From NCBI GenBank assembly GCA_026392455.1, contig JAPLCB010000011.1, positions 186,001 through 250,000 on the forward strand: a stretch of DNA of 64,000 nt. The letters are read 5' to 3'. The notes beneath the pieces were generated by a model that worked only from the letters and a program-made list of their open reading frames with translations, ran no database searches and was not told where the DNA came from. This stretch comes from Propionibacteriales bacterium (GTDB taxonomy: Bacteria > Actinomycetota > Actinomycetes > Propionibacteriales > Nocardioidaceae). The position numbers were made by a program, and so were the translations under genes. Shown here piece after piece: positions 1 to 64,000 of the stretch. Position 1 is the stretch's first letter. Every line of letters starts with the position of its first letter.

Positions 1-426
1 ACCTGCAGCCGCCCGGACCTGACGTTCCACGCCCACGCCCACCTGTCGGTGTACGTCGACGGCAGGCTCCGAGCGGTCCCGTCGACGATCGGTACCTACG
101 AGCCCGTCATCGAGGACACCCGGACGGGTCCCCTGGTCACCGAGGCCGAGTGCTTCTACAACCTGCACACCCACGCCCAGGACGGCGTGATCCACTTCGA
201 GGCTCCCCAACCGCGGGAGTTCACCCTCGGCCAGTTCTTCGCCGTCTGGGGGCAGCCGCTCTCCGGCAGCCAGGTCGGCCGGTTCCGCGGCCCGGTGACC
301 GTGTACGTCGACGGGCGCCGCGACCTCGGCGATCCCGCGGAGATCGTCCTGACCGAGAAGCGGACCATCCAGCTGGTCGTCGGCAAGGACGTGCAACCGG
401 TCCCGGTCGACTGGTCGCACTTCTAG
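1..426 (+). CDS. hypothetical protein, 5' end truncated by window edge
   Basis: Frame is open from base 1 (TCSRPDLTFHAHAHLSVYVDG...) to the stop at 426; contains HAHAH and HTHAQDGVIH motifs. Confidence 0.7.
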   Translation, partial: TCSRPDLTFHAHAHLSVYVDGRLRAVPSTIGTYEPVIEDTRTGPLVTEAECFYNLHTHAQDGVIHFEAPQPREFTLGQFFAVWGQPLSGSQVGRFRGPVTVYVDGRRDLGDPAEIVLTEKRTIQLVVGKDVQPVPVDWSHF

Positions 427-471
427 CGCGGTTCGAGCGACGCCCCGGGCGAGGACGGCTACCCTCGGGGG

Positions 472-726
472 ATGCAGCCCAGCCAGGAACCCGACGGCAC
501 CGAACCTGAGCTGATCACGCCCGAGGACTTCCTGCCGCCGAACCCGTTCCCGCCTGACGCCCAGCGGATGGGGTTCGACCGTTACACCGGAGGGGACGCC
601 GGCTTCCTCGCGGTGGCGTCCGCACTGGACGGCAGCAAGGTCTCGCACCGGCTCTTCGCGTACGCGCTGCTCACCCTGGTGGTCGGCTGCTTCGCGCTCA
701 CGTTGTGGGGCCAGTACCACTACTAG
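472..726 (+). CDS. small hypothetical protein with C-terminal TM helix
   Basis: 84 aa ORF; LFAYALLTLVVGCFALTLWG hydrophobic segment; followed closely by the MOSC gene. Confidence 0.65.
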   Translation: MQPSQEPDGTEPELITPEDFLPPNPFPPDAQRMGFDRYTGGDAGFLAVASALDGSKVSHRLFAYALLTLVVGCFALTLWGQYHY

Positions 727-738
727 GAGGGCCACCGC

Positions 739-1701
739 ATGGACGTAGGGACCGTCGCCGGACTGTGGCGCTACCCGGTGAAGTCGATGGGCGGCGAGCA
801 GGTGGAGTCGTCGACCGTGGACGGTCGCGCCTTGCACGGGGATCGGATGTGGGCGGTGCGGGACCTCGAGCTCGACGCCGTCACCACGGCGCGACGGCTG
901 CCGGCCCTGCTCGGGTGCACGGCCCGCTTCGTCGACGAGCCACCGGCCGGTGTCGGCCCCGGTGACGTCGCCGACGTGGTCGTCACCTTCCCCGACGGCA
1001 GCCGGACCACCAGCGCCGACCGCGACGAGATGGACGCCCGGCTGAGCGACCTGGTCGGCACCCGGGTCTCCCTGGTTCCGCTGCCACCCGTGCACGACAA
1101 GGCCGCCTACCGCGGCGTGCTCGCCTCGCAGAAGGACCTGCGCCAGCAGTTCGGGATCGCCGACGACGAGCCCCTGCCGGACCTGTCGATGTTCCCGCTG
1201 CGCAAGCTCGCGGCCCTGTCGATCTACGCGACCCCCGTCGGTATCTTCGCCGACGCCTACCCCCTGCACATCGTGACCACCGCGAGCCTGCGCTGGATGG
1301 CCGCCCACGGCGGCGACTTCGACGTACGTCGGTTCCGCCCCAACATCGTCGTCGACGGTCCGCCCGACGGTCTGGCCGAGCAGGAGTGGCTCGGCGGGAC
1401 CCTCCGTGCCGGAGGCCTGCAGGCCCGGATCGAGATCCCGACGATCCGGTGCACGGTGCCCCTGCGGCACCAGGCCGACCTCCCGGCGGATCCCGCGGTG
1501 ATGCGCACGGTGTCCCGCTACGGCGACCGCTGCCTCGGGGTCTACGCCGATGTCGCCGTTCCGGGAACCCTGGCGGTCGGGGATCCGGTGGACCTCGTGC
1601 CCGCAGCGGCCCGCAACCCCGCCGCCGCGTCGCTGGGGAGGCTGGCAGACCGGGTGAAGCGGAACGCGCTGCGAACCGGCAACCGGGTCCTGCCCCGCTG
1701 A
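739..1701 (+). CDS. MOSC domain-containing protein
   Basis: N-terminal beta-barrel motif VAGLWRYPVKSMGGEQ; preceded by AGGAGGG. Confidence 0.85.
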   Translation: MDVGTVAGLWRYPVKSMGGEQVESSTVDGRALHGDRMWAVRDLELDAVTTARRLPALLGCTARFVDEPPAGVGPGDVADVVVTFPDGSRTTSADRDEMDARLSDLVGTRVSLVPLPPVHDKAAYRGVLASQKDLRQQFGIADDEPLPDLSMFPLRKLAALSIYATPVGIFADAYPLHIVTTASLRWMAAHGGDFDVRRFRPNIVVDGPPDGLAEQEWLGGTLRAGGLQARIEIPTIRCTVPLRHQADLPADPAVMRTVSRYGDRCLGVYADVAVPGTLAVGDPVDLVPAAARNPAAASLGRLADRVKRNALRTGNRVLPR

Positions 1702-1723
1702 GGGCCGCCGCTACGTTGGCACC

Positions 1724-2404
1724 GTGAACTCCTCCCTGCGCACCCCCGGCCGCCGCCTGGGCCCGGTCCTCGGCGTGCACGTGGCCCTGCTGGCCGGCGG
1801 TGCCGTTGCTCTCTCCCTCGATGCGCCCGCCCAGGGCTGGGGGGTCTTCGTCTGCGTGGTGGCCTACGTCGTCGCCCTGCTGGCAGTCTGCCGGACCACC
1901 GGCCACCGCGAGCTCCGAGCACTGGCCGGGTTCCTGGCGCTGGTGTCGGTGTTCCAGGTCCTGCCGGACTGGGTGCTCGCCGACCTGGTCGGCACCCTGC
2001 ACTTCCCCGATCGCGGTGGACCGCGCGTCGACGACGTGATCCCGCTGGCGATGGCCGCGATGTGGGTCGCCCCGCTGTTCGCGGCGGTTGCCCTCAGCGG
2101 CGGGCGACCTGGTCGCGCCGCCGTCCTGGCCGGGGTGATCTTCAGCGGGACCGAGCTGCTCGCCCCGACGTTCGGGCTCTGGGAGCCCACCGGGGACACC
2201 CACCGGCTCCTCGGCGTCGCGGTGTACGTCGTCCCCGCCGAGATGGCTCTCGGCTGGGCGACGGCCACCGCCTTCCGCGTCGTCCGGAAGTCCCGTTGGC
2301 CGCTCCGGGTCGCTGCCGCGTTCGCGGTGTCGACCTTCTACCTCGGTGCGCTGGTGCTAGCGCACTTCCTGATCGACGTCGCCGGCTGGCGCATCACCGG
2401 GTGA
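1724..2404 (+). CDS. multi-pass membrane protein of unknown function
   Basis: 226 aa, several hydrophobic helices; GTG start is possible. Confidence 0.65.
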   Translation: MNSSLRTPGRRLGPVLGVHVALLAGGAVALSLDAPAQGWGVFVCVVAYVVALLAVCRTTGHRELRALAGFLALVSVFQVLPDWVLADLVGTLHFPDRGGPRVDDVIPLAMAAMWVAPLFAAVALSGGRPGRAAVLAGVIFSGTELLAPTFGLWEPTGDTHRLLGVAVYVVPAEMALGWATATAFRVVRKSRWPLRVAAAFAVSTFYLGALVLAHFLIDVAGWRITG

Positions 2405-2422
2405 CCGGACCGCGCGACCGGG

Positions 2423-4006
2423 TCAGACCACGGCGCTGCTGCGCCCGTCCCAGTACGGAGCCCGCAGCTCGCGCTTGAGGATCTTGCCGGTCGGGTTCCT
2501 CGGCAGCGCCTCGACGATGTCGACGGACTTCGGGCACTTGTAGTGCGCCAGCCGCTCCCGGGTGAAGGCGATCAGCTCGTCGGCGGTCGCGGTGGTACCA
2601 GGGTTGAGGCTGACGACCGCCTTCACGGTCTCGCCCCACTGCTCGTCGGGCACCCCGATGATCGCGACCTCCATCACGGCCGGGTGCTCGGCCAGGACGC
2701 GCTCGATCTCCGGGGAGTAGATGTTCTCCCCGCCGGAGATGATCATGTCCTTGAGCCGGTCCTGCACGAACACGAACCCGTCGGCGTCGACCTTGCCCAT
2801 GTCACCGGTCCGGAACCAGCCGTCGGCGGTGATCACCTCGGCGGTCTCCTCGGGCTTGTTCAGGAAGCCCGCCATCAGCTGGGGCGTCCGGAACCAGAGC
2901 TCCCCGTGCTCGCCCGTGGCGACCTCGGCCAAGGTCACGGGGTCGACGACCTTGACCTCGCAGTTCGGGATCACCTGACCGGCGCTGACCAGCCGCTCGG
3001 GGTGCTCGGTGTCGCGGTGCGCCTCGGGCATCAGGTGGGTGATCACGCCGCACACCTCGGTGAGGCCGTAGACCTGGATGAAGTCGGTCTCCGGCCAGGC
3101 CGCCATCGCGGCCCGCAGCAGCGGTAGCGGCATCGGGGCCGCGCCGTAGCAGTAGCTCTTCAGCCGGGCGAACACGGCGATCGCGTCCGGGCCGGACTGG
3201 AGGACCTGCGCCAGGACCGCCGGCACCAGGAAGGTCCGGTTCGCGCCCTGGAGGATCGCGCCCGCCAGCGACGCCCCGTCGGGTTCCCGGCAGAGCACCG
3301 TCGGCACTCCCTCGTGGATCCCCTGCTGGATGTAGGAGGTTCCGCCGACGTGGAACAGCGGCATCGCCACCAGGTTCTTGTCCCCGTCGTCGAACGACCA
3401 GCCGTCGAGCGCGTTCACGGTGTGCTCGATCAGGTTGCGCTGCCGCAGCATCACGCCCTTGGGGCGACCGGTGGTCCCCGAGCTGTACATCACCAGGCAG
3501 ACGTCCTCGGGATCGACGTCGGCCGCCCGGCAGACCGGGACGGCGTCGGCCAGGAGGGTCTCGTACGGATCACCCTCGGCTCCGTCCGGGGTCACCTCGA
3601 TCACCCGCTGGACGGCTGGGAGCCGGTCGAGGACCTTGTCGACGAGCGGCCTCAGCTCGGTCCCGACGACGAGCAGCTTGGCTCCCGAGTCGTTGACCGC
3701 GTAGTCGATCTCGTCGCCGGCGAGGCGCCAGTTGAAGATCGCCGTCGCGGCCCCGAGGGACGCCGCCGCGAAGGTGAGCTCGACGGTGGCCGGGTGGTTC
3801 TTGTCCAGGCAGCCGACCACGTCCCCGCGGACGACCCCCAGACCGGTGAGGGCGCCCGCCAGACGGCGCACCCGCTTCTCCCACTGGCTCCAGGTCCAGG
3901 TCCGGCCGAGGTAGGTCAGCGCCTCGCCGTCGGGGGTGGTCGTCGCCCAGTGGGCCAGACGGTCGTCGAGGAAGGTCGGCGGCGGAGCATCTGCGTGCAC
4001 TGTCAT
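2423..4006 (-). CDS. acyl-CoA synthetase (AMP-binding enzyme)
   Basis: YSSGTTGRPKGVMLRQRN, YGLTE, GWFRTGDMGKVD, DRLKDMIISGGENIYS, PRNPTGKILKREL motifs; start taken at MTVHADAPP. Confidence 0.92.
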   Translation of the reverse strand: MTVHADAPPPTFLDDRLAHWATTTPDGEALTYLGRTWTWSQWEKRVRRLAGALTGLGVVRGDVVGCLDKNHPATVELTFAAASLGAATAIFNWRLAGDEIDYAVNDSGAKLLVVGTELRPLVDKVLDRLPAVQRVIEVTPDGAEGDPYETLLADAVPVCRAADVDPEDVCLVMYSSGTTGRPKGVMLRQRNLIEHTVNALDGWSFDDGDKNLVAMPLFHVGGTSYIQQGIHEGVPTVLCREPDGASLAGAILQGANRTFLVPAVLAQVLQSGPDAIAVFARLKSYCYGAAPMPLPLLRAAMAAWPETDFIQVYGLTEVCGVITHLMPEAHRDTEHPERLVSAGQVIPNCEVKVVDPVTLAEVATGEHGELWFRTPQLMAGFLNKPEETAEVITADGWFRTGDMGKVDADGFVFVQDRLKDMIISGGENIYSPEIERVLAEHPAVMEVAIIGVPDEQWGETVKAVVSLNPGTTATADELIAFTRERLAHYKCPKSVDIVEALPRNPTGKILKRELRAPYWDGRSSAVV

Positions 4007-4049
4007 GGACCGAACTGTGACACAGGACACAACCCTCGTTGAAGCCCCG

Positions 4050-5819
4050 CTACCGCAGCGCAGCCAGGTACGCCCGCCAGCCGCCGTGGCTGGTCACGTC
4101 CCGGGCGCCGTCGAGAGCGACCGGCTCGCAGATGAAGCCGTGCACCCGGGATCCGTCGACCAGGGAGAGCTCGCCGAGCCCGAGCGGAGCCCGCACGGTC
4201 GCCAGGAAGGACCCGATCTGGGCCGCCGGCAGCCGGTAGACCTCGACCTCGATCGCGGCGCCGCCCGCGACCACCCGGCGCAGCCCGGGCTTCGGCGGAA
4301 TCGTGTCCGGCAGGGCGAACAGCCGGTAGTCCGGCGACGTCGTGGTCCGGGCGATGAGCCGCGCCCCGCGGTCGAGCAGGTCGCGGTGAAGCGGCATCCC
4401 CGCCAGGTGCGCCCCGACGACGGCCAGGTCCAGCTCGGTGGTGTCGGGATCCCCGGGACCGTCCGTCCCCCCCTGCTCACCGGTGACCGCGGCGGCCCAC
4501 CCGAGCAGCTGCGCGTCCCGCCCGGCGGCCGCCTGCAGGCTGACCCCGAACGGGATCCCGGCACCGGTCAGGCCGGCCGGTACCGCGACGGCGCACAGGT
4601 CGAGCAGGTTGGTGAAGGTGGTGAACCGACCCAGCCGCTCGTTGGTGACGATCGGGTCGGCCAGGACCTCGCCCACGGTGAAGGTCGTCGTGCACGTCGG
4701 GGTCAGCAAGGCGTCGAAGCCGTCCAGCACCGCGTGGGCAGCGACCCGTCGCCGCGCCATCGCCGCCATCGCGGCGAAGACCTCGTCCCCGGTGATCGCC
4801 GGCGCCGGCGCCATCAGGGTCCGGATCACCGGCAGCACGGCCTCCGGATCCTTGGCCAGCAGCTCGGCCATCACCTGGTGCCGCTCGGCGAGCCAGGCGC
4901 CGCCGTAGAGCTCACGCCCGGCATCCAGGAAGTCAGTCAGGTCCAGCGGGACCAGGACGGCACCCCGGCTGACCAGGCCCGCACAGAACTCTTCCCAGGC
5001 CTCCCGCTCGCCCCGGGTCCCCCAGTCCTCCACGGTGCGCGGGACCGCGAACCGCGCGCCGTCCAGGGCCAACCGCGCGGGAACGGCGCCCACGGTCGGT
5101 AGCCGCCGCGACAGCGGGTCCTCCGGGTCCGGCCCGACGATCAGCGACCCGACCAGCGCGCTGTCCGCAACGGTCAGGGAGAAGACCGAGGGGCAGTCCA
5201 GCGAGCGGCACGCGGGCACGACGCCGTCGGCGCTGATCAGACCGATGCTCGGCTTGAGACCGACCACGCCGTTGAGCGCCGCCGGCACCCGGCCGGAACC
5301 GGCCGTGTCGGTGCCGATCGCGAACGTGACCAGGCCCGCAGCGACCGCGACCGCCGAGCCCGAGCTGGAGCCGCCCGAGATCAGGCCGTTGCCGTAGACC
5401 GACTCCGGCACGCCGTACGGCGACCGGGTGCCGTTCAGCCCGGTGGCGAACTGGTCGAGGTTGGTCTTGCCGACCAGGATCGCTCCGGCGTCCAGCAGTC
5501 GCCGCACCAGCAACGCCGACCGCTCCGGTGCGTAGGCGAACCCCGGGCACGCCGCGGTGGTCTCCAGACCGGCGACGTCGACGTTGTCCTTGACCGCGAA
5601 CGGAATGCCGAGCAGCGGCAGCGCGTCGAGCTGGTCGAGGTCGAGCGAGGCCGCTCGGTCGCGCACCTCCCCCGGGTCGACCAACGAGATCCAGGTGCCG
5701 TCCTGGCCGCGTCGCCGGATCCGGTCCAGGACCTCGTCGACGACCTCCAGCGGCGTCAGCGAACCGTCGCGGTACCCCCGGCGCAGGACCTCGACGGACA
5801 GCCGGGCCGACCCGGTCAT
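4050..5819 (-). CDS. atzF: allophanate hydrolase (amidase domain plus C-terminal domain)
   Basis: Amidase-signature Lys ([11 protein letters not shown]) and [16 protein letters not shown]-terminal domain typical of AtzF-type enzymes; ATGA overlap with the upstream gene. Confidence 0.85.
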
Positions 5820-6523
5820 GCGGCCGCGGCAGCAGCCAGGCTCGCCAGCAGAGCCGAGGACGGAGCGATCGCACCGAAGACACCGCCCTGCATCGTGACC
5901 ATCTTCAGTGCGGCTTCGTAGTTGCCGACGTCGGTGGCGCCGGTGCAGTCGGTGAGCAGCAAGCACTCGTAGCCGCGGTCGTTGGCGTCACGCATGGTCG
6001 TGTGCACGCAGACATCGGTGGTGATGCCGGTGAAGATCAGGTGGGTGATGCCGGCGGTCCGCAGCACCAGGTCGAGGTCGGTGGCGTAGAACGAGCCCTT
6101 GCCCGGCTTGTCGATGACCACCTCGCCGTCGATCGGCGCCACCTCGGGAACGATCTCCCAACCGGGCTCGCCACGGGTGAGGATCCGGCCGCACGGGCCG
6201 CTGGAACCGATACCGGCGCCGATCTGCTCCGAGCGCCACTTCTTGTTCGGCGGCAGGTCGGACATGTCGGGCCGGTGGCCCTCGCGGGTGTGGATGATCA
6301 GCAGCCCCGCGTCCCGAGCGGCGTGGAGCACCTTCTGGGTCGGCAGCAGGCCGGCCCGGGTCAGGTTGAGGTCGTAGCCCATGGCGTCGACGTACCCGCC
6401 CGGACCGCAGAAGTCGACCTGCCAGTCGATGTTGATCAGGGCGGTCCGCTCGGGAGCGAACGAGCCGTCGTAGGGCCAGGTGTAAGGCTCGGCAGGGACC
6501 GGGCCGAAGGTCGTCGAAGTCAT
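5816..6523 (-). CDS. isochorismatase-fold cysteine hydrolase, biuret hydrolase (BiuH)-like
   Basis: [72 protein letters not shown] and C all present; coupled to allophanate hydrolase. Confidence 0.85.
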
Positions 6524-6535
6524 GGTTGGGCCTTT

Positions 6536-7135
6536 CTAGAGCGCGGAATGCGCGGATGGGAAAGCGTCGAGGACGGCGGCGGTCTCCCCGACCGCACCGA
6601 AGATCCCGCCGGACATCTCCACCTGGGACCGGGCGGAGCCGACGAGGTCGACCTGGTAGGCGACGCACGCGTCGAGGACCAGCAGGCACTCCAGCCCGCG
6701 GTCGTTGGCCGAACGCATCGTGGAGTGGATGCAGGTCTCGAGGCCGGCCCCGGCCAGCAGGAGATGGTCGAGGCCACCCTCGCGGAGCAGGGTCTCCAGG
6801 CCGCTCTCGTAGAACCCGTCGATCCCCCGCGAGGTCAGCACCGGGGTCGCCGGCGTCCCCATCGCCGCCAACGGGGCACCGAGCTCAGGGCCGAGCGCGG
6901 CGGGCGGTGGTGCGGTCACCACCTGGATGACCGCACCACCGGCAGCGAGGACGACATCGACGAGCGAGCGGAGCCGGTCACCGGCACCGGTGCCCACCAC
7001 CGAGAGGCCCCGGCCCGGACCGAGGACCACCAGGGCCGTCCGGGTCGGATCGAGCTGACCACCCCAGGGCCACGCGTACGGCGTCGTCCCGGCGACCAGG
7101 CCTGCGGCCGGACCACGCGCCCTCGATGTCGTCAT
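6536..7135 (-). CDS. isochorismatase-fold protein paralogous to the adjacent gene, probable pseudoenzyme
   Basis: Aligns with the neighbour (YAWPWGG...P.RTAL; ETCIHSTMRSANDRGLECLLVLDAC), but the catalytic Asp and Lys positions are replaced. Confidence 0.8.
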   Translation of the reverse strand: MTTSRARGPAAGLVAGTTPYAWPWGGQLDPTRTALVVLGPGRGLSVVGTGAGDRLRSLVDVVLAAGGAVIQVVTAPPPAALGPELGAPLAAMGTPATPVLTSRGIDGFYESGLETLLREGGLDHLLLAGAGLETCIHSTMRSANDRGLECLLVLDACVAYQVDLVGSARSQVEMSGGIFGAVGETAAVLDAFPSAHSAL

Positions 7136-7142
7136 CGCCGGA

Positions 7143-8282
7143 CTACTTCACCGAACCGATGACGCCGTCGACGAAGTAGTCCATCGCGTCGTTCTCGGCG
7201 TAGGTGGGCACGACACCGGCAGCAACCTGCTCCTTGCCCTTGTTGTCCTTCAGCGGCCCGACGAACGGGGACCCGTCCGGCGTCGCCAGGAACGCCTTGG
7301 CGGCCTCGATCTTCGCCTTGGTGTCGTCACTGACCAGCGGGCCGTACGGCGCCAGCACGAACGGGTTCGTCCCGGTCTTGAAACCGACCCGGTAGTTGGC
7401 GTTGAACTCGCTGCCGACGAAGGTTCCGTCGATGACCTTCTGGACCAGCTGCTTGTAGAGCGGGCCCCAGTTCCAGACCGCTCCGGTGAGCCAGAGATCC
7501 GGCGTCAGCGCGGAGGCATCGGCGTGGTACCCGACCGTCATCGCCCCGGCCTCCTTCGCCGTGTTGATCACCGTGGCGGTGCAGTCCTGGTGCTGGGTGA
7601 GCACGTCGGCGCCGGCCTTCAGCAGCGCAGCTGCCTTGTCCTTCTGGGCGCTCGGGTCGCACCACGAACCGGTCGCGGCGGTGATCGTCTCGACGTCGGG
7701 GTTGACGCTGCGGGCACCGCGCTCGAAGGCGTTGATGTTCGCGATCGTCTGCGGGATCGGGAAGGCGTACACGTAGCCGAGCTTGTCGGACTTCGTCGAG
7801 GCACCGGCGGCGATCCCCGCGAGGTACATCGGCTCGTACACGGTGCCGAAGTAGGTGCCCATGTTGGGCGGGACGTCGGTCGTGATCGTGTTGCCCTGCT
7901 GGAGCACGATCACGTCCGGGTGCTTCTCGGCGACCTTGACCGCCGCATCCAGGTGGCCGTAGCTGGTCGCGAAGATCAGCTTGGCGCCCTTGCTGATCAT
8001 CTGCTCCATGGTGGTGGCCGCGGTGTCGTCCTCGGGGACGTTCTCCGCGGTGAGGATCTCCACGTCCGGGAAGTCGGCCTTCAACGCCTGGCTGCCCTCG
8101 TAGACGGCCTGGTTGTAGCCGTAGTCGTCCTTGGGGCCGACCATGATGAACCCGATCTTGGTGACGCCCTTGCCGGCATCGTCCTTGACGTCGGATCCGC
8201 TCTCCGACGCCGAGGCACATCCGGACAGCGCGGCGATCAGGGCGAGCCCTGCCAGCAAGGCGGTAGTTTTGCGGTTGGACAT
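7143..8282 (-). CDS. BMP-family ABC transporter substrate-binding lipoprotein
   Basis: Lipobox LIAALSGC; KIGFIMVGPKDDYGYNQAVYEG; start at MSNRKTT with upstream purine-rich SD. Confidence 0.9.
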   Translation of the reverse strand: MSNRKTTALLAGLALIAALSGCASASESGSDVKDDAGKGVTKIGFIMVGPKDDYGYNQAVYEGSQALKADFPDVEILTAENVPEDDTAATTMEQMISKGAKLIFATSYGHLDAAVKVAEKHPDVIVLQQGNTITTDVPPNMGTYFGTVYEPMYLAGIAAGASTKSDKLGYVYAFPIPQTIANINAFERGARSVNPDVETITAATGSWCDPSAQKDKAAALLKAGADVLTQHQDCTATVINTAKEAGAMTVGYHADASALTPDLWLTGAVWNWGPLYKQLVQKVIDGTFVGSEFNANYRVGFKTGTNPFVLAPYGPLVSDDTKAKIEAAKAFLATPDGSPFVGPLKDNKGKEQVAAGVVPTYAENDAMDYFVDGVIGSVK

Positions 8283-8417
8283 GAGTTTCCTCTCGTGTTC
8301 GACACTGCACCGGGCGAACAGAGTTTTCGAGGCTTGGTCGCCTGGTGCGGTGGTCATTTCCAGGCTGCGCGGAAGGGCCCGTGCAGCAGTGGTTCGTGTT
8401 CCGGGTGAGCTGCCCCC

Positions 8418-9344
8418 TTAACCGGTCTCGGCGTTCTCGAAGACCTTCTTCAGCTCGGCCGGCGAGGACGACAGCGTCCGCCGCCCGATGACCGTCAGGA
8501 CGACGAGGGTGAGCACGAACGGGAGCGCCTGGAGCAGGAACTGGTTCACCTCGTACCCGCGTGCCTGGAGGGCGCTGCCGAGCGAGAGTGCGCAGCCGAA
8601 GAGCCAGGCACCGGCCATCACCCGGACCGGGCTCCAGACCGCGAAGATCACCAGGGCGACCGCGATGAAGCCCTTGCCCTGGATCATGTTCTCGCGCCAG
8701 GCGTTGGCGTACCCGATCGACAGGTACGCCCCACCGATACCGGCCAAGAACCCGCCGCAGGTGACGGCCAGGGTGCGCAACCAGGGCACGCTGTAGCCGT
8801 GCACGGTCAACGTCTCGGCGCGCTCGCCGGCCGTCCGGACCAGGAGACCGATCCGGGTCTTGAACAGGGCGAACCACACCACCGGCACCGTGACGAAGCC
8901 GAGGTAGACCAACGCGTTGTGCTCGAAGAGGATCTGGCCGACCACCGGGAGGTCGTGCAGCACCGGGACGTTCCAGACGTCGAACGCGTGGTCCAGCTTC
9001 TTGCCGGACCCGACGTACTTGACGCCGAAGAGCGCTGTCAGACCCAGGGCGAGGAACAGCACGGTCAGCCCGCTGGCCATCTGGTTGGCCCGCCGCCAGA
9101 CCACCAGGAAGGCGTGCACTGCGGCTAGCGCGGCACCCGCGATGCCGCCGACGAGGACCCCCGTCCACGGGCTCCCGGTCTCGACGGCGACGACGTAGGC
9201 CCCGAGCGCACCCGCGAGCATGCTGCCTTCGATCCCCAGGTTGATCACCCCGGCGCGTTCGCCGATCGTCTCGCCGAGGGCCGCGAACATGATCGAGGTG
9301 CCGCCGGCGACACCGGCTGCGAGGACATCAACAGGCAGACTCAT
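8418..9344 (-). CDS. ABC transporter permease (BMP/nucleoside-type)
   Basis: ALGETIGERAGVINLGIEGSMLAGAL motif of YufQ/BmpC-like permeases. Confidence 0.9.
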   Translation of the reverse strand: MSLPVDVLAAGVAGGTSIMFAALGETIGERAGVINLGIEGSMLAGALGAYVVAVETGSPWTGVLVGGIAGAALAAVHAFLVVWRRANQMASGLTVLFLALGLTALFGVKYVGSGKKLDHAFDVWNVPVLHDLPVVGQILFEHNALVYLGFVTVPVVWFALFKTRIGLLVRTAGERAETLTVHGYSVPWLRTLAVTCGGFLAGIGGAYLSIGYANAWRENMIQGKGFIAVALVIFAVWSPVRVMAGAWLFGCALSLGSALQARGYEVNQFLLQALPFVLTLVVLTVIGRRTLSSSPAELKKVFENAETG

Positions 9345-10441
9345 ACCTTCGCCTTCCTAGGTGTGGTGAAGCCGAGGACTGCCATCAGGATCAAGGCGGT
9401 CAGGACGTAGATCGCGTAGCCCGGGATCTGCGAGTCCAGCTGGAGGCTGTCCTTGGCGACCGACAACGTGGCCATCAGGAACGCGCCGAGAAGGATCGGG
9501 AACGGGCGTTGCCGGGCCAGCCAGCAGACCAGGAACGCGGTGTAGCCGATCTGGTACCCGAAGCTGTCGCGGAGCTTGTACTCGGTACCGGCGAAGATGA
9601 TCATTCCCGCGACGCCGGCCAGGGCACCACCGATCATCAACGCCGAGAGCACCAGCTTGGGGACGTTGAGCCCGGCCCGCCGGGCCGCTTCGGCGTTACC
9701 GCCCGCCACCGAGACCTGGAAGCCCCACCGGGTCCGGGTCAGGACCACGGCGACCAGCACCGTCAGCACCAACGCGATCACGATGCCGACGTTGATCCGG
9801 CTGCTCGCGGTGAGCAGGGGCAGCTTCGCGCCGTCGACCAGCTCGGCGGTGGCCGGCTGACCGGTCGGCGACTCCCGCCAGGACTGGTAGATCAGGTAGA
9901 GCAGCACGTTCAGCGCGACGAAGTTCAGCAGCAGCGTGCTGATCGCCTCGTTGACGCCGGCGAACAGTCGTAGCGCCGCGGCGATCCCGGCCCAGAGCGC
10001 ACCCGCAAGCACGGCGGCGAGGAGCATGCCGATGATCAGCACTCCGCCCGGCAGGTCCTCCCCGAGCAGGCGGGTGGCTCCGCAGGCGGCGACGCCACCG
10101 ATGATGATCTGTCCCTCGCCGCCGACGTTGGTCAGCCCGGCCCGCGCCGGCACCGCCACCGCCAGAGCGCCGAGCACCAGCGGCGCCATCCGGATGAAGA
10201 TCTCGTCGATCGAGGTCTGCTGGCCGAAGGCCAGCCGGAACATCGCCGCGTACGCATCGAGCGGGTTCGCGCCCTTGATCATCAGCAGGATCCCGAAGAG
10301 GGCCAGGGCTCCGGCAAAGGCACCCACCCAGCGGGCGGTCACGAGCAGGGCCCGCTGGGCTCCGGCACCGGTGATCGCCGGCACCCGCTTGCGCGGCGCG
10401 GCCTCGACCGGGCTCGTCGGCGGTTCGATCAGGGTCGTCAT
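9341..10441 (-). CDS. ABC transporter permease (BMP/nucleoside-type)
   Basis: [19 protein letters not shown] motif; 4-bp overlaps with both neighbours. Confidence 0.9.
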
Positions 10442-11949
10442 GCCGCACCTCCGGTCATCAGCTCGCCGATGCTGGAGCGGTCGAAGTCGACCGGGAAGAC
10501 CTCACCGGTGATGTGGCCGTCCCGCATCACCACGATCCGGTCGGCCATCGACATCAGCTCGTCGAGGTCCTCGGAGACCATCAGCACGCTGGCACCTTCC
10601 TCGCTCCGCTGCAGCAGCAGCTCCTGGGTGCGGCGGGTGTTGGCGATGTCGAGCCCCCGGCTCGGGTAGGCCGCGACCACCACGGTGGCGTCCAGGGCCA
10701 GCTCCCGGGTCAGGATCACCCGCTGGATGTTGCCGCCGGAGAGCTCGGCGACCTTGCGGCCCCGGGGCGCGATGTTCAGGCCGAGGCGCTCGTTGCTCTC
10801 GTCGGTCACCTTGTCGACGGCCCGCCAGTTGATCCCGAGACCACGACGGGGCAGCTTGCGACCGTGCAGCACCATGTGGTTGAGCACGGTCAACGGGCCG
10901 ACCACCGAGTCCGCCACCGGGTCCTCGGGGATGCTGGCCGCTCCGGCGGCGATCGCGTGCACCGGGCGGCGTACGTCGGCGCCATTGACCGTCACGGTCC
11001 CCGACTCCACTGCCCGGAGACCCAGGATGGCCTCGCAGAGCTCGCGCTGACCGCTGCCGGCGACCCCGGCCACCCCGACCAGCTCACCGGGCCTGACCAC
11101 CAGGTTCACCCCCTTGAGGGCGACGTGGCCGGCGTCCCCGCGAGCGACCACGTCGACGAGCCGGATCGCCGAGTCCCCGTCGGCGATGGTCCGGTCGGCG
11201 CGGTCGAGGTCGGCGACGGCGCGGCCGACCATCGCCTCGACCAGCTCGCCGTTGGTGTACTCCGACGGGTCGACGTTCACCAGGACGGTGCGGCCGCCGC
11301 GCAGCACGGTCGCCCGGTCGGCGATGGTCCGGACCTCGTCGAGCTTGTGGGTGACGATGATGATCGCGAAGCCCTGGTCCCGCAGGTGCTTGACCACGCC
11401 GAGCAGCGCCTCGACCTCCTGGGGGGCCAGGACGCTCGTCGGTTCGTCCAGGATGACCAGCCGGGCGCCGGTCATCAGCACCTTGAGGATCTCGACGCGC
11501 TGGCGCTCCCCGATCGACAGGTGCGACACCTTGGCCGCCGGGTCGACAGCGAGCCCGAACTCGTCACTGGCCTTCTTGATCCGCACGGCCAGGTCCTTCA
11601 GCTTGAGGAACTGACCTTCGGCCACCGCCAGGGCGACGTTCTCGGTGACCGTCAGTGCCGGCACCAGCCGCAGGTCCTGGAAGACCATGCCGATGCCGTA
11701 CTTCCGGGCATCGGCGGGGCTGTGGACCGGCGCCTCCTTGCCGTCGACCATCAGCTGGCCGGAGTCGGGCGTGTAGACGCCGTAGATCATCTTCAGCAAC
11801 GTGCTCTTGCCGGCACCGTTCTCGCCGACCAGTGCGTGCACCTCGCCCGCGTTCACGGCGAGGTGCACGTCGGTGTTCGCCTTGACCTCACCGAAGTGCT
11901 TGGTGAGGCCGAGCACCTCGAGCCGCGGTGGCGTGTCCTTGATACTCAT
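10438..11949 (-). CDS. ABC transporter ATP-binding protein (two NBDs)
   Basis: [42 protein letters not shown]; second [17 protein letters not shown] and [11 protein letters not shown]; start MSIKDTPP. Confidence 0.92.
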
Positions 11950-12668
11950 CCGTTTCCTCCTGCTCGGCGGGCTCGTACGGCGCGCTGACGCATGGCGTCG
12001 GCGGCTCGCTGTTCGACGACGGTGAGAGACGCTCCGATGTGGTCGGCCAGCCGGGCTGCGGCCAGCGGCACATCGCCCTCGAGCAGGGCGGCCACGATCG
12101 CCAGGTGCTCCGACGTGCTGGTGACGATCCGGTCCTCGGTCAGGAAGTCGTAGAGCCGCACCTGGCGGATCCGGACGTTGATCGACTCCAGGGTCTCCAC
12201 CAGGGCCAGGTTTCCCGACGCCCGGGCAAGCTCGGTGTGGAACACCTCGTCCAGCGCGATGAAGGAGCCGTCCGGCGGCGGCGGGTCCGCCTGGATCTCC
12301 TGCCACTCCTCGCGCAGCGCCAGCAGCACCTCGCGGTCGTGCTCGATCCCGTCCTCGGAGGCCCGGTTGACCGCGCGCAGCTCCAGGGTGAGCCGCAGCT
12401 CGTAGAGGTCCCGGAGGTCGAGCAGGTCGATCTCGGCGACGTAGTAGCCGCCGTCGGCGAACCGGTGCAGCAGCCGGTCCGCGTGCAGCCGGACGAAGGC
12501 CTCACGGATCGGCGTTCGGGAGACGCTGAGCTGGTCGGCCAGCTGCTCCTCGCCGAGCCGCTGGCCGGTCGGGAACTCGCCGAGCATGACCATCCGACGG
12601 ATCGACAGGTACGCCTGCTCGCGCAACAGCTGACTGTTGGCTCGCGTCCGCTTCACCTTCGCCGGCAC
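11946..12668 (-). CDS. GntR-family transcriptional regulator (FCD/FadR type)
   Basis: Wing-[27 protein letters not shown] followed by an all-helical C-terminal domain; overlaps the ATPase start. Confidence 0.9.
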
Positions 12669-12704
12669 CCGTCACACCCTCCGTCAGGAGGCGTCGCTGC
12701 GCCT

Positions 12705-12716
12705 CTTGTATACAAG
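12705..12716. promoter_or_regulatory. perfect palindrome CTTGTATACAAG, candidate GntR operator
   Basis: Read directly; lies 36 bp upstream of the gntR start and fits the GT-N-AC core of FCD-type GntR sites. Confidence 0.6.
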
Positions 12717-12790
12717 GCTGTATCCAGATTGTTTCGGGCTACCGCGACCCACGTAACGACTCTGTGAACCCGTGGAGGTTAGATCGGCCC

Positions 12791-13417
12791 ATGAACACTG
12801 CCACCCCGAGAGTGCTGGCGCTCCACGGAGTCGCCACGAATGCCGCGATCTGGCACGAACTACCTGATCTCCTTCCAGGCATGGAGATCGTGGCTCCCCA
12901 GCGCCCGTGCAGCGGGGACCTGGAGGTGGAGCTGGCTGCTCTGGTCGAGCTCGCTCGGGACAGCCTGGTGGTCGGGTTCAGCGGCGGCGCCACCCTGGGT
13001 CTCGCGCTCGCCTCCCGGGTTCCGCTGCGTGGCGCCCTGCTGCACGAGCCCGCGGTGGGCTCGCTGGTGCCGGGGCTGCTCGCGCCCGTGCGGGCCGCCT
13101 TCGACCGCGATGGCACTGCCGGTTTCGCAGCGGCGCTCTACGGCCCGACGTGGGTAGCACCTGCCGAGGTCGACGACGCGGTGACGGCCCGGGAGCTGAC
13201 GATGTTCCGCGCCTTCGAACCGCAGGGCCCGCTCCCGGGTCAGGGACCGGTCGTGATCACCTACGGCGAGCACTCCCCGGCGATCCGCAAGCAGGCGGCC
13301 GAGGCGCTGCGCGACCAGCTCGGCTGGTCGATCGAGGAGCTGCCCGGGTCCGGCCACGACGTCGTGCACCAGAACCTGGCGGGGCTGGCAGCACGGTTGG
13401 TGCGACTCGGGACCTAG
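12791..13417 (+). CDS. alpha/beta hydrolase
   Basis: LALHGVATNAAIWHEL; nucleophile elbow VGFSGGA; C-terminal GSGHDVVHQN; ATG at 12764 is an alternative start. Confidence 0.8.
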   Translation: MNTATPRVLALHGVATNAAIWHELPDLLPGMEIVAPQRPCSGDLEVELAALVELARDSLVVGFSGGATLGLALASRVPLRGALLHEPAVGSLVPGLLAPVRAAFDRDGTAGFAAALYGPTWVAPAEVDDAVTARELTMFRAFEPQGPLPGQGPVVITYGEHSPAIRKQAAEALRDQLGWSIEELPGSGHDVVHQNLAGLAARLVRLGT

Positions 13418-13431
13418 CAGCGCGGCAGCGC

Positions 13432-13767
13432 CTAGTGGGTGCCGACCAGGTTCAACCCCACCACGCCGAGCACGATCATCCCGAGCGATGCCGCCTTGAA
13501 CCAGTTCATCGTCTCTCCGAGGAAGGCGAATCCGATCACGGCGACCGCGGCGGTGCCGACGCCGGCCCAGATCGCGTAGGCGACGCTGACCGGCATCGAG
13601 CGCACGACGATCGCCAGCATCCAGATCGAGACGCCGTAGCCGGCGACCACGAGGGCACTCCAGAGCGGGTCGGTAAAACCGGCCGCCTTCGGGAGCAGGG
13701 CTGTCGCCCCCACCTCCACCGCGATCGCCACCATCAACATCACTACCGCGCCGAGCACCGGACCCAC
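13432..13767 (-). CDS. SMR-family multidrug efflux transporter
   Basis: Four-helix ~110 aa protein; AIAVEVGATALLPKA, VAYAIWAGVGTAAVAVIG, GLNLVG. Confidence 0.9.
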   Translation of the reverse strand: MGPVLGAVVMLMVAIAVEVGATALLPKAAGFTDPLWSALVVAGYGVSIWMLAIVVRSMPVSVAYAIWAGVGTAAVAVIGFAFLGETMNWFKAASLGMIVLGVVGLNLVGTH

Positions 13768-13780
13768 ACCTCTCCATATG

Positions 13781-13796
13781 TGTAGCGTTCGCTACA
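13781..13796. promoter_or_regulatory. inverted repeat TGTAGCG-TT-CGCTACA, candidate TetR operator
   Basis: 7-bp perfect arms in the SMR/TetR divergent intergenic region. Confidence 0.65.
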
Positions 13797-13809
13797 TCAG
13801 ACTGTAAAT

Positions 13810-13823
13810 GTAGCACATGCTAC
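13810..13823. promoter_or_regulatory. inverted repeat GTAGCA-CA-TGCTAC, second candidate TetR operator
   Basis: 6-bp perfect arms sharing GTAGC/GCTAC with the first site. Confidence 0.65.
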
Positions 13824-13845
13824 GTTTCTGGGCTATCTTCGGGGC

Positions 13846-14403
13846 ATGGCCGACCACCACCGCGCCGACCTCCTCGAGCGCGCGACCGACTACGTGCTCG
13901 CGCACGGACTGATCGGCCTGTCACTGCGACCGCTGGCAGCCGAGCTCGGCACCAGCGACCGGATGCTGATCTACCACTTCGGCAACCGTGATGCCCTGGT
14001 CTCAGCGGTCGTCGCCCGGTCCAACGAGCGGGCGATGACAGCGGTGGCGGCGCTCGTGCCCGCGCCGACCGTCAGGTCCGGGATCAACCGACTCTGGGCG
14101 GCGTACCGGACCGAACCGCTGTCCTCGTGCCTGGACGTCTACTGCCAGGCCGCCGCCACCGGCCTGATCGGACGCGAGCCCTACCTCACCGACGCGCGTG
14201 CGAGCGCCGCCGGGTGGGTCACCACCCTGCAGGACTACCTGGTCCGCTGCGGCGCTCCCCCGCGCCGGGTGGCCCGGATCGTCACGCTGGTGGACTCGGC
14301 GCTGTACGGCTTCCACCTCGATCTGATCATCGACGACGTCGTCGAGCTGGCCCGCGGCGTCGACGACCTCGCCCGGGCCGCCGAGGCGCTGGCTCGCGCC
14401 TGA
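13846..14403 (+). CDS. TetR-family transcriptional regulator
   Basis: N-terminal HTH LLERATDYVLAHGLIGLSLRPLAAELGTSDRMLIYHFGNRDALVSAVV; divergent from the SMR gene. Confidence 0.9.
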   Translation: MADHHRADLLERATDYVLAHGLIGLSLRPLAAELGTSDRMLIYHFGNRDALVSAVVARSNERAMTAVAALVPAPTVRSGINRLWAAYRTEPLSSCLDVYCQAAATGLIGREPYLTDARASAAGWVTTLQDYLVRCGAPPRRVARIVTLVDSALYGFHLDLIIDDVVELARGVDDLARAAEALARA

Positions 14404-14418
14404 CACGCCCTCAGGGCC

Positions 14419-15342
14419 TCAGGGCCTCAGCCGGGTGACCGTCCCGAGGAAGCTGGTCACGTACAGCGACTGCGGATCCCAGCCGGGACCGGCACCGAAC
14501 CGCAGGGACGACGAGAACGGCAGCCCCTTCGCGACCGTGCACTGGGCCCCGGTGCCCGGGTTCACCCGGATCACGGACCCGGCCACGTTCAACGCGACGT
14601 ACAGGTTGCCGTCCGTCCCCAGGGTGACGTCGTCGGCTGCGTTCAGCGGGCCCAGCCCAGGGACCTGGATGGTCCGGGGCGCGGCCGCAGGGTCACCGAG
14701 ATCGACCACGTAGACCTCCGTGGTCAGGTTGAAGGTGGAGACGACGTAGAACTTGTTCCGCGCCGCGTCGACGGCCATCCCGTTGGTGTTGGTCGCAGCC
14801 GGGGCGAACGCGCTCTTCACCCCGGTCGGGGTCACCCGGGTCATCGATCCCTTGCCCAGGTCACGACTGACCACGAAGTCGCCGTTCGGGAGCCGGATCA
14901 GGCCGTTGGGCATCACCAGACCGGTCGCCACCGTCCCGACCTCGCCGGTGTCGAGGTCGACCTTGCTGATCGTGCCGTCGGCCAGGTTGAAGAACCCGGA
15001 GGCCAGGCCGTCACCGGTGTTGAAGTACGCGGTGCGACCGTCCACCACGATGCCCCCGGGCGAGGTCACGTCCGGCACCACCGTCGACCGCACCCCAGCA
15101 GCGCTCAGCGCGCGCAACCCCCCTGGAGTACCCCCGACGCTCCCCTCGGAGAGCAGCAGGGACCCCTGGCCGTCGAACGCCAGGTTCTCCAACAGCCCGT
15201 AGCCCGAGGCGACCGTGGACTTGCTCCACGCCGGGCAGGTGGTGGCTCCAGCCTCGACCTGCGACCCGAGGACGGCGACCGTGGAGGCGATCAGGGCGAC
15301 GGCAGCACAGGCCGCCCGGACGGGACGACGGGAGGTCAGCAT
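14419..15342 (-). CDS. secreted beta-propeller protein (SMP-30/ScyD-like)
   Basis: Signal peptide; repeats such as [17 protein letters not shown] and DGNLYVALN. Confidence 0.75.
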
Positions 15343-15351
15343 GCGCCGATC

Positions 15352-15966
15352 CTAGGGCTCGGTCGCCCGCACCGCGGTCAGGACGCGGAACCCCTTGGCG
15401 CTGCTGACCTTGGCGGTCGGGAAGCCTTGGTCGGTGAGCCAGGACGCCAGCGAGTCGGCCCCCAGGTTCTTGCCGACCACCAGCCGCGCCTGCCCACCCG
15501 GTGCCAACCGCGGCAACCAGGTCAGCAGCAGCTCGTGGAGCGCCTCCTTGCCGATCCTGATCGGCGGGTTCGACCAGATCTCGTCGTACGTCGCCGCCGG
15601 GTCGATCTGGTCCGGCGTTCCGGCGGTGAACCGGTCCGCGATCCCGAGCTCGGCCGCGTTCTCGTTCGCCAGCAGCACGGCCCGCTCGTTGACGTCGACG
15701 GCCGTCACCGTGCAGTCCGGGACCGCGATCGCGACCGCGAGCCCGATCACCCCGTAGCCGCAGCCGAGGTCCAGCACGGTCCGGGCCGCCACCGGGGGGG
15801 CGGAGTCCTGCAGCAGCACCCCGGTGCCGATGTCGAGGCGACCCTGGGCGAACACCCCGGACCCGGTGGTCAGCTCCAGCCAGTGCCCCCAGATGTTCGT
15901 CCGGACCGGCACCCGCTTGAACGGGGCCTTCGGATCAGCCGTGAAGTAGTGCTCATCGGTGGCCAT
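15352..15966 (-). CDS. class I SAM-dependent methyltransferase (RsmC-like)
   Basis: [41 protein letters not shown]. Confidence 0.85.
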
Positions 15967-16020
15967 GGGTCCATCTTGCCGGTTCACCTGCAGCTACGTC
16001 GCGGCAGTTACCCTCACCGT

Positions 16021-17688
16021 GTGACCGATCGCCTCCGTCAACCCATGATCGTCCTCTGCGCCCCCGAGCACCCGGCCGTGCTCGGCGAGCAGTTCGGCCG
16101 CTACCAGGGCGAGTACGACCTCCGGGTCACCGCGTCGGCCGAGCAGACCGCCGACGTCCTGGCCGATGCCCGCTCCGAGGGTCACCCGGTAGCGCTGGTC
16201 GTCACCGAGTCGCGGCTTCCGGACAGCGAGCTCTACCCGGCGCTGAACCGCTGGCGCACCGCGGTCCCGACCGCGCGCCGGGTCGTGGCGGCCCACTGGG
16301 ACCACTTCATGGCCGATGCCGACAGCCTCCGCTCCGGGCTCGCGACCGGCAAGTACGACGCGTACCTGCTGATGCCGCGCGGCCTGCGCGACGAGGAGTT
16401 CCACAACGCCATCACCGACCTGCTGTCCGACTGGGGCTCGACCGTGGCCGTGCCCGAGGTCGCCGCCGTCGAGGTCATCTCCCCGCAGCCGAGCCCCTTG
16501 GTGCCGGCGATCCGGGACTACCTCGACCGGATGGGGATGCCGAGCGCGGTCGTCGACCCGGGGTCGGACCGGGCCCACGAGCTGCTCGCCGGGTACGAGG
16601 GCCCCCGGGACTACCCGATCGTCGCCCGCGTCGGCCGCCCTCCCCGCCCGGTGGCCTCGGTGCGCGAGGTCGCGTCGATGATCTACGGGACGCCGAGCGA
16701 CATCGAGGTCGAGGTGGTCGTCGACCTGGTCGTGCTCGGCGCCGGCCCGGCCGGCCTGGCGACCGCCGTCTACGGATCCTCGGAGGGTCTCTCGACCGTG
16801 GTGATCGAGTCCGAGGCGATCGGCGGCCAGGCCGGCACCTCCTCGATGATCCGCAACTACCTGGGTTTCCCGCGAGGCATCTCCGGGATGCGGCTGGCCC
16901 AGCGTGCCCGCAACCAGGCGATCCGGTTCGGCACCCGCTTCTTCACGGGCTGGCCGGTGACCGCCCTCGAGCTCGGTGCACCTGGGCAGCCGCACCTGGT
17001 CCGGACCGAGGGGGGCGACGTCCGCGCGCGCGCCGTGGTGATCTCCACCGGCGTCGACTACCGGCGACTGGGCCTGGTCGGCCTGGAGGAGCTGGTCGGC
17101 CACGGCGTCCACTACGGGGCGGCCGTCAGCGCGGCCCGTGAGCTCGAGGGGTACGACGTCGTGGTCGTCGGCGGCGGCAACTCGGCCGGTCAGGCCGCCA
17201 TCCACCTGGCCCGGTTCGCGCGGTCGGTGACCATCCTGATCCGACGCCCCGACCTGGCTGAGACCATGTCGGACTACCTGATTCGCGAGATCTCCCACAA
17301 CCCCGTCATCACCGTCACGGCGTGCGCCCAGGTCGTCGATGGCGGCGGGGACCAGCGACTGCAATGGGTCACCATCCGCGACCTGAACACCGGTGAGGAG
17401 ACCCGCCGCGAGATCGGCGGGCTGTTCCTGCTCCTGGGGGCGGACCCCGGCTGCGACTGGCTGCCCGAGGAGATCTGCCGCGACGACCGGGGCTTCGTCC
17501 TCACCGGCCGGGACATTCCCAAGCACCTGTGGACCGGGGGAAGCCCGCCGGCCAACCTGGAGACCGTGGTTCCCGGCATCTTCGCGGCCGGCGACGTCCG
17601 CGGCGGCTCGATGAAGCGGGTGGCGGCCGCCTCCGGCGAGGGCGCCTCGGTGATCCCGCTGGTGCACGCCTACCTCGGCGGGACCTGA
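16021..17688 (+). CDS. FAD-dependent thioredoxin-reductase-like protein with N-terminal receiver-like domain
   Basis: GTG start in frame; [77 protein letters not shown]. Confidence 0.88.
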
Positions 17689-18527
17689 CCCGGATCCGGG
17701 GTGTCGAGGCTCCGCCGGGCCCGAGCCAGACCAGCCTGGACGCCGAGCTCGGCATCGGAGGGGTACCCGACCTCCTCCAGGGTCAGCCCGTGGGCCGGCG
17801 CCACGTACACGTCGGGCGGGCGGACCCGCCCCGCCATCACCCGGGCGGCCCACTGCGCGTCCTCCCGACCCTGGCCGACCGCGGTGACGCACCCGACCAG
17901 GGAGCGGACCATGCTGTGGCAGAAGGCGTCGGCGCGGACGTCGGCGACCAGGATCCCGTCGTCCCGGGTCCAGCGGAAGTCCAGCAGGGTCCGGATCGTC
18001 GTGCGGCCCTCCCGCTGCTTGCAGAAGGCCGCGAAGTCCCGCAACCCGACCAGCAGGGACGAGGCCTCGTTGAGGGCGTCCAGGTCGAGCGGCCACTGCC
18101 AGGCGACCACGTGGCTGCGGCGCAACGGGTCGAACATCGTCTCGTTGTCGGCGATCCGGTAGGCGTACCGTCGCCAGGTCGCGCTGAACCGCGCGTCGAA
18201 ACCGGGCGCAGCCTCGGCCACCCGGTGGATCCGGAGGTCCGCGTCCACCACCCCGTTGAGCCTTCGCAGGAGCGCTTCGGTCGGCGTACGTCGTCCGTGG
18301 CCCGCCACCCGGACCAGGGCTTCCTCGTCGAGGTCGACGTGCACGACCTGCCCACGGGCGTGGACACCGGTGTCGGTGCGCCCGGCGACGGTGACGCTGG
18401 TCCCGGTGGTGCGCAGGATCGTGTCCAACGCTGCCTCGAGCTCTCCCTGGACGGTCCGCAGCCCCGGCTGCTTGGCCCAGCCACGGAAATCGGTCCCGTC
18501 GTAGGCCAGGTCAAGACGCAGTCGCAC
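17670..18527 (-). CDS. truA: tRNA pseudouridine(38-40) synthase
   Basis: [51 protein letters not shown]; downstream of rplQ as usual. Confidence 0.95.
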
Positions 18528-18586
18528 GAACCCATCATGCCGGGTGGCTAGCCTGGGTCCTTCCAGTGCCCGCCGATCGGAGACCC

Positions 18587-19183
18587 ATGACTGCCAGGAT
18601 CGTCCAGCTCGTCACCGGCTGCGTGGTCCTCGGGCTCGGGGTCGGACTGCTGCTGACCGCCGACCTCGGCTCGGACGGCTACTCGACGCTGGTCAGTGGC
18701 GTCGCCCGGACCGCCGACTGGGAGTTCGTGGTCGCCAACGTGGTGGTGAGCGTCGCGTTCCTGGTGGTCGCGAGCCTGCGCCGGGTCCTGCCCGGGTTCG
18801 GCACGGTGGTGCAGATCGTGGTGGTCGGCCTCACCGTCTCGCTCGTGCTCGACGCTCTCGATACGCCGGACTCGCTGCTGGCCCAGGTCGGCTACCTGGT
18901 GGTGGCGTTCCCGGTGCTCGCGGTCGGCATCGCCCTCTACCTCGGGACCCACCTCGGAGCCGGACCCGCGGAGGGCGCTGCGCAGGCCTGGGACCCGCCG
19001 GTCCCGTTCCGCTGGTCCTACAGCGTGCTGCAGGGCGGTGGCGCCCTCGCCGGCTGGGCCCTCGGTGCCTCGGTCGGCGTGGGCACCCTGGCGGTGATCG
19101 CCCTCCTGGGTCCGCTGGTCGACCTCACCGCACGGTTGCTGCGTCAGGACCTGCACCCCGATCGCGTCGGCGTCCAGGCATGA
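18587..19183 (+). CDS. YczE/YitT-like membrane protein
   Basis: Multiple TM helices; YLGTHLGAGPAEGAAQ-like motif. Confidence 0.65.
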   Translation: MTARIVQLVTGCVVLGLGVGLLLTADLGSDGYSTLVSGVARTADWEFVVANVVVSVAFLVVASLRRVLPGFGTVVQIVVVGLTVSLVLDALDTPDSLLAQVGYLVVAFPVLAVGIALYLGTHLGAGPAEGAAQAWDPPVPFRWSYSVLQGGGALAGWALGASVGVGTLAVIALLGPLVDLTARLLRQDLHPDRVGVQA

Positions 19184-19184
19184 C

Positions 19185-19218
19185 GAAGGCCCGCCACCCT
19201 CGCGGGTGACGGGCCTTC
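19185..19218. terminator. bidirectional hairpin GAAGGCCCG...CGGGCCTTC
   Basis: 9-bp outer stem plus inner CACCC/GGGTG stem between convergent genes. Confidence 0.85.
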
Positions 19219-19227
19219 ACACAGATG

Positions 19228-19758
19228 TCAGGCTTCGGGCTTCTCTTCAGCAGCCTCGGTGGCCTCGGTGGCCTCCTCGGCGGGGGCCTCGGGGGCCTCG
19301 ACAGCTTCCTCGGCAGGCGCCTGCTCGACGACCTCGTCCGCGACCGGAGCGGCAACCGGGGCGGCCTTCTCCTTCTTCGGCTTCGGTGCCGCCGGCTTGT
19401 ACGCCTCGGTCACGAGCTCGATCACGGCCATGGGCGCGTTGTCGCCCTTGCGGGGACCGATCTTGGTGATCCGGGTGTAGCCGCCGGGACGCTCGGCGAA
19501 CGTCGGGGCGATGTCCGCGAACAGGGTGTGCACGACGGACTTGTCGCGGACGACCTTGAGAACCTCGCGACGGTTGTGCAGGTCGCCCTTCTTGGCCTTG
19601 GTGATCAGCTTCTCCGCGAGCGGACGCAGCGTGCGCGCCTTGGCTTCGGTGGTCGTGATCCGACCGTGCTCGAACAGGCTGGTGGCCAGGTTCGACAGGA
19701 TCAGCCGCTGGTGGGCCGGGCTACCGCCGAGGCGGGCACCCTTCTTGGGAGTAGGCAT
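19228..19758 (-). CDS. rplQ: 50S ribosomal protein L17 with long acidic/Ala-rich C-tail
   Basis: [34 protein letters not shown]. Confidence 0.97.
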
Positions 19759-19814
19759 TGTCTTTCTCGTTTCTCCCCGGCCGTGTCAGGTACCGGGATA
19801 GATGGTTCTTCGTT

Positions 19815-19846
19815 GGTTGAGGTGCGAGCTTGCGAGCCTCGAAACC
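19815..19846. repeat. REP-like imperfect palindrome GGTTGAGGTGCGAGCTTGCGAGCCTCGAAACC
   Basis: Related copy at 22629-22659; sits 1 bp from the rpoA stop codon. Confidence 0.7.
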
Positions 19847-19847
19847 C

Positions 19848-20867
19848 TTAGTACTGCTCGTCTTCGACGAAGGAATCGTCGTCGTCGTCGTAGCCGGCGG
19901 CAGCCAGCGCGGCCGCCGGGTCGAAGCCGGGCGCGCTGTCCTTGAGGGACAGACCCATCTCGACCAGCTTGGCCTTGACCTCGTCGATCGACTTCGCACC
20001 GAAGTTGCGGATGTCGAGCAGGTCCTGCTCCGAACGGCCCACGAGCTCACCCACGGTGTGGATGCCCTCGCGCTTGAGGCAGTTGTACGAGCGGACGGTC
20101 AGGTTCAGGTCCTCGACCGGCATGGCCAGGTCCTGAGCCAGCTGCTCGTCGACCGGCGACGGGCCGATGTCGATGCCCTCGGCCTCGACGTTCAGCTCCC
20201 GAGCCAGGCCGAAGAGCTCGACCAGGGTCTTGCCGGCCGACGCGATGGCGTCACGGGGACGGATCGAGGTCTTGGTCTCGACGTCGATGACCAGCTTGTC
20301 GAAGTCGGTGCGCTGCTCGACACGGGTCGCCTCGACCTTGTATGTCACCTTGAGCACCGGCGAGTAGATCGAGTCGACCGGGATCCGGCCGATCTCGTTG
20401 TCCGCACCCTTGTTCTGGACCGAGCTGACGTAGCCACGACCACGCTCGACGACGAGCTCGAGCTCGAGCTTGCCCTTGTCGTTCAGGGTCGCGATCTGCA
20501 GGTCGGGGTTGTGCACCTCGACACCGGCCGGAGGCGCGATGTCGGCGGCGGTGACGGCACCGGAGCCCTGCTTGCGCAGGTACATGGTGACCGGCTCGTC
20601 GTGCTCGGAGGAGACGACGAGGCCCTTGAGGTTGAGGATGATCTCGGTGACGTCTTCCTTGACGCCCTCGATGGTGGAGAACTCGTGAAGAGCGGTGTCC
20701 ACCTTGATGCTCGTGACCGAGGCACCGGGGATCGAGGAGAGCAACGTACGGCGGAGCGAGTTACCGAGGGTGTAGCCGAAGCCGGGTTCCAACGGTTCGA
20801 TGACGAACCGCGAGCGGAACTCGTCGACGACATCTTCCGACAGGGTCGGACGCTGTGCGATCAGCAC
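19848..20867 (-). CDS. rpoA: DNA-directed RNA polymerase subunit alpha
   Basis: [48 protein letters not shown]; alpha-[28 protein letters not shown] start. Confidence 0.97.
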
Positions 20868-20960
20868 TGGTGATTTCCTTTCCGAGCCCACCCTCTATTT
20901 GACGGGCTCGAACTTCAGTTGTGCGGGTGGATTGCTGGCATTTCCGAACTGCGGAGCGGA

Positions 20961-21569
20961 CTACTTCTTCGAGTAGTACTCGACGATGAGCTGTTCCTGG
21001 ACCGGAAGGTCGATCTGGGCACGGACCGGGATCGAGTGCACGAGGATGCGCATCCGGCTCGGCAGGGCCTCGAGCCAGGCCGGAACGATCCGGTCGCCGT
21101 GGGTCTCGCGAGCCACGATGAACGGGGTCATCTCCAGGCTCTTCTCGCGGACGTCGATGACGTCGTGAGCGGAGACCTGGTACGACGGGATGTCGACCTT
21201 GATGCCGTTGACCTTGAAGTGGCCGTGCGTGACCAGCTGACGGGCGTGACGACGCGTGCGGGCGAAGCCGGCACGGTAGACGACGTTGTCCAGCCGGAGC
21301 TCGAGGAGCTGCAGCAGGTTGTCACCGGTCTTGCCGGAGCGACGAGCAGCCAGCTCGTAGTACTTGTGGAACTGCTTCTCCATCACGCCGTAGGTGAAGC
21401 GTGCCTTCTGCTTCTCCTGCAGCTGGTTGCGGTACTCGCTCTCCTTGATCCGCGCACGTCCGTGCTGGCCGGGAGCGTAGGGACGCTTCTCGAAAGCTGC
21501 GTCTCCACCAACGAGGTCGACACCGAGACGGCGCGACTTCTTGGTCATGGGGCCGGTGTAACGGGCCAT
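20961..21569 (-). CDS. rpsD: 30S ribosomal protein S4
   Basis: MARYTGPMTKKSRRLGVDLVGG; S4 domain. Confidence 0.97.
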   Translation of the reverse strand: MARYTGPMTKKSRRLGVDLVGGDAAFEKRPYAPGQHGRARIKESEYRNQLQEKQKARFTYGVMEKQFHKYYELAARRSGKTGDNLLQLLELRLDNVVYRAGFARTRRHARQLVTHGHFKVNGIKVDIPSYQVSAHDVIDVREKSLEMTPFIVARETHGDRIVPAWLEALPSRMRILVHSIPVRAQIDLPVQEQLIVEYYSKK

Positions 21570-21595
21570 TTCAGTCTCTCTTTCTCAGTCTCGGG

Positions 21596-22003
21596 TCAGA
21601 CGCGCCGGCGCTTGGGCGGGCGGCAACCGTTGTGGGGGGTGGGCGTGACGTCCTGGATGGTGCCGACCTCGAGGCCGATGGCACCGAGCGAACGGATCGC
21701 GGTCTCACGACCGGAACCCGGGCCCTTGACGAAGACGTCGATCTTCTTCATGCCGTGGTCCATCGCACGACGGCCGGCGGACTCCGCAGCCATCTGTGCG
21801 GCGTACGGGGTCGACTTGCGGGAACCCTTGAAACCGACGGTGCCGGCAGAGGCCCACGAGAGGACCGCCCCGGTGGGGTCGGTGATCGTCACGATGGTGT
21901 TGTTGAACGTGCTCTTGATGTGGGCTTCGCCCTGAGCGATGTTCTTCTTCTCCTTGCGGCGCACCTTCTTGGCGCCGGCCGCAGTGCGGCTCTTGGGAGG
22001 CAT
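21596..22003 (-). CDS. rpsK: 30S ribosomal protein S11
   Basis: [28 protein letters not shown]. Confidence 0.97.
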
Positions 22004-22076
22004 TCAGTACTCCTGTGTTTGCTGGTCTGGAAGTTCGAGGGAAGAAAGTCAGCGACGGGTCGTCAACGACGACAGG

Positions 22077-22454
22077 TCACTTGGCCTTCTTCTTGCCGGC
22101 GACAGTCCGCTTCGGACCCTTGCGGGTACGAGCGTTGGTCTTGGTGCGCTGACCGCGGACCGGGAGGCCCATGCGGTGGCGGCGACCTTGGTAGCTGCCG
22201 ATCTCGATCTTCCGGCGGATGTCCGCCTGGACCTCACGACGGAGGTCACCTTCGATCTTGATGCCCGTGGCGTCGATGGCGTCACGGAGCTTGACCAGCT
22301 CTTCATCACCCAGCGTGTGAACGCGAGCGTTCGGGTCGACGCCGGTGGCGGCGAGCAGCTGCTGGGAGCGGGTACGGCCGATGCCGTAGATGTAGGTAAG
22401 TGCGATCTCGATGCGCTTGTCACGCGGGAGATCAACACCGACAAGGCGTGCCAT
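22077..22454 (-). CDS. rpsM: 30S ribosomal protein S13
   Basis: [34 protein letters not shown]. Confidence 0.97.
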
Positions 22455-22628
22455 GTCTGGATGTTTCCCTTCTGCGGGCCTTGCGGCCCAGTGGTTCACG
22501 GTGGTCTGGTCGTGTCGCGTCCAGGGCCAGGGGCCCCGGCTCCGGCCATCCGCTCCGGAGGTGATTCGGTCAGTGCTTGCGCGCTGACCTAGCGATCACG
22601 TTGTGGGTTTAGTTGTGCTGCTCGTGCT

Positions 22629-22659
22629 GGTTGAGGTGCGAGGAACGAGCCTCGAAACC
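22629..22659. repeat. REP-like imperfect palindrome GGTTGAGGTGCGAGGAACGAGCCTCGAAACC
   Basis: Second copy of the element at 19815; abuts the rpmJ stop codon. Confidence 0.7.
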
Positions 22660-22773
22660 TCAGCCCTGGCGCTGCTTGTGACGCGGGTTCTCGCAGATCA
22701 CCATGACGCGTCCGTGGCGACGGATCACCTTGCACTTGTCACAGATCGGCTTGACGCTCGGGTTGACCTTCAT
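22660..22773 (-). CDS. rpmJ: 50S ribosomal protein L36 (zinc-ligand type)
   Basis: Manual translation [37 protein letters not shown]; missing from the ORF track because it is short. Confidence 0.97.
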
Positions 22774-22805
22774 GTCAGCCCTTTCTAGCTAGTCGGCTGG
22801 TTTGC

Positions 22806-23027
22806 TTACTTGTACCGGTAGACGATCCGACCTCGCGTGAGGTCGTACGGCGAGAGCTCCACCACGACCCGGTCCTCAGGGAGGATCCGGATGTAGTGCT
22901 GGCGCATCTTGCCGCTGATGTGGGCGAGCACCTTGTGTCCGTTGGCCAGTTCGACCCGGAAAAAAGCGTTCGGAAGGGCCTCCAGGACGGAGCCCTCCAT
23001 TTCGATCACGCCTTCTTTCTTCGGCAT
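22806..23027 (-). CDS. infA: translation initiation factor IF-1
   Basis: [54 protein letters not shown]. Confidence 0.97.
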
Positions 23028-23344
23028 GTCCTCCACAATCTGTTGGCTTGGTGTCTACCGTTGACCCGGGAACCGCCTCACTCGGCAGGTGCCGTGCGAG
23101 TGGACCTCGTGAAACCGTTGGCATGACCCCAGATCCCACGCACGCGCACGCTCGAACATCTCGAGGCGGCGTGTTTGGGCAGCCGTACAGGTGCCACGCA
23201 ACGAACCCACGTTGGGCCGACGCACCAGTCTAGGGAATCCACGGGAAAATCACCAATCGCGGGACCGGGCCCGCAGCCGCCTCGTTACGGTTGGCTCCGG
23301 GTCGCTCCCCACCCGTCGACACCAGCTCCACCGAGAGGACCTCC

Positions 23345-24946
23345 ATGGCGGACTTTCCGCAGCCCGGCTCGACCCTGGGCCGGTACACGATCGTCGAGCC
23401 GCTCGGACACGGCGGCAGCAGCACGGTGTACCGGGCGACCCGCGGCCTGTCCCGCCAGGAGTACGCGCTCAAGGTGATCGGGAGCGAGCTCGCGGCCCGC
23501 CCGGGGTTCCGGGAGCAGTTCCTGGCCGAGGCGGACACCCTGACCCGGCTGAGGAGTCCGCACATCGTCGGTATCCACGACGCCGGGGAGAGCGACGGCA
23601 CCCTGTACCTGGCCACCGACCTGGTTCCCGGTGGCGACCTCGGTACCCGGCTGCTCCAGGGTGCTGTCCCGCTGCGAACGGCGTTGACGCTGGCGGCCCA
23701 GGTCGCGACGGCGCTCGCGGCAGCCCACGACGCCGGGATCGTGCACGGCGACGTGAAACCGGGCAACGTCCTGCTCGGCCAGCGCGACGGGCTCCCGCAC
23801 GCCTACCTCGCCGACTTCGGGGTCGCCCAGCCGGCCGGCGCCGGTGGCACCCGCCGCAGCGTCGTGGTCGGCACCTACGCCTACCTCGCCCCCGAGCTGA
23901 TCACCGGCGGCGCCGTCAGCCCGGCCAGCGACGTGTACGCGCTCGGGTGCCTGCTGGTCGCTGCCGTCACCGGGACCCCGCCGTACGGAGGCACCGACCA
24001 GGAGATCGCGCAGCAGCACCTGACCAGCGAGATCCCGCTCTGGGAGGCCACCTCTCCCCTCCTGGAGCACCTCAACGAGCTGGTCCGGACCTCGATGGCC
24101 AAGGATCCCGCCGCCCGGTACCCATCGGCCCGGGCGTTCGGCTCCGCGATCACCGCCGTCCTCGGCGAGGTCCCCAGCGTCGAACCCGTCCCCGCCGCCC
24201 CCGAACCGGCCCCGGAACCCGCTGCCGAATCCGCTGCGGAGCCCGCCGTCGAGCCTGTCCTCGTGGACGAACCCGAGCGGCCCCGGCGCGGCGGACGGGC
24301 ACTGGCCTCCAGCCTGGTCGCCCTGGTGGCCGTGGCGGCAGCCGTCGCCGGCATCGCGATCCTGCAGAGCGGCGACGACGACGGCTCGACGCCCGCTGCT
24401 GCCGCGCCGACCACCAGCAGCCCCACCCCCAGCACCACCAGTTCCCCGACCCCGGCACCCACGTCGTCGCCGACGCCAGGACAGACGAAGGTGTGCCAGG
24501 AAGGCCGCGAGATCAAGGCCGACCAACGCTGCGGAGAACCCTACGGTTTCGCCGGCCTGCGCTACGTCTTCTCGAACATCTCCGGCGACTGCACCCAGAA
24601 GAGCTCCACCAACGCGACCAACTACTGGGTGATCTCCTGCACCGTCGGCAGTCCGGACGGTGCGGCTCCGGCCGAAGTCACCTACACGATCTACCGCACC
24701 ACCAGCCTCGGACGCGAGACGGTCCAAGGAATGTTCCCGGGACAGGCGCCGACCACGGTGAGCAACGGCTTGCTCCAGTTCGGTCCGGTTCAAGAGCCCT
24801 CCGGACGCTCCACCATCGGGCTGACCTACCCCGAGAAGCACCCGTACGGGGTTCTGATCACTGCATCCAGCACCAGCGAGGCCCAGCAGCTCGCTGCGGC
24901 CACTGCCGCCGCCGCCCTCCCGCCGGAACGCTTCGTGGTCGAGTGA
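23345..24946 (+). CDS. transmembrane serine/threonine protein kinase
   Basis: LGRYTIVEPLGHGGSSTVYRA, YALKVI, HGDVKPGNVLL, LADFGVAQ, YLAPE; single TM then Ser/Thr/Pro linker and Cys-containing extracytoplasmic domain. Confidence 0.93.
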   Translation: MADFPQPGSTLGRYTIVEPLGHGGSSTVYRATRGLSRQEYALKVIGSELAARPGFREQFLAEADTLTRLRSPHIVGIHDAGESDGTLYLATDLVPGGDLGTRLLQGAVPLRTALTLAAQVATALAAAHDAGIVHGDVKPGNVLLGQRDGLPHAYLADFGVAQPAGAGGTRRSVVVGTYAYLAPELITGGAVSPASDVYALGCLLVAAVTGTPPYGGTDQEIAQQHLTSEIPLWEATSPLLEHLNELVRTSMAKDPAARYPSARAFGSAITAVLGEVPSVEPVPAAPEPAPEPAAESAAEPAVEPVLVDEPERPRRGGRALASSLVALVAVAAAVAGIAILQSGDDDGSTPAAAAPTTSSPTPSTTSSPTPAPTSSPTPGQTKVCQEGREIKADQRCGEPYGFAGLRYVFSNISGDCTQKSSTNATNYWVISCTVGSPDGAAPAEVTYTIYRTTSLGRETVQGMFPGQAPTTVSNGLLQFGPVQEPSGRSTIGLTYPEKHPYGVLITASSTSEAQQLAAATAAAALPPERFVVE

Positions 24947-25722
24947 CCGTGCCCGGGAACCACCCACCGGTGCCCGTCAGTGCCGGAGCGGCCAGCGACG
25001 TCGGTCGGGTACGCACGGCCAACCAGGACGCCTGGTGCATCACCTCGCAGGTGTTCGCGGTGGCGGACGGGATGGGCGGGCACCCCGCGGGTGACCGGGC
25101 CAGTCGGATCGCGGTCGAGGCCCTCGCCCGGATCGACGACGGGTCGGTCACCGTGGCCGACGTCCACCGGGCACTCGCCACCGCCAACCGGTCCATGATC
25201 GACGAGTCGCGGGGCCTCGACTCCCCGCGCGGCATGGGAACCACGGTCGCCGGCATCGCCGCGGTGGAGGTCGACGGCGCCGAGCACTGGGCGGTGTTCA
25301 ACATCGGCGACTCGCGGGTCTACCAGTGGCAGCGCGGCACCCTGGCCCAGATCTCGGTCGACCACTCGGAGGTCCAGGAGATGATCGACGCGGGGCGCTG
25401 GGACGCTTCCGAGGCCGCGGTCTACCCCCGGCGGCACGTGATCACCCGCTCGCTGGGGTCGCCCCGGGCCGGGGCCGCAGACACCTGGCTGCTCCCCCGC
25501 TCCGCTGACCAGCTCTTCCTGATCTGCTCCGACGGGCTCACCGGAGAGCTGGACGACCTCACCATCGCCGCGTGCCTCGCCGGACCTGGAGACCCGACCG
25601 AGCTGGCCCAGCACCTGGTCGATGAGGCCGTTGCCGCCGGCGGACGCGACAATGTGACGGCGGTCGTCGTCCGGACCGCTGCCGCAGCATCACCTCAACG
25701 CCTCCAGGAGGACCAGGCATGA
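24943..25722 (+). CDS. PP2C-family Ser/Thr phosphatase
   Basis: SDVGRVRTANQDAWC, FAVADGMGGHPAGDRAS, LICSDGLTGELDD, GGRDNVTAVVV; GTGA overlap with kinase stop. Confidence 0.93.
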   Translation: MTVPGNHPPVPVSAGAASDVGRVRTANQDAWCITSQVFAVADGMGGHPAGDRASRIAVEALARIDDGSVTVADVHRALATANRSMIDESRGLDSPRGMGTTVAGIAAVEVDGAEHWAVFNIGDSRVYQWQRGTLAQISVDHSEVQEMIDAGRWDASEAAVYPRRHVITRSLGSPRAGAADTWLLPRSADQLFLICSDGLTGELDDLTIAACLAGPGDPTELAQHLVDEAVAAGGRDNVTAVVVRTAAAASPQRLQEDQA

Positions 25723-26540
25723 CCGAGACCCAGGTGTCCTACACCCCCGGTCCGGGGACCCTGCTCGCCCACGAGGGCCGCTACCTGCTGATCGACGCCA
25801 CCCCGACCGAGGCCACCGTCAGCCGTCTCTGGGCCGGGCTCAGCAGCGCCCCTTCTGGTCCCGAGCTCCTCACCATCGTCACCGACGAGCTCCCGGCCGC
25901 GGGCTACTGCCTGGTCGAGGTCGGCGACCAGGTCGAGGTGGCCCGCCGCGACGTCCGGACCACCTTCGACGGTCGCGCCGTCGACCTCGGTGGCCCGACC
26001 GCGACCGCACCGCCCCTGGTCAATCGGATCGTGGCCGCGCTGGCGTCGAGCGCCCGGGAGGCCCAGTTCCCGCTCACCAGTGGCGTGGTCGCGGCCTCGG
26101 CGCTGACCGTCCTCCGAGACCTGAGCGAGGTGGACGTGGCTGGCCTCCTGGCCGCGCTGCCGGCACCGACCGGCGCCGCCCGCACCCCCAGCAACGAACC
26201 CGCGCCGCTCGGCCACCTGCTCCTCGAGGACGGCACCGCCATCGAGCTGGACCGGCGCATCGTCCTGGGGCGTGCCCCCCGCGTGCCCGAGGGGGCCGCT
26301 GACCAGCCTCGCCTGGTCAGCCTGGCAGCCTACGGCCGCGACGTGTCCCGCCAGCACCTCGAGGTCGTCCTCCAGGACGGAGCCGCGTTCGTCCGCGACC
26401 TCGGGTCCGCCAACGGCACCCAGGTCCATGACCCCTTCGGTCGCACCACGGAGCTGGAACCCGGTACGGCGACGCCCTTGCAGCCGGGGAGCCGGATCGA
26501 GGTCGCCGAGGTCACGACCGTGTACTACCGCCCGGCCTGA
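25719..26540 (+). CDS. FHA domain-containing protein
   Basis: C-terminal FHA: IVLGRAPRV...VSRQHLEVVLQDGAAFVRDLGSANGTQV; ATGA overlap with phosphatase. Confidence 0.88.
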   Translation: MTETQVSYTPGPGTLLAHEGRYLLIDATPTEATVSRLWAGLSSAPSGPELLTIVTDELPAAGYCLVEVGDQVEVARRDVRTTFDGRAVDLGGPTATAPPLVNRIVAALASSAREAQFPLTSGVVAASALTVLRDLSEVDVAGLLAALPAPTGAARTPSNEPAPLGHLLLEDGTAIELDRRIVLGRAPRVPEGAADQPRLVSLAAYGRDVSRQHLEVVLQDGAAFVRDLGSANGTQVHDPFGRTTELEPGTATPLQPGSRIEVAEVTTVYYRPA

Positions 26541-26553
26541 GCTGGCGGACCGG

Positions 26554-27378
26554 TCAGCGACCGCCCCAGGGAACGCCCAGCTCAGCGAGCTTCGCCTCGC
26601 CACCGTCCAGTGCGGTGAGCACCCAGGCGCCCTTCTCGGTGAGGGTGAAGGTGTGCTCGAAGTGGGCCGACCAGGATTCGTCGGTCGTGACGATCGTCCA
26701 GTCGTCCTCCGCGACCAGGGTGTGCTTGCTGCCCATGGTCACCATCGGTTCGACGGCGAGCGCCAGCCCGAGCTCGAGCTTCGCTCCCCTGCCGGCCTTG
26801 CCGTAGTTCGGCACGTTCGGCGGCTGGTGCATCTCGGTCCCGATGCCGTGTCCGGTGTAGTCCTCGAGGATGCCGTACTGACCGTGGGCCCGGACGTGGC
26901 TCTCCACGGCGTACGAGATGTCGGTGACCCGACCCCCGAGACGGGCGGCGGCGAACCCGGCCCACATCGACCCCTCGGTCACGTCGAGCAGCTTCTGGAC
27001 CTCGGCAGGGATCGTGCCCACCGGGACGGTGATCGCCGCGTCGCCGTGCCAGCCGTCGACGATCGCCCCGCAGTCGATGGAGATGATGTCGCCATCGACC
27101 AGCACCCGGTCGCCGGGGATCCCGTGCACGACCTCGTCGTTGACCGAGGCACAGATCGTGGCCGGGAACGGCGGGTGACCGTAGCCCTGGAACGACGGCA
27201 CGCCGCCGTGCGAACGGATGTGGTCCTCCGCGATCGCATCCAGCTCACCCGTGCTGATCCCCGACCGCACGGCCGCGCGGAGCACCTCGAGCGTCTCACC
27301 GACCAGCAGACCGGCGACCCGCATCAGCGCGATCTGCTCCGGGGTCTTGATCTGGATGCCGCGGTCGCGCAGCTTCAT
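26554..27378 (-). CDS. map: type I methionyl aminopeptidase
   Basis: MKLRDRGIQIKTPEQIALMRVAGLLVGETL; GIPGDRVLVDGDIISIDCGAIVDGWHGDAAIT; GHGIGTEMHQPPNVPNYG. Confidence 0.96.
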   Translation of the reverse strand: MKLRDRGIQIKTPEQIALMRVAGLLVGETLEVLRAAVRSGISTGELDAIAEDHIRSHGGVPSFQGYGHPPFPATICASVNDEVVHGIPGDRVLVDGDIISIDCGAIVDGWHGDAAITVPVGTIPAEVQKLLDVTEGSMWAGFAAARLGGRVTDISYAVESHVRAHGQYGILEDYTGHGIGTEMHQPPNVPNYGKAGRGAKLELGLALAVEPMVTMGSKHTLVAEDDWTIVTTDESWSAHFEHTFTLTEKGAWVLTALDGGEAKLAELGVPWGGR

Positions 27379-27385
27379 CCGGTTC

Positions 27386-27961
27386 TCAGCTCTGGTGGAC
27401 CGTGGCGAGAGAGCCCAGGACACGCTCGGTGACCTCGTCGATCTCACCGAGGCCGTCGACCTCGACCAGGAGGCCGCGGTCGCGGTAGACCTCGATCAGC
27501 GGCTCGGTCTGCTCGGCGTAGACCTCCTGGCGACGGCGGATCACCTCTTCGGTGTCGTCGGCCCGCCCCTCGGTCTTGGCACGCTGCAGCAGCCGGGCGA
27601 TGAGCTCCTCGGAGTTCACGGTCAGCACCACGACAGCGTCGAGCTGGTGCCCGGTGTGCCGGATCATGCCGTCCAGCTCGTCGACCTGGGCGAGCGTCCG
27701 CGGGTAGCCGTCGAGCAGGAAGCCGGGGTGGGCGTCATCCTCGTCGATCCGGTTGCGCACCATCAGGTTCGTGACCTCGTCGGGAACGTACTCCCCGGCG
27801 TCCATGTACCGCTTGGCCTCGACACCGAGCTCGGTGCCCTCGGACACGTTGGCCCGGAAGATGTCACCGGTGGAGATCGCAGGAATGCCGAACCGGTCGG
27901 CTACGTACTTGGCCTGCGTGCCCTTTCCAGCTCCAGGAGGGCCCATCAGGATCAGTCTCAT
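27386..27961 (-). CDS. adk: adenylate kinase
   Basis: MRLILMGPPGAGKGTQAKYVADRFGIPAISTGDIFR. Confidence 0.97.
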   Translation of the reverse strand: MRLILMGPPGAGKGTQAKYVADRFGIPAISTGDIFRANVSEGTELGVEAKRYMDAGEYVPDEVTNLMVRNRIDEDDAHPGFLLDGYPRTLAQVDELDGMIRHTGHQLDAVVVLTVNSEELIARLLQRAKTEGRADDTEEVIRRRQEVYAEQTEPLIEVYRDRGLLVEVDGLGEIDEVTERVLGSLATVHQS

Positions 27962-29250
27962 CGCAAGAAACCTTCGTAGTTTCGTTGCTGCAACTGGCTC
28001 TCGATCTGCTTCACCGTGTCGAGTGCGACGCTGACCATGATCAGCAGCGAGGTGCCACCGAACGGGAAGTTCTGGTTGGCGTTGACCAGCACGAGCGCAA
28101 TCAGCGGGATCAGGGCGATCAGGCCCAGGTAGAGAGCGCCCGGCAACGTGATGCGGGACAGGACGTAGTTGAGGTACTCCTCAGTCGGCTTGCCCGCCCG
28201 GATCCCGGGGATGAAGCCTCCGTACTGCTTCATGTTGTCGGCGACCTCTTGGGGGTTGAAGGTGATCGCGACGTAGAAGTAGGTGAAGAAGATGATCAGC
28301 AGGAAGTACAGCGCCATGTAGATCGGGTGGTCGCCCCGGACCAGGTGGGCGTTGACCCAGGTCAGGACCGGGTTGGTCGATCCGGTGTTGAACTGGACCG
28401 CCATCGCCGGCAGGTACAGCAGGCTGGACGCGAAGATGACCGGGATGACGCCGGCCTGGTTGACCTTCAGCGGGATGTAGGTCGACGAGCCGCCGAACAT
28501 CTTGCGCCCCACCATCCGGCGCGCGTACTGGACCGGGATCCGTCGCTGGGCCTGCTCGATGAAGATCACGCCGGCGACGACGACCAGTCCGACGATGATG
28601 ACACCGGCGAAGACGATCAGGCCCTGCTCCTTGCGGACGTTCCACAGGGCGATCGGGAAGGTGGCGACGACCTGGGTGAAGATCAGGATCGACATACCGT
28701 TGCCGATGCCGCGGTCGGTGACGAGCTCGCCGAGCCACATGATCACCGCGGTACCGGCGGTCATCGTGACGACCATGATCGCGGCGGTCTTGAAGTTGTC
28801 CTCGTACAGGATGCCGTCGCAACCGGGAAGCAGGTTGCCCGAGCGCGCCAGGGCCACGATGCCGGTCGCCTGCAGGATCGCCAGGGCGAGGGTGACGTAG
28901 CGGGTGTACTGGGTGATCTTGGCCTGGCCGGACTGGCCTTCCTTCTTCAGCGTCTCCAGCCGCGGGATCACCACGACGAGCAGCTGCAGGATGATGCTGG
29001 CGGTGATGTACGGCATGATGCCGAGCGCGAAGATGGTGAGCTGGAGCAGCGCACCGCCGGAGAACAGGTTGATCAGGCTGTAGATGCCGTCGTCCTTGGA
29101 CGCGTTGAAGCAGGCCTGGACGACGCCGGTGTTGACACCGGGGGCGGGGATCTGGGACCCGAGGCGGAAGACCGCGACGATGAGCAGGACGAACAGCAGC
29201 TTCTTGCGCAGGTCCGGTGTCCGGAATGCGTTGGCGAATGCGCCTAGCAC
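27958..29250 (-). CDS. secY: preprotein translocase subunit SecY
   Basis: VLGAFANAFRTPDLRKKLLFVLLIVAVFRLGSQIPAPGVN; GTG start; ATGA overlap with adk. Confidence 0.97.
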   Translation of the reverse strand: MLGAFANAFRTPDLRKKLLFVLLIVAVFRLGSQIPAPGVNTGVVQACFNASKDDGIYSLINLFSGGALLQLTIFALGIMPYITASIILQLLVVVIPRLETLKKEGQSGQAKITQYTRYVTLALAILQATGIVALARSGNLLPGCDGILYEDNFKTAAIMVVTMTAGTAVIMWLGELVTDRGIGNGMSILIFTQVVATFPIALWNVRKEQGLIVFAGVIIVGLVVVAGVIFIEQAQRRIPVQYARRMVGRKMFGGSSTYIPLKVNQAGVIPVIFASSLLYLPAMAVQFNTGSTNPVLTWVNAHLVRGDHPIYMALYFLLIIFFTYFYVAITFNPQEVADNMKQYGGFIPGIRAGKPTEEYLNYVLSRITLPGALYLGLIALIPLIALVLVNANQNFPFGGTSLLIMVSVALDTVKQIESQLQQRNYEGFLR

Positions 29251-29340
29251 GAGCTCCTCTTTCGGTCTTCTAAGGTGGGAAGCAGGGACGCCCGCGCGCT
29301 CCACGGGAGCGACGAAGACCCAAGCCGTGGAAGCCTAACA

Positions 29341-29385
29341 GGGCAGAGGCGGTGGCACCCGCGAAGGTGCCCGATCGCCTCTGCC
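29341..29385. terminator. strong hairpin between rplO and secY
   Basis: GGGCAGAGGCG..GGCACC / GGTGCC..CGCCTCTGCCC. Confidence 0.75.
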
Positions 29386-29417
29386 CGTGCAGGTGCTACT
29401 GGCTTGCCCGTCGGTTC

Positions 29418-29861
29418 TCAGAGCTCGGTCGCGGTGCCACCGGCAGCCGCGATCTTCTCCTTGGCAGACGCCGAGAACTTGTCGGCGGTGATCTGGACGG
29501 CCACGGTGATGTCACCGTCGCCCAGGACCTTGACCGGCTGACCCTTGCGGACCGCGCCCTTGGCCACCAGGTCCGCCACGGTGATCGCGCCACCGTCGGG
29601 GAACAGGGAGCTGACGCGGTCCAGGTTCACGACCTGGAACTCGACCCGGAACGGGTTCTTGAAACCCTTGAGCTTGGGCAGACGCATGTGGATCGGCATC
29701 TGACCACCCTCGAAGGCGACCGGAACCTGGTACCGGGCCTTGGTGCCCTTGGTGCCTCGACCTGCGGTCTTGCCCTTGGAGCCCTCACCACGACCGACGC
29801 GGGTCTTGGCGGTCTTGGCTCCCGGAGCGGGACGCAGGTGGTGCAGCTTGAGAGAAGACAT
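29418..29861 (-). CDS. rplO: 50S ribosomal protein L15
   Basis: [36 protein letters not shown]. Confidence 0.97.
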
Positions 29862-30052
29862 CAGGCCCCTCCTTCGACTTCCTCTACCGTCACCAGGTGA
29901 CGGACGGTGTTGACCATGCCGCGGAACTCCGGGCGGTCATCCTTGATGACGACGTCGTTGATCCGCTTGAGACCCAGCGAGCGCAGAGTGTCGCGCTGGT
30001 TCTGCTTGAGACCGACGAGGCCCTTCTTCTGCGTGACCTTGAGCTGACCCAT
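29861..30052 (-). CDS. rpmD: 50S ribosomal protein L30
   Basis: [33 protein letters not shown]; the longer ORF in the track is over-extended. Confidence 0.95.
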
Positions 30053-30684
30053 CAGACCGTCACCTCCGCCGCGGCGGCCGACTGCGCGCTGGCGATGCCT
30101 TCGGCACGAGCCCGCAGCAGGGCTGCCGGAGCAACCTGCTCGACCGTCAGACCGCGACGTGCGGCCACGGCCTCGGGCTCCTCGAGCATCCGCAGAGCCT
30201 CGACGGTGGCGTGCACGATGTTGATCTGGTTCGAGGAACCGAGCGACTTGCTCAGCACGTCGTGGATGCCGGCGCACTCGAGCACCGCGCGGACCGGACC
30301 ACCGGCGATGACACCGGTACCGGGCGCCGCGGGACGCAGGAACACGACACCGGCTGCCTTCTCGCCCTGGACCGGGTGCGGGATGGTGCCCTGGATGCGC
30401 GGGACCTTGAAGAAGGCCTTCTTGGCCTCTTCGACGCCCTTGGCGATCGCTGCGGGAACTTCCTTGGCCTTGCCGTAGCCGACGCCGACCATGCCGTCGC
30501 CGTCACCGACGATCACCAGGGCGGTGAAGCTGAAGCGACGACCACCCTTGACGACCTTGGCGACACGGTTGATCGCGACGACGCGTTCGATGTACTGGCT
30601 CTTCTCCTGCTGACCACCGCGACCACCGTCGCGGCCGCCGCGGCCGCCACCGGCGCGCTGACCGCGCTGCTGGGATCCGCTCAT
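30052..30684 (-). CDS. rpsE: 30S ribosomal protein S5 with Gly/Arg-rich N-terminus
   Basis: [48 protein letters not shown]. Confidence 0.97.
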
Positions 30685-30715
30685 CAGATAACTCCCTTGA
30701 ATGTCATGTCTGCCA

Positions 30716-31099
30716 TCAGAAGGTCAGGCCGCCCTCGCGAGCAGCATCGGCAAGGGCCGCGATGCGACCGTGGTACTTGTTGCCGGCGCGGTCGAAGACG
30801 ACCTCACCCACGCCCGCTGCCTTCGCACGCTCGGCGACGAGCTCGCCGACCTTGCGGGCCTTGGCGGACTTGTCGCCGTCGAAGGCCCGGAGGTCCTTCT
30901 CGGTGGTCGACGCGAACGCGATGGTCTTGCCGACGAGGTCGTCGACGACCTGGACGGAGATGTGCTTCGCGGAACGGGTGACCACCAGGCGCGGACGCTC
31001 GGAGGTGCCGTGCAGCTTCTTGCGACCCCGGACCTGACGGCGCTGACGCGACGCGGTCTTGGGAGCCGTGTGCCTGTTGTACTTGAGAGAGATCGCCAT
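30716..31099 (-). CDS. rplR: 50S ribosomal protein L18
   Basis: [31 protein letters not shown]. Confidence 0.97.
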
Positions 31100-31101
31100 G
31101 A

Positions 31102-31644
31102 TCACTTACCAGCCTTTCCGACCTTGCGGCGGATGTGCTCGCCTGCGTACCGGACGCCCTTGCCCTTGTAGGGCTCCGGCTTCCGCAGCTTGCGGATGTT
31201 GGCGGCAACCTCGCCGACCAACTGCTTGTCGATCCCCACGACACCGAGCTTCGTCTGCGACTCGACAGCGAAGGTGATGCCCTCGGGGGCCTTGAAGTTG
31301 ATCACGTGCGAGTAACCGAGCTGGAACTCGAGCTCGGTGGGGCCCTTGGAGATGACCCGGTAACCGACTCCGACGATCTCGAGCTTCTTCTCGTAGCCGT
31401 CGGTGACCCCGACGACCATGTTGTTGATCAGCGTGCGGCTCAGCCCGTGCAGGGCCTTGCTCTTGCGCTCGTCGTTGGGACGCTGCACCTCGAGGGTGCC
31501 GTCCTCCGACTTCACGACCGTGATCGGCTCGGCGACCGTGTGGCTCAGGGTGCCCTTGGGACCCTTGACCGTCACGACGCTGCCGTCGAGCGCGATGTCC
31601 ACCCCGGAAGGAACCGGGACGGGAAGCTTGCCAATGCGCGACAT
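31102..31644 (-). CDS. rplF: 50S ribosomal protein L6
   Basis: [33 protein letters not shown]. Confidence 0.97.
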
Positions 31645-31669
31645 TGCTTTCTCCTCTCCTGGTTTCCGG

Positions 31670-32089
31670 TTACCAGACGTAGGCGAGGACTTCCCCACCC
31701 ACGCCCTTCTTGTGTGCCTGGCGGTCGGTCAGCAGGCCGGTGCTCGTCGAGATGATCGCGACGCCGAGGCCACCGAGAACCTTCGGCAGGCCGGTGCTCT
31801 TCGCGTACACCCGCAGGCCGGGCTTGCTGATGCGGCGCACGCCGGCGATCGAGCGCTCACGGCTGCGGCCGTACTTGAGCTCGATCTGGAGCGTCTTGCC
31901 GACAGCCGGCTCGCCCTTCTCGTCGGTGTTGTCGGTGACCTTCCAGGAGGTGATGTACCCCTCCTGCTTGAGGATCTCCGCGACGCCTTCCTTGAGCTTG
32001 CTGGAAGGCATCGACACCGAGTCGTGGTACGCCTGGTTGGCGTTGCGCAGACGCGTCAGCATGTCTGCGATCGGGTCAGTCATTGTCAT
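31670..32089 (-). CDS. rpsH: 30S ribosomal protein S8
   Basis: [33 protein letters not shown]. Confidence 0.97.
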
Positions 32090-32170
32090 GGCCGATTCGG
32101 CCCTTTCTCGTTGTGGTTTCCTCACCGACTCCGCGGCGGGACCTTCAGCGTTTTTGTTAGGAGTGGGGGG

Positions 32171-32356
32171 TTACCAGGAGCTCTTGGTCACGCCGGGCAG
32201 CTCGCCGCGGTGCGCCATCTCGCGCAGGCAGATCCGGCACAGGCCGAACTTCCTGTAGACGGCCTTGGGGCGGCCGCAGCGCTGGCAACGGGTGTAACCC
32301 CGCACCTTGAACTTCGGCGTCTTCGCGGCCTTGACCTTCAGTCCAGTCTTCGCCAT
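32171..32356 (-). CDS. rpsN: 30S ribosomal protein S14 (zinc-binding type)
   Basis: 61 aa; [32 protein letters not shown]. Confidence 0.96.
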
Positions 32357-32357
32357 G

Positions 32358-32936
32358 TCAGTTCTCCTTGAACGGGAAGCCGAGGTGCTTGAGCAGCGCC
32401 CGACCCTCGTCGTCGTTGGTGGCGGTGGTCACGATGGTGATGTCCATCCCTCGCGACCGGTCGATCTTGTCCTGGTCGATCTCGTGGAACATGACCTGCT
32501 CGGTGAGACCGAAGGTGTAGTTGCCGCGACCGTCGAACTGCTTGCCGTTCAGACCACGGAAGTCACGGATACGCGGCAGCGCGAGCGCCAGCAGGCGGTC
32601 GAGGAACTCCCACATCCGGTCGCCCCGCAGCGTCACGTGGGCGCCGATCGGCATCCCCTCGCGAAGCTTGAACTGGGCGATCGACTTGCGCGCCTTGGTC
32701 ACCTGCGGCTTCTGACCGGTGATCGCGGTGAGGTCCTTGACCGCACCCTCGATCAGCTTCGAGTCGCGGGCTGCTTCGCCGACACCCATGTTGACCACGA
32801 TCTTGGTCAGGCCGGGCACCTGCATCACGTTGGCGTAGCCGAACTCCTCGCGCAGGGCAGGCAGGATCTCCTGCTGGTAGCGCGCCTTCATCCGCGGCTG
32901 GACGCCGGCGACGTTCTCGTTCTTGGTCTCAGTCAT
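32358..32936 (-). CDS. rplE: 50S ribosomal protein L5
   Basis: [38 protein letters not shown]. Confidence 0.97.
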
Positions 32937-33292
32937 CAGATCTCGTCTCCGGTCTTCCGCGAGATGCGGACGCTCCGGTTTGCCTTGTAGGTGGAACCGT
33001 CGGGGCGGGTCTTGGTGACCTCGACACGCTTGAACCCGATCCGGGTCACGCCCTTGCCCTCGATCAGCATCACGTTGGACACGTGGATCGCTGCCTCGGT
33101 CGTGATGATGCCGCCGGTGTTACCCGCACGACCGCCGGAGTTGATCACCTTGGTGTGCTTCTTGATCCGGTTGACGCCTTCGACGATCACCCGGTCCTCG
33201 TCGCGCAGCACGCGGATGACCTTGCCCTCGGCGCCCTTGTCCTTGCCAGCGATGACGCGGACCTGGTCGCCCTTCTTAATGCTCGTTGCCAT
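32936..33292 (-). CDS. rplX: 50S ribosomal protein L24
   Basis: [37 protein letters not shown]. Confidence 0.97.
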
Positions 33293-33293
33293 C

Positions 33294-33662
33294 TCAGAGC
33301 ACCTCCGGAGCCAGCGAAATGATCTTCATGAACTTCTTCTCGCGCAGCTCCCGGCCCACGGGGCCGAAGATGCGGGTTCCTCGCGGCTCACCATCAGCCT
33401 TGAGGATCACGGCGGCGTTCTCGTCGAAGCGGATGTAGGAACCGTCTGCACGACGGCGCTCCTTCACGGTCCGCACGATCACGGCCTTGACCACATCACC
33501 CTTTTTGACGTTGCCGCCGGGGATTGCGTCCTTGACCGTGGCGACGATGACGTCGCCGATGCCGGCGTAGCGCCGACCCGAGCCGCCGAGGACACGGATG
33601 CAAAGGATTTCCTTCGCACCGGTGTTGTCGGCGACCTTGAGTCGCGACTCCTGCTGGATCAT
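33294..33662 (-). CDS. rplN: 50S ribosomal protein L14
   Basis: [37 protein letters not shown]. Confidence 0.97.
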
Positions 33663-33757
33663 CGGTTTTTCTCCTGGTTGTCGTGCCGGTTCTCAACTAC
33701 TCGAGGTGGTTGAGCCTTGCCGAACTTGTGTTGGTCGATCTTGGGGATGAACGGGTG

Positions 33758-34039
33758 TTACTTGGCCTTCTCGACGATCTGCACCACGCGCCAGCGCTTG
33801 GTGGCCGAGAGGGGACGGGTCTCCATGATCAGGACCCGGTCGCCAATGCCGCACTCGTTCTGCTCGTCGTGCGCCTTCAGCTTCGACGTACGCCGCAGGA
33901 CCTTGCCGTAGAGCGCGTGCTTGACGCGGTCCTCGACGGTCACGACAACGGTCTTGTCCATCTTGTCGCTGACGACGAGGCCCTCGCGGACCTTGCGTCG
34001 GGAATCCCGGTGTGCGGTCTCCACTGCGTTTTCACTCAT
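33758..34039 (-). CDS. rpsQ: 30S ribosomal protein S17
   Basis: [40 protein letters not shown]. Confidence 0.97.
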
Positions 34040-34272
34040 GCTGCACCATCCTTGTCTGCACCAGGAGCGGTCCGGATACCGAGCTCGCGCTCACGCACCA
34101 CGGTGTAGATCCGGGCGATGTCCTTCTTGACCGAGCGAAGCCGGCCGTGGCTCTCGAGCTGGCCGGTCGCGGCCTGGAAGCGCAGGTTGAACAGCTCTTC
34201 CTTGGCCTCGCGGAGCTTGCCCTCGAGATCGATGTTGTTGAGTTCGTCCAACTCGTTGGTGGTCGTTGCCAT
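34036..34272 (-). CDS. rpmC: 50S ribosomal protein L29
   Basis: [36 protein letters not shown]. Confidence 0.97.
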
Positions 34273-34688
34273 CAGATTGCCCCCTCACGGGTGACGAACT
34301 TGCACTTCATGGGGAGCTTGTGGATCGCACGTCGCATGGCCTCACGAGCGATGTCCTCCGAGACGCCGGAGAGCTCGAACATGACGCGGCCGGGCTTGAC
34401 GTTCGCGACCCACCACTCGGGGGAACCCTTACCGGAACCCATCCGGGTCTCGGCAGGCTTCTTGGTCAGCGGGCGGTCCGGGTAGATGTTGATCCAGACC
34501 TTTCCGCCACGCTTGATGTGGCGCGTCATCGCGATACGAGCGGCTTCGATCTGACGGTTGGTCACGTAGTGACCCTCGACCGCCTGGATACCGAAGTCAC
34601 CGAACGCGAGCGACGTGCCGCCCTTGGCCGCACCGGTCCGCTTCGGGTGGTGCTGCTTGCGGTGCTTGACCCTACGGGGCATCAACAT
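34272..34688 (-). CDS. rplP: 50S ribosomal protein L16
   Basis: [36 protein letters not shown]. Confidence 0.97.
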
Positions 34689-34690
34689 GG

Positions 34691-35539
34691 TCAGGCCTCC
34701 CCAGAGGTAGTAACGGGTGCGTCGGTCGACGCCTCGACAGCAGCCGGGGCGTCAGCAGGCGCGTCGGTGCGGTCGGCGCGCGTCGGGCGCTCGCCACCAC
34801 GGGTTCCGCGGCTCGGGCGCTCGGCGCCACGGGCACCGCCGCGGGCGTCACGAGCTCCACTGCGACCGGGCGCACCGGCACGGGCAGCAGCCTGGGCCTC
34901 ACGCTCGGCCTTGGTGCCGGCGACCTCGCCCTTGTAGATCCAGACCTTCACACCGATCCGGCCGAAGGTGGTCTTGGCCTCGTAGAAGCCGTAGTCGATG
35001 TCGGCCCGCAGGGTGTGCAGCGGAACGCGACCCTCGCGGTAGAACTCCGAGCGCGACATCTCAGCACCGTTGAGACGACCCGAGCACTGGATCCGGATGC
35101 CCTTGGCACCGGAACGCATCGAGGTCTGCATGGCCTTCTTCATCGCACGACGGAACTGCACGCGGCCGGAGAGCTGCTCGGCAACTCCCTGGGCGACGAG
35201 CTGGGCGTCGATCTCGGGGTTCTTCACCTCGAGGATGTTCAGCTGGACCTGCTTGCCGGTGAGCTTCTCCAGCTCGGTCCGCAGGCGGTCGGCCTCGGCG
35301 CCGCGGCGACCGATGACGATGCCCGGGCGAGCGGTGTGGATGTCGACCCGGACCCGGTCACGGGTGCGCTCGATCTCGACCTTGGAGATGCCGGCACGCT
35401 CCATGCCCTTGGAGAGCAGCTTGCGGATCGCGACGTCCTCGCCGACGTACGACTTGTAGAGCTTGTCGGCGTACCAACGCGACTTGTGGTCGGTCGAGAT
35501 GCCGAGGCGGAAGCCGTTCGGGTTGATCTTCTGGCCCAT
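34691..35539 (-). CDS. rpsC: 30S ribosomal protein S3 with Arg/Gly-rich C-tail
   Basis: [28 protein letters not shown] domain [19 protein letters not shown]. Confidence 0.97.
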
Positions 35540-35949
35540 TACTTCTGACCCTTCTCTACTGCCGGCTGTACGACGAGGGTGATGTGGCTGGTGCGCTTGT
35601 TGATCCGGGTGGCCCGGCCCTGCGCACGCGGACGCCAACGCTTCATCGTCGGGCCCTCGTCGACCATCGCCTTGCTCACCACGAGGGTGTGCCGGTCGAG
35701 GTCCTCGGTCGTCGTCGCGTTCGCCACGGCGCTCTCGAGGACCTTGTAGACGGTCTCGGCAGCGGCCTGCGGCGCGAACTTCAGCAGTGCGAGGGCGTCG
35801 TCGACCGGGAGACCGCGAACCAGGTCCACCACGCGGCGGGCCTTCATCGGGGTGATCCGGACGAAGCGCGCGCTGGCGAACGAGCCAGCCTCGTCTCCGA
35901 GAAGCGAGTCACGGCGGGCGCTGGTGCGCCGGCGCTCAGTAACACTCAT
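35539..35949 (-). CDS. rplV: 50S ribosomal protein L22
   Basis: [34 protein letters not shown]. Confidence 0.97.
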
Positions 35950-35979
35950 GATTTCTCTATCTCCTTAAGCAGCCCCGCG

Positions 35980-36261
35980 TCAGCGGCGCTTGCTCTTCCG
36001 GTCGTCCTTGACGTGACCCCGGTAGGTGCGGGTCGGCGCGAACTCGCCCAGCTTGTGCCCGACCATCGAGTCGGTCACGAACACGGGGACGTGCTTGCGG
36101 CCGTCGTGCACGGCAAGCGTGTGACCGATCATGGTCGGCAGGATCATCGAGCGGCGCGACCACGTCTTGATCACGTTGTGGGTACCGGCCTCGTTCTGCG
36201 CGTCCACCTTCTTCTCGAGGTGGCCGTCAATGAACGGGCCCTTCTTCAGGCTGCGAGGCAT
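35980..36261 (-). CDS. rpsS: 30S ribosomal protein S19
   Basis: [26 protein letters not shown]. Confidence 0.97.
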
Positions 36262-36276
36262 CTCAGTTCTTCCCTA

Positions 36277-37113
<837 letters not shown>

Positions 37114-37145
37114 GAGTTATCTCTGCTCTCTGTCTTCTAGGCCGG

Positions 37146-37451
37146 TCAGGAGACCGGTCCCCCGAAGATGTCGATGCGGTGACCCTCGGCGAGGCTGACG
37201 ATGGCGCGCTTGGTGTCCTTGCGCTTGCCCAGGCCGCGAGCCGTACGACGCGTCTTGCCCTGACGGTTCAGGGTGTTGACCGAGGTGACCTTGACGTTGA
37301 ACACCTTCTCGACCGCGATCTTGATCTCGGTCTTGTTGGCGTCCGGGTGGACGATGAAGGTGTACTTGTTGTTGTCGAGGAGGCCGTAGCTCTTCTCGCT
37401 CACGACCGGTGCGATCAGGATGTCGCGGTGGTCCTTGTGCAGGGTGCTCAT
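37146..37451 (-). CDS. rplW: 50S ribosomal protein L23
   Basis: [42 protein letters not shown]. Confidence 0.97.
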
Positions 37452-38182
37452 TCGGCACTCTCCTCTTCAACAGGTGCAGCGGCCTCGTCGGCAGCCGGCT
37501 CGTCGACCTTCTCGGCCTTCGGAGCAGCCTTCTTGGCGGCCTTCTTCGCAGGCTTCTCGGCCACGACGTCCTCGTCGACACCGACGAACGCGTTGTACGC
37601 GCCCTTGGTGAAGATGACGTCGTCGGAGAGCAGCACGTCGTAGGTGTTGAGCTGGTCCACGGCGAGCAGGTGCACGTTCGGCACGTTGCGCAGCGACAAC
37701 CAGGTCAGCGCGTCGTCACGCTGCAGCACGATCAGCTGACGGCGACCGCCGGACAGGCTGTTCAGCAGAGCAACGGCGGACTTCGTCGACGGCTTGTCGC
37801 CGGCGGAGAGGGCCTCGACGACGTGGATGCGGCCGGCGCGGGCCCGGTCGGAGAGGGCGCCCTTGAGAGCGGCAGCCTTCATCTTCTTGGGGGTGCGCTG
37901 GTCGTAGTCACGCGGCTTGGGACCGTGGACGACGCCGCCGCCGACGAACTGCGGAGCGCGGGTCGAGCCCTGACGGGCGCGGCCGGTGCCCTTCTGCTTG
38001 TACGGCTTGCGACCACCACCGCGGACCTCGCCGCGACGCTTGGTCGAGTGCGTGCCCTGGCGAGCGGCAGCCTGCTGGGCGACGACGACCTGGTGGATCA
38101 GCGGGATGTTGGTCTCGCGGTCGAAGATCTCGGCCGGCAGATCGACCTTCACAACCTTCGCGGCTTCAGTCTTGGTAGCCAT
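37448..38182 (-). CDS. rplD: 50S ribosomal protein L4 with Lys/Ala/Glu C-tail
   Basis: [47 protein letters not shown]. Confidence 0.97.
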
Positions 38183-38184
38183 GC

Positions 38185-38844
38185 TCAGGCCTCCTGTACG
38201 GACTTGGCGGCGGAGCGGATCATGACCAGACCGCCCTTGGGGCCGGGGACGGCGCCCTTGAGCAGGATCAGGCCCTTCTCCACGTCGACCGCGTGCACGG
38301 TGACGTTCTGGGTGGTGACGGTGTCCGTACCCATCCGACCGGCCATCCGGGTGCCCTTGAAGACGCGACCCGGGGTCGCGCAGGCGCCGATGGAGCCCGG
38401 CTTGCGGTGGTTGCGGTGGGCACCGTGGGAGGCGCCGACACCGTGGAAGCCGTGACGCTTCATGACACCGGCGTAGCCCTTGCCCTTGCTGGTGCCGGTC
38501 ACGTCGACGTCGTCGCCGGCGGCGAACAGCTCAGGGCTGATCTCCTGGCCGACCTCGTACGACCCCGCGTCAGCGGTACGGATCTCGGCGACGTGGCGAC
38601 GAGGCGTCACGCCGGCCTTCTCGAAGTGCCCGGCGGACGGCTTGGTCACCTTGCGGCCCTCGATCTCGCCGTACCCGAGCTGGATGGCGTTGTAGCCGTC
38701 CTTCTCGGGGGTGCGGACCTGGGTGATCACGTTGGTGCTGGCAGCCACGACGGTCACCGGGACGATCTTGTTGTTCTCGTCCCACAGCTGGGTCATGCCG
38801 AGCTTGGTGCCCAGCAGCCCCTTCACGTTGCGTTCGAAAGTCAT
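38185..38844 (-). CDS. rplC: 50S ribosomal protein L3
   Basis: [41 protein letters not shown]. Confidence 0.97.
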
Positions 38845-38855
38845 CTAGATCTACC

Positions 38856-39164
38856 TCAGAGCTTGATCTCGATGTCGACACCGGCAGGCAGGTCGAGCCG
38901 CATCAGCGAGTCGACCGTCTTCGGCGTCGGGTCAATGATGTCGATGAGGCGCTTGTGGGTGCGCATCTCGAAGTGCTCGCGGGAGTCCTTGTACTTGTGC
39001 GGCGAGCGAATAACGCAGAACACGTTCTTCTCCGTGGGCAGCGGCACAGGGCCGGCCACCTTCGCGCCAGTACGGGTAACCGTGTCAACGATCTTCCGCG
39101 CCGAGGTGTCGATCACCTCGTGGTCATAGGCCTTGAGCCTGATGCGGATCTTCTGTCCCGCCAT
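38856..39164 (-). CDS. rpsJ: 30S ribosomal protein S10
   Basis: [34 protein letters not shown]. Confidence 0.97.
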
Positions 39165-39655
39165 CACGCGTCCTTCACTTCTCGTCCCGCGACTGTCTCG
39201 TCCCGTCTCGGTGAGACGGTCCGCCCTGCTCCCCCCTTCGGATCCGCGCGCTTGACCGTGTCAGACGCTCAGATCCTCGACCCCCGCGGTCGGGCGTGTC
39301 GCGGCCGTAAGGCACAGGACGAGCTCGACCTGGTGGTCGTTTTGTTCTCTGGGGTGTGCCCGACTGGGATGTCGGGCGGAACGGGATCTCCAGGTGCGGC
39401 ACGGACACGCGACCACAACGCCCCCATAACCTGGGAGCCAGGAGAACCTGTTCAGTAGTCAATATCCGCGCCCCGACGATCCCGCCGGAGCAACCGGACT
39501 ATCTTGGCAGAGATCGGCCGAGGCGCCAAATCGGTAGGCGAGCGAGCCGACCCTATGCCTACCAACCGGGAGCAACCGGGCGGATGGCCCGTCTTGGGGC
39601 CCTTGCTGGCAGGATGACGACCAGCAGCAGTTCCCGGGACCCAAGGAGGAGTTCG

Positions 39656-40750
39656 TTGACGGACCCGAACGCCCCGACGCCCCCCGGAGCGCCGCCGCCC
39701 GGGTGGCCTGGACCCGCCGGCCAACCCGGCCAGCAGGCCTGGTTCCCACCGCCGAGCCCGTACGCTCCGCCGCCCCCGGGCTACCCGCAGTTCCGGATGC
39801 CCGTGGCCCACAAACCCGGCGCCATCCCGCTACGACCGCTCGGCCTGGGCGACATCTACGACGGCGCCTTCAAGATCATCAGGTTCAGCCCCGGTGCCAC
39901 GGTCGGCTCCGCCGTCCTGGTCACCGCCGTGGCGATGGCCATCCCGATCCTGATCACCAGCTTCCTGGCGACCCTCTTCGACCTGTCGTTGACGACGTTC
40001 GAGTCGACCCAGTCGAGCTCGGCCGAGGTCACCGACCTGATCGCTGCCAACGGCACCCTCCTGGGCGGGTCGGTCCTGCAGGCGATCGGCCTGATCTTCG
40101 TGACCGGGATGGTTGCGCACGTCACCGCGGCCGCCGCGATCGGGCGCCGGTTGTCGCTCGGCCAGGCCTGGGCAGCGACCCGAGGCAGCCGCGGCAAGCT
40201 CGTCGGGTTGTCGGTGCTTCTCGGACTGGGCACCGTGCTCTACCTCGGGGTGGCCGTCGCCGCGGTCGCGGTCCTCGCCGTCACCCTGCCCCCGACCTCG
40301 GCCATCGTCGTCGGCGTCCTGGCCGGCCTGGCCGCCCTGGTCGGGTTGGTCTTCCTCTGGGGCCGGGTCTACTACCTGGCCGTGCCGCCGCTGATGCTCG
40401 AACCAGTCGGCGTGCTGGCCGCGCTCGGGCGTTCCTGGCGGCTGACGTCCCGACAGTTCTGGCGCACCATCGGCATCGCGCTGCTGACCCTGATGATCAC
40501 CCAGGTCATCGGAGGCATCCTCAGCGTGCCGTTCACCATCGTCGGGACGGTAGCGACCTTCTCGTCCGGCGACAGCGAGCTCGGGCTGATCCTCTACCTG
40601 GTGACGACGGGCCTCGCAGCGGTCGTCTCGTCGGCGTTCGTGGCACCGTTCACGAGCGCCGTGACCACCCTGCAGTACCTCGACCTCCGGATGCGCAAGG
40701 AGGGGTACGACGTCGAACTCCTCACCCGGGCAGGCATCACCGGCTCGTGA
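39656..40750 (+). CDS. Pro-rich N-terminus multi-pass membrane protein
   Basis: TTG start (MTDPNAPTPPGAPPPGW) 5 nt after AAGGAGGA; GLGDIYDGAFKIIRFSPGATVG; ATG at 39614 is an alternative start. Confidence 0.75.
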   Translation: MTDPNAPTPPGAPPPGWPGPAGQPGQQAWFPPPSPYAPPPPGYPQFRMPVAHKPGAIPLRPLGLGDIYDGAFKIIRFSPGATVGSAVLVTAVAMAIPILITSFLATLFDLSLTTFESTQSSSAEVTDLIAANGTLLGGSVLQAIGLIFVTGMVAHVTAAAAIGRRLSLGQAWAATRGSRGKLVGLSVLLGLGTVLYLGVAVAAVAVLAVTLPPTSAIVVGVLAGLAALVGLVFLWGRVYYLAVPPLMLEPVGVLAALGRSWRLTSRQFWRTIGIALLTLMITQVIGGILSVPFTIVGTVATFSSGDSELGLILYLVTTGLAAVVSSAFVAPFTSAVTTLQYLDLRMRKEGYDVELLTRAGITGS

Positions 40751-41352
40751 TCGGCGTCGACGCACCTCTCACCCCTTCCCCGGAGCAGGCGGACTCGCTG
40801 CTGCGCCGCGAGCTCCTCCGGCCCGAGTACCACGACGAGAACCCCCTGCAGCAGCTGTTGCGCTGGATCGGACGCCAGTTCGAGTCCGGGCTGGACCGGG
40901 CGTCGTCGGCGTCGCCCCTGGGCTCCCTGGGCGCACTCCTGGTCTTCCTGCTCGTCCTGGTCCTGGTGGGGTGGCTGCTCTCCCGTGCCCGTCGCACCGC
41001 CCGTCGGGCGCCGGACCGTGGAGCGGTCCTGACCGCTGAACCGACCACGGCCTCAGCGCTGCGCGCACGGGCCGTCGCGGCGCTGGCTCGCGGGGACGCC
41101 GGCGCAGCCGTCGTCGACGGCTTCCGCGCTGTCACCCTGCGCCAGATCGAGGCCGGCGTGCTCGACGATCAGCCCGGAGCAACGGCCCACGAGGTCAGCG
41201 TCGGCCTGGGGACCGCCTTCCCCGAGCGCCGGGCGAGGATCGATCAGGCCGCGAACCTCTTCGACCTGGTGCTCTACGGCGACCGGCCCGCGCGCCCTGA
41301 TCAGGCTGAAGCCGTTCTCGCCCTGGATGACGACCTCGCGGCGGTTCGATGA
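40747..41352 (+). CDS. DUF4129 domain-containing protein
   Basis: In-frame GTG overlapping previous stop; single TM; C-terminal helical domain ALARGDAGAAVVDGFRAVTLRQIEAGVLDDQPGATAHEV. Confidence 0.8.
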   Translation: MIGVDAPLTPSPEQADSLLRRELLRPEYHDENPLQQLLRWIGRQFESGLDRASSASPLGSLGALLVFLLVLVLVGWLLSRARRTARRAPDRGAVLTAEPTTASALRARAVAALARGDAGAAVVDGFRAVTLRQIEAGVLDDQPGATAHEVSVGLGTAFPERRARIDQAANLFDLVLYGDRPARPDQAEAVLALDDDLAAVR

Positions 41353-42527
41353 GTACCGCGAACACCGTGACCACCGCGGGCACCGCCTCCGGGACGACCC
41401 CGGCCCGACGACCGGGCTGGCTTCGGCAGCACCGCTCCTGGGCGCTGATCGCCGCTGCCGTGGTGGCCGCAACCGCGCTCGCTGTGGCCCAGGGCAGCGG
41501 CACGAAGTACGACGCACCCCTGGACCCCGGCAATGCCGGACCGTCGGGGGCGCGCGCCCTGGCGCAGGTGCTGGCGGACCAAGGCATCGACGTCCAGATC
41601 GTTCGCGATGCCGCGGCGTTCACGGACACGACCGTCGACTCCCGGACGACGGTGCTGGTCACCAGCACCCAGGACCTCGGCACCAGCACGGCGAGGCAGG
41701 TCGTCGCGCGGTCGACCGGTGCCGACCTGGTGCTGGCAGAGCCGGGGTTCGGGATCCCCGAGCTGTTCGGCTCCGAGGACGGGACCGGCTACTCGCGGAC
41801 CCGCACCGTCGAGGCCGGTTGTCCTGACCCCCTGCTCCGCGGTCTGCGCGCCGAGACCCGGGAGGGGACGCTGTTCCCAGCGACCGACGGCGCGTGCTTC
41901 GCCGACGGACCCGGGGCGCTGCTCACCGCTCCGCGCCCAGGGGTGCGCTTCCTCGGAGCAGCGGACGTCCTCAGCAACGAGCAGATCACCAGGGCCGACA
42001 ACGCGGCGATCGCACTGCGCCTGCTCGGTCAGCGCTCCCGCCTGGTCTGGTACGTCCCCGACCCGGCCGACCTGACCGGGGACGACGGCGTCAGCCTCGG
42101 CTCGTTGCTGCCCGGCTGGGTCCGACCGGGCCTGGTGATCGGAACCGTGTCCGTCCTCGCACTGATGGTGTGGCGCGGCCGACGCCTCGGTCCGCTGGCC
42201 AGCGAACCACTCCCGGTCACGGTCGCCGCGATCGAGACCACCCTCAGTCGAGGCCGGCTCTACCGCAAGGCCGACGACCGCGGCTACGCCGCCGACGCCC
42301 TTCGCCGGTCAGCCCGGGCCGAGATCGGCGCCCACCTGATGCTTCCCCGCAGGTCCGCGGACGACGTGGACCTGCTCGTCCGCATGCTCGCGGCGCACAC
42401 ACCGACCGAGCCGGGCCGGATCCGGGCCCTGCTCGGTCCGGGCGGGCCCGTACCGCAGTCCGACCGAGACCTGATCGCCCTGGCCAACGACCTGGCCGAA
42501 CTCTCCAGAGAGGTACGTCGTCCATGA
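41349..42527 (+). CDS. DUF4350 domain-containing protein
   Basis: N- and C-terminal TMs, GPSGARALAQVLADQGIDVQIV; 4-bp overlaps both sides. Confidence 0.8.
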   Translation: MSTANTVTTAGTASGTTPARRPGWLRQHRSWALIAAAVVAATALAVAQGSGTKYDAPLDPGNAGPSGARALAQVLADQGIDVQIVRDAAAFTDTTVDSRTTVLVTSTQDLGTSTARQVVARSTGADLVLAEPGFGIPELFGSEDGTGYSRTRTVEAGCPDPLLRGLRAETREGTLFPATDGACFADGPGALLTAPRPGVRFLGAADVLSNEQITRADNAAIALRLLGQRSRLVWYVPDPADLTGDDGVSLGSLLPGWVRPGLVIGTVSVLALMVWRGRRLGPLASEPLPVTVAAIETTLSRGRLYRKADDRGYAADALRRSARAEIGAHLMLPRRSADDVDLLVRMLAAHTPTEPGRIRALLGPGGPVPQSDRDLIALANDLAELSREVRRP

Positions 42528-43522
42528 CCGAACATTCCCCCACCCCGGACACTGCGCCGACCGCGCCTGACCAGGACGAGGCCCGGGCACGGCTGACTGC
42601 CGTGCGCGCCGAGGTCGCCAAGGTCGTGGTCGGCCAGGACGCCGCCGTCTCCGGCCTGCTGGTTGCCCTGCTCTGCCGCGGGCACGTCCTGATGGAAGGT
42701 GTTCCCGGGGTGGCCAAGACCTTGCTGGTCCGGACGCTCGCGGGAGCCCTGGCCGTGGACACCAAGCGGGTCCAGTTCACCCCGGACCTGATGCCCGGCG
42801 ACATCACCGGTTCGATGGTGATCGACTCCCACGCCGGCGAGCTCTCCTTCCGCGAAGGGCCGCTGTTCACCAACCTGCTCCTAGCCGACGAGATCAACCG
42901 CACGCCCCCCAAGACCCAGTCCGCCCTGCTCGAGGCCATGGAGGAGGGGCAGGTCTCCGTCGACGGCGTCTCCCGGCAGCTCCCGCGGCCGTTCCTGGTG
43001 GCCGCGACCCAGAACCCGGTCGAGTACGAGGGCACCTACCCGCTCCCCGAGGCCCAGCTCGACCGCTTCCTGCTCAAGGTGGTCCTGCCGGTACCCGAAC
43101 GAGAAGCGGAGCTGGAGATCCTCCGACGGCACTCCAGCGGATTCGACCCCCGGGACATCGCCGGCGCCGGGGTCCGCCCGGTCGCCGGACCGGCCGACAT
43201 CCTGGCAGGGCAACGGGGTGTGGCAGCGGTCCAGGTCGCACCGGACGTCGCCGGCTACATCGTCGACATCGCTCGGGCCACCCGCACGTCACCGTCGTTG
43301 AGCCTCGGCGTCAGCCCCCGCGGCGCGACCGCGCTGCTGCACGCGGCTCGCGCGTGGGCCTGGCTCAGCGGACGCGACTTCGTGACCCCGGACGACGTCA
43401 AGGTGCTGGCCCACGCCACCCTCGCCCACCGGCTGGGCCTGCGCGCGGAGGCCGAGCTCGACGGAACCGATGTCCACCAGGTGCTCGCCTCGGCACTCGG
43501 CTCGGTTCCCGTCCCGCGATGA
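42524..43522 (+). CDS. MoxR-family AAA+ ATPase
   Basis: GHVLMEGVPGVAKTLLVRTLA, LLADEINRTPPKTQSALLEAMEEGQVSVDG. Confidence 0.95.
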   Translation: MTEHSPTPDTAPTAPDQDEARARLTAVRAEVAKVVVGQDAAVSGLLVALLCRGHVLMEGVPGVAKTLLVRTLAGALAVDTKRVQFTPDLMPGDITGSMVIDSHAGELSFREGPLFTNLLLADEINRTPPKTQSALLEAMEEGQVSVDGVSRQLPRPFLVAATQNPVEYEGTYPLPEAQLDRFLLKVVLPVPEREAELEILRRHSSGFDPRDIAGAGVRPVAGPADILAGQRGVAAVQVAPDVAGYIVDIARATRTSPSLSLGVSPRGATALLHAARAWAWLSGRDFVTPDDVKVLAHATLAHRLGLRAEAELDGTDVHQVLASALGSVPVPR

Positions 43523-43535
43523 CCGAGCCGCGCTG

Positions 43536-44825
43536 ATGGCGATCAGCGGTCGCGTCCCGCTCCTGCTGCTGGCAGGGGTGGTCCCGGTCGTGCTCCGGCC
43601 CGGTTTCGCGACGGCGTGGTCCTGGATCCTGCTCGTCCTGCTCGCGGCCGCGGCGGACTGGTTGGCGGCACCGGCACCGGACAGGCTGGGTCTGACCCGG
43701 TCCGCCGACACCCGGGTCCGGCTCGGCGAGGACACCAGCACCGTCCTGACGGTGACCAACCCGAGCGGCCGTCGGGTCCGGGGGGTGCTCCGGGACGCCT
43801 GGCAACCGACAGCAGGCGCCTGCGGGAACCGGCACCGGCTCACTCTGGACGCTGGCGGTCGGAGTCGACTGACCACCGCACTGCTGCCGGTACGGCGCGG
43901 GGACCTGCGGGCCGTCGGAGTGACCGTCCGCAGCTTCGGACCCCTGGGTCTGGCAGCGCGTCAGCGGACGACGACGGTGCCAGGGACCGTCCGAGCACTC
44001 CCCCCGTTCGGCTCGCGCAAGCACCTGCCGAGCCGGCTGGCCCGGTTGCGTGAGCTCGACGGTCGGTCAGCGGTCCGTCTCCGGGCCCCGGGAACCGAGT
44101 TCGACTCGTTGCGCGAGTACGTACGCGGCGACGACGTCCGCAGCATCGACTGGCGCGCAACCGCGCGCAACCGCAACGTCGTGGTCCGTACCTGGCAGCC
44201 CGAACGCGACCGACGGGTCGTCCTCGTCCTGGACACGTCGCGCACCTCGGCGGGCCGGGTGGCCGACGTACCGCGGCTGGACTCGGCCATGGACGCTGCC
44301 CTGCTCCTGGCAGCCCTGGCAGCGCGCGCCGGCGACCGGATCGACTTCCTCGCCGGCGACTACCAGGTGCGCAGTCGGCTGCGGCTCTCCGGGACCGACG
44401 TGGTCGGCCGCCTCCAGGACGCGATGAGCACGGTGAACCCGATCATCGCGGAGGCCGACTGGTCGGCGCTCGCCGGTGCGATCGCCCAGCTCGGACGACA
44501 GCGCGCCTTGGTCGTCCTGCTCACTCCCCTGGAGCCGTCGGCGATCGAGGAGGGTCTGCTGCCGGTCCTGCCGACGCTGGCCCGCCACCACCACGTGGTG
44601 ATCGCCTCGGTGAAGGATCCGGCGCTGGAGGAGATGGTCGGCGCTCGCGACGACGTCGACGAGGTCTACGGCGCCGCAGCCGCCACCCAGGTACTGGTCC
44701 GTCGCCGGCGAACCGCCGAGGTCCTCTCCGGGCTCGGGGTCGAGGTCGTCGACGCGGACGCCGAGCGGTTGCCACCGGCGCTGGCCGATCACTACCTGAT
44801 GCTCAAGGCCCTCGGCCGACTCTGA
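43536..44825 (+). CDS. DUF58 domain-containing protein
   Basis: EFDSLREYVRGDDVRSIDWRATARNRNVVVRTWQPERDRRVVLVLDTSRTS. Confidence 0.92.
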   Translation: MAISGRVPLLLLAGVVPVVLRPGFATAWSWILLVLLAAAADWLAAPAPDRLGLTRSADTRVRLGEDTSTVLTVTNPSGRRVRGVLRDAWQPTAGACGNRHRLTLDAGGRSRLTTALLPVRRGDLRAVGVTVRSFGPLGLAARQRTTTVPGTVRALPPFGSRKHLPSRLARLRELDGRSAVRLRAPGTEFDSLREYVRGDDVRSIDWRATARNRNVVVRTWQPERDRRVVLVLDTSRTSAGRVADVPRLDSAMDAALLLAALAARAGDRIDFLAGDYQVRSRLRLSGTDVVGRLQDAMSTVNPIIAEADWSALAGAIAQLGRQRALVVLLTPLEPSAIEEGLLPVLPTLARHHHVVIASVKDPALEEMVGARDDVDEVYGAAAATQVLVRRRRTAEVLSGLGVEVVDADAERLPPALADHYLMLKALGRL

Positions 44826-44828
44826 CCG

Positions 44829-45824
44829 TCAGTGGGCGGTGGCGACCCGGTCCTCGAGCAGGGACGCGTCGATGTCACCGGTCTCCCCGCGGGCGTACGC
44901 CGCCCGGCCGACGATGAACACGTAGGCCAGGAACGCCAGCTCGGCCGTCGCGCCGATCGCGATCCGTCCCCAGGTCGCCAGCGGGGACGGCGTCACGAAG
45001 CCCTCGATGGCACCGCTGACGAGGAGGACGACGACCAGACCCAGTGCGATCGTGGCGGCGGTACGGCCCTCGCGGGCGACGGACTGCGTGCGGGTCGAGG
45101 ACCCCGGCTCGATCCAGGACCAGAACAGCTTCAGCCCGACGCCCCCGGCCACGAAGACCGCCGTCAGCTCCAGCATGCCGTGCGGCAGGATCAGACCCCA
45201 GAAGTGGGCGGCGTGATCGTGCCGGATCATGATCGACCCGATCACGGCCAGGTTGGCGACGTTGTTGAACAAGAGGAACACCACCGGCGCCCCGAGGATC
45301 CCCAGGGCCAGGCAGAGCGCGGCCACCCAGGCGTTGTTGACCCAGACCTGCAGCGCAAAGTGGCTCGAGGCGTAGGTGCTGTAGTAGTCCTCGAAATCCT
45401 GGTTGACCAGCTGGTCGATCTCCCGAGGGCTCATCAGGGACTGCTCGGCTGCCGGATGCTGGAGCAGCCAGACGATCATCACGGCGACCACCGCGACGTT
45501 CACGAGCAGGCAGCCGATCCACCAGCGGCGCAGCCGGTACAGCGCAGCCGGGAACGCATCGGTGAAGAAGTGCGCGACGTTGCGCCAGGTCGTCACCCGC
45601 GTTCCCACAGCGCGGCTGCGCGATCGTGCGAGCACCGAGGAGAGGTAGGCCACCACCGAGGCGTCCGGGGCCGAGGTACGCACCACGGAGAGATGGGTGG
45701 CTACCTGCTGGTAGCGCTCCACCAGCTCGTCGCTCTCGACGCCCGACAACCGGCGCCGGCGACTGAGCTGGTCGAGGCGGTCCCACTCGTGCCGATGCGC
45801 GATCACGTACGCATCGAGGTCCAT
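44829..45824 (-). CDS. stage II sporulation protein M-like membrane protein
   Basis: MDLDAYVIAHRHEWDRLDQLSRRRRLSGVESDELVERYQQVATHLS; HGMLELTAVFVAGGVGLKLFW. Confidence 0.88.
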   Translation of the reverse strand: MDLDAYVIAHRHEWDRLDQLSRRRRLSGVESDELVERYQQVATHLSVVRTSAPDASVVAYLSSVLARSRSRAVGTRVTTWRNVAHFFTDAFPAALYRLRRWWIGCLLVNVAVVAVMIVWLLQHPAAEQSLMSPREIDQLVNQDFEDYYSTYASSHFALQVWVNNAWVAALCLALGILGAPVVFLLFNNVANLAVIGSIMIRHDHAAHFWGLILPHGMLELTAVFVAGGVGLKLFWSWIEPGSSTRTQSVAREGRTAATIALGLVVVLLVSGAIEGFVTPSPLATWGRIAIGATAELAFLAYVFIVGRAAYARGETGDIDASLLEDRVATAH

Positions 45825-45876
45825 GACCACTACTCTAGGACGCCGTTCCCGAACGACCACGCCTATGCTTGTCGCG

Positions 45877-46689
45877 ATGTCGGTCCCGAGCGAGTACGCA
45901 CCCCTGACCGCCGACGACCTGGTCACCGGCGAGGCGGTAGCGCTCGACCTGCCGGCAGCGTCCTTCGGGTCCCGGCTGGCCTCCGGTCTGATCGACCTGC
46001 TCGCGACCGCGGTCACCGCGATCGTCGTGGTGACCGCGATGGGGATGCTGGCCGACGGCGCGGACGACGCCCTGCTGTGGGCCTCGATGATCGCTGCGCT
46101 GATCATCATCTTCCTGGTGGTCCCGACCACGATGGAGACGCTGACCCGCGGCAAGTCGTTGGGCAAGCTGGCCCTGGGCCTGCGGACCGTCCGCGACGAT
46201 GCCGGCCCCATCTCTGCCCAGCACGCCTTCGTACGCGCACTGATCGGGTTCGTCGAGATCTTCCTGCTCAGCGGTGTCCCGGCGTTCTTCTCCGCACTGC
46301 TCAGCGAGCGCGGCAAACGGCTCGGTGACCATGCCGCGGGCACCTACGTGATTCGCGAGCGGTTCACCGCCAGCTTCCCGGCGCCAGCCCCGATGCCACC
46401 CGAGCTTGCCGGTTGGGCCCGGACCGCGGATGTCGCGCCGCTACCGGTCGCCGTGGCCCTCGGTGCCCGGCAGTTCATCGGACGCGCTGCCCAGCTGAGC
46501 CCCCAGGCCCGGACCGACCTGGGAGTTCGGATCGCCGGACAGCTCCAGCCCTTCGTCTCACCACCCCCGCCCGCGGGGACCCACCCCGAGACCTTCGTCG
46601 CGGCGGTCCTGGTGTCTCGCCGCGAGCGAGACCTGGCCCGGTTGTCCCGGGAGGAGAACCTGCGCCGGAGGCTGTTCAGCCGCTCCTGA
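45877..46689 (+). CDS. RDD-family membrane protein
   Basis: GSRLASGLIDLLATAVTAIVVV; TRGKSLGKLALGLRTVRDDAGPIS. Confidence 0.9.
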   Translation: MSVPSEYAPLTADDLVTGEAVALDLPAASFGSRLASGLIDLLATAVTAIVVVTAMGMLADGADDALLWASMIAALIIIFLVVPTTMETLTRGKSLGKLALGLRTVRDDAGPISAQHAFVRALIGFVEIFLLSGVPAFFSALLSERGKRLGDHAAGTYVIRERFTASFPAPAPMPPELAGWARTADVAPLPVAVALGARQFIGRAAQLSPQARTDLGVRIAGQLQPFVSPPPPAGTHPETFVAAVLVSRRERDLARLSREENLRRRLFSRS

Positions 46690-47404
46690 CCACGTAGGCC
46701 AGGTCGACGATGTCGCGGTCGACCGCGACGCCCTTGCGCTCGAACTTGGTCACCGGACGGTCGGCCCACCGCTCGACCCGGCCACCGGTCAGCCCGGGTT
46801 CGGCATCGAGGACCGCGATCATCTGGTCCGCGTAGTCAGCCCAGTCGGTCGCCAGTCGCCAGGTGCCGCCAGGGCGGAGCCGAGAGACGACCAGCTGGGC
46901 GAAGGATGCCGTGACCAGACGGCGCTTGTGGTGCTTCGTCTTCGGCCAGGGGTCCGGGAAGAAGGTCCACAGCTCACTCAGCGAAGCCGGTTCGACCAGG
47001 TTCTCCAACGACCAGATCGCGTCGACCCCGAGCATCCGGACGTTCTCGGCCCCGGCCTGGTGCAGCAGACCGAGGGTGTGGGCCACGCCCGGCATCCAGA
47101 CCTCGAGCGCCAGGATGTTGTGGTCCGGACGTGCCGCTGCCAGCGCAGCGGTCGCCTCGCCGATCCCCGAGCCGATCTCGATGATCAGCGGTGCGTCGCG
47201 GCCGAACCGCTCCATCAGGTCGAACCCGGCCTGGTCGACCGCGTCGTCCTCGATCACCCACTTCTCGTGGTGGGCGTCCCAGGACTCCTGCTGGCTCGGG
47301 GTGAACCGGCTGCCGCGGCGGGAGTAGGTCAGCACCTGACGCAGGCGGCGCCCGTCATCGGTGAACTGCAGGTGCGGGCGGGCAGGGGGAAGGGCGTCAG
47401 GCAC
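46676..47404 (-). CDS. trmB: tRNA (guanine-N7-)-methyltransferase
   Basis: LIIEIGSGIGEATAALAAARPDHNILALEVWMPGV; LWTFFPDPWPKTKHHKRRLV. Confidence 0.93.
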   Translation of the reverse strand: MPDALPPARPHLQFTDDGRRLRQVLTYSRRGSRFTPSQQESWDAHHEKWVIEDDAVDQAGFDLMERFGRDAPLIIEIGSGIGEATAALAAARPDHNILALEVWMPGVAHTLGLLHQAGAENVRMLGVDAIWSLENLVEPASLSELWTFFPDPWPKTKHHKRRLVTASFAQLVVSRLRPGGTWRLATDWADYADQMIAVLDAEPGLTGGRVERWADRPVTKFERKGVAVDRDIVDLAYVVRSG

Positions 47405-47422
47405 GACGTGAAGGGTACGGCG

Positions 47423-47713
47423 TCAGCCACCCGCGCTCCCAACCCCCTCGTGGTTCGATCGGCTCATCGCCGCCAGCAGGAGGTCGATCTTGGCCTCGAC
47501 GCAAGCCAGTCGGCCAGCCTGCTCGGCCACAGCGGGGTGGAGTGCGTCGAAGTCCCGGAAGATCTCGGTGAACCGGTTGTCCTGACGTCGCTGTCGAGCG
47601 GCCACCGCATTGAGCGTGATCGCCATCGTCTCCAGATCAGCCGGGACGTGCATCCGGACTCGCGCCGTGTCGCGCCGGACGGCGCGATCGGTCTCGGTGG
47701 GATCATTCGGCAC
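47423..47713 (-). CDS. small helical hypothetical protein
   Basis: GTG start; VPNDPTETDRAVRRDTARVRMHVPADLETMAITLNAVAARQRRQDNRF; overlaps end of upstream coiled-coil gene. Confidence 0.55.
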   Translation of the reverse strand: MPNDPTETDRAVRRDTARVRMHVPADLETMAITLNAVAARQRRQDNRFTEIFRDFDALHPAVAEQAGRLACVEAKIDLLLAAMSRSNHEGVGSAGG

Positions 47714-48152
47714 GCGGGGCCACCGCCTGAACGACCACCGCGACCTGCTCGGACAGGGTGGCCAGCGAGAGCTGGACGTCCTCGAGGCGACCATCAAGCC
47801 CCTCGAGGCGACCATCGAGCCCCTCCTGGCGACCGTCGAGCCCGTCGAGGCGACCATCAAGCCCCTCCAGGCGACCATCAAGCCCGTCGAGGCGACCATC
47901 AAGCCCCTCCAGGCGACCATCAAGCCCCTCCAGGCGACCATCAAGCCCGTCGAGGCGACCATCGAGCCCCTCCAGGCGACCATCAAGCCGCTCCAGGCGA
48001 CCATCAAGCCCGTCGAGGCGAACGCTGTGGGCAAGCTGGTTGGACTCGACCACTCGAATCATGTCGTAGATCTCGAGGACGTCATCACTGAGCTGGATGA
48101 CCTTGCGGGGGATGTCTGCAGGAAGGATCGTCATGACCGGGACCATAGGCAC
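47703..48152 (-). CDS. coiled-coil heptad-repeat protein (LEGLDGR/LDGLDGR)
   Basis: 149 aa; 11 heptads between non-repetitive N- and C-terminal helical segments; start could be 48134. Confidence 0.7.
   Translation of the reverse strand: MPMVPVMTILPADIPRKVIQLSDDVLEIYDMIRVVESNQLAHSVRLDGLDGRLERLDGRLEGLDGRLDGLDGRLEGLDGRLEGLDGRLDGLDGRLEGLDGRLDGLDGRQEGLDGRLEGLDGRLEDVQLSLATLSEQVAVVVQAVAPRAE
47787..48017 (-). repeat. 11 x 21-bp in-frame tandem repeat (consensus CTGGAGGGGCTTGATGGTCGC)
   Basis: Read directly; 231 bp, encodes heptads L(E/D/..)(G/R)LDGR. Confidence 0.92.
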
Positions 48153-48226
48153 CCCCGGGGGGCCGTTCCAGGGGTGATTCGGAATCTGTGGAGAACCGGG
48201 TCCGGAGGCCCGGCCGTGGAAAATGC

Positions 48227-48260
48227 AGTACGGCCCCGGACCGAGGTCCGGGGCCGTACT
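48227..48260. terminator. tuf terminator: 16-bp perfect stem AGTACGGCCCCGGACC/GGTCCGGGGCCGTACT
   Basis: Immediately downstream of tuf; minus strand continues GCATTTTCC. Confidence 0.9.
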
Positions 48261-48274
48261 CGTGAAGCGTTAGA

Positions 48275-49468
<1,194 letters not shown>

Positions 49469-49543
49469 TTCTGGCTCCTCCTGGTTGTGTTTTCTTGACT
49501 CGTAAATAGAACGTTGTTGTAAAGCCGGGTACTGCGGTGCGAA

Positions 49544-51655
<2,112 letters not shown>

Positions 51656-51735
51656 TGAAAGTCAGTTCCTCTGGGGTGGGGATGGATGCAGGTGGTGGTG
51701 GTGAGGGCCCCCGGTCGGGGAGCCCCCACCGAAGA

Positions 51736-52206
51736 TCACCAGCGGTAGTGAGCGAAGGCCTTGTTGGATTCGGCCATCTTGTGGGTGTCCTCGCGCTTCT
51801 TCACCGCGGCACCGAGGCCGTTGGCTGCGTCGAGGATTTCGTTCTGCAGGCGCTCGGCCATCGTCTTCTCACGACGCTCCGAGGCGTACCCGACCAGCCA
51901 GCGCAGCGCGAGCGTGGTGCCACGCGTGCCCTTGACCTCGATCGGGACCTGGTAGGTGGCGCCACCGACACGGCGGCTCTTGACCTCGATAGCCGGCTTC
52001 ACGTTGTCGAGGGCGCGCTTGAGGGTGACGACCGGATCAGTGCCGGTCTTCTCCCGGGCGCCTTCGAGAGCGGAGTAGACGATCCGCTGGGCAACCTGCT
52101 TCTTGCCGTCCTGGAGGACCTTGGAGACGAGCTGGGTGACGACCTGCGAACCGTAGACCGGGTCGACGACGATCGGGCGCTTCGGAGCGGGACCCTTACG
52201 AGGCAT
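51736..52206 (-). CDS. rpsG: 30S ribosomal protein S7
   Basis: [31 protein letters not shown]. Confidence 0.97.
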
Positions 52207-52580
52207 TAGCTCTTCTCCTTCTTCGCGCCGTAGCGGCTGCGGGCCTGCTTGCGGTTCTTGACACCCTGGGTGTCGAGGGTGCCGCGGATGATCTTGTAAC
52301 GGACACCGGGGAGGTCCTTCACCCGGCCGCCGCGAACGAGCACGATCGAGTGCTCCTGGAGGTTGTGACCGACACCCGGGATGTAGGCGGTGACCTCGAC
52401 GCCACTGGACAGGCGCACACGGGCGACCTTGCGCAGAGCGGAGTTCGGCTTCTTCGGGGTGGTGGTGTAGACGCGAGTACAGACACCGCGTCGCTGGGGC
52501 GAACCCTTCAGGGCAGGCGTCTTGTTCTTCGACACCTTGTCCTGGCGGCCCTTGCGGACCAGTTGGTTAATGGTGGGCAC
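52206..52580 (-). CDS. rpsL: 30S ribosomal protein S12
   Basis: GTG start; (M)[50 protein letters not shown]. Confidence 0.97.
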
Positions 52581-52845
52581 CGGGTGGTTCCCTTTCATGT
52601 TGACTATCTGTACCGGGCACTTTGCCGGGCACGGTGGTGTAGCTCTTGCAGTGGTGCTGTTGCGATCGTCCGGGGACCGGCGCAGCCTCGGGCATGACCG
52701 AGGCGCCTGGGATGCCCAGACACAAGGATTGAGATTACCGGCTGGGTGAGCAGGGGTCAAAACGCGGGAACCTGCCCGGAGAGGTGTCCACCGACGTTCA
52801 CGTCCGGTTCGTCTCCCGGCCAGCCGCACCGGCCATCCTCGGCGC

Positions 52846-53634
52846 ATGGCGGAGCGGTTCGTGGCGATCGGCGACTCGTTCACCGAGGGCGTCGGGGACT
52901 GGGACGAGCGCTACCCGAACGGGGTCCGTGGTTGGGCCGACCGGGTCGCCAAGCAGCTGTCGAAGGCCGACCCGGCCACGGAGTACGCCAACCTGGCCCT
53001 GCGCAGCCGGGTGCTGGACGACGTCGTCGAGCACCAGGTCGATGCCGCCGTCGCCCTGGACCCCACCCTGGTGACCTTCTTCGCCGGCGGGAACGACATC
53101 CTGCAGATCCGGATCGACCTGGACGACGTCCTGGCGCGGTACGAGAAAGCAGTGGCCCGGCTCTCCGCGACCGGGGCCCGGCTGGTGCTGTTCACCAGCT
53201 ACGACCTGCGGCTCTCGCCCCTCCTCGAGCCGCTCCGGATCCGCAACAACCAGTTCAACCGGCGGGTCCGCGAGGTCGCGCTCGCGCACGACGCCCTGCT
53301 CGTCGACCACTGGGCGATGCGGGCCTACAGCCATCCGCGGATGTGGGAACCGGACCGGTTGCACATGTCCCGGCACGGGCACCGGTACCTGGCGGCTGCC
53401 GTCCTGCGCACGCTCCAGGTCGACCACACCATCACCCTGCGCGACCTGGGCACCATCCCGCCCCGCACCTGGCGCGAGGCAGCGACCGACGAGATCGACT
53501 GGTGGCAGGGTTGGGTGCTGCCGATGCTGGTCCGGCGCTGGCGCCGTACGCCGATCGGCGCCGGGCTGACCCCGAAATGGCCCGACCTGATCAGGCCCGA
53601 TTCAGGGATGAAGCGGGCTGCCGCCGGCAAGTAG
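52846..53634 (+). CDS. SGNH/GDSL-family hydrolase
   Basis: [14 protein letters not shown] block [10 protein letters not shown] block [17 protein letters not shown] block V. Confidence 0.9.
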
Positions 53635-56478
53635 CTGAGCCAGGTGCACCGCCGGCACGTCGGCGAGGTCGGCCAGCTGGATCCGGCAGGACATCCCGTC
53701 AGCGAGGATCACCGTCCCCGGGGCGGCGGCACGGACCGCTGGCAGCAGGTTCTGCTCGGCCACCGCCACACTCGTCTCGTAGTGTCCCTGCTCGACCCCG
53801 AAGTTGCCGGCCAGCCCGCAGCAGCCGCCCAACCTGGTCACCCGGGCCCCGGTCGCCTCCAGCAGCGCCAGGTCCGCGTCGAAGCCCAGCACGCTGGCAT
53901 GGTGGCAGTGCGGCTGTACCAGGATCTCGGTCCCCTGCAGGTCCGGCGCGGTCCACCGTCCCTCGGCGGCGAGCCGGTTGAGGTACTCGGCCAGGGTCAG
54001 CATCCCGTCGGCGACCTCGCGAGCACGTCCGGCGAGCGCAGGCTCGTGCTCGAGGAGCTCGACGGCATCGCTGCGCAGGCTGGCCAGGCAGCTGGGCTCG
54101 AGCCCGACGATCGGCACTCCGCTGGCGACGTAGGGGTACAGGGTGTGGACGGTGGAGCCGAGGATCTTCCGGGCCTGGCTGAGCTGACCGGTCGTCACCC
54201 AGGTCAGGGCGCAGCAGGCCCGCTCGGGAATCACCTTCGCCTGGATCCCGGCAGCCGCGAACATCGCCAACGCTGCCTGCCCGGTCGCCGACGCGAAGTG
54301 GTCGGTGAAGCTGTCCGCCCAGATCCAGACGTCCGGCGTGCTGCCCGGCCGCGCCCGGGACGGCTCGGCGAACGAGCGCAACCGCTGGGGGCTGAACTCG
54401 GGCACGCTGCGTCGCGGATCGATCCCGGCGGTCTTCTTCGCCAGCCCGGCGAGCGCCTTGCTGCGCAGCATCACGTTCGCGAGCCGTGGCGGCGTCATCG
54501 CGGCCCACTTCGGCAGCCGGCCCAGGGCGTAGTGCGAGCGCGGACGGCGCTTGCCGGCGTACTTGGCGTCGAGGACCTGGGACTTGTACATGGCCATGTC
54601 GACACCGGTCGGGCAGTCGTGCGCGCACCCCTTGCAGGACAGGCACAGGTCGAGCGCGTCGGTGACGGCCGGATCGGTCAACGGCAGCAGCCCGGTGACG
54701 ACGTCCTGGAGCACCCGCGACCGGCCGCGGGTGCTGTCCTTCTCGTCGCGCGAGGCCAGGTACGACGGGCACATCACGCCACCGTTGGCCGTGTTGTCAG
54801 CGACGCAGCGCCCGACACCGGTGCAGCGGTGCACCTCGCCGAAGAGGTCGGCCAGCGGCCCCTTCGGCGGGTTCGCGAGCCGCAGCGACGCGTCGAACGG
54901 CTCGGGGTCGACCAGGACGCCGGCGTTGAGGATGTTCTGCGGGTCCAGCGCGTGCTTGACCGCGGCCATCAGCTTCATCGCGTCGGGCGAGTACATCCGG
55001 CTGAGCAGCTCCGAGCGGGCCCGACCGTCACCGTGCTCGCCGCTCATCGAGCCGCCGTAGGCCGAGACCAGGTCGGCCGCCGCCTCGGTGAACGCACGGA
55101 ACTGTCCGCGCCCGGCGGCGTCGTCGAGCTCGAAGTCGATCCGCGCGTGGACGCAGCCGTCGCCGAAGTGGCCGTAGGGAACGGTGTCGAAGCCGTACTC
55201 GTCCAGCAAGGTCTCGAAGGAACGCAGGTAGTCGCCCAGGCGGTCCGGAGGAACTGCGGCGTCCTCCCACCCGGAGTGCGCCGGCCGGGACAGCGAACGG
55301 GCTGCCAGGCCGGCACCGTCCTCGCGGATCCGCCACAGGGCGGCCTGCTCGGTCGGGTCGACGACGATCCGGTACGGCGCACCGACAGCGGCCACCACCG
55401 TCTCGGCCCCGGCCACCGCGATCGCCTGGGTGGCACCGGTGATCTCGACGAAGAGCCAGCCGGCCCCCGTCGGCAGCTCCGGCGCCCGGGGAACCAACCG
55501 GGTGATCCGCTCGTCCAGTCCCTCGCAGGCGATCAGGTCGCCCTCGAAGTCGCCGGCACTGGCCAGCACGGCCGGTACGGCGTCCGCGGCCGACGCCATC
55601 GAGTCGAACCCGAGGACGGCCATCACGCGCGACGGAGCTTCCTCGACCAACCGGACGGTCGCTTCGAGCACGACACCCAAGGTGCCCTCGCTGCCGACCA
55701 GGAAGCGGTCGAAGCGGCGGTCGTTCTCCGGGAGCAGGTGCTCCAGCGAGTAGCCGGAGACCTGCCGCGAGAACTGGCCGAACTCGGTCCGGATCAGGGC
55801 AAGGTCGGCGTCGACGAGGGCCGTCAGATCGGTGATCAGCTTCGACCGGGGTCCGTCGGACGCCGGGAACCCGCGCAGGCTGCGCTCCTCGTCGACCGAG
55901 AAGCCGAGCGCGTGCTGGGCTGCTCCGCGCGGACTGATCACCTCGCCGTCGGAGAGGGCAACCTTGAGCCCGACCACGTTGTCGGCAGTCCGTCCGTAAC
56001 CCAGCGCGCGGGAACCGCAGGCGTTGTTGCCGATCATCCCGCCGATCGTGCAGCGGGTGTGCGTCGAGGGGTCCGGCCCGAACCGAAGGCCGTGCGGGGC
56101 CCCGTGGCGCTGGAGCGCGGCGTGCACCATCCCGGGCTGCACCGTGGCCGTCCGGGCTTCGGGGTCGATCCGGACCAGCTTGTTGAGGTACTTGGTGGTG
56201 TCGACCACGATGCCGTGACCGATCGCGTTCCCGGCGACCGAGGTACCGGCCCCGCGCAGGGTGACACTGGTCTCGAACTCACGGGCGACCGCCAGCACGG
56301 CGAGCACGTCGTCGGAGTCGCGCGGGAAGGTCACCACCTCCGGGGGGATCCGGTACAGCGACGCGTCGGTGGCGTACAACGACCGGGCCAGGGACGAGTC
56401 GTCGACCTGCAGCCCGGCCTGGCGCAGAGCCTCGGCGCTGCCGACGGCCGCAGCCGACGACCCCGGGATGGTCGTCAC
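53602..56478 (-). CDS. FAD-binding and (Fe-S)-binding oxidoreductase, YdiJ / D-2-hydroxyglutarate dehydrogenase-like
   Basis: FAD_binding_4 RGAGTSVAGNAIGHGIVVDT; CTGVGRC, CLSCKGCAHDCPTG Fe-S ligands; CCG domain GGCCGLAGNFG; GTG start. Confidence 0.88.
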   Translation of the reverse strand: MTTIPGSSAAAVGSAEALRQAGLQVDDSSLARSLYATDASLYRIPPEVVTFPRDSDDVLAVLAVAREFETSVTLRGAGTSVAGNAIGHGIVVDTTKYLNKLVRIDPEARTATVQPGMVHAALQRHGAPHGLRFGPDPSTHTRCTIGGMIGNNACGSRALGYGRTADNVVGLKVALSDGEVISPRGAAQHALGFSVDEERSLRGFPASDGPRSKLITDLTALVDADLALIRTEFGQFSRQVSGYSLEHLLPENDRRFDRFLVGSEGTLGVVLEATVRLVEEAPSRVMAVLGFDSMASAADAVPAVLASAGDFEGDLIACEGLDERITRLVPRAPELPTGAGWLFVEITGATQAIAVAGAETVVAAVGAPYRIVVDPTEQAALWRIREDGAGLAARSLSRPAHSGWEDAAVPPDRLGDYLRSFETLLDEYGFDTVPYGHFGDGCVHARIDFELDDAAGRGQFRAFTEAAADLVSAYGGSMSGEHGDGRARSELLSRMYSPDAMKLMAAVKHALDPQNILNAGVLVDPEPFDASLRLANPPKGPLADLFGEVHRCTGVGRCVADNTANGGVMCPSYLASRDEKDSTRGRSRVLQDVVTGLLPLTDPAVTDALDLCLSCKGCAHDCPTGVDMAMYKSQVLDAKYAGKRRPRSHYALGRLPKWAAMTPPRLANVMLRSKALAGLAKKTAGIDPRRSVPEFSPQRLRSFAEPSRARPGSTPDVWIWADSFTDHFASATGQAALAMFAAAGIQAKVIPERACCALTWVTTGQLSQARKILGSTVHTLYPYVASGVPIVGLEPSCLASLRSDAVELLEHEPALAGRAREVADGMLTLAEYLNRLAAEGRWTAPDLQGTEILVQPHCHHASVLGFDADLALLEATGARVTRLGGCCGLAGNFGVEQGHYETSVAVAEQNLLPAVRAAAPGTVILADGMSCRIQLADLADVPAVHLAQLLAGGSPLHP

Positions 56479-57758
56479 CACAGCTCCAGGGAGGCGCCCA
56501 GGATCGCGGCGGCGTCGTCCTCGGTGACGGGACGCGGTGCTGTCGAGAGCAGGCGCTGCTGCTGCATCGTGCCGACGACCAGGTCGTCGACGTCCGACTC
56601 GCCGTACCCGACGGCACCGAGGCCGTTCGGGATCTCGATGTCGCGCATCAGGTCCGAGAGAACGGCCGGCAAGGTGCCCGCATCCGCCCCGTGGTCGTGT
56701 CCGGGTGCGAGCAGACCCGCCGCGCGCAGGTGCCGCTCGGGGCTGGAGGAGAACGTCCACCGGAACGCCTCGGGAGCCGTCAGCGCGACCGCCATCCCGT
56801 GCGGGACCATCGGCTCGTCGCCGGGGTACCCGACCGGCCGGAAGTCCGGGGCGGTCTCCTTGACGCGGCCCGCGATCGGATAGGCGTTCGCGTGCGGGAT
56901 GTGGACGCCGGCGTTGCCGAACCCGAGACCGGCCATCGTCGCGGCCAGCGCCATCTGCTCGCGCGCGGCCGCGTCGTCACCGTGGTGCACGGCCTGGCGG
57001 AACGACGAGGAGAGCAGGGTCATCGCCTGCTCCGACCACAGGTCGGAGATCGGGTTCGAGCCGCAGTACGGGACCCGCTGCTCGGGCCTCTTGGCATCGT
57101 AGGAGGTGAACGAGCGCGCGGTGTACGACTCCAGGGCGTGGCAGAGGATGTCCATCCCGGCAGCGGCCGTGACACCAGCCGGCTGGCTCATCGTCAGCGC
57201 CGGGTCGACCACGGCGAGGGTCGGGCGCAGCCGGGCGTGGCTGATCCCGGTCTTCACCTTCAGCGCGAGCACGTCCAGGACGCAGATCGTCGTCGACTCC
57301 GCGCCGGTCCCGGTGGTCGTGGGGACCGCGACCAGCGGCTTGAGCGGGTTCTTCGGCGCCCGGGCCCGGCCGACCGGCGCGTTGATGTAGTCCATCAGCT
57401 CGCCGTCGTTGCTGGTCAGCAGGTTCACCGCCTTCGCGGTGTCGATGGTCGATCCTCCGCCGACCGCGACGAACGCGTCCCACGGGCCCGACTCGCGGGC
57501 GTAGCTGATCGCAGCGTCGAACGACTCGTCGGTCGGCTCGACCCGCACCCCGTCGAAGACCGCGGCCTCGATCCCGAACCCGCGGATCTGGTCGGCCACC
57601 CGTGCGGGGTGTCCGGTCGCAGCGACGCCGGGATCGGTCAGCACGAGCACCCTGCGGACGCCATACTGGCTGAGGTCGTAACCGATCTCCTCGGACGCCC
57701 CGACTCCGAACTTCAGGCCGGGAGCGCCGTAGGTGAAGACTGTCTCGGGCGCGCTCAT
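56475..57758 (-). CDS. iron-containing alcohol dehydrogenase, hydroxyacid-oxoacid transhydrogenase-like
   Basis: FVAVGGGSTIDTAKAVNLL, PTTTGTGAESTTICVLD, GFGNAGVHIPHANAYPIAGRVKE. Confidence 0.85.
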   Translation of the reverse strand: MSAPETVFTYGAPGLKFGVGASEEIGYDLSQYGVRRVLVLTDPGVAATGHPARVADQIRGFGIEAAVFDGVRVEPTDESFDAAISYARESGPWDAFVAVGGGSTIDTAKAVNLLTSNDGELMDYINAPVGRARAPKNPLKPLVAVPTTTGTGAESTTICVLDVLALKVKTGISHARLRPTLAVVDPALTMSQPAGVTAAAGMDILCHALESYTARSFTSYDAKRPEQRVPYCGSNPISDLWSEQAMTLLSSSFRQAVHHGDDAAAREQMALAATMAGLGFGNAGVHIPHANAYPIAGRVKETAPDFRPVGYPGDEPMVPHGMAVALTAPEAFRWTFSSSPERHLRAAGLLAPGHDHGADAGTLPAVLSDLMRDIEIPNGLGAVGYGESDVDDLVVGTMQQQRLLSTAPRPVTEDDAAAILGASLELW

Positions 57759-58657
57759 GGAGCAGACGCTAACGCGTGCCGAACAACGTCGGTGACCTGG
57801 ACCGCCCCCGATGCGATATCCGCCACGTCGATCCAGGCGACCTCGTCGGTGGTCCCGTCGCTCTCGACGACCCGCGGCTCGGCACCGGGGGGCACCGTCA
57901 CCGCGAAGATCAGGTTCACGGCGTGGAAGTCCTCGTGCCGTCCGTTCGGCGCCGTCCCGGTCAGGTGCAGGTCGTGGACCGCCAGGAGCGGGCCGACCTC
58001 GGCAAACAGCCCGGTCTCCTCGAGCATCTCGCGGACCAGCGCGTCCGACGGGTGCTCACCGTGGTCCACTCCCCCGCCGGGCAAGGTCCACTGCCCGGTC
58101 TCGACCGCGAAGCGGCTGAGCCGCGCGAGCAGGATCCGGTCGTCGCACCGGACCAGAGCCTTGGCTGCCAGGCGTTGGACCCGGTGGGCGTCGTAGTCCT
58201 CGATGGCCGCACGGACCCAGGTCGCCACCGGCCACTGACCGTTCAGGACCAGCGCTACCGGGACCCAGCGCGCGTCGGCCGTGGATCCGTCGACCTCGAC
58301 CACCCGGGGTTCGGGGCTGTCCACCGGGGCCCAGCCCTCGAAGACCATCCGGACCGAGTGCATGTCTGTTTCCGAGAGGGAGGCGTACCGACGGGCCGAG
58401 TCGATCCAGGCGCGGTCACCGACCTCGACGCGCAGCCCGGTCTCCTCGTAGACCTCCCGGACGACCGCGTCGCGCGGGTCCTCGCCGAAGTCGATACCAC
58501 CGCCGGGGAGGGTCCACTGCTCGTGCGCGACCAGGTACGCCGCCAGTCGGGACATCAGGATCTCGTCGTCGCGGATGATCACCGCGTAGGCGGCGACCCG
58601 TTGCCGCCGCGGGAGCTCCTCGGCGGTCGTCGCACCAGGGTCTGGATCGCTCGCCAC
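57755..58657 (-). CDS. protein with two tandem NUDIX domains
   Basis: Two complete Nudix boxes: GGGIDFGEDPRDAVVREVYEETGL and GGGVDHGEHPSDALVREMLEETGL; ATGA overlap with next gene. Confidence 0.9.
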   Translation of the reverse strand: MASDPDPGATTAEELPRRQRVAAYAVIIRDDEILMSRLAAYLVAHEQWTLPGGGIDFGEDPRDAVVREVYEETGLRVEVGDRAWIDSARRYASLSETDMHSVRMVFEGWAPVDSPEPRVVEVDGSTADARWVPVALVLNGQWPVATWVRAAIEDYDAHRVQRLAAKALVRCDDRILLARLSRFAVETGQWTLPGGGVDHGEHPSDALVREMLEETGLFAEVGPLLAVHDLHLTGTAPNGRHEDFHAVNLIFAVTVPPGAEPRVVESDGTTDEVAWIDVADIASGAVQVTDVVRHALASAP

Positions 58658-58666
58658 GGTCCAACT

Positions 58667-59449
58667 CTACGCAGTGGGTGGACCCCACGTCGGGGCGACC
58701 GCGCTGCTGGGCAGCAGGTCGTACTCGGCCGCCACAGCCCGGGTGGGAGCGTGCCCGCCCAGGTGAGCCGGGTGCCAGGTGGCGACCTCGCCGGGCCGGG
58801 GCTGGTGGACCGGGCCGGTCTGCAGCCGCTCGAGCATCGTGGTCAGGGTGTGCCCGAGCCGCTGGGTCTCGGTGATCAGGTCGGCGCCGGGCGCGACCGG
58901 GTACGGGTCACCGAAGACCACGTCGACCCGGCGCCCACGAGTCAGGTCAGGGGGTGGTTCCGGAACACCGACCGAGTAGATCCGCTGCGATCCCCAGATC
59001 GCCACCGGGAGCAGCGGCGCGCCCGTCTCCCGGGCCAGCGCCACGGCACCGGGCATCATCGCGCGCACGGTGTAGGAGTAGCTGATCCCGGCCTCCGGGA
59101 ACAGGCCGACCGCCTCCCCGGCCCGCAGGTGCCGACGCGCGTGCAGGTAGGCGGCTGCTGGCACCGAGCGGTCGACGGGGACGTGACCCATCCGGTCCAT
59201 CGCCCACGCCAGCGGGCCCGGCCTCCAGACGTCGTGCCGGGTCAGGAAGCGGACGTACCGACCACGTTCGACGGCAGCCTTCTCGATCATGATGAAGTCC
59301 AGGTAGGAGACGTGGTTCGCCGCCAGCACGACCGGTCCCGACGACGGCAGGTTCTCCGCGCCGCTGACGTGCACCCGGGCGTCGAGGGCGCGCAGGGCGA
59401 CGCGCCCCAGCGCGTTCACTGCTCGGTAGGTCCGGTCCACAGGAGTCAT
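58667..59449 (-). CDS. lysophospholipid / 1-acyl-glycerol-3-phosphate acyltransferase (PlsC-like)
   Basis: NHVSYLDFIMIEK (HX4D), LFPEAGISYS. Confidence 0.88.
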   Translation of the reverse strand: MTPVDRTYRAVNALGRVALRALDARVHVSGAENLPSSGPVVLAANHVSYLDFIMIEKAAVERGRYVRFLTRHDVWRPGPLAWAMDRMGHVPVDRSVPAAAYLHARRHLRAGEAVGLFPEAGISYSYTVRAMMPGAVALARETGAPLLPVAIWGSQRIYSVGVPEPPPDLTRGRRVDVVFGDPYPVAPGADLITETQRLGHTLTTMLERLQTGPVHQPRPGEVATWHPAHLGGHAPTRAVAAEYDLLPSSAVAPTWGPPTA

Positions 59450-59474
59450 TCGACGCGAGTCGGGCGGCGGATGC

Positions 59475-60752
59475 CTACGAGAACGGGGGGCGGTGGTCCA
59501 GCCTGACGCTGCGCCGTCCGGCCCAGCGCCAGATCCGGGCCGACCGGTCGCGGTCCTCGTCGGTGACCAGGTTGCCCATCCACCGCAGGGCCAGGGTCAT
59601 CATCCAGTCCGACCGCATCCCGATCGGGCCGAGCGCGGCCAGGGCCTTGGGGACGGTGACGATGCCGGCCAGGCGACGGGCGATCGAGAAGGACTCGCCG
59701 TAGTGCTCGCGCAACAACGTCGGCCAGACGACCGACAGGTCGGCGTCGGGCGACGCCGTGAGCACCTCGACGACCAGGCGCCCGGTCTCCAGGCCGTAGT
59801 CGATCCCTTCGCCGTTGAGCGGGTTCACGCAGGCGGCCGCGTCGCCGATCAGGGCCCAGTTCGCCCCGGCGACGTTCGAGACCGCGCCGCCCATCGGCAG
59901 CAGCGCCGAGGTCGGCATCCGGATGTCGCCGACCAGGCCGAAGTCCTCGCGGCGCAGCTCGGCGTAGTGCTTCATCAGCGGACGCAGGGCGACCTCGGCC
60001 GGCCGCTTGGCGGTCGCCAGGGTGCCGACCCCGAGGTTCACCGAGCCGTCTCCCAACGGGAAGATCCAGCCGTATCCGGAGAGGATCTCGTTGTTCTCGC
60101 CGCGCAGCTCCAGGTGGGAGCTGATCCACGGGTCGTCCGACATCGAGGAGTCGATGTACGAGCGACCAGCGACGCCGTAGACGGTGTCGCGGTGCCACTC
60201 ACGGCCCAGGACCTTCCCGAGCCCCGAGCGGACTCCGTCGGCCACCACCAGGTGGTTGCAGGCGATCTCGAACCGTGCACCCTTCTGCGCATCGGTGGTG
60301 TGCTCGAAGACGACAGCGGCGACCTTGGCACCGTCCATCCGGACGTCGACCGCGCGTGCCCCGTCGACCGCCGTCGCCCCGGCCTTGATCGCGGTGGTGC
60401 GCAGGTGGTCGTCCAGCTCGGTGCGAGGGACTGCGGAGCCGTACGCCGGCAGGCCGGTACCGTCCTTGCCCGGTCCGGGCCAGGGCAGCAGCAGGGTCTG
60501 GCCGAAACCGTGCGCCCGCAGGCCGTGGTTGACCACGTGCGCCCGGATCCAGTCCTCCAGGCCGAGACGGGTCAGCTCGGCGATCGCCCGCGGCGTCAGT
60601 CCGTCACCGCAGGTCTTGTCGCGCGGGAACACAGCGGCGTCGACGATCACGGTGTCCCGGCCGGCGCGCGCCGCCCAGGTCGCCGCCGACGATCCAGCAG
60701 GGCCGGCCCCGACGACAAGGACGTCGGTGGCAGCAGGAGTCGGAGTGGTCAC
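59475..60752 (-). CDS. geranylgeranyl reductase-family FAD oxidoreductase (menaquinone reductase-like)
   Basis: VLVVGAGPAGSSAATWAARAG; DKTCGDGLTPRAI; LIGDAAACVNPLNGEGIDYGLETG; GTG start. Confidence 0.88.
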   Translation of the reverse strand: MTTPTPAATDVLVVGAGPAGSSAATWAARAGRDTVIVDAAVFPRDKTCGDGLTPRAIAELTRLGLEDWIRAHVVNHGLRAHGFGQTLLLPWPGPGKDGTGLPAYGSAVPRTELDDHLRTTAIKAGATAVDGARAVDVRMDGAKVAAVVFEHTTDAQKGARFEIACNHLVVADGVRSGLGKVLGREWHRDTVYGVAGRSYIDSSMSDDPWISSHLELRGENNEILSGYGWIFPLGDGSVNLGVGTLATAKRPAEVALRPLMKHYAELRREDFGLVGDIRMPTSALLPMGGAVSNVAGANWALIGDAAACVNPLNGEGIDYGLETGRLVVEVLTASPDADLSVVWPTLLREHYGESFSIARRLAGIVTVPKALAALGPIGMRSDWMMTLALRWMGNLVTDEDRDRSARIWRWAGRRSVRLDHRPPFS

Positions 60753-61273
60753 CCCGTCATTCTCCCAGTGCGACCTAGCGCCACCACCACGGCCCCGCAG
60801 GCGTCGAGCAGCTCGGCCTCGGTGAAGCCGGAGCCGGAGAACCAGGCCGGTGCCGAGAAACCCGTCTGCCGCAGGAGCTCTCGCCGCTCTTCGGTGGTAG
60901 CGGCGCCGTCGTACGGGGCGACCGACTCGGTCGCGAAACCCGACCAGTCGTGCGACTCGTCGTCCTCACCGGTGAGGACGAGCAAGCCGGGGTCGGTGGT
61001 CTCCTGGACCTGCGCGACGACGACCCGGGCCGACCGGCCCAGGTACACGGTGACGTGACCGTCGACGTTCAGCAGCACCCCGAGGCAGCCGGCCTCGCAC
61101 GGCACCAGCCCGAGCACCGGGGCCGCCGGCGCCAACGGCTCGATCGGGGCGTCCGGGTGGGCGGCCAGGTCGTCGCCGAGGGCCCCGAGGACGTCGACGA
61201 CCGCGTCCCAGCCTTCGGTCGTCAGGCCACGTGCCACTGCGTCAGCGAGGTCGGCCCGCCAGTCTTCGCTCAT
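60749..61273 (-). CDS. hypothetical protein
   Basis: 174 aa ORF with GTGA overlap to the downstream reductase. Confidence 0.6.
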   Translation of the reverse strand: MSEDWRADLADAVARGLTTEGWDAVVDVLGALGDDLAAHPDAPIEPLAPAAPVLGLVPCEAGCLGVLLNVDGHVTVYLGRSARVVVAQVQETTDPGLLVLTGEDDESHDWSGFATESVAPYDGAATTEERRELLRQTGFSAPAWFSGSGFTEAELLDACGAVVVALGRTGRMTG

Positions 61274-61324
61274 GGGGAGATCCTTCCACTTCAGACTCCA
61301 GTCGTCTCACCTGGGTTTCGAGAC

Positions 61325-61364
61325 GACGGAAGGCCCCGCCAGCAAGCTGGCGGGGCCTTCCGTC
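61325..61364. terminator. rpoC terminator: 19-bp perfect stem GACGGAAGGCCCCGCCAGC-AA-GCTGGCGGGGCCTTCCGTC
   Basis: Read directly; 38 bp past the rpoC stop. Confidence 0.92.
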
Positions 61365-61401
61365 TCCTCAACCTGGTTCGTAACACCAGAACTTCGCTAG
61401 C

Positions 61402-64000
61402 TCAGTTCTGGTAGGAACCGAAGTCGAAGTCGTCCAGCGCGACCGTCTGGTTCGGCGTACCGAAGTCGTAGCTGCCGTAGGAGTCGTACCCGGTGACGGA
61501 GTACGCCGCGGCGCGGGCCTCCTCGGTGGGCTCCACCCGGATGTTGCGGTACCGCTCGAGGCCGGTACCCGCCGGGATCAGCTTGCCGATGATCACGTTC
61601 TCCTTCAGGCCGCGCAGCGAGTCGGACTTGCCGTTGATCGCCGCGTCGGTGAGAACCCGGGTGGTCTCCTGGAAGGAGGCCGCCGAGAGCCACGACTCGG
61701 TCGCGAGCGAGGCCTTGGTGATCCCCATCAGCTCCGCACGACCCGAGGCCGGCTTGCCGCCCTCGGTGACCACGCGACGGTTCTCCTCCTCGTACCGGAC
61801 CCGGTCGACCAGGTCGGACGGGAGCAGCTTGGTGTCGCCGGACTCGATCACGGTCACCCGGCGGAGCATCTGCCGGACGATGATCTCGATGTGCTTGTCG
61901 TGGATCGACACACCCTGGCTGCGGTACACCTGCTGGACCTCGGCCACCAGGTGCTCCTGGGCCTTGCGGACACCGAGGATGCGCAGCACCTCCTTGGGGT
62001 CGGGCGTGCCCTGGATCAGCTGCTGGCCGACCTCGACGTGCTCGCCGTCTGCGACCTGCAGACGCGACCGCTTGCTGACCGGGTACTCGACCGGGTCGGA
62101 CCCGTCGTCGGGGGTGACGATCAGCTTGCGCGCCTTGTCGGTGTCCTCGATCTCCAGCCGGCCCGAGGCCTCGGAGATCGGGGCCTTGCCCTTGGGCTGA
62201 CGGGCCTCGAAGAGCTCGACCACGCGGGGAAGACCCTGCGTGATGTCGTCCGCGGAGGCCACACCACCGGTGTGGAACGTACGCATCGTCAGCTGCGTGC
62301 CGGGCTCACCGATGGACTGGGCGGCAATGATGCCGACCGCCTCACCGATGTCGACCAGTTTGCCGGTGGCCAGCGAGCGGCCGTAGCACTTGGCGCAGGT
62401 ACCGGTCTTGGCGTCGCAGGTCAGGACCGAGCGGACCTTGACCTCGGCGATGCCGGCCGCGATGAGCTCCTCGATCTGGACGTCGCCCAGGTCGCCACCG
62501 GCTTCGACGACGACCTCGCCCGAGGCGGAGACGACGTCGACGGCCGCGTTGCGGGCGTAGGCGGAGGTCTCGGCGTTGAGGTCCTTGCGCACCACACCGT
62601 CCTCGCCGACCACACCGATGACCTTCGGCATCCCGCGCTCGGTGCCGCAGTCGTCCTCACGGATGATGACGTCCTGCGACACGTCCACCAGACGACGGGT
62701 CAGGTAGCCCGAGTCAGCGGTACGCAGCGCGGTGTCGGCCAGACCCTTGCGAGCACCGTGGGTGGAGATGAAGTACTCCAGGACCGAGAGGCCCTCACGG
62801 AAGTTCGACTTGATCGGCCGCGGGATGATGTCACCCTTCGGGTTGGCCACCAGACCACGCATCGCGGCGATCTGACGGACCTGCATCCAGTTACCGCGCG
62901 CACCCGAGTTCACCATCATGAAGATCGGGTTGTCCTGGTCGAAGTTCTTCTGCATCGCTGCAGCGACCTTGTTGGACGCGTCGGTCCAGATCTCGATGAG
63001 CTCCTGACGGCGCTCGTCGTCGGTGATCAGGCCACGCTCGAACTGCTTCTGGACCTTGGCGGCGTTCTCCTCGTAGGACTCCAGGATCTGGAGCTTGTCC
63101 TTCGGGGAGACGACGTCCTCGATGGAGACCGTGACACCGGAGCGGGTCGCCCAGGTGAAACCGGTGTCCTTCAGGGCGTCCAGGGAGTTCGCGACCTCGA
63201 CCTTGGTGTAGCGCTCAGCGAGGTCGTTGACGATCTTGCCCAGCTCGTTCTTGCCGACCTGGTAGTCGATGAACTCGTAGTTGCCCGGCAGCGCCTCGTT
63301 GAACAGGGCCCGGCCCAGGGTCGTCTCGACGATGATCGGGTCACCCTCGCTCCAGCCCTCGGGGATCGTGGTCCCCTCCGGCGGAATGGCAACACCCGTC
63401 AGCCGGATCTTGACCTTCGCCTGCAGGGAGAGCTCGGGGCCGTCCTTGTCCTTGTTCCACTTGTCGAACGCCATGATCGCTTCAGCGATGGAGCTGAAGG
63501 CACGACCCTCTCCCGGGGCGCCGGGGCGGCCCAGGGTCAGGAAGTAGATGCCGATGATCATGTCCTGGGTCGGCATCGTGACGGGGCGACCGTCGGACGG
63601 CTTCAGGATGTTGTTGGTCGACAGCATCAGGATCCGGGCCTCGGCCTGCGCCTCCGCGGAGAGCGGCAGGTGCACGGCCATCTGGTCACCGTCGAAGTCG
63701 GCGTTGAACGCCGAGCAGACGAGCGGGTGGATCTGGATGGCCTTGCCCTCGATCAGCTGCGGCTCGAAGGCCTGGATGCCGAGGCGGTGCAGCGTGGGCG
63801 CGCGGTTCAGCAGAACCGGGTGCTCGGCGATGACCTCTTCGAGCACGTCCCAGACCTCCGGGCGGACCGCACGCTCGACCATCCGCTTGGCGGACTTGAT
63901 GTTCTGCGCGTGCGACAGGTCGACCAGGCGCTTCATCACGAACGGCTTGAACAGCTCGATCGCCATGTACTTCGGCAGACCGCACTGGTGCAGCTTGAGC
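61402..64000 (-). CDS. rpoC: DNA-directed RNA polymerase subunit beta' (C-terminal part; N-terminus beyond window)
   Basis: [32 protein letters not shown]; frame open to the window end. Confidence 0.98.

Follow-up and report, generated by a model that had tools for sequence, protein, structure and literature searches.

A conserved, apparently dead paralogue encoded beside biuret hydrolase in actinobacteria, and its possible role as a partner subunit

In biuret hydrolase (BiuH), an active site is not completed by a single polypeptide chain. Gln215 is supplied to it by the other subunit of the dimer, and replacing this residue by alanine raises KM more than 25-fold; the enzyme assembles into tetramers, in which the subunits also meet at another, smaller interface (PMC5806882). 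In TrtA, Q202, the equivalent of Gln215, is likewise donated by the other subunit. Here, triuret is told from biuret by where Q202 sits, which depends on I205 (V218 in BiuH) and on a network of water molecules involving E160 (D173 in BiuH). According to the authors of that work, it has yet to be explained how the position of Q202 evolved and how it shifts the specificity from one of these substrates to the other (PMC7948467).

Non-catalytic subunits are also known to assist catalytic ones. In a related pathway, AtzG is a non-catalytic but obligate subunit of the carboxybiuret amidohydrolase AtzE (PMC6219798). Further afield, the trypanosome AdoMetDC prozyme, itself dead, is described as pairing with its live paralogue to give a functional heterodimer (PMC5201418).

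The operon and its dead paralogue

The stretch of DNA analysed here (the window) comprises 64,000 nucleotides from a Propionibacteriales bacterium. It carries, in the order of transcription, genes for a GntR/FCD regulator, an ABC ATPase, two permeases, a BMP/PnrA-type binding protein, a BiuH paralogue (called the pseudoenzyme below), BiuH itself, and the allophanate hydrolase AtzF. The regulator gene (11946..12668, minus strand; PF00392 and PF07729) is the first of the cassette and is conserved in orthologous loci. It is followed, on the same strand, by the genes for an ATP-binding protein with two nucleotide-binding domains (10438..11970; PF00005 twice), permease 2 (9341..10441) and permease 1 (8418..9344), both PF02653, and the BMP/PnrA-type substrate-binding protein (7143..8357; PF02608), which stands upstream of the pseudoenzyme in all loci with available sequence. 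An alpha/beta-hydrolase gene (12764..13417, plus strand) diverges from the regulator gene, and its homologues recur in many loci. They are equally divergent from GntR in four others (L051, L052, L023, L024); in about 11 further loci, an alpha/beta-hydrolase gene stands either downstream or in the interval from the BMP gene to the pseudoenzyme. These hydrolases may be a further component of the pathway.

Towards the far end of the cassette, BiuH (5816..6523, minus strand; 235 amino acids) scores 416 bits against the equivalog NF050097, above its cut-off of 370. It holds the complete triad, Lys145, Gln215 and Val218 (residues are given in RlBiuH numbering), the last two within the MQGGVFG loop (5873..5893, minus strand). 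Its closest solved structures are the biuret hydrolases 6xjm (1e-118) and 6azo (5e-104). AtzF (4050..5831, minus strand) combines an amidase with an AH_C domain (PF01425 and PF21986) and scores 669 bits against TIGR02713 (cut-off 511).

Between the binding protein and BiuH lies the pseudoenzyme gene (6536..7135, minus strand), which encodes 199 amino acids from an ATG start in an intact frame and is single-copy in its genome. BiuH starts 12 bp further downstream, at 6523. The pseudoenzyme matches Pfam Isochorismatase (PF00857) with 56 bits against a gathering cut-off of 27, over its C-terminal half only; against NF050097 it reaches 93 bits, below the cut-off of 370. An isochorismatase fold is predicted, with core pLDDT mostly above 90 in the AlphaFold model and an alternating beta/alpha order. 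When homology to GatC or AtzG was sought by family search, the isochorismatase family was the sole match.

The original prediction had placed a BiuH-like paralogue without Asp and Lys 12 bp upstream of BiuH, and the alignments that it quoted are right in substance. It had, however, read the change at the N-terminal side as two substitutions. The absence of Asp and Lys stands; the extent does not, as the mobile loop and most of the lid are deleted as well. Its remark that the Cys is kept describes the copy in the window, where Cys135 (codon 6731..6733, minus strand) occupies the position of the catalytic Cys175, but fails as a feature of the family, of which only five of 34 members have it.

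What the family has lost and kept

Searches of genomes with the protein, and then with profiles, delivered 34 pseudoenzyme sequences, including that of the window, with a mean identity of 43%. The systematic search for orthologues covered actinobacteria; viral contigs and plasmids were also searched. Pseudoenzymes were told from BiuH by the first profile, which was matched end to end by the former and mainly over its C-terminal half by the latter. The orthologues come from the window's own family and from other actinobacterial orders, including Demequina, Pseudonocardiales and an Actinomycetales MAG. A D/K-less paralogue beside BiuH, which the prediction had suggested seeking in other actinobacteria, is therefore found across them, and a recent loss in a single strain is ruled out by the spread over several orders. 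Viral contigs searched with the pseudoenzyme alignment held no relative, and plasmids gave only C-terminal matches of the BiuH/TrtA type, none over 80% of the query.

In a tree with BiuH, the pseudoenzymes form one side of a long branch (length 2.6, support 100/100). They evolve faster than BiuH, whose mean identity is 79%. For the closest pairs, dN/dS (NG86) is about 0.25-0.6 for the pseudoenzymes and about 0.05-0.25 for BiuH, and lies below 1 in each pair computed. The higher ratio is what a decaying pseudogene or neutral remnant would lead one to expect; the value below 1 in every pair is not, and neither is a family whose 34 members, spread over several actinobacterial orders and 43% identical on average, all have intact frames and share a six-residue block that never varies. 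Decay is thus exceedingly improbable, being refuted by the conservation pattern. The pseudoenzymes are shown, as far as comparison of sequences can show it, to be a monophyletic family of BiuH paralogues under purifying selection, one that retains the fold and the trans loop. The earlier view of a conserved pseudoenzyme, rather than a decaying gene, is on this evidence a solid reading.

What has been lost is nearly everything by which BiuH performs its chemistry. Asp36, Lys142 and Lys145 are each present in none of the 34 pseudoenzymes, and none has Thr at the position of the oxyanion residue Thr171, which is mostly Gly. The position of Cys175 holds Cys in five, Pro in 11, Thr in eight and Ala in seven, with Gly, Ser and Leu in one each. 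Hence no member has the Asp-Lys-Cys triad (0/34, 0/34 and 5/34 for its parts), or the BiuH contacts Lys145 and Gln215. The corresponding TrtA set, the triad D24/K129/C162 with Q202, is likewise absent, so the standard TrtA role that had been called unlikely for the window copy is rejected for the protein alone, in all 34 orthologues. Deletions also account for the mobile loop, at RlBiuH 46-55, and for the greater part of the lid, at about 90-128.

The missing residues might, of course, have been replaced by others elsewhere, making the protein a true enzyme of different chemistry with a relocated active site. Glu133, Asp145, Glu149 and Asp155 are strongly conserved and would be available to such a site. 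These acids, however, are the structural ones of BiuH (the positions of Asp173, Asp185, Glu189 and Asp195). Across the family, an alternative conserved Lys, or a conserved acid near the position of Asp36, was sought and none was found; any of seven residues may stand where the nucleophile stood; and the lid of the substrate pocket is gone. A relocated triad, which the prediction had named as something that could overturn it, is not visible in the pattern of conservation, and an enzyme of this kind is very unlikely.

What has been kept is the N-terminal PYxWP motif, helix alpha4 (STxRxANDRG) and the loop 215-220. The last is the counterpart of the loop that BiuH and TrtA donate in trans (M-Gln215-G-G-Val218-F-G in BiuH); in the window it reads MSGGIFG (residues 174-180; 6596..6616, minus strand). 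It is SGGIFG in all 34 pseudoenzymes versus QGGVFG in all 30 BiuHs, so that Gln215 has become Ser and Val218 has become Ile without exception. Compared pairwise, the pseudoenzymes are on average 93.8% identical over the loop region (214-222), versus 31.8% over the segment of the former catalytic Asp; in BiuH, the same two regions give 94.8% and 79.4%. Because BiuH conserves GGxFG as well, this part of the motif must be partly structural, and the points specific to the pseudoenzyme are therefore Ser215 and Ile218, which show zero variation. Two residues are of the TrtA type: Ile at the position of I205 in 34/34 and Glu at the position of E160 in 33/34. The helices of the dimer have fared less well, alpha5 being poorly conserved (33%) and alpha2 missing, and this counts against a pairing with BiuH.

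Ser also occurs at the position of Gln215 in a lone BiuH-like protein with a full triad (L055:8906-9562, loop MSGGVFG), a candidate for an altered substrate.

Evidence on a partnership with BiuH

The pseudoenzyme adjoins BiuH throughout, with stop and start codons overlapping by 4 bp in at least 14 loci. In two loci, both in draft assemblies, pseudoenzyme and BiuH share one uninterrupted frame (L089:8265-9851, 529 amino acids; L131:6970-8370, 467 amino acids), although an open frame is not a proven fused product; the two pseudoenzyme halves are 29% identical. An internal ribosome-binding site and an ATG precede BiuH in L131, and free BiuH may therefore be made there too. The BiuHs that adjoin pseudoenzymes have the triad, Lys145 and Gln215 in 30 of 30 cases. 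Because Gln215 is retained, BiuH homodimers must still matter, and presumably function beside any hybrid. In genome G1143, the BiuH beside the pseudoenzyme is matched as two gapped pieces (L124:8207-8662), which may reflect a frameshift, an assembly error or a recent loss.

The natural read-through of the window tandem (pseudoenzyme, TAG, four codons, BiuH) was folded with AlphaFold from 32 alignment rows, in which in-frame tandems stood beside single pseudoenzymes and the two ORFs that have both proteins in one frame. The mean pLDDT was 84.9, with the pseudoenzyme core mostly above 90, and the pTM was 0.60. This pTM means that the relative placement of the two well-folded halves is not confidently predicted. 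An earlier tandem model, from four rows, had a pLDDT of 63.8 and a pTM of 0.52, and its Foldseek matches were mainly to the BiuH half. An alignment that mixed single and tandem rows set all single pseudoenzymes on the BiuH half and was left out of folding.

A second line of evidence comes from the company that BiuH keeps. Among 397 genomes of one order, which were searched for BiuH (counted at 72% identity or more) and for the pseudoenzyme, 29 have BiuH. The pseudoenzyme without TrtA was found in 25 of these, a TrtA-like gene without the pseudoenzyme in the other four (G818, G847, G920 and G949), and both or neither in none. The best PDB match of the TrtA-like proteins is TrtA (3e-77). Three of the four genomes, those in which the upstream flank is present, have the same transporter-BiuH-AtzF operon. 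TrtA-like genes follow AtzF in this BMP-transporter operon, in the pseudoenzyme's stead, at L133:5915-6580 (minus strand), L134:4531-5187 (plus strand) and L170:10769-11431 (plus strand). All but one of the four genomes fall within a single genus, of which another member, G973, has the pseudoenzyme; perhaps, therefore, two independent switches have occurred. The pattern of exclusion in these sequences appears strong, though built on few independent events. Such a pattern would be expected of a pseudoenzyme that meets the same need as TrtA.

These observations bear on whether BiuH is touched at all. The pseudoenzyme might instead be an independent ligand-binding homodimer, its SGGIFG loop closing the vestigial pocket of its twin, and serve as a carrier, sensor or accessory of the transporter. 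Its gene is directly downstream of that of the BMP protein and is found only with this transporter cassette: where flanks can be read, the order is regulator, ATPase, permeases, BMP protein, in some an alpha/beta-hydrolase, pseudoenzyme, BiuH, and the BMP transporter cassette is also missing from eight loci that have BiuH or a TrtA-like gene but no pseudoenzyme. The conserved loop and Glu133 could, moreover, line a pocket. Such a homodimer would not, however, call for single open frames with BiuH or a strict BiuH neighbourhood, and its occurrence would hardly be complementary to that of TrtA, an enzyme rather than a part of a transporter. This alternative is accordingly judged improbable, while a partnership with BiuH in some form is probable.

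The operon also says something about the substrate. In described pathways, the usual source of biuret is cyanuric acid hydrolase. This enzyme is missing from 34 of the 35 operon-bearing genomes, and cyanuric acid is therefore unlikely to be the natural substrate in most of them. The sole pseudoenzyme genome that has it, G1067, carries it (PF09663, 360 bits) on the contig that also bears the operon (contig 5, L172), at a distance of about 17 kb. The likely role of the BMP-type transporter is to take up biuret, triuret or a different ureide directly. Downstream of BiuH stands AtzF or an AtzE-like amidase, with an AtzH-like gene in some loci. AtzH-like genes near such operons were noted at L089:11343-11864, L131:5080-5433, L084:13521-13880, L086:15182-15538, L119:1923-2303 and L121:1532-1903. 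In these loci an AtzE-like amidase usually replaces AtzF, and a carboxybiuret branch without AtzD or TrtA is possible. TrtA converts triuret to carboxybiuret; for this reason, AtzE- and AtzH-like homologues, with their putative activity, would fit an upstream step of the triuret type. In Pseudomonas ADP, AtzE and AtzH act on carboxybiuret and dicarboxyurea (PMC6219798).

A proposed hybrid site and known systems

A heteromeric partner of BiuH is placed ahead of the other options because of the trans-loop signature, the in-frame ORFs and the mutual exclusion with TrtA. Here, the pseudoenzyme would pair with BiuH, probably by the large dimer interface, where in BiuH and TrtA each protomer completes the active site of the other. 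The SGGIFG loop of the pseudoenzyme would enter the active site of the live BiuH, bringing Ser and Ile where the homodimer has Gln215 and Val218. Biuret would thereby lose the glutamine that holds its far end, and the pocket would be opened. Hybrid sites could accept a longer or different ureide, for instance triuret or a substituted biuret; biuret itself would continue to be hydrolysed at BiuH/BiuH sites. The loop would have been kept in a dead subunit because, serving the active site of the partner, it is the one part needed.

The elements of this proposal are not equally secure. That the pseudoenzyme acts through its trans loop is plausible, if a little short of an even chance. A triuret-like specificity of the hybrid site is a tentative suggestion, and the same caution applies to the view that a dead subunit alters the substrate of its live paralogue, the homodimer taking biuret and the heterodimer triuret or another ureide, in functional replacement of TrtA. 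As a whole, a non-catalytic BiuH partner that donates a Ser/Ile loop and so changes specificity is the best explanation, with about an even chance of being right.

A partner need not donate anything, of course. The pseudoenzyme might regulate or stabilize BiuH, for instance by joining it, as a dimer, in a mixed tetramer, raising its solubility or activity, or sensing a ureide in the vestigial pocket. Adjacency, in-frame ORFs and overlaps suit a partner role of any kind; the BiuH tetramer offers its second, smaller interface; BiuH homodimers probably persist, Gln215 being kept; and there are precedents in AtzG and in the AdoMetDC prozyme (PMC5201418). By itself, however, such a role leaves unexplained why the trans loop is the sole invariant block and why Ser and Ile are fixed, and four operons of the same order, together with many lone BiuHs, manage without the pseudoenzyme. 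Regulation or stabilization alone is rather unlikely.

The open-access literature that was searched holds no description of such a protein, and a search of the literature for pseudoenzymes in the isochorismatase superfamily returned nothing relevant. Should the proposal be true, a pseudoenzyme that retains exactly the residues for its partner's site, and none for its own, would make a mechanism readable from sequence. The trans loop unchanged and the catalytic residues gone suggest a dead subunit that re-tunes a live nitrogen-scavenging enzyme. The 34 natural Ser/Ile loops beside Gln/Val BiuHs make the question of the trans glutamine in specificity directly testable, and the analysis also describes, in actinobacteria, an ABC-transporter operon for the scavenging of ureide nitrogen.

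Among known systems, BiuH (NF050097; PDB 6azo, 6xjm) is clearly homologous to the pseudoenzyme, sharing the fold, the PYxWPY motif, helix alpha4 (STMRxANDRG) and the GGxFG loop; the pseudoenzyme differs in being without Asp36, Lys142, Lys145 and usually Cys175, in the deletion of lid and mobile loop, and in having Ser and Ile for Gln215 and Val218. TrtA (PDB 6xix, 6xje) shares with it the Ile (I205) and the Glu (E160), and in this operon context either gene can take the place of the other; TrtA, however, has the triad and Gln202 and is enzymatically complete, and the pseudoenzyme is nearer to BiuH in sequence. The prozyme has an unrelated fold and relieves autoinhibition, whereas the pseudoenzyme is proposed to donate an active-site residue in trans. 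The likeness to AtzG would be one of working, a small non-catalytic subunit beside an amidohydrolase; AtzG shares its ancestry with GatC rather than with the enzyme that it partners, whereas the pseudoenzyme is a dead paralogue of BiuH itself.
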